Below the pieces are notes generated by a model. That model did not search any database and was not told where the DNA came from. It saw nothing but the letters and a program-made list of their open reading frames with translations. From contig JALSPN010000007.1 in NCBI GenBank assembly GCA_026985945.1, positions 1-21,168 on the forward strand: a DNA stretch of 21,168 bases, given 5' to 3'. Below are positions 1-21,168 of this stretch, piece by piece. Positions within the stretch are counted from its first letter, which is position 1. Every line of letters starts with the position of its first letter. The position numbers were made by a program, and so were the translations under genes. This DNA comes from Thermodesulfobacteriales bacterium. Its GTDB lineage: Bacteria > Desulfobacterota > Thermodesulfobacteria > Thermodesulfobacteriales > Thermodesulfatatoraceae.

Positions 1-495
1 AATATCTCCGACAATGGCTACCTTAAGCCCGGAAAGAGTGCCCTTTTTCTCGCGGACGGTAAGCATATCAAGGAGGGCCTGGGTGGGATGGGCGTGAAAA
101 CCGTCCCCAGCGTTGATAACCCTGGTTTGAGCCAGACGAGCAATGAGATGCGGGGCCCCGGCCATAGGATGGCGAATAACAAAGAGGTCTGCTCCCATGG
201 CCTTGAGATTTAAAACGGTGTCAAGGAGGGTCTCCCCTTTTTCCACGCTGCTCATCCGCGCACTGAGATTAAAGACGTCAGCTGAAAGGGTCTTGGCAGC
301 CTTTTCAAAAGAAAGCCTTGTGCGAGTGCTGGGCTCAAAAAAGAGATTGGCAATCAGTTTCCCTCTCAGGGTTGGAACCTTGGGAATGGGCCGTGAGAGA
401 ACTTCTTTGAGATTTTCAGCGGTATTTAAAATGTGGTTAATGTCCTCTGCACTTAGCGCAGAAATATCCAGTATATGACGGTGGTGGAATTCCAT
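1..495 (-). CDS. pyrB: Aspartate carbamoyltransferase catalytic subunit, N-terminal 165 codons (runs off left edge)
   Basis: Condenses carbamoyl phosphate with aspartate in the first committed step of pyrimidine synthesis. Reading the minus strand from the ATG at 493-495 gives an uninterrupted frame to position 1. The carbamoyl-phosphate loop [13 protein letters not shown] is present, followed by [12 protein letters not shown] and HPTQALLD, all signatures of the ATCase/OTCase fold. ATCase is preferred over OTCase because of the SSVxKGETLxDT form and the RHPMAGAPH segment. The C-terminal aspartate-binding domain lies outside the window. It is the last visible gene of a minus-strand cluster with argD and ferritin, 61 bases after the ferritin stop. 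The ribosome-binding AGGGG sits inside a strong hairpin (see 503-543). No frameshift is seen. The gene is not in the list of long open frames only because it is cut by the window edge. Confidence 0.95.
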
Positions 496-502
496 AACCG
501 CA

Positions 503-543
503 GCCCCTGGCCTTGGGCAAAGGGATACCAAAAGGCCAGGGGC
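503..543 (-). promoter_or_regulatory. 12-bp perfect hairpin covering the pyrB ribosome-binding site
   Basis: Arms GCCCCTGGCCTT (503-514) and AAGGCCAGGGGC (532-543) are exact reverse complements separated by 17 bases. On the minus-strand mRNA the second arm contains AGGGG, the only purine-rich Shine-Dalgarno candidate before the pyrB ATG (495), which lies 7 bases beyond the arm. No U-run follows, so it is a poor intrinsic terminator for the upstream ferritin gene. Folding would hide the pyrB RBS. Whether this is regulatory or only limits expression between ferritin and pyrB is inference. Confidence 0.6.
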
Positions 544-556
544 AGGTCAAGAAACT

Positions 557-1078
557 TTACTTTACTTCACCAGAAAGGGCGGTGAAATCCATGTTGCGGC
601 TGGCAAGTTCCCGGTCAATCATAAAAAGGGCTTCAGGGGAGTCCTTAACCAGGCGCATCTGGGCCACGATGCTTCCAAATGAATCTTCTTCTTCCACCTG
701 TTCGGTTACAAACCACTGCAGAAAGATCTGAGAGGCGTGATCCTTCTCTTGCTGGGCCAGTTCCACCAGATTGTTGATTCTCCTGGTAACTTCCTGTTCG
801 TGAGCCAGGGCAAATTCCATTACCGCCAGGGGAGATTCCCATTCCGTAGGGGGTTGATCAATGTTCTGAAGAATGACCCGGCCCCCTCGTTCGTTGATGA
901 AATTATAAAACTTCATGGCGTGCATGGACTCTTCTACGGCCTGGGCTTTCATCCATTTGGAAAAGCCAGGAAGGTTGATGCTATCGAAGTAAGCTGCCAT
1001 GGAAAGGTAAAGATAAGCAGAATAAAACTCCCATTTGAGTTGTTCGTTAAAGGCCTTTTCCATTTTTTCGCTGAGCAT
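557..1078 (-). CDS. ftnA: Non-haem bacterial ferritin (FtnA type)
   Basis: Iron-storage ferritin of 173 residues, close to the usual length, predicted to assemble into a 24-subunit cytoplasmic cage. The ferroxidase-centre residues match the E. coli FtnA numbering: E17, E50, H53, E94, E126, Q127, E129 and E130 are all present. There is no haem-binding Met at position 52 in a bacterioferritin context and no signal peptide, so it is a classical ferritin rather than Bfr or Dps. The start has a good RBS (AGGAGG, 6 bases upstream) inside the 11-base gap after argD, so the two genes are probably co-transcribed. Placement between an arginine and a pyrimidine gene is functionally unexpected. Confidence 0.95.
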   Translation of the reverse strand: MLSEKMEKAFNEQLKWEFYSAYLYLSMAAYFDSINLPGFSKWMKAQAVEESMHAMKFYNFINERGGRVILQNIDQPPTEWESPLAVMEFALAHEQEVTRRINNLVELAQQEKDHASQIFLQWFVTEQVEEEDSFGSIVAQMRLVKDSPEALFMIDRELASRNMDFTALSGEVK

Positions 1079-1089
1079 CTTTGTCCTCC

Positions 1090-2286
1090 TTATGCCTGAT
1101 AGTTTTTAAGGGCTTCTTTCAATCCTTCATAAAGGGCGTCTATCTCCCGGTAAGCGACAATCAAAGGTGGTGTAAAGCGCAAAACACGGTCCTTGATACA
1201 GGTTGCCAGGATCCGTTTTTGCTCGAAGAGATAAAATAAAACCGGTGTTGCGGAAACCTTAAGAACCAGGGCCTGCAAAAGGCCCTTCCCCCTTACCTCT
1301 TCTACCAGTTCCGGAAATTCTTCTTTGATAGCCTTAAGTCTCTGTTCCAAAGCGCGGCCCTTCAGTTGAACTTCTTTTAAGAAATCTTTTTTAAGAATAA
1401 TTTTTAACACTTCTCTAGCCGCACTGCAACTCACAGGGTTACCTCCAAAGGTGGAGGCATGGGTTCCGGGTTCCAGAAAGGCCATGATTTTTTCCCGGGA
1501 AAGCATGGCCCCTATGGGAAGACCTCCGGCAAGCCCTTTGGCAAGGGTCATGATATCGGGCTCCACCCCAAACCATTCGTAGGCAAAGAGTTTTCCTGTG
1601 CGGCCGACTCCGGTTTGAATTTCATCGAAGATAAGAAGGGCCTTGTGGTGGGAAGCAAGCTCACGGGCTTTCTTTAAAAAGCTCTCTTCAAGGGGAATAA
1701 CTCCACCCTCACCCAGTATGGGCTCTAAAATGATGGCACAGGTTTTTTGGGATACCGCCTCCTTGAGGGCTTTGATGTCATTTGGAGGAATGTGTTTAAA
1801 GCCCGGCACCAGGGGCTCAAATCCCTGCCAGTAAGCGGGTTGGCCGGTGGCGGAAAGGGCTCCAAAGGTGCGCCCGTGAAAGGAATTTTCTAGAGCCACG
1901 ATCTGGTATTTTTCAGGGCCAAATTTCTTCCAGGCGTATCTTCGGGCAAGTTTTAAGGCTGCTTCCACCGCTTCGGCACCGCTGTTACAGAAAAAGACCT
2001 TTTCCGCAAAAGAATTTTCACAAAGTAGTTCTGCCAGGCGGGCCTGGGGCTCTGTCCAGTAAAGATTGGAAACGTGGAGGAGTTTTTGGGCTTGCTCACA
2101 AATGGCTTGAGACAACTCTTTCGGAGCATGACCCAGGGCACAAACCGCTATCCCGGCACAAAAATCAAGATACTCCCGCCCTTCTTCGTCATAAAGGCGG
2201 GTTCCTTCACCCCGCACAAAAGCCACCGGAAATCTCTGGTAGTTTGCTGCCAGATATATTTCACCAAGATCTTTGATAAAACCCAT
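1090..2286 (-). CDS. argD: Acetylornithine aminotransferase (class III PLP aminotransferase)
   Basis: Transfers the amino group of glutamate to N-acetylglutamate semialdehyde in arginine synthesis; members of this family often also serve in lysine synthesis as succinyldiaminopimelate transaminase. The 398-residue length is normal. NSGAEA (101-106) binds the PLP phosphate, D221 in IFDEIQTGVGRTG contacts the pyridine nitrogen, and K250 in TLAKGLAGG is the Schiff-base lysine. The start at 2286 is preceded on the minus strand by GGAGG. It heads the argD-ferritin-pyrB cluster and is divergent from the cold-shock gene. argJ of the same pathway lies further right in the window (10695). The specific substrate among class III transaminases is inferred from the GLAGGLPIGA and HVSNLYWTEPQ segments. 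Confidence 0.92.
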   Translation of the reverse strand: MGFIKDLGEIYLAANYQRFPVAFVRGEGTRLYDEEGREYLDFCAGIAVCALGHAPKELSQAICEQAQKLLHVSNLYWTEPQARLAELLCENSFAEKVFFCNSGAEAVEAALKLARRYAWKKFGPEKYQIVALENSFHGRTFGALSATGQPAYWQGFEPLVPGFKHIPPNDIKALKEAVSQKTCAIILEPILGEGGVIPLEESFLKKARELASHHKALLIFDEIQTGVGRTGKLFAYEWFGVEPDIMTLAKGLAGGLPIGAMLSREKIMAFLEPGTHASTFGGNPVSCSAAREVLKIILKKDFLKEVQLKGRALEQRLKAIKEEFPELVEEVRGKGLLQALVLKVSATPVLFYLFEQKRILATCIKDRVLRFTPPLIVAYREIDALYEGLKEALKNYQA

Positions 2287-2392
2287 TTTATTCCTCCATA
2301 GGATTTAAATTTTGATTTTGCTTTTATTAGAGCTTATTTTTAAAATTGATTTACCAAAAATTTTATTAACTTTGTCATCTCTCTTTTTTTTC

Positions 2393-2420
2393 TTTACATT
2401 ATTTACCCAGGGATTATAAT
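2393..2420 (+). promoter_or_regulatory. Sigma-70 type promoter of the cold-shock gene
   Basis: TTTACA (2393-2398), a 16-base spacer and a perfect TATAAT (2415-2420) lie in an AT-rich gap. Transcription would start near 2427, giving a short leader of about 30 bases before the csp ATG at 2458, with AGGAGG at 2441-2446. The leader looks too short for a long cold-box type 5' structure. Confidence 0.8.
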
Positions 2421-2457
2421 GGCCTTAGTAATAATTTTACAGGAGGATTTTTGTAAC

Positions 2458-2661
2458 ATGGTTAAAGGTAAAGTGAAGTGGTTTGATGAAAAGAAGGGTT
2501 ATGGTTTTATTTCGCGGGAAGATGGCGGAGACGTGTTTGTGCATTATTCTGCCATCCAGATGGACGGTTTTAAAACCCTCCAGGAGGGTCAGACGGTGGA
2601 ATTTGAGATCACGCGTGGCCCCAAAGGGGAACAGGCTGCCAATGTGGTAGTGGTAGAATAG
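2458..2661 (+). CDS. csp: Cold-shock domain protein (CspA family)
   Basis: Single-stranded nucleic-acid binding OB-fold protein of 67 residues, the standard CspA size. RNP1 KGYGFISRE and RNP2 DVFVHYSAI are both intact, after the typical opening [13 protein letters not shown]. The ATG at 2458 is chosen over the in-frame ATG at 2419 because 2419 lies within the -10 box, while AGGAGG at 2441-2446 serves 2458. It has its own strong promoter and a strong terminator, so it is a monocistronic gene. Likely role: RNA chaperone. The sequence does not show whether it is cold-induced. Confidence 0.96.
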
Positions 2662-2683
2662 TTCTTCATAAAAGATGCAGCTT

Positions 2684-2711
2684 AAAAAGCCCCCTTTCGG
2701 GGGCTTTTTTT
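2684..2711. terminator. Bidirectional intrinsic terminator between csp and kdsB
   Basis: AAAAA-GCCCCC-TTTC-GGGGGC-TTTTTTT: a 6-bp GC stem with a tetraloop, flanked by an A-run on the left and a T-run on the right. It can end csp (plus) and kdsB (minus); the T-run overlaps the kdsB stop codon. Confidence 0.93.
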
Positions 2712-3441
2712 ATTTGAGCATTTCTTCCACCCTTTTAAGATCCTCTGGGGTATCCACTTCGGGGCAGTCGTATTTCGTGATGGTTACCGCAATCGGATAG
2801 CCATATTCAAGGGCCCTCAACTGTTCCAGTTTTTCGGCCTTCTCAAGCACTCCGGGTTCCAATCGGACAAAAGTATCCAAAAAATCTCGACGATAAGCGT
2901 AAAGGCCAAGATGCCTGAGATAAAGAGGGCTTTCACCCGGGGGGCGATGATAAGGGATCAGAGAGCGTGAAAAATAAAGGGCATACCCCTCTCTGTTGAG
3001 AACCACTTTTACTCGATTGGGATCTTCTTTTTCCTCGGGGCGAGAGATTGGAACCGCTACCGTGGCCATGGGGATTTCGGCATGAAGGAGTAAGGGACGC
3101 ACAAGTTCCTCCACCAAAGCCGGTTCCAGAAGGGGTTGATCGGCCTGGATATTGACCACAATATCATCTTCGGCCAGGCGCAAAGTTTCCGCCGCCTCGG
3201 CAATCCTTTCGGTGCCGCAGGTGTGTTCCTTCCTGGTAAGAATGGCCTCCCCACCTATAGCCTCTACAGCCTCTTTGATCCGTTCATCGTTGGTAGCGAC
3301 TACCACTTTTTCAAGTAAAGGGCTTTTTCGGGCGCGAAGATAGACGTGTTGAATCATGGGTCTTCCGGCCAGTAAAGCCAAAGGTTTTCCAGGGAAGCGC
3401 ACCGAGGCGTAACGCGCAGGAATAATGGCTATAATTTTCAT
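2710..3441 (-). CDS. kdsB: 3-deoxy-manno-octulosonate cytidylyltransferase (CMP-KDO synthetase)
   Basis: Activates KDO with CTP for lipid A core assembly, implying a lipopolysaccharide-bearing outer membrane. The nucleotidyltransferase N-terminus IIAIIPARYASVRFPGKPLA is canonical, followed by MIQHVY, VVVATNDERI and GTERIAEAAE. The start at 3441 (243 residues) is preferred to the in-frame ATG at 3453. GGAGG lies 5 bases before 3441, it overlaps the longer frame's first codons, and homologues begin MKIIAIIPAR. The usual metal-site segment QGDEP reads QADQP here, keeping the Asp but changing Glu to Gln. It stands alone, convergent with csp and divergent from the cupin gene. A related CMP-sugar synthetase is possible but less likely. 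Confidence 0.9.
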   Translation of the reverse strand: MKIIAIIPARYASVRFPGKPLALLAGRPMIQHVYLRARKSPLLEKVVVATNDERIKEAVEAIGGEAILTRKEHTCGTERIAEAAETLRLAEDDIVVNIQADQPLLEPALVEELVRPLLLHAEIPMATVAVPISRPEEKEDPNRVKVVLNREGYALYFSRSLIPYHRPPGESPLYLRHLGLYAYRRDFLDTFVRLEPGVLEKAEKLEQLRALEYGYPIAVTITKYDCPEVDTPEDLKRVEEMLK

Positions 3442-3452
3442 AGGATCCTCCA

Positions 3453-3482
3453 TTGAGAAAAATCTTTAAGGTTTTATATACT
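3453..3482 (+). promoter_or_regulatory. Probable sigma-70 promoter of the cupin-his operon
   Basis: TTGAGA (3453-3458) followed by TATACT (3477-3482, spacer 18) or TATATA (3475-3480, spacer 16). It lies directly upstream of the cupin RBS in the kdsB/cupin divergent gap. The near-palindromic TATATA could also serve the other strand. Confidence 0.5.
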
Positions 3483-3510
3483 TTGCAGAATACCAGAAGA
3501 GGAGGTGTTT

Positions 3511-3852
3511 ATGGCCTTTTTTTATCGGCGCGAGGAGATCACTTTTTCAGATCACCCCAGGTTTAAGGGTGTTAAATGGGCCCTTTTAATAGATTCTAAA
3601 AAGAGTTCTCAGGCTGGCGTCTCCATGCTTCTTATTGATCCCGGTATAGAAATCCCTATCCATACCCACGACGAACAGATTGATTCCATCTACGTGCTGG
3701 AAGGTGAAGGGGAGGCCTATGTGAACGGAAATTGGGAAAAAATAAAGGCCGGAGACTATATCTTTGTCCCTCCAAAAGAAGAGCACGGGGTCAAAAATAC
3801 CGGAAAAGAACCCCTGAGGCTTTTTATTGTCCACAGCCCACCTCTTTTTTAA
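3511..3852 (+). CDS. Small single-domain cupin protein, function unknown
   Basis: 113-residue cupin_2-type beta-barrel. Motif 1 supplies H51 and H53, with Asp58 where the classical third ligand is Glu. Motif 2 ([16 protein letters not shown], 81-96) supplies H92. Thus a metal site is likely but slightly altered. The start at 3511 follows GGAGG at 3501-3505; an in-frame GTG at 3505 lies inside that RBS and is rejected. The gene ends 37 bases before hisI with no terminator between, so it is probably the first gene of an operon with hisI, hisG and the TPR gene. Small cupins range from sugar isomerases to dioxygenases and sensor domains. The substrate cannot be told from the sequence. Confidence 0.85.
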
Positions 3853-3889
3853 AACCTCTAACGTGTTATGGTGCGGTTGGGAGGAAGAA

Positions 3890-4273
3890 ATGATCAAACC
3901 CGATTTTGAAAAAAGTGGTGGTCTTATCCCTGTAATTGCTCAGGATTGGCAAAGTGGTGAGGTCCTTATGCTGGCCTATATGAACGAAGAGGCCTGGGAG
4001 AAGACTCTTTCCACGGGAAAAGTCCATTATTTCAGCCGTAGCCGGCAAAAAATCTGGCTTAAAGGTGAATCTTCTGGAAACGTTCAACTGGTGAAGGAGA
4101 TCTATCTTGATTGCGATCTTGATACCGTGCTTATCAAGGTGGAACAGCTGGGAGGGGCAGCCTGCCACACAGGCTATCGGAGCTGTTTTTACCGCCGCCT
4201 GAAAGACGGTAAGCTCGAAATTGTAGGTGAAAAAATCTTTGATCCCGAGGTAGTCTATGGAAAAAAAACTTAA
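3890..4273 (+). CDS. hisI: Phosphoribosyl-AMP cyclohydrolase (monofunctional)
   Basis: Opens the purine ring of PR-AMP in histidine synthesis. The 127-residue protein has only the cyclohydrolase domain and no HisE fusion. WLKGESSGN (56-64) and the Zn/Mg site DCDLD (74-78, with C75) plus C92 and C99 in ACHTGYRSC are all present. The ATG at 3890 follows GGAGGAA and is preferred over in-frame codons further upstream that overlap the cupin 3' end. The last 17 bases overlap hisG, indicating translational coupling. hisG follows directly, but other his genes are not in the window, so the pathway is scattered. Confidence 0.95.
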
Positions 4274-5132
4274 ACTTGGCATTCCCAAAGGAAGTCTTGA
4301 GAAAGCTACCATCGAACTCTTTGAGAAGTCTGGCTGGCGCATAAACGTCCACCACCGGAGCTATTTCCCGGAAATAGATGATCAAGAGATCGAATGTGCC
4401 ATTTGTCGGGCCCAGGAGATGAGCCGATACGTAGAGCAAGGGGTCCTTGATTGTGGCATTACCGGGAAGGACTGGATCCTTGAAAACAACTCCCGGGTAA
4501 TAACCGTGGCTGATCTGATCTACTCCAAAGTAAGTAAGAGGCCTGCCAGATGGGTCCTGGCCGTGCCTGCCGACTCAGAGATAAAAGATCTCAAAGATCT
4601 GGAAGGGAAAAAGATCGCCACGGAACTGGTAAATTTCACCAAGAGGTATTTTGCCGAAAAAGGGATCCAGGTAGAGGTCGAATTTTCCTGGGGGGCTACA
4701 GAAGCCAAAGTGGTTCAGGGGCTTGCCGACGCCATTGTTGAAGTCACCGAGACCGGAACCACCATTAAGGCGCACGGTCTCAAAATTATCCACGAATTGA
4801 TGCAGACCTATCCCCAACTTATCGCCAATAAAGAGGCCTGGGAAGACAACTGGAAGAGAAAAAAGATCGAACAGCTCGCGGTGATGCTTCAGGGAGCCCT
4901 GCGGGCAGATCGTCTGGTGGGGCTTAAAATGAATGTTTCCAAAGAAAATCTTGAGAAGATCGTTGGCATTCTTCCCAGTCTTAATGCCCCCACGATCTCA
5001 CCTCTTTATCAAACAGACTGGTTTGCAGTGGAGACGGTGGTTTCAGAGGACAAAGTCAGAGAACTTATTCCCAAACTTTTGGAAGCAGGGGCCCAGGGAA
5101 TTATTGAATATGCCCTGAACAAAGTCATTTAG
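4257..5132 (+). CDS. hisG: ATP phosphoribosyltransferase, long form with regulatory domain
   Basis: Catalyses the first step of histidine synthesis, joining ATP and PRPP. At 291 residues it is the long HisG form, with a C-terminal ACT-like domain (about 215-291) that in this family binds histidine for feedback inhibition. No HisZ is therefore needed. The N-terminus [13 protein letters not shown] and the PRPP-binding segment [18 protein letters not shown] are typical. The start overlaps the hisI end. The gene stops with TAG immediately before the ATG of the TPR lipoprotein gene, so the genes are tightly coupled. Confidence 0.95.
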
Positions 5133-5897
5133 ATGCGAAAAATATTCTGGCTATTTTTATTGTTAATCTTCTATGGTTGTCAGAGCGTCGAACCACCAGC
5201 TGAGTTTTATCACGAAAGGGCCGCGGTATATCTCCAGAGGGCCTTTGTTTACTACAGTGAAGGCAGGCTGGCTGAGGCCCTCTCAGAAGCAATTAAGGCC
5301 CGGGAAGTTTATCCGGATGATCCGGAAGTTTACAACCTCCTGGGCCTTATTTACATGGACCGAGGCGATCTTTCCCTGGCGGAAAAAAATTTTCGCAAGG
5401 CCCTGCAAATAAGGCCTGATTTCCCCGAGGCCTTAAACAATCTGGGATCTCTTTATTTAATTCTTGATAAAACCGAGGAGGCCATCTCTTACTTCAAAAA
5501 GGCCCTTAAGAACCCCTTTTACCAAAAGCCCTTCATTGCTTATACCAATCTTGCCTGGGCCTATTACAAAAAGGGCGATGAAGAAAAAGCCCTTTATTAT
5601 CTCAACAAAGCCCTGGAATACAATCCCCGTTATCCTCTGGCCTATTTTTACCGGGGCATGATGGCCTTTCAGAAGGGAGAGCTGGAAAAGGCCCGCCTCA
5701 ATTTTCGGCGCGCGGTGCGGTTTAACCGCCAGGACATGGCAGCCCGCTATTTTCTGGGGCTGGTGTATTACAGGCTGGGAAAAGTGGAAAAAGCCAGGAA
5801 GATCTGGCGCTCCATCCTTCAACTGGCCCCAGAGTCCAGGTGGGCCCTCAAGGCCGAAGACAAACTCCTTACCCTCGAAGAACTTGAAGGCAAATAG
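5133..5897 (+). CDS. TPR-repeat lipoprotein (PilF/PilW-like)
   Basis: 254-residue protein with a hydrophobic N-terminus (residues 1-15) ending FYGC, so C16 is a plausible lipidation site. That predicts a membrane-anchored lipoprotein facing the periplasm. Residues 28-245 are an array of about six tetratricopeptide repeats (for example EVYNLLGLIYMDRGDLSLAE and AYFYRGMMAFQKGELEKAR). Architecture and length resemble PilF/PilW, which help assemble the type IV pilus secretin, but no pilus genes are nearby. The ATG directly follows the hisG stop (zero gap), so translation is probably coupled to hisG; why it sits in a his cluster is not clear. It ends 1 base from the convergent DUF2905 gene. A different TPR adaptor role is equally possible. 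Confidence 0.8.
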   Translation: MRKIFWLFLLLIFYGCQSVEPPAEFYHERAAVYLQRAFVYYSEGRLAEALSEAIKAREVYPDDPEVYNLLGLIYMDRGDLSLAEKNFRKALQIRPDFPEALNNLGSLYLILDKTEEAISYFKKALKNPFYQKPFIAYTNLAWAYYKKGDEEKALYYLNKALEYNPRYPLAYFYRGMMAFQKGELEKARLNFRRAVRFNRQDMAARYFLGLVYYRLGKVEKARKIWRSILQLAPESRWALKAEDKLLTLEELEGK

Positions 5898-5898
5898 C

Positions 5899-6123
5899 TC
5901 ACCTCCGAAAAATAACAGAAAGAATAAGTGTCAGCAGGATGCTTAAGAGAATACAGGTGGCCAGGGGAAAATAAAAAGTAAAGTTTCCTTTACGGATCAC
6001 GATATCACCGGGGAGTTTCCCGAGAAGAGGAATTTTGCTTCCCACCAGAAGAAAAATCCCCAAAATACAAATAATGACACCCATAAATATGAGAATTTTG
6101 GCCAGATCTTCAAACGGGTTCAT
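5899..6123 (-). CDS. DUF2905 family small membrane protein
   Basis: 74-residue integral membrane protein with two hydrophobic segments (about 9-29 and 51-71) around the conserved LGKLPGDIVIRKGNFTFYFP loop that marks DUF2905. The function of the family is unknown. The start has a strong RBS (AGGAGG) and overlaps the 3' end of queH by 14 bases, so the two genes are translationally linked. It converges on the TPR gene with a single-base gap and no terminator between them. Confidence 0.92.
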   Translation of the reverse strand: MNPFEDLAKILIFMGVIICILGIFLLVGSKIPLLGKLPGDIVIRKGNFTFYFPLATCILLSILLTLILSVIFRR

Positions 6124-6703
6124 GTTGAACCTCCTTTTGGGCCTTTTTTTTCATCTTTTTGCGCCATTTTTTATCGTAACGCTCCTGCTCACTAAAGATA
6201 CAACCACAATAAGGCTGCCGGTAAATATCAAGGCTTCGCGCCTCTTCCTGCCCTTCCTCCCAACCTTCACGAAAATCGTAATAGAAAAAATCTACTCCGT
6301 AACGGAAAGAAAGATCCTCTGCAATCTCTTTTATAAGCTGATGAGCCTGATAGCGGCTGTAAAGAAGCGTGGTGGTAAAGGCCCCAAAACCCATCTCTTT
6401 GGCCACTTGAATAGCCCTTTCAAGGCGCATCAGATAACAGGTTTCACAGCGCTTATTTTCCCGAAAAACAGTGGCCCGCAAAAAATCCCGCAGGCCATAT
6501 TCTTTTTCGTAAATCACGAAAAAATTTTTTATCTCTGATACCCGTTCCAGCGCCCTGATACGCCTGCGGAACTCCTGGTAAGGGTGTATATTGGGATTGT
6601 AAAAATAGCCCTGAACCTCAAATCCCTCTTTTCGCAAGACCTTGAGAGGATAAAGAGTGCATGGCCCACAGCAGATATGAAGTAAAATTTTTTCTTTTAC
6701 CAT
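6110..6703 (-). CDS. queH: Epoxyqueuosine reductase QueH
   Basis: Reduces epoxyqueuosine to queuosine at the wobble base of GUN-anticodon tRNAs, the non-QueG route. At 197 residues it shows the full QueH cysteine set: HICCGPC (C11, C12, C15), CETC (C86, C89) and YCGC (C166, C168), which bind the 4Fe-4S cluster and metal and form the redox disulfide. The SRYQAH segment is also typical. The ATG at 6703 has AAGG directly abutting it, an unusually close SD, so the RBS is poor or initiation is unconventional. The minus-strand direction makes it divergent from dnaN across the putative origin. Confidence 0.93.
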   Translation of the reverse strand: MVKEKILLHICCGPCTLYPLKVLRKEGFEVQGYFYNPNIHPYQEFRRRIRALERVSEIKNFFVIYEKEYGLRDFLRATVFRENKRCETCYLMRLERAIQVAKEMGFGAFTTTLLYSRYQAHQLIKEIAEDLSFRYGVDFFYYDFREGWEEGQEEARSLDIYRQPYCGCIFSEQERYDKKWRKKMKKKAQKEVQHEPV

Positions 6704-6774
6704 CCTTCGTGGTAAATATCAGGATATCTTTCAAAAAAATATATTTTAACCGGGGTTGGAATGGTTTAAAAAGA

Positions 6775-6950
6775 TAAAAATTTTCAACTCTTCCGTGTCA
6801 GTAAGATGTTGAAAAAGGTGTTGAAAATGTTATTTCCAAATTTTCAACAAAATTTTAAACAGAATTTATCCCTTAACCTGCAATCTTTTGAAACCTTTTT
6901 CAACAAATCAACGACTTCTATTAAAGATAAATCTTTTAAATTTTTTAAAA
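6775..6950. other. oriC: Candidate chromosomal replication origin (oriC)
   Basis: The gap between queH (minus) and dnaN-gyrB (plus) combines a cluster of DnaA-box-like repeats (6781-6904) with an AT-rich segment at 6917-6950 that could act as the unwinding element. It contains AAAGATAAATCTTT and runs of A/T. dnaN-gyrB adjacency is a classic origin neighbourhood, and all 14 genes to the right are co-directional with a rightward fork. dnaA itself is not in the window. Origin function is inference. The same repeats could instead be operator sites for DnaA autoregulation of dnaN. I see no convincing -35/-10 pair for dnaN here. Confidence 0.55.
6781..6904. repeat. Five copies of TTTTCAAC in both orientations (DnaA-box-like)
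   Basis: Exact TTTTCAAC on the plus strand at 6781-6788, 6841-6848 and 6897-6904; its complement GTTGAAAA at 6808-6815 and 6820-6827. Four of the five extend to TTTTCAACA, a 7/9 match to the TTATCCACA DnaA box. The two reverse copies are in tandem 12 bases apart (GRTGTTGAAAAW twice). An additional weak TTATCC lies at 6866-6871. This density in 124 bases of non-coding DNA is not expected by chance, even allowing for AT-richness. Confidence 0.8.
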
Positions 6951-6962
6951 GAGGAGAAAGTT

Positions 6963-10468
<3,506 letters not shown>

Positions 10469-10479
10469 GGGAGGTCCTT

Positions 10480-10683
10480 ATGGAGTGCCAAAAAGAGAAA
10501 AATCTCAAGCGGTGCAACTGCACCTACGAACCCTGTCCTAAGAAAGGGATTTGCTGTGAATGTCTCAAATATCATCTTTCAAGGAGGGAACTTCCGGGAT
10601 GTTGTTTCCCTTCAGAAGCTGAACGCACCTGGGACCGCTCCTTTGAGCACTTTGCCCGTCTGGTTCAAGAAGGAAAGGTTTAA
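10480..10683 (+). CDS. DUF6485 family Cys-rich small protein
   Basis: 67 residues with nine Cys, seven in the first 29 (C3, C12, C14, C19, C25, C26, C28) and then CC at 41-42, suggesting a zinc or iron-sulfur binding mini-fold. The sequence NLKRCNCTYEPCPKKGICCE matches my memory of the DUF6485 family; the function is unknown. The RBS GGGAGG is strong, 12 bases after the gyrB stop, so it is probably in the dnaN-gyrB transcript. It lies 11 bases before argJ. It shares a CPxKxxC pattern with the 41-residue ORF on the other side of argJ. Confidence 0.85.
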   Translation: MECQKEKNLKRCNCTYEPCPKKGICCECLKYHLSRRELPGCCFPSEAERTWDRSFEHFARLVQEGKV

Positions 10684-10694
10684 CCTGAAAAGAA

Positions 10695-11873
10695 ATGGAA
10701 TTACCACGCGGTTATCTTTTTAACGGTCTTTTTTCGGGGATAAAAAAGACAGGCCTTGATTTGGGCCTTATCTGGAGTGAAAAGGGGGCTCAGGCAGCTG
10801 GAGTCTTTACGGAAAACCTCGTTAAAGCGGCACCAGTCCTTTTGGGGAGGGACTTTTTAGAAAAAGGCCTTCTCATAAAGGGAATTTTGGTAAATAGCGG
10901 TTGTGCTAACGCCTGCACCGGAGAAGCCGGTCTCAAAGATGCTCAGGAGATTCTTAAAGACCTGGCGGTCATAGCAGATACTGCTCCTGAGGCCATCCTT
11001 CCAGCCTCTACCGGTGTAATTGGAGAACGTTTGCCGGTAGAAAGCATAAAAAGCCGGCTCCGAAAGCTCTGGGAGGGCCTTTCACCGGAAAGATATGATC
11101 TTTTGGCCCAGGCCATGATGACCACAGATACTTTTCCAAAAATTGTCTCGCGCTCCTTCACCCTTTCTTCCGGAAAAAGGGGAACTCTTCTGGGATTTGC
11201 CAAAGGGGCCGGAATGATCGCCCCTCACATGGCCACCATGCTAGCCTTTGTCCTCTCCGACGTGGAAGTTGAAAGAGATTTTCTTCAAGAGTCTTTAAAA
11301 GAGGCGGTAGAAGTTAGTTTTAATCGTATTACCGTCGATGGAGATACCAGCACCAACGATACGGTTTATCTTCTGGCCAATGGTCTTTCAGGAAAAATTG
11401 AAACCTCTAAAGATAAACAAATCTTTCAGAAAGAACTTTTAAAAGTTTGTTCTGAGCTGGCCCGGCTTATCGTAAAAGATGGGGAAGGGGCTACAAAATT
11501 GGTGAAAGTCAAGGTAGAAGGATTGCGAACAGAAAGAGAAGCTCTTATTTTGGCCAAAACTATTGCTAATTCTCTCCTGGTAAAAACGGCCTTTTTTGGG
11601 GAGGATCCAAACTGGGGAAGAATTCTGGCAGCGATGGGAAGAAGCGGGGTAGAATTTGATCCTTATGAGGTAGATATTTTCGTTAACGAGATCCAAATTG
11701 TAGAAAGAGGCCTTGGAAAAGGAAAAGAATGGGAAGAAGAAGCGCATAAGGAAATGAAGGCCCCGGAATTTGTTTTGACAATCAGATTGCGAGAGGGTAA
11801 TAGTTCTGCCGAAGTTTTGACCTGTGATCTTTCTTATGAATATGTCAAAATCAACGCCGAATACCGGACCTAA
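10695..11873 (+). CDS. argJ: Arginine biosynthesis protein ArgJ (glutamate/ornithine N-acetyltransferase)
   Basis: Recycles the acetyl group from N-acetylornithine to glutamate, and possibly also uses acetyl-CoA in bifunctional forms. At 392 residues it is full length. The autoproteolysis site A180-T181 in PHMATML yields the alpha and beta chains with Thr181 as nucleophile. NSGCANACTG (67-76), VDGDTSTND and the C-terminal YVKINAEYRT are diagnostic. The SD is weak (GAAAAGAA); the start is supported by the match to the family N-terminus and by lying just after the DUF6485 stop. Its presence implies the cyclic acetyl-ornithine route, consistent with argD elsewhere in the window. Confidence 0.95.
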   Translation: MELPRGYLFNGLFSGIKKTGLDLGLIWSEKGAQAAGVFTENLVKAAPVLLGRDFLEKGLLIKGILVNSGCANACTGEAGLKDAQEILKDLAVIADTAPEAILPASTGVIGERLPVESIKSRLRKLWEGLSPERYDLLAQAMMTTDTFPKIVSRSFTLSSGKRGTLLGFAKGAGMIAPHMATMLAFVLSDVEVERDFLQESLKEAVEVSFNRITVDGDTSTNDTVYLLANGLSGKIETSKDKQIFQKELLKVCSELARLIVKDGEGATKLVKVKVEGLRTEREALILAKTIANSLLVKTAFFGEDPNWGRILAAMGRSGVEFDPYEVDIFVNEIQIVERGLGKGKEWEEEAHKEMKAPEFVLTIRLREGNSSAEVLTCDLSYEYVKINAEYRT

Positions 11874-11889
11874 AAAAGAGCAGGAAGAA

Positions 11890-12015
11890 ATGGGTTTTTG
11901 TGCCAAAGATGGGGAATATAGTCCCCTTTCTAAGGGTTGTCGCCATCCTAAAGATTATTGTCCTCATCGTAAATCCTGTATGATCCATTTTCTGGAAAAA
12001 AGTCGCGAGCAATAA
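11890..12015 (+). CDS. 41-residue Cys-rich small protein, unknown
   Basis: Short frame filling the gap between argJ and surE exactly, and overlapping the surE ATG by one base (TAATG). Four Cys (C4, C17, C24, C30) in the pattern FCAKDGEY...GCRHP...YCPHRKSC suggest a small metal-binding knuckle followed by the helix MIHFLEK. The ATG at 11890 follows AGGA at 11882-11885 with suitable spacing. In-frame starts at 11824-11842 lie inside argJ without an SD, though they cannot be excluded. I do not recognise a family. The gene-tight placement and regular Cys spacing argue that it is real. Confidence 0.65.
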   Translation: MGFCAKDGEYSPLSKGCRHPKDYCPHRKSCMIHFLEKSREQ

Positions 12016-12770
12016 TGCGCATCCTGTTAACCAATGATGACGGAATTTTTGCTGAAGGATTATGTGCCCTTTACGATGTCCTTTGTCATGAGCACGAAAT
12101 ATTTGTAGTTGCCCCAGAGGCTGAAAGAAGTGCCGTCGGGCATGCCATCACTATTGCTGATCCATTGAGAGTAAAAAAAGTAAAAAGAGGGAATTTGTTT
12201 TTTGGTTACGCGGTAAATGGAACACCTGCTGATTGTGTCAAAATAGCCCTCCACGAACTGATAGGACCTGACATTGATCTGGTACTTTCCGGTATTAATA
12301 GGGGGGCAAATGTAGGTATAAATGTGCTTTATTCCGGGACGGTATCGGCGGCAACCGAAGGCGTAATTATGGGCTATCCGGGAGTAGCCGTCTCGTTAAA
12401 TGAGTATCAAGACCCAGATTATTGCTTTGCGGCCTATTTTGTGAGCTGTTTGCTGGATTTTATGGAGAAAAAGATTTCAAAAATAAGATTTTGTCTAAAT
12501 GTAAATATTCCCTTTTTACCGGCCCATAAAATTAAGGGGGTAAAATTTGTTAAACAAAGCACGGCTCCATTAATAGAAAAATTTGAAAGTCGTATAGATC
12601 CCCACGGAAATATTTATTACTGGCAATGTAGTGAAAAATTTACCGAAATTGATCCAGAAACAGATGTAATGGCTTTGAGGGAGGGATATATTACCATTAC
12701 TCCCCTTCATTACAACCTCACTTCTCATAAAGTACTAGAAGAAATTTCTTCCTGGAAAATATTTTTTTAG
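12015..12770 (+). CDS. surE: 5'/3'-nucleotidase SurE
   Basis: Metal-dependent nucleoside-monophosphate phosphatase involved in stress survival and nucleotide or polyphosphate salvage. 251 residues, the normal length. The metal ligands D8 and D9 in MRILLTNDDG, S39 in ERSAVGHAIT and N95 in LSGINRGANVG are intact, followed by YSGTVSAATEG. The ATG overlaps the preceding stop by one base (TAATG), so translation is coupled. The codons are noticeably more AT-rich than those of gatB or mtnA nearby. Confidence 0.95.
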   Translation: MRILLTNDDGIFAEGLCALYDVLCHEHEIFVVAPEAERSAVGHAITIADPLRVKKVKRGNLFFGYAVNGTPADCVKIALHELIGPDIDLVLSGINRGANVGINVLYSGTVSAATEGVIMGYPGVAVSLNEYQDPDYCFAAYFVSCLLDFMEKKISKIRFCLNVNIPFLPAHKIKGVKFVKQSTAPLIEKFESRIDPHGNIYYWQCSEKFTEIDPETDVMALREGYITITPLHYNLTSHKVLEEISSWKIFF

Positions 12771-12780
12771 CCTATAAGGC

Positions 12781-12809
12781 TTGACATCCTCTCGCAAATT
12801 ATCTAACTA
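12781..12809 (+). promoter_or_regulatory. Possible promoter of the small HTH gene
   Basis: A perfect TTGACA at 12781-12786 with a 17-base spacer to TAACTA (12804-12809), a weak -10. It lies in the 69-base gap after surE and leads into a strong RBS (GGGAGG) before 12840. Confidence 0.45.
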
Positions 12810-12839
12810 GAAAGAAAAAATTAAGGGAGGGATTGTCCT

Positions 12840-13076
12840 ATGCCTAGGAAACGCAGCAGACCGGTAACGAAAGAGGATGTGAAGTTTGTGTATGAAAATT
12901 ATCTCAACATGTCCGCAACTGAAATTGCTGAAAAGCTGGGAATTAGTAAGTTTCAAGTAATGAAAATTGTCACCGAATTACGAAAAAGAGGAGTTAATAT
13001 TCCGAAGAAAGTTGGCAAGCGAGAAAATCCAATTGATGCCTTTGTAAAGGAGTTAAAAGCAGCTGGTAAGGCTTAA
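12840..13076 (+). CDS. Small HTH DNA-binding protein, unknown role
   Basis: 78-residue basic protein. A helix-turn-helix is clear at about residues 29-57: the segment MSATEIAEKLGIS is followed by the recognition helix KFQVMKIVTELRKRG, resembling HTH_23 or sigma-region-4-like folds. The N-terminus PRKRSRP and the tail KKVGKRENP are basic arms that could contact DNA. No ligand or receiver domain is present. It has its own promoter-like sequence, a strong SD (GGGAGG) and a perfect terminator, so it looks like a separately and perhaps highly expressed monocistronic gene, as for a nucleoid-associated or global regulator. That role is inference; I do not recognise the family. Confidence 0.85.
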   Translation: MPRKRSRPVTKEDVKFVYENYLNMSATEIAEKLGISKFQVMKIVTELRKRGVNIPKKVGKRENPIDAFVKELKAAGKA

Positions 13077-13106
13077 ACCAGCCCATCCCCCACTAGTATT
13101 TTTAGC

Positions 13107-13138
13107 AAGAGGGCGCCTAGGCGCCCTCTTATTTTTTT
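13107..13138 (+). terminator. Strong intrinsic terminator of the HTH gene
   Basis: A perfect 24-base palindrome, AAGAGGGCGCCTAGGCGCCCTCTT (arms 13107-13118 and 13119-13130), is followed by ATTTTTTT. It gives a GC-rich stem with a minimal loop and U-run in the plus direction only. Confidence 0.93.
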
Positions 13139-13140
13139 AA

Positions 13141-13168
13141 TTGACAAAGTTTAGGCCTGAGCTAATTT
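13141..13168 (+). promoter_or_regulatory. Probable promoter of the gatB operon
   Basis: TTGACA (13141-13146) with a 16-base spacer to TAATTT (13163-13168), directly after the preceding terminator. The GGGAGG RBS (13185-13190) serves the gatB ATG at 13199. Confidence 0.55.
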
Positions 13169-13198
13169 CAGGTTTAATGTGTAAGGGAGGTCTATTTT

Positions 13199-14629
13199 AT
13201 GGAGTTTGAAGCTGTTATAGGCCTTGAAGTTCACGCCCAACTACTTACCAGAAGCAAAATTTTTTGTTCCTGTTCCACGGAATTTGGTGCCGCTCCCAAT
13301 TCTCATGTCTGCCCGGTGTGCCTCGGAATGCCGGGCACTTTACCTGTGCTCAACAAAAGGGTGGTAGAGTTTGCTATTCGTCTGGCTCTGGCTACCAACG
13401 CCCGGATCAATCCGGTTTCGGTTTTTGCCCGGAAAAATTACTTTTATCCGGATCTTCCAAAGGGGTATCAAATTTCTCAATACGAGCTCCCGCTGGCTGA
13501 AGGTGGTTTCATAGAAATTGAAGTTTCGGGGGAGAAGAAGAAAATCGGGCTGGTAAGGATTCACATGGAAGAAGATGCCGGAAAGCTTATCCACGACGAG
13601 ACCAGGCCTGTTTCCTACGTGGATTTCAACCGCACGGGAGTCCCTCTTTTGGAAATAGTTAGCGAACCGGATATTCGCACCCCAGAGGAGGCGGTGGCTT
13701 ATCTCAAAAAATTGCGCTCTATTTTGCGTTATCTTGAAATCTGTGATGGCAACATGGAAGAGGGAAGCCTCCGCTGTGATGCCAACATCTCGGTAAGACC
13801 TAAGGGAAGCAACACCTTTGGGACCAAAGTGGAACTTAAAAACATGAATTCCTTTAAGCACGTTCAGAAGGCGCTTGAATATGAGATCAAGCGGCAGATA
13901 GCCCTTATTCTCGATGGCAAAGAAGTTGTCCAGGAGACCCGGCTCTTTGACGTCTCGCGGGGGGTAACGCAACCTATGCGGGGCAAAGAAGAGGCCCATG
14001 ATTACCGTTACTTTCCTGATCCTGATCTCGTTCCGGTGGAAATAGAAAGTGGCTGGGTGGAAGAAATTCGCAAAACCCTTCCGGAACTCCCAGATGTAAA
14101 GAAAAAGCGCTTTATAGAAGAGTATAACCTTCCGGCTTATGATGCGGAAATTATTACTTCCTCCCGAAAGCTTGCAGAATTTTTTGAGACCTGCTGTAAG
14201 CTCCTTCCCAAACCAAAACTCATTAGCAACTGGATCATGACCGAACTTTTAAGGGAACTCAACCGGGAAGGAAAAGAAGTAACCGAAACGCGGTTAACAC
14301 CCGAGCTATTCACCGAACTTCTCACCCTCTTGGAAGAGGGGACCATAAGCTCCACCACGGCCAAAAAAGTATTTCTTGAGGTTTACCAGACCGGTCGCCG
14401 GCCAAAAGAAATCGTTGAAGAAAAGGGCCTCAAACAGGAAAGTGATGAAGAAGCCCTTCTTGCCATTTGCCAGAAGATCCTTGAGGAACACCCAAAAGAA
14501 GTAGAAAAATACCGCAAGGGAAAGAAAAACGTGATCGGTTTCTTCGTGGGCCAGGTGATGCGTGAAACCAGGGGAAAGGCCAACCCCAAACTGGTAAATC
14601 AGCTTCTTACCAAATTACTGGAAGGATAA
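13199..14629 (+). CDS. gatB: Aspartyl/glutamyl-tRNA(Asn/Gln) amidotransferase subunit B
   Basis: Binds mischarged Glu-tRNAGln/Asp-tRNAAsn in the GatCAB complex, which makes Gln- and Asn-tRNA by transamidation. 476 residues is normal. The opening [20 protein letters not shown], the zinc-knuckle cysteines C23, C25, C38 and C41, the [17 protein letters not shown] segment and the [17 protein letters not shown] motif are all present. A C-terminal YqeY-like helical tail ends in NPKLVNQLL. gatA and gatC are not adjacent, so the complex is encoded at dispersed sites. It is the first gene of a packed run reaching to the GGDEF gene; mtnA follows after 2 bases. Confidence 0.97.
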
Positions 14630-14631
14630 AA

Positions 14632-15702
14632 ATGCCGGAATATTTGCCGTCCAATCTCGATCTCATCCATCCTATCCTCTGGGACGAAAAAGGCCTTCTT
14701 CTGCTGGATCAGAGGCTTTTACCCTGGAAGGAAAAATATTTGCGTCTGCGGAGCTGGCAAGAAGTCCGTGAGGCCATTCGAGAGATGGTGGTAAGGGGTG
14801 CTCCGGCGATCGGAATTACGGCTGCCATAGGGATGGTGCTTGGTGCAGAAAAGATCCGTGCCCGGAGTCGAAAAGATTTCCTGGCCAAGTTGCGCCGGAT
14901 CGGAGAAGGCCTCAAAAAGGCCCGGCCTACGGCGGTCAATCTCTCCTGGGCGGTAGAAAGGATCCTCAAAAGGGCCGAGGATGAAGATCTTTCTTCCCCT
15001 GATTTGATTGAGGCCTTACGGGAGGAAGCCCTAAGTATCTGGGAAGAAGACATCGCGGCCAATCGGAGAATGGGGCGCCTGGGGGCCGCTCTTCTTCCAG
15101 ATAAGGGAGCCGTTCTTACTCATTGCAACGCCGGGGCTCTGGCTACCGGTGGCTACGGGACAGCCCTTGGAGTCATCAGAGCGGCCTTTGAGGCCGGTAA
15201 AGAAATAGAAGTTTTTGCGGATGAGACCCGTCCGTGGCTCCAAGGGGCCCGCCTCACGGCTTGGGAGCTCAAAAAAGTGGGTATCCCGGTGACCGTGATC
15301 CCGGACGTAGCCGCGGGAAGTCTCATGCGTCAAGGGAAAATATCCGCCTGTGTGGTCGGGGCGGACCGTATTGCTGCCAACGGAGACGTGGCCAACAAGA
15401 TCGGCACTTACAGTGTGGCGGTTCTGGCCAGAGAAAACAAAATACCCTTTTACGTTGCTGCTCCCCGCTCTACGATAGATCTTTCTACCCCCACAGGGGA
15501 GGCTATTCCTATCGAATGGCGAGATCCAAAAGAAGTCCACTATTGCGGAGAAAAACGCCTCACCCCCAAAGGGGTTTCAGCGGCAAATCCGGCCTTTGAT
15601 GTTACTCCGGCCGTCTATGTGCAAAGTATTATTACCGAGGTGGCCGTGGCCAAAGCCCCTTATGAGAAAAGTCTTAAAGCCCTTTTTAAGGAGGGGGTAT
15701 GA
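14632..15702 (+). CDS. mtnA: S-methyl-5-thioribose-1-phosphate isomerase
   Basis: Converts methylthioribose-1-phosphate to methylthioribulose-1-phosphate in methionine salvage. 356 residues. The catalytic C165 in THCNAGALATGGYGTALG and D245 in GADRIAANGD match the family, as do VVRGAPAIG (about 53-61) and the PRSTIDLSTPTGEAIPIE segment. No other mtn genes are nearby; in many anaerobes MtnA acts in alternative methylthio- or 5-deoxyribose salvage routes. An eIF2B-type protein is excluded by the Cys/Asp pair. The stop TGA overlaps the suhB ATG (ATGA), so the two are coupled. Confidence 0.95.
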   Translation: MPEYLPSNLDLIHPILWDEKGLLLLDQRLLPWKEKYLRLRSWQEVREAIREMVVRGAPAIGITAAIGMVLGAEKIRARSRKDFLAKLRRIGEGLKKARPTAVNLSWAVERILKRAEDEDLSSPDLIEALREEALSIWEEDIAANRRMGRLGAALLPDKGAVLTHCNAGALATGGYGTALGVIRAAFEAGKEIEVFADETRPWLQGARLTAWELKKVGIPVTVIPDVAAGSLMRQGKISACVVGADRIAANGDVANKIGTYSVAVLARENKIPFYVAAPRSTIDLSTPTGEAIPIEWRDPKEVHYCGEKRLTPKGVSAANPAFDVTPAVYVQSIITEVAVAKAPYEKSLKALFKEGV

Positions 15703-16466
15703 ATCTTCTCCAGCTGGCCCGGGCCGCAGCTCTTGCTGCAGGAAGACTCCAGAGAGAATATTTTTCCCGCCCGATTGAGGTAAGGCATAAGGGAGAGATA
15801 GACCTCGTTACCGAGGTGGATCTCAAAAGTGAGGCCCTTATCGTCGAGATCCTTTCCCCTTCAGGGATACCTGTTCTCGGAGAGGAGGAGGCCAAGACCG
15901 AACCCACCGGGCGTTATTGGTTGGTTGACCCCCTTGATGGCACTACCAACTACGCCCATCGTTTCCCCTGGTTTGCACCAAGTATTGCCCTTATGGAAGA
16001 TAAAGAGCCCGTGCTCGGAGTGATATACCACGTAATGCTTGATGAGCTTTTCTGGGCGGAGCGAGGGAAAGGAGCCTTTTTAAATGGTAAGCCCGTGAGG
16101 GTTTCTCAGACCACCTCTCTTAAGGATGCGGTTCTGGCCACGGGTTTTCCTTATGGAATTCATGAACAACCTGAAAAAGTAGTAGGGGCTTTTCGGGATT
16201 TTCTGGTAAGGGCCCAGGGAGTGAGGAGGGCCGGGGCGGCGGCGCTTGATCTGGCTTATGTGGCCTGTGGAAGGTTTGATGGTTTCTGGGAACCTCTCCT
16301 TAAACCCTGGGATACGGCCGCAGGTATCCTTTTGGTTGAAGAGGCCGGTGGTAAGGTTACCAACTATCGTGGCGAGCCTTATGACCCCTTTCAAAATCAT
16401 ATCCTTGCCTCAAACGGCCTTATTCATGAAGAACTGATACCCATCGCTTCCCGCTATGTGCCATGA
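15699..16466 (+). CDS. suhB: Inositol monophosphatase family protein (SuhB type)
   Basis: Mg-dependent, Li-sensitive phosphatase of the IMPase superfamily, 255 residues. Metal-site motifs are complete: GEEE (61-64), [12 protein letters not shown] (76-87) and WDTAAG (204-209, D205). In thermophiles this family can act on inositol phosphate or fructose-1,6-bisphosphate, and in E. coli SuhB also affects rRNA transcription. The exact substrate cannot be told here. It is joined by 4-base ATGA overlaps to mtnA upstream and to the Nudix gene downstream. Confidence 0.9.
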
Positions 16467-16957
16467 AGAAAAAGATAAAATGCCCCCATTGTGGCGCAGA
16501 GATAGAAGTTTACCGAAATCCCTTTCCCACCGTGGATATCATCATTGAGGTGGGAGAGAGAATTGTTCTCATTGAGCGCAAGAATCCTCCTCACGGCTGG
16601 GCCTTACCCGGAGGTTTTGTGGATTATGGAGAGAGCCTTGAAGAAGCGGCCTTAAGAGAGGCCAGAGAGGAGACCGGACTGGAAGTGAAGATTAAATGTC
16701 AGTTCTATACTTATTCTGAACCCACTCGTGATCTGCGTTTTCACACCATTACCACGGTTTATATTGCCGAAGCAGAAGGAGAGCCTGAGGGCCATGATGA
16801 CGCCTTAAGAGCACAACTTTTTCACCCGGAAGAAATTCCTTTCGAAAAATTAGTATTTGATCATAGCCGGATTTTGGCAGATTATCTAAAATGGAGACAT
16901 GGAAAAGGCAAATTTTTGGCTCGAAAAGCCTTCCGGACTAAAATTCCTCGTTGTTGA
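16463..16957 (+). CDS. Nudix hydrolase (ADP-ribose pyrophosphatase-like)
   Basis: 164 residues. A complete Nudix box starts at G51 and includes E57, R65, E66, E69, E70 and G72. Upstream is a partial zinc-ribbon-like CPHCG (7-11) with only two Cys. The fold hydrolyses nucleoside diphosphates linked to another group; the sequence [13 protein letters not shown] resembles ADP-ribose or NUDIX 8-oxo-dGTP enzymes, but the substrate is not assignable. It starts in an ATGA overlap with suhB, and its last 59 bases overlap the start of the REC-GGDEF gene in another frame, an unusually long overlap. Confidence 0.92.
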
Positions 16958-17840
16958 TGACGAGGAGCTGGTTCGAAAGGCCCTTAAGGATTATCTGAAT
17001 GCTCTGGGTTACTCCTGTGAAACGGCTGCTAACGGCAAGGAAGCCCTAGAGAAGGTTTCCCACGACGGGCCCTTTGCCATCGTTATTACCGATATCGTCA
17101 TGCCAGAGATGGATGGGCTTACGTTGATTCGGGAGATCAAAAAAACTTGGCCAGACATCGATCTTATTGCCATCACAGGGCACGCCAAAAAGGTGAAATA
17201 TACGGACGTTATTCGGGCCGGGGCGAGTGATTTTATCCGCAAGCCTTTTGATCTTGACGAGCTTGAGGCCAAAATAGACCGTATCTTAAAAGAGCGGGAG
17301 CTGCGTGAGAAGCTGCGCATTTTGACTATCAGGGACCCTTTAACAGGTATCTTTAACCGTCGTTACTTCGAAGAGAAACTTCCCGAAGAATGTCATCGTG
17401 CCTGGAGACAGAAGTACCCTCTTCATCTGGTCATGTTCGATATAGATAATTTCAAGCAATACAATGATTCTTATGGTCATCAGGCAGGGGATGAGTTGCT
17501 GCGACGCTTTGCCAATCTTCTTATTTCCTCCACCAGGCGTTTTGTGGACCTGCCATTCCGTTATGGTGGAGACGAGTTTGCCCTGGTGATTCCCCAGAGC
17601 GAAACGCCGGGGGTATGCAAAGTGGTAACCCGCATCATAAATCGTTATCAGTCCGAAGGCTTTGAACCTACCACCCTTTCGGCTGGCGTAGCACGGTTTT
17701 TCCGCCAGGAAGAAAGACCCCTTATCGAAGATGTTGACGATTTAATCCTGCGGGCCGATGAGGCCCTTTACGAGGCCAAAAGAAAGGGTGGTAATTGCCT
17801 GGCGATAGATCCCCAAAGCAACCCCCTTTCACATTCTTGA
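16899..17840 (+). CDS. Response regulator with GGDEF output (PleD-like diguanylate cyclase)
   Basis: Two-domain protein of 313 residues predicted to make cyclic di-GMP on phosphorylation. The receiver domain (about 14-132) has acidic pocket D20/D21, phospho-acceptor D65, T93 and K115. The GGDEF domain (about 140-305) has D181, the intact active loop GGDEF (223-227) and an inhibitory I-site RFVD (214-217) placed as in PleD, so product inhibition is expected. There is no EAL or HD domain and no membrane segment. The start at 16899 overlaps the Nudix gene by 59 bases and is preceded by GGAG with short spacing. The next visible in-frame region is already the receiver core, so a later start is unlikely. 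No histidine kinase is next to it in the window. Confidence 0.93.
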
Positions 17841-17911
17841 CTTTCTTCCTTGAGAGCCCACCTTATTGATTAGAGATTGTAATTAATTCTCATTTACGGA
17901 GGTGGTCCTTT

Positions 17912-19540
17912 ATGCGTCTCTGGTTCCTGAGTTTCTTTCTGGTCCTTTTTTTAATAACTCCCTGTAAGGCGGATTTTGTAAGGGGCCAGAATGCAGGGGC
18001 CCAAATAGCCTCTCCCAAATATTTTGCCCCTCCGCCCCTTACGGCAGACCATTCCAAGTTTGAGGAATTGAAAAAAGATTTTAAAAGCCCTGAAGAAGTT
18101 ACCAGGGCCTGTCTTAAGTGTCACAACAAGGCGGGAGAACAGCTTAAAAAGAGTCTTCATTTTACCTGGACCTGGAAGGGCAAAGATGGCCGCCTGCTGG
18201 GAAAGGCCCATGTCATCAACAACTACTGAGTGGCGGTAACTTCCAACTGGTGCAGGTGCACCAGCTGCCATGCCGGTTACGGGTGGAAGGATAAAAACTT
18301 CGACTTCTCTGAAGAAAAAATCGATTGTCTGGTATGCCACGATACCACTGGCACCTACAAAAAATTTCCCACCGATTGCGGCTATCCTCCTCTAAAAGAC
18401 AAGCTCTTTGCCGGAAAGAAGCTTTTTAAAGCGGTAAATCTTTCCTATGTAGCCCAGCATGTGGGGCATACTACCCGGGAGTCCTGCGGTAAATGCCATT
18501 TTTACAGTGGTGGAGGAGACGGGGTGAAGCGCGGAGATATAGATTCTACCCTCATCGCTCCCTCAAAAGAGATAGACGTGCACATGGATGCCAAGGGGCT
18601 TAATTTTACCTGCAGCACCTGTCATACCACGGTGGCCCACGAGATAGATGGCAGGCATTATGACAGCCCGGCTCCGGGCAGAAGGGAGCTTGCTTTTCCG
18701 CGCTATGAAGGGCACCGGGTGAGGTGTGAGTCCTGCCATGGGGTGCGGCCGCACAAACCTTCCAAAAAGCTCTTTGACTGGCGCCTGGTAAAACTGAATG
18801 ATCACACCGACCGGGTGGCCTGTCAGACCTGCCATATTCCCCTTTACGCCAGGGGTAAGCCCACCAACATCTACTGGGACTGGTCCACAGCAGGAAGACA
18901 CAAAGACGGAAAACCCATCGTGAAAAAGGGGCCTTTCGGGAGGCCCGAATATCATACCAAAAAGGGGACTCTCAAATGGGGAAAAAATCTGGTCCCGGTT
19001 TATTTCTGGTATAACGGCACCTATTCCTATGTTTTGCCCGGAGAAAGGGTAGAGAAAAGAGAACCGGTGGTGATTATCAGGCCCAACGGTTCAGCTGAGG
19101 ATCCTGAAGCCCGTATTTTTCCCTTCAAGCCCCATTTTGGCAAACAACCTTATGATCCCGTAAACAAATTGTTGATTGTTCCCAAGCTCTTTGGCCCCAA
19201 AGGTAGTGGTGCCTTCTGGGCAGAGTTTGATTGGAAAAAATCGGCTGCTGCGGGAATGGCTGCCGCAGGCCTGCCCTTTAGCGGACAGGTAGATTTTATA
19301 GAAACCGTTTACTACCACGCCCTTTCCCACATGGTAGCTCCGAAAGACAAGGCCCTTAAATGTGAGGCCTGTCATATTCGCCAGGGAGGAAGGCTGGCCA
19401 ATATTTCTGGAGTCTATCTCCCGGGAAGAGATCGGCTCGTGGAGCTTGACAAAATAGGCCAGGCTCTTTGTTTGATCGCCTTACTTTTTGTCTCTGTTCA
19501 CGGTCTGGCAAGGATCATTATCTCTTTGAAGCGCAAGTAG
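17912..19540 (+). CDS. otr: Octahaem cytochrome c, tetrathionate reductase family, with in-frame TGA read as selenocysteine
   Basis: 542 codons if TGA 18227-18229 (codon 106) is read through. Signal peptide about 1-20 (cleavage after CKA). The eight CxxCH motifs have His at 71, 120, 143, 196, 238, 276, 308 and 488; only the first precedes the TGA. GGGDGVK (200-206) after haem 4 recalls the Asp/Lys active-site segment of Shewanella octaheme tetrathionate reductase (family from memory). Residues about 515-536 form a C-terminal membrane helix, so the protein should be anchored with its haems in the periplasm. Relatives as I recall them have Cys at the TGA position (VINNxC), making Sec a conservative swap. 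A SECIS-like stem-loop follows. The segment after TGA lacks an RBS and signal peptide, so it is not a separate gene. The RBS GGAGG precedes 17912. A nonsense pseudogene remains the alternative. Confidence 0.85.
18227..18270 (+). promoter_or_regulatory. Bacterial SECIS-like element with its TGA
   Basis: After TGA (18227-18229) and one G, lower stem TGGCGG (18231-18236) pairs with CTGCCA (18265-18270), with one G-U. A 10-base bulge (18237-18246) leads to the perfect 7-bp upper stem CTGGTGC/GCACCAG (18247-18253/18258-18264), closed by apical loop AGGT (18254-18257). The UGA-to-loop distance is 24 bases, and G is at loop position 2, both within the known range for bacterial SECIS. The apical GCAGGT resembles that of E. 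coli fdhF. The stem doubles as codons for haem motif 2. Confidence 0.75.
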
Positions 19541-19550
19541 GAGGTGAGCC

Positions 19551-20147
19551 ATGAAGCAGAAACTTTATTTATATTCCCGTTTTGAGAGGCTCTGGCACTG
19601 GGCCCAGGCTATTTTGATTATATTTCTCCTCCTCACAGGTTTTGAAATTCACGGCAGCCTGGAGCTCTTTGGTTATGAAAAGGCCTATCTCTGGCACGTC
19701 TATGCCGGAGTGGCCCTGGTGGTGCTTACGGCCTTTGCTATTTTCTGGCACCTTACTACCGGTGCCTGGCGCCATTACTGGCCGGTAAAAGAAAAGATCC
19801 CCCAAATTTGCTATTACTATGCCGTTGGTATCTTCCGCGGTGAGCCCCATCCTTTTGAAAAACGCCCGGATCAAAAACTCAACCCCTTACAGAGGCTGGC
19901 CTATCTGCTTCTAAAGCTGATACTTTATCCTTTACAGTTCATTACCGCCTTTTTGCTGGTTTCTTATCAGTGGTGGCCCCAGCTGGGGATAAAGACAACC
20001 TTTCAAAAGGTGGCCTATTATCATACGGCCGGGGCCTTTGCCTTCCTTTTCTTTTTGATCATTCATGCCTACCTCTCAACGACCGGAAGGCCCTGGTATT
20101 CTCACCTGCGAGGCATAATTCTCGGCTGGGAAGAAGTAGGATGTTAA
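19551..20147 (+). CDS. Cytochrome b561-type membrane subunit (partner of octahaem reductase)
   Basis: 198-residue integral membrane di-haem cytochrome b of the Ni/Fe-hydrogenase/thiosulfate reductase b-subunit type. Four hydrophobic helices lie at about 16-33, 46-68, 117-138 and 155-176. Candidate haem-ligand histidines are H16, H49, H67, H158 and H172. A strong RBS GGAGG sits in the 10-base gap after the octahaem gene, so they form one operon. The obvious role is to exchange electrons between menaquinone and the periplasmic octahaem enzyme. Direction (reduction of tetrathionate or nitrogen oxides, or oxidation) is not shown by the sequence. Confidence 0.9.
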   Translation: MKQKLYLYSRFERLWHWAQAILIIFLLLTGFEIHGSLELFGYEKAYLWHVYAGVALVVLTAFAIFWHLTTGAWRHYWPVKEKIPQICYYYAVGIFRGEPHPFEKRPDQKLNPLQRLAYLLLKLILYPLQFITAFLLVSYQWWPQLGIKTTFQKVAYYHTAGAFAFLFFLIIHAYLSTTGRPWYSHLRGIILGWEEVGC

Positions 20148-20159
20148 GGCTTAAGTAAG

Positions 20160-20181
20160 AAGGGGAGGATTTCTTCCCCTT
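20160..20181. terminator. Terminator-like hairpin after the cytochrome b gene
   Basis: AAGGGGAGG-ATTT-CTTCCCCTT folds into a 9-bp stem with one G-U pair. No clean T-run follows on the plus strand, and the minus side has only TCTTACTT. It also overlaps the stop of the decayed brxL frame. It may end either transcript weakly. Confidence 0.4.
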
Positions 20182-20804
20182 ACCCCATCTCCAGGGCCTT
20201 CATGGCGGTTGTCAGAGGATCGGAGTAAAAGAAGGGGGCCACACGCTCAATGATGTCACCAGAGACTTCAAGAAAGTTTCGTTTGTTCTCTAAAGGGATC
20301 AAAGCCCTATACGCCCTTTGTTAGCGTTAATGTAGGCAAAGGTGTGTTTGATGGATTCTTTTATCGGGCTGCTTATCCCACCGGCAATATGTAATTTTCC
20401 GGTTCCCGGTGAGCAGCCTACTTCCAGGCGATAAAGCCCCGCCTCCAAATCGTTCTTCTCTAGTCTCTTTGTCTATGTAAGAAAAAGAAGTCTGATGATA
20501 TTCAAAGGATCCCATTTTTTGAGCGTGTTTTTTAACACGCCGGCGGCCTTCAAGGTCTACTTCAACCAGCTCGCAAGTTCCTCTTTGGAAATTTCATCAT
20601 GGGGATAAATGAGTTTAACTAGGCCGGAGATCGTCTTTCGCACCGCTTTCACATCTCTCGCATTTAAATGTGAACCCAGAGAAAAATAGCGATCAATAAC
20701 CTCCGTAAAGTTATGATGCCTGAGTTCTTGCAGGGACTCAGCGAGATAATTTACCACAAAACATAGTGTTCCATGAAAAACTCGTTTTTCATTTTTGGTA
20801 TTAC
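20180..20804 (-). pseudogene. brxL: Decayed brxL (BREX Lon-like protein) C-terminal region
   Basis: Minus-strand pieces in different frames line up, in order, with the C-terminal half of BrxL (assignment from memory of the family). Pieces are MKNEFFMEHYVL (about 20804-20758), NYLAESLQELRHHNFTEVID through EELA (20757-20571), LVEVDLEGRRRVKK through SYIDKETREE (20570-20464), EKNDLEAGLYRLEVG through KGRIGL (20463-20302), and IPLENKRNFLEVSGD to a TAA at 20180-20182. Single-base losses fit the first two joins; the last two need internal deletions, the final one removing most of the Lon-type protease core. The N-terminal AAA part is absent. It is a clear relic, not a gene. This fills most of the 20148-21119 stretch that has no intact gene. 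Confidence 0.8.
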
Positions 20805-20880
20805 TTAATTTCCGGTTAGCAGAGTAGAGAAGAGCTTTTCGGTATTATATTTCAAGGAAAAATGCTCTCTTTAACTTTTT

Positions 20881-21075
20881 CACCCAAAGGGTGTGCTAGT
20901 GAGTGGCGAAGTGGATCTCCCTCCCCCTACGAGGGGATGCTAAGTCCCCCACTTGCCATTCGCCAATCGCTACTCGCCATTACCCATTCGCCATTAGATA
21001 AGAGCCAAGAGCTTTTTTCTACTCCACTAACCGGGAGCCAGGGTTGGTTAAGTGACTCGCTTGGCGATTATATGA
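20881..21075. repeat. Degenerate short-repeat patch (CGCCATT-type words)
   Basis: The core, 20951-20996, is a chain of variants of (T)CGCCATT: TTGCCATT, CGCCAATCGC, CTCGCCATT, CCCATT, TTCGCCATT. Similar words occur reversed at 20901-20914 (GAGTGGCGAAGTGG) and 21053-21070. CCACTTGCCA (20949-20958) is nearly the reverse complement of TGGCGAAGTGG (20904-20914), and CCCC-TACGA-GGGG at 20923-20935 forms an internal hairpin. No ORF here looks coding. It resembles the low-value filler repeats often seen at degraded islands. Confidence 0.55.
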
Positions 21076-21119
21076 TGATATTTTGTAAGGTAAAAATATG
21101 AGGAGGTTTTTCCGGGAAC

Positions 21120-21168
21120 ATGAAAGAATTTTTCCAGGAAATGTTAGCCATTGGAGTCTTCGTTGGCC
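21120..21168 (+). CDS. Start of unidentified gene, cut by right edge
   Basis: ATG at 21120 opens a frame MKEFFQEMLAIGVFVG that runs off the window. AGGAGG at 21101-21106 is 13 bases upstream, longer than ideal. A second frame from ATG 21099 is also open to the edge, so the frame choice is uncertain. The hydrophobic turn at residues 9-16 hints at a membrane protein, but 16 residues are too few to name it. Confidence 0.4.
   Translation, partial: MKEFFQEMLAIGVFVG

Follow-up and report, generated by a model that had tools for sequence, protein, structure and literature searches.

An in-frame UGA codon, very probably read as selenocysteine, in place of a conserved cysteine in octahaem cytochromes of the tetrathionate reductase family

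The window analysed here is a stretch of 21,168 nucleotides, contig 7 of a 1.60-Mb draft genome (283 contigs, 83% complete) of a thermophilic sulfur bacterium, and it contains a gene for an octahaem c-type cytochrome of the tetrathionate reductase family followed by a gene for a cytochrome b561-type membrane protein (Table 1). The cytochrome frame starts at an ATG (17912) with CGGAGG, a good ribosome-binding sequence, upstream of it, and runs for 105 codons to a TGA at 18227-18229 (codon 106), the only in-frame TGA between 17912 and 19540, beyond which the same frame remains open up to a TAG at 19538-19540. When the TGA is read through, the translated product has 542 residues, with CxxCH motifs at residues 67, 116, 139, 192, 234, 272, 304, and 484, one of them ahead of the TGA and seven past it. 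A preliminary description of this DNA had given 105 codons, a TGA and a further 436 codons with seven of the eight haem motifs, and had placed the TGA after VINN, ten residues ahead of haem motif 2; translation and motif positions agree with this layout, the sequence itself reading VINNY-TGA.

The 542-residue readthrough product scores 583.8 bits against the TIGR04315 profile, for which the curated cut-off is 375, and presents, by eye, an N-terminal signal-like stretch and a C-terminal hydrophobic helix. One solved structure is matched, 1sp3_A (E = 3.4e-112, residues 52-495), entitled 'cytochrome c, putative' in the structure record, which we take to be the structure of the octahaem tetrathionate reductase (OTR) of Shewanella oneidensis. 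Mowat and colleagues are said to have described, in 2004, Lys153 of the Shewanella OTR as an unusual ligand of the substrate haem (haem 2), and Cys64 reportedly sits, according to the same work, within the active-site cleft. Among the 155 distinct family genes compared below, the column of Lys206 holds Lys in 155 of 155 and that of Asp203 holds Asp in 139.

Table 1. Coordinates of the features of the cytochrome locus in the window.
Feature	Coordinates	Strand	Basis
Octahaem c-type cytochrome gene (tetrathionate reductase family)	17912..19540	+	Translation; TIGR04315; 1sp3_A; eight CxxCH
TGA codon 106, very probably Sec, in the column of Cys64 of 1sp3	18227..18229	+	Translation; alignment; homologue comparison
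Putative type-1 SECIS hairpin: CTGGTGC (18247-18253), loop AGGT (18254-18257), GCACCAG (18258-18264)	18247..18264	+	Folding; comparison; codon conservation
Haem-2 attachment motif CTSCH, residues 116-120	18257..18271	+	Motif scan; overlaps SECIS hairpin
Asp203 and Lys206, equivalents of Asp150 and Lys153 in the alignment with 1sp3	18518..18529	+	Alignment
Membrane partner of the cytochrome b561 type (PF01292), encoded by the next gene, 10 nt past the TAG	19551..20147	+	Profile match

The codon at the position of the TGA was compared across 155 distinct genes, obtained from the pool of all 162 loci, and was found to be TGA in 38, which come from 37 genomes, a Cys codon in 116 and a Thr codon in one. 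The column equivalent to codon 106 therefore holds Cys in 116 of the 117 non-TGA genes, as the preliminary description had expected of the homologues. The samples behind these figures were of three kinds. In a first sample of 60 genomes, including the window's own, a match was present in 16 and a match with a single TGA in nine, at the same codon in 9/9. In a GTDB scan, the best 80 of 168 candidate stretches carried TGA in nine cases, Cys in 71 and any other codon in none, the window itself also carrying TGA. In a phylum sample of 395 genomes, with matches counted at E 1e-60 or better, 78 matches were found in 69 genomes (31 TGA, 46 Cys, one Thr), and the TGA form, present in 30 of the 395 genomes and making up 31 of the 78 matches, is not rare in the phylum. 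The gene with Thr (L179; ACT) stands alone among the 155 in lacking both Sec and Cys at the site.

A nonsense mutation, or a sequencing error, in a decaying gene typically shows up as a lone in-frame stop in a single draft assembly. This explanation is refuted by the recurrence of the TGA and retains next to no probability: TGA occupies this codon in 38 distinct genes drawn from 37 genomes, which is not chance, and these include other assemblies as well as the named isolates Thermosulfurimonas dismutans S95 and Salidesulfovibrio brasiliensis JCM 12178. Eight CxxCH motifs are found in each of the 38 TGA genes, no second TGA occurs in any of them from 60 codons upstream of the site to the last haem motif, and both the codons and a hairpin downstream of the TGA are conserved.

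The locus could also be read as encoding two proteins, a first piece of 105 residues and a second, a cytochrome of 436 residues, whose start would be GTG 18230, directly after the TGA. A GTG or ATG follows the TGA in 14 of the 38 TGA genes, and database pieces starting just past such a position exist: the top 120 out of 6,770 database proteins comprise 18 short (402-438 residues) and 102 full-length entries, and 16 of these 18 short proteins start within a few residues past the TGA position. In the remaining 24 TGA genes, however, the codon after the TGA is ATC, ATT, ATA or GTC, and the Cys genes consist of one frame; furthermore, no ribosome-binding sequence is seen by eye before 18230, and the second piece would be without the signal peptide and haem 1. 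The variety of the next codon, the single frame of the Cys genes and the lack of a visible ribosome-binding sequence lead us to reject the two-protein reading as highly improbable. One of the short database pieces (P0007) carries the name Thermodesulfatator autotrophicus. Among the 102 full-length entries of the same set, two (P0016 and P0019) show the NWC motif of the Sec type together with a residue printed as Cys.

A hairpin of at least seven base pairs that follows the loop and spacing rule of bacterial SECIS elements is found in 38/38 TGA genes, whereas 6/116 Cys genes have a 7-bp hairpin that obeys this rule at any position. The hairpins of the TGA genes fall into two types. In type 1 (32 genes), the sequence is CUGGUGC-AGGU-GCACCAG or a close variant (loop AGUU in three genes, a G-U pair in two, a U-A outer pair in one), the loop lies 24 nt after the UGA, and the seven pairs are present in 32/32; the hairpin of the window belongs to this type, with 7 bp, a loop starting 24 nt after the TGA, and a 3' strand contained within the haem-2 codons Cys-Thr-Ser of the motif CTSCH. 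In type 2 (six genes), the sequence is GCAACGA-GGC-UCGUUGC, 20 nt after the UGA and with seven pairs in 6/6, and the 3' strand spans the Arg codon before the haem-2 motif and the first Cys codon of the motif. According to the bacterial SECIS model of PMC13188914, the loop measures 3-9 nt and has a G among its first two positions, the stem has 4-16 bp, the spacing is 16-37 nt, and the minimum free energy (MFE) is -7.5 kcal/mol or lower; hairpins of both types conform to the model as given in that source, being spaced at 24 nt (type 1) and 20 nt (type 2) and having the required G. A 64-nt stretch of the window folds with an MFE of -23.9 kcal/mol, at a folding z-score of only -0.87, meaning that the fold is not unusual for its composition, and an Rfam scan of 18150-18400 returned no family above threshold and one chance match to a CRISPR repeat (E 0.61).

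A type-1 stem in register occurs in 0/116 Cys genes and a stem in the type-2 register in 2/116 (L063 and L173). The first of these, from a Desulfatitalea MAG, has TGT at the Sec column, an intact and identical type-2 hairpin, and a piece of SelB in its genome, and is probably a gene that recently exchanged Sec for Cys and retains its SECIS as a relic. The second has seven pairs in the type-2 register with a different sequence, which may be chance or a relic.

The codons of the hairpins vary much less than those elsewhere in these genes. Arg is encoded by AGG in 29/29 type-1 hairpins, where the remainder of each gene would predict 17%, and type-2 hairpins use GCT in 6/6 (11% expected) and CGT in 6/6 (12% expected) on the same basis. 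For single type-1 genes, between 1 and 49% of synonymous shuffles equal the hairpin, whereas for type 2 the range is 2 to 6%. The type-1 stem is largely set by its residues W-C-R-C-T, which makes shuffling a weak test for that type, and codon identity was therefore used instead. Covariation lends slight support, since the stems hardly vary within a type. The 5' strand of type 1 spells Trp-Cys, and Cys114 is accordingly found in 32/32 type-1 genes versus 0/116 Cys genes in the DNA-checked set. Neither Trp113, also present in 25/116 Cys genes, nor the Ala114 of type 2, also present in 27/116, is a mark of Sec, and the type-2 genes, being without Cys114, indicate that this residue is not needed wherever Sec is present.

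The genome to which the window belongs encodes a complete machinery for selenocysteine. A tRNA-Sec with anticodon tca (UCA) scores 82.9 bits, a second tRNA-Sec match above cut-off being a tRNA-Ser according to ARAGORN, and SelB, SelA, and SelD score 395, 630, and 385.5 bits, respectively; selA, selB, selC and selD, for which the preliminary description had proposed a search, are thus all present. The selD gene itself has an in-frame TGA (context AAGUASK), and each of two matches to formate dehydrogenase (Fdh-alpha), one of them above the family cut-off, has one TGA (selD and Fdh loci L111, L183, and L184). The presence of TGA within the selD and fdh frames could also be expected if TGA were reassigned to an ordinary amino acid in the host, but SelD and Fdh-alpha both count among the classical selenoproteins (Table 1 of PMC13188914), the genome has tRNA-Sec and SelB, and TGA is the stop of 5/19 window frames checked. 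The latter bears out the earlier statement that TGA ends the frames designated queH, mtnA, suhB, nudix and GGDEF, names taken over from the preliminary description. Reassignment of the code is refuted by these ordinary stops and by the full Sec machinery, and can be given hardly any credence.

Across the genomes with the TGA form, SelB was found in 35/37 (L033/G227 and L081/G290, with SelB at the same place, each being counted once), and was not found, at a limit of E 1e-70, in two, G120 and G418, which are both drafts. SelB is also present in 37/38 examined genomes without the TGA form, and hence permits the Sec form but does not predict it or discriminate between genomes with and without it. 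Taken together, the conserved TGA/Cys column, the SECIS hairpins, the conservation of their codons, the Sec machinery, and the relic in L063 argue, from sequence comparison, that UGA-106 is very probably decoded as Sec, in place of a conserved Cys.

In an unrooted tree of 105 of the 155 genes, built by a quick method and with the columns around the site left out, the 28 long type-1 genes cluster together (SH-aLRT 99), the four short type-1 genes form a separate and distant group (SH-aLRT 100), and the six type-2 genes are scattered within a group that holds 27 Cys genes. At least seven changes between Sec and Cys are needed on this tree, on which gain and loss are not separable. The existence of two unlike stems and of one relic suggests that there have been both gains and losses of Sec. 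One genome (G170) has three family members, a type-2 Sec gene, a Cys gene and a short type-1 Sec gene (L141, L149, and L175).

In the loci retrieved, 28/32 type-1 and 6/6 type-2 genes have a relative of the b561 gene on their own strand, the four type-1 genes without it being the four short-form genes. It was also found in 76/103 non-TGA loci whose counted flank was 600 nt or longer, with all 27 loci without it falling in the short group of the tree; these counts use same-strand presence only, positions relative to the frame end being unreliable where the true stop is TGA. The pairing of an octahaem cytochrome with b561 has already been proposed by Mardanov et al. (PMC4911364) for TDIS_1882/1883 of T. 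dismutans, and the string 'selen' is absent from the main text of that paper.

A working mechanism can be outlined on this basis. The gene would yield a full-length octahaem cytochrome, presumably exported, in which UGA-106 is very probably read as Sec by SelB and tRNA-Sec under the direction of the hairpin just downstream. The Sec would take the place of the conserved Cys beside the lysine-ligated substrate haem, a position given by alignment, and the neighbouring b561 protein could hand quinol electrons to the cytochrome. The selenolate might then attack or hold tetrathionate, thiosulfate or polysulfide, giving a Se-S adduct that would be reduced by the haem. This attack on a sulfur-sulfur substrate is a tentative proposal, to which we would assign somewhat less than an even chance, and is made by analogy with TsdA, the active-site Cys of which forms a covalent adduct with thiosulfate, a Cys-thiosulfonate (PMC5146829).

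A Sec residue could also serve some other chemistry, such as the reduction of nitrite, hydroxylamine or selenium oxyanions, or the binding of a metal beside the haem, and the likelihood of this comes close to even. Several of the TGA genes belong to lineages that we take to be sulfate-reducing or sulfur-disproportionating, which speaks against such chemistry, although lineage is weak evidence. On the other side, the Shewanella OTR shows in vitro reductase activity towards nitrite and hydroxylamine (Atkinson et al. 2007, quoted in PMC4911364), and ExtKL, a predicted multihaem selenoprotein of Geobacter, has been linked to selenite reduction (PMC5877670).

Selenolate attack on sulfur-sulfur bonds can be combined with the history of the site in a broader scheme, which we put forward as possible while regarding it as rather less than evenly likely. 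Sec would have been installed at a single haem-side site by separately built SECIS hairpins, represented by two unlike stems in three sets of the tree. With the 3' strand overlapping the haem-2 codons, the haem motif would template the recoding signal, and the RNA would in turn fix Cys114, a residue close by, in every type-1 gene. The selenolate at the c-type haem would cleave S-S bonds in sulfur-disproportionating and sulfate-reducing bacteria.

The preliminary description had known of no selenoprotein described in this family, which proves right only in part. Table 1 of PMC13188914 (May 2026), which covers 119 selenoprotein families and subfamilies, has a row for 'Tetrathionate reductase family octaheme c-type cytochrome' (TIGR04315, WP_331457571.1, 'GenBank annotated'), with one Sec and the motif not available. 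No paper on the Sec site, SECIS or function of TIGR04315 was found among the open-licence PMC matches listed, and the available portions of PMC7759655, PMC2628731, and PMC7463578 contain no description of them. The family is known as a selenoprotein annotation; the detail added here concerns the position of Sec, both SECIS types, the relic and the spread. The row for WP_331457571.1 resembles the protein of the window in family and in its single Sec, and differs from it, as tabulated, in being an annotation only, without Sec position, SECIS, spread or partner.

Selenium beside a catalytic c-type haem has been little explored, and the one other predicted case that we met is ExtKL (NF040886; Table 1 of PMC13188914, PMC5877670), likewise a predicted multihaem cytochrome with one Sec. 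ExtKL belongs to a different family, the protein of the window having no match to NF040886 at E 0.001. The dihaem thiosulfate dehydrogenase/tetrathionate reductase TsdA (PMC5146829) is alike in placing a chalcogen side chain at an active-site haem and in the proposed covalent adduct with the substrate, but it is an unrelated dihaem protein in which the Cys is a haem ligand, and the available portion of that source makes no mention of Sec. The closest known system is the S. oneidensis OTR (1sp3), homologous over residues 52-495 and sharing the equivalents of Lys153 and Asp150 and the column of Cys64, from which the protein of the window differs in its probable Sec in place of Cys64, its C-terminal hydrophobic helix, its b561 partner, and the Trp-Cys before haem motif 2. 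Since the enzyme occurs in a Cys and a Sec form alongside each other, the contribution of selenium is directly testable.
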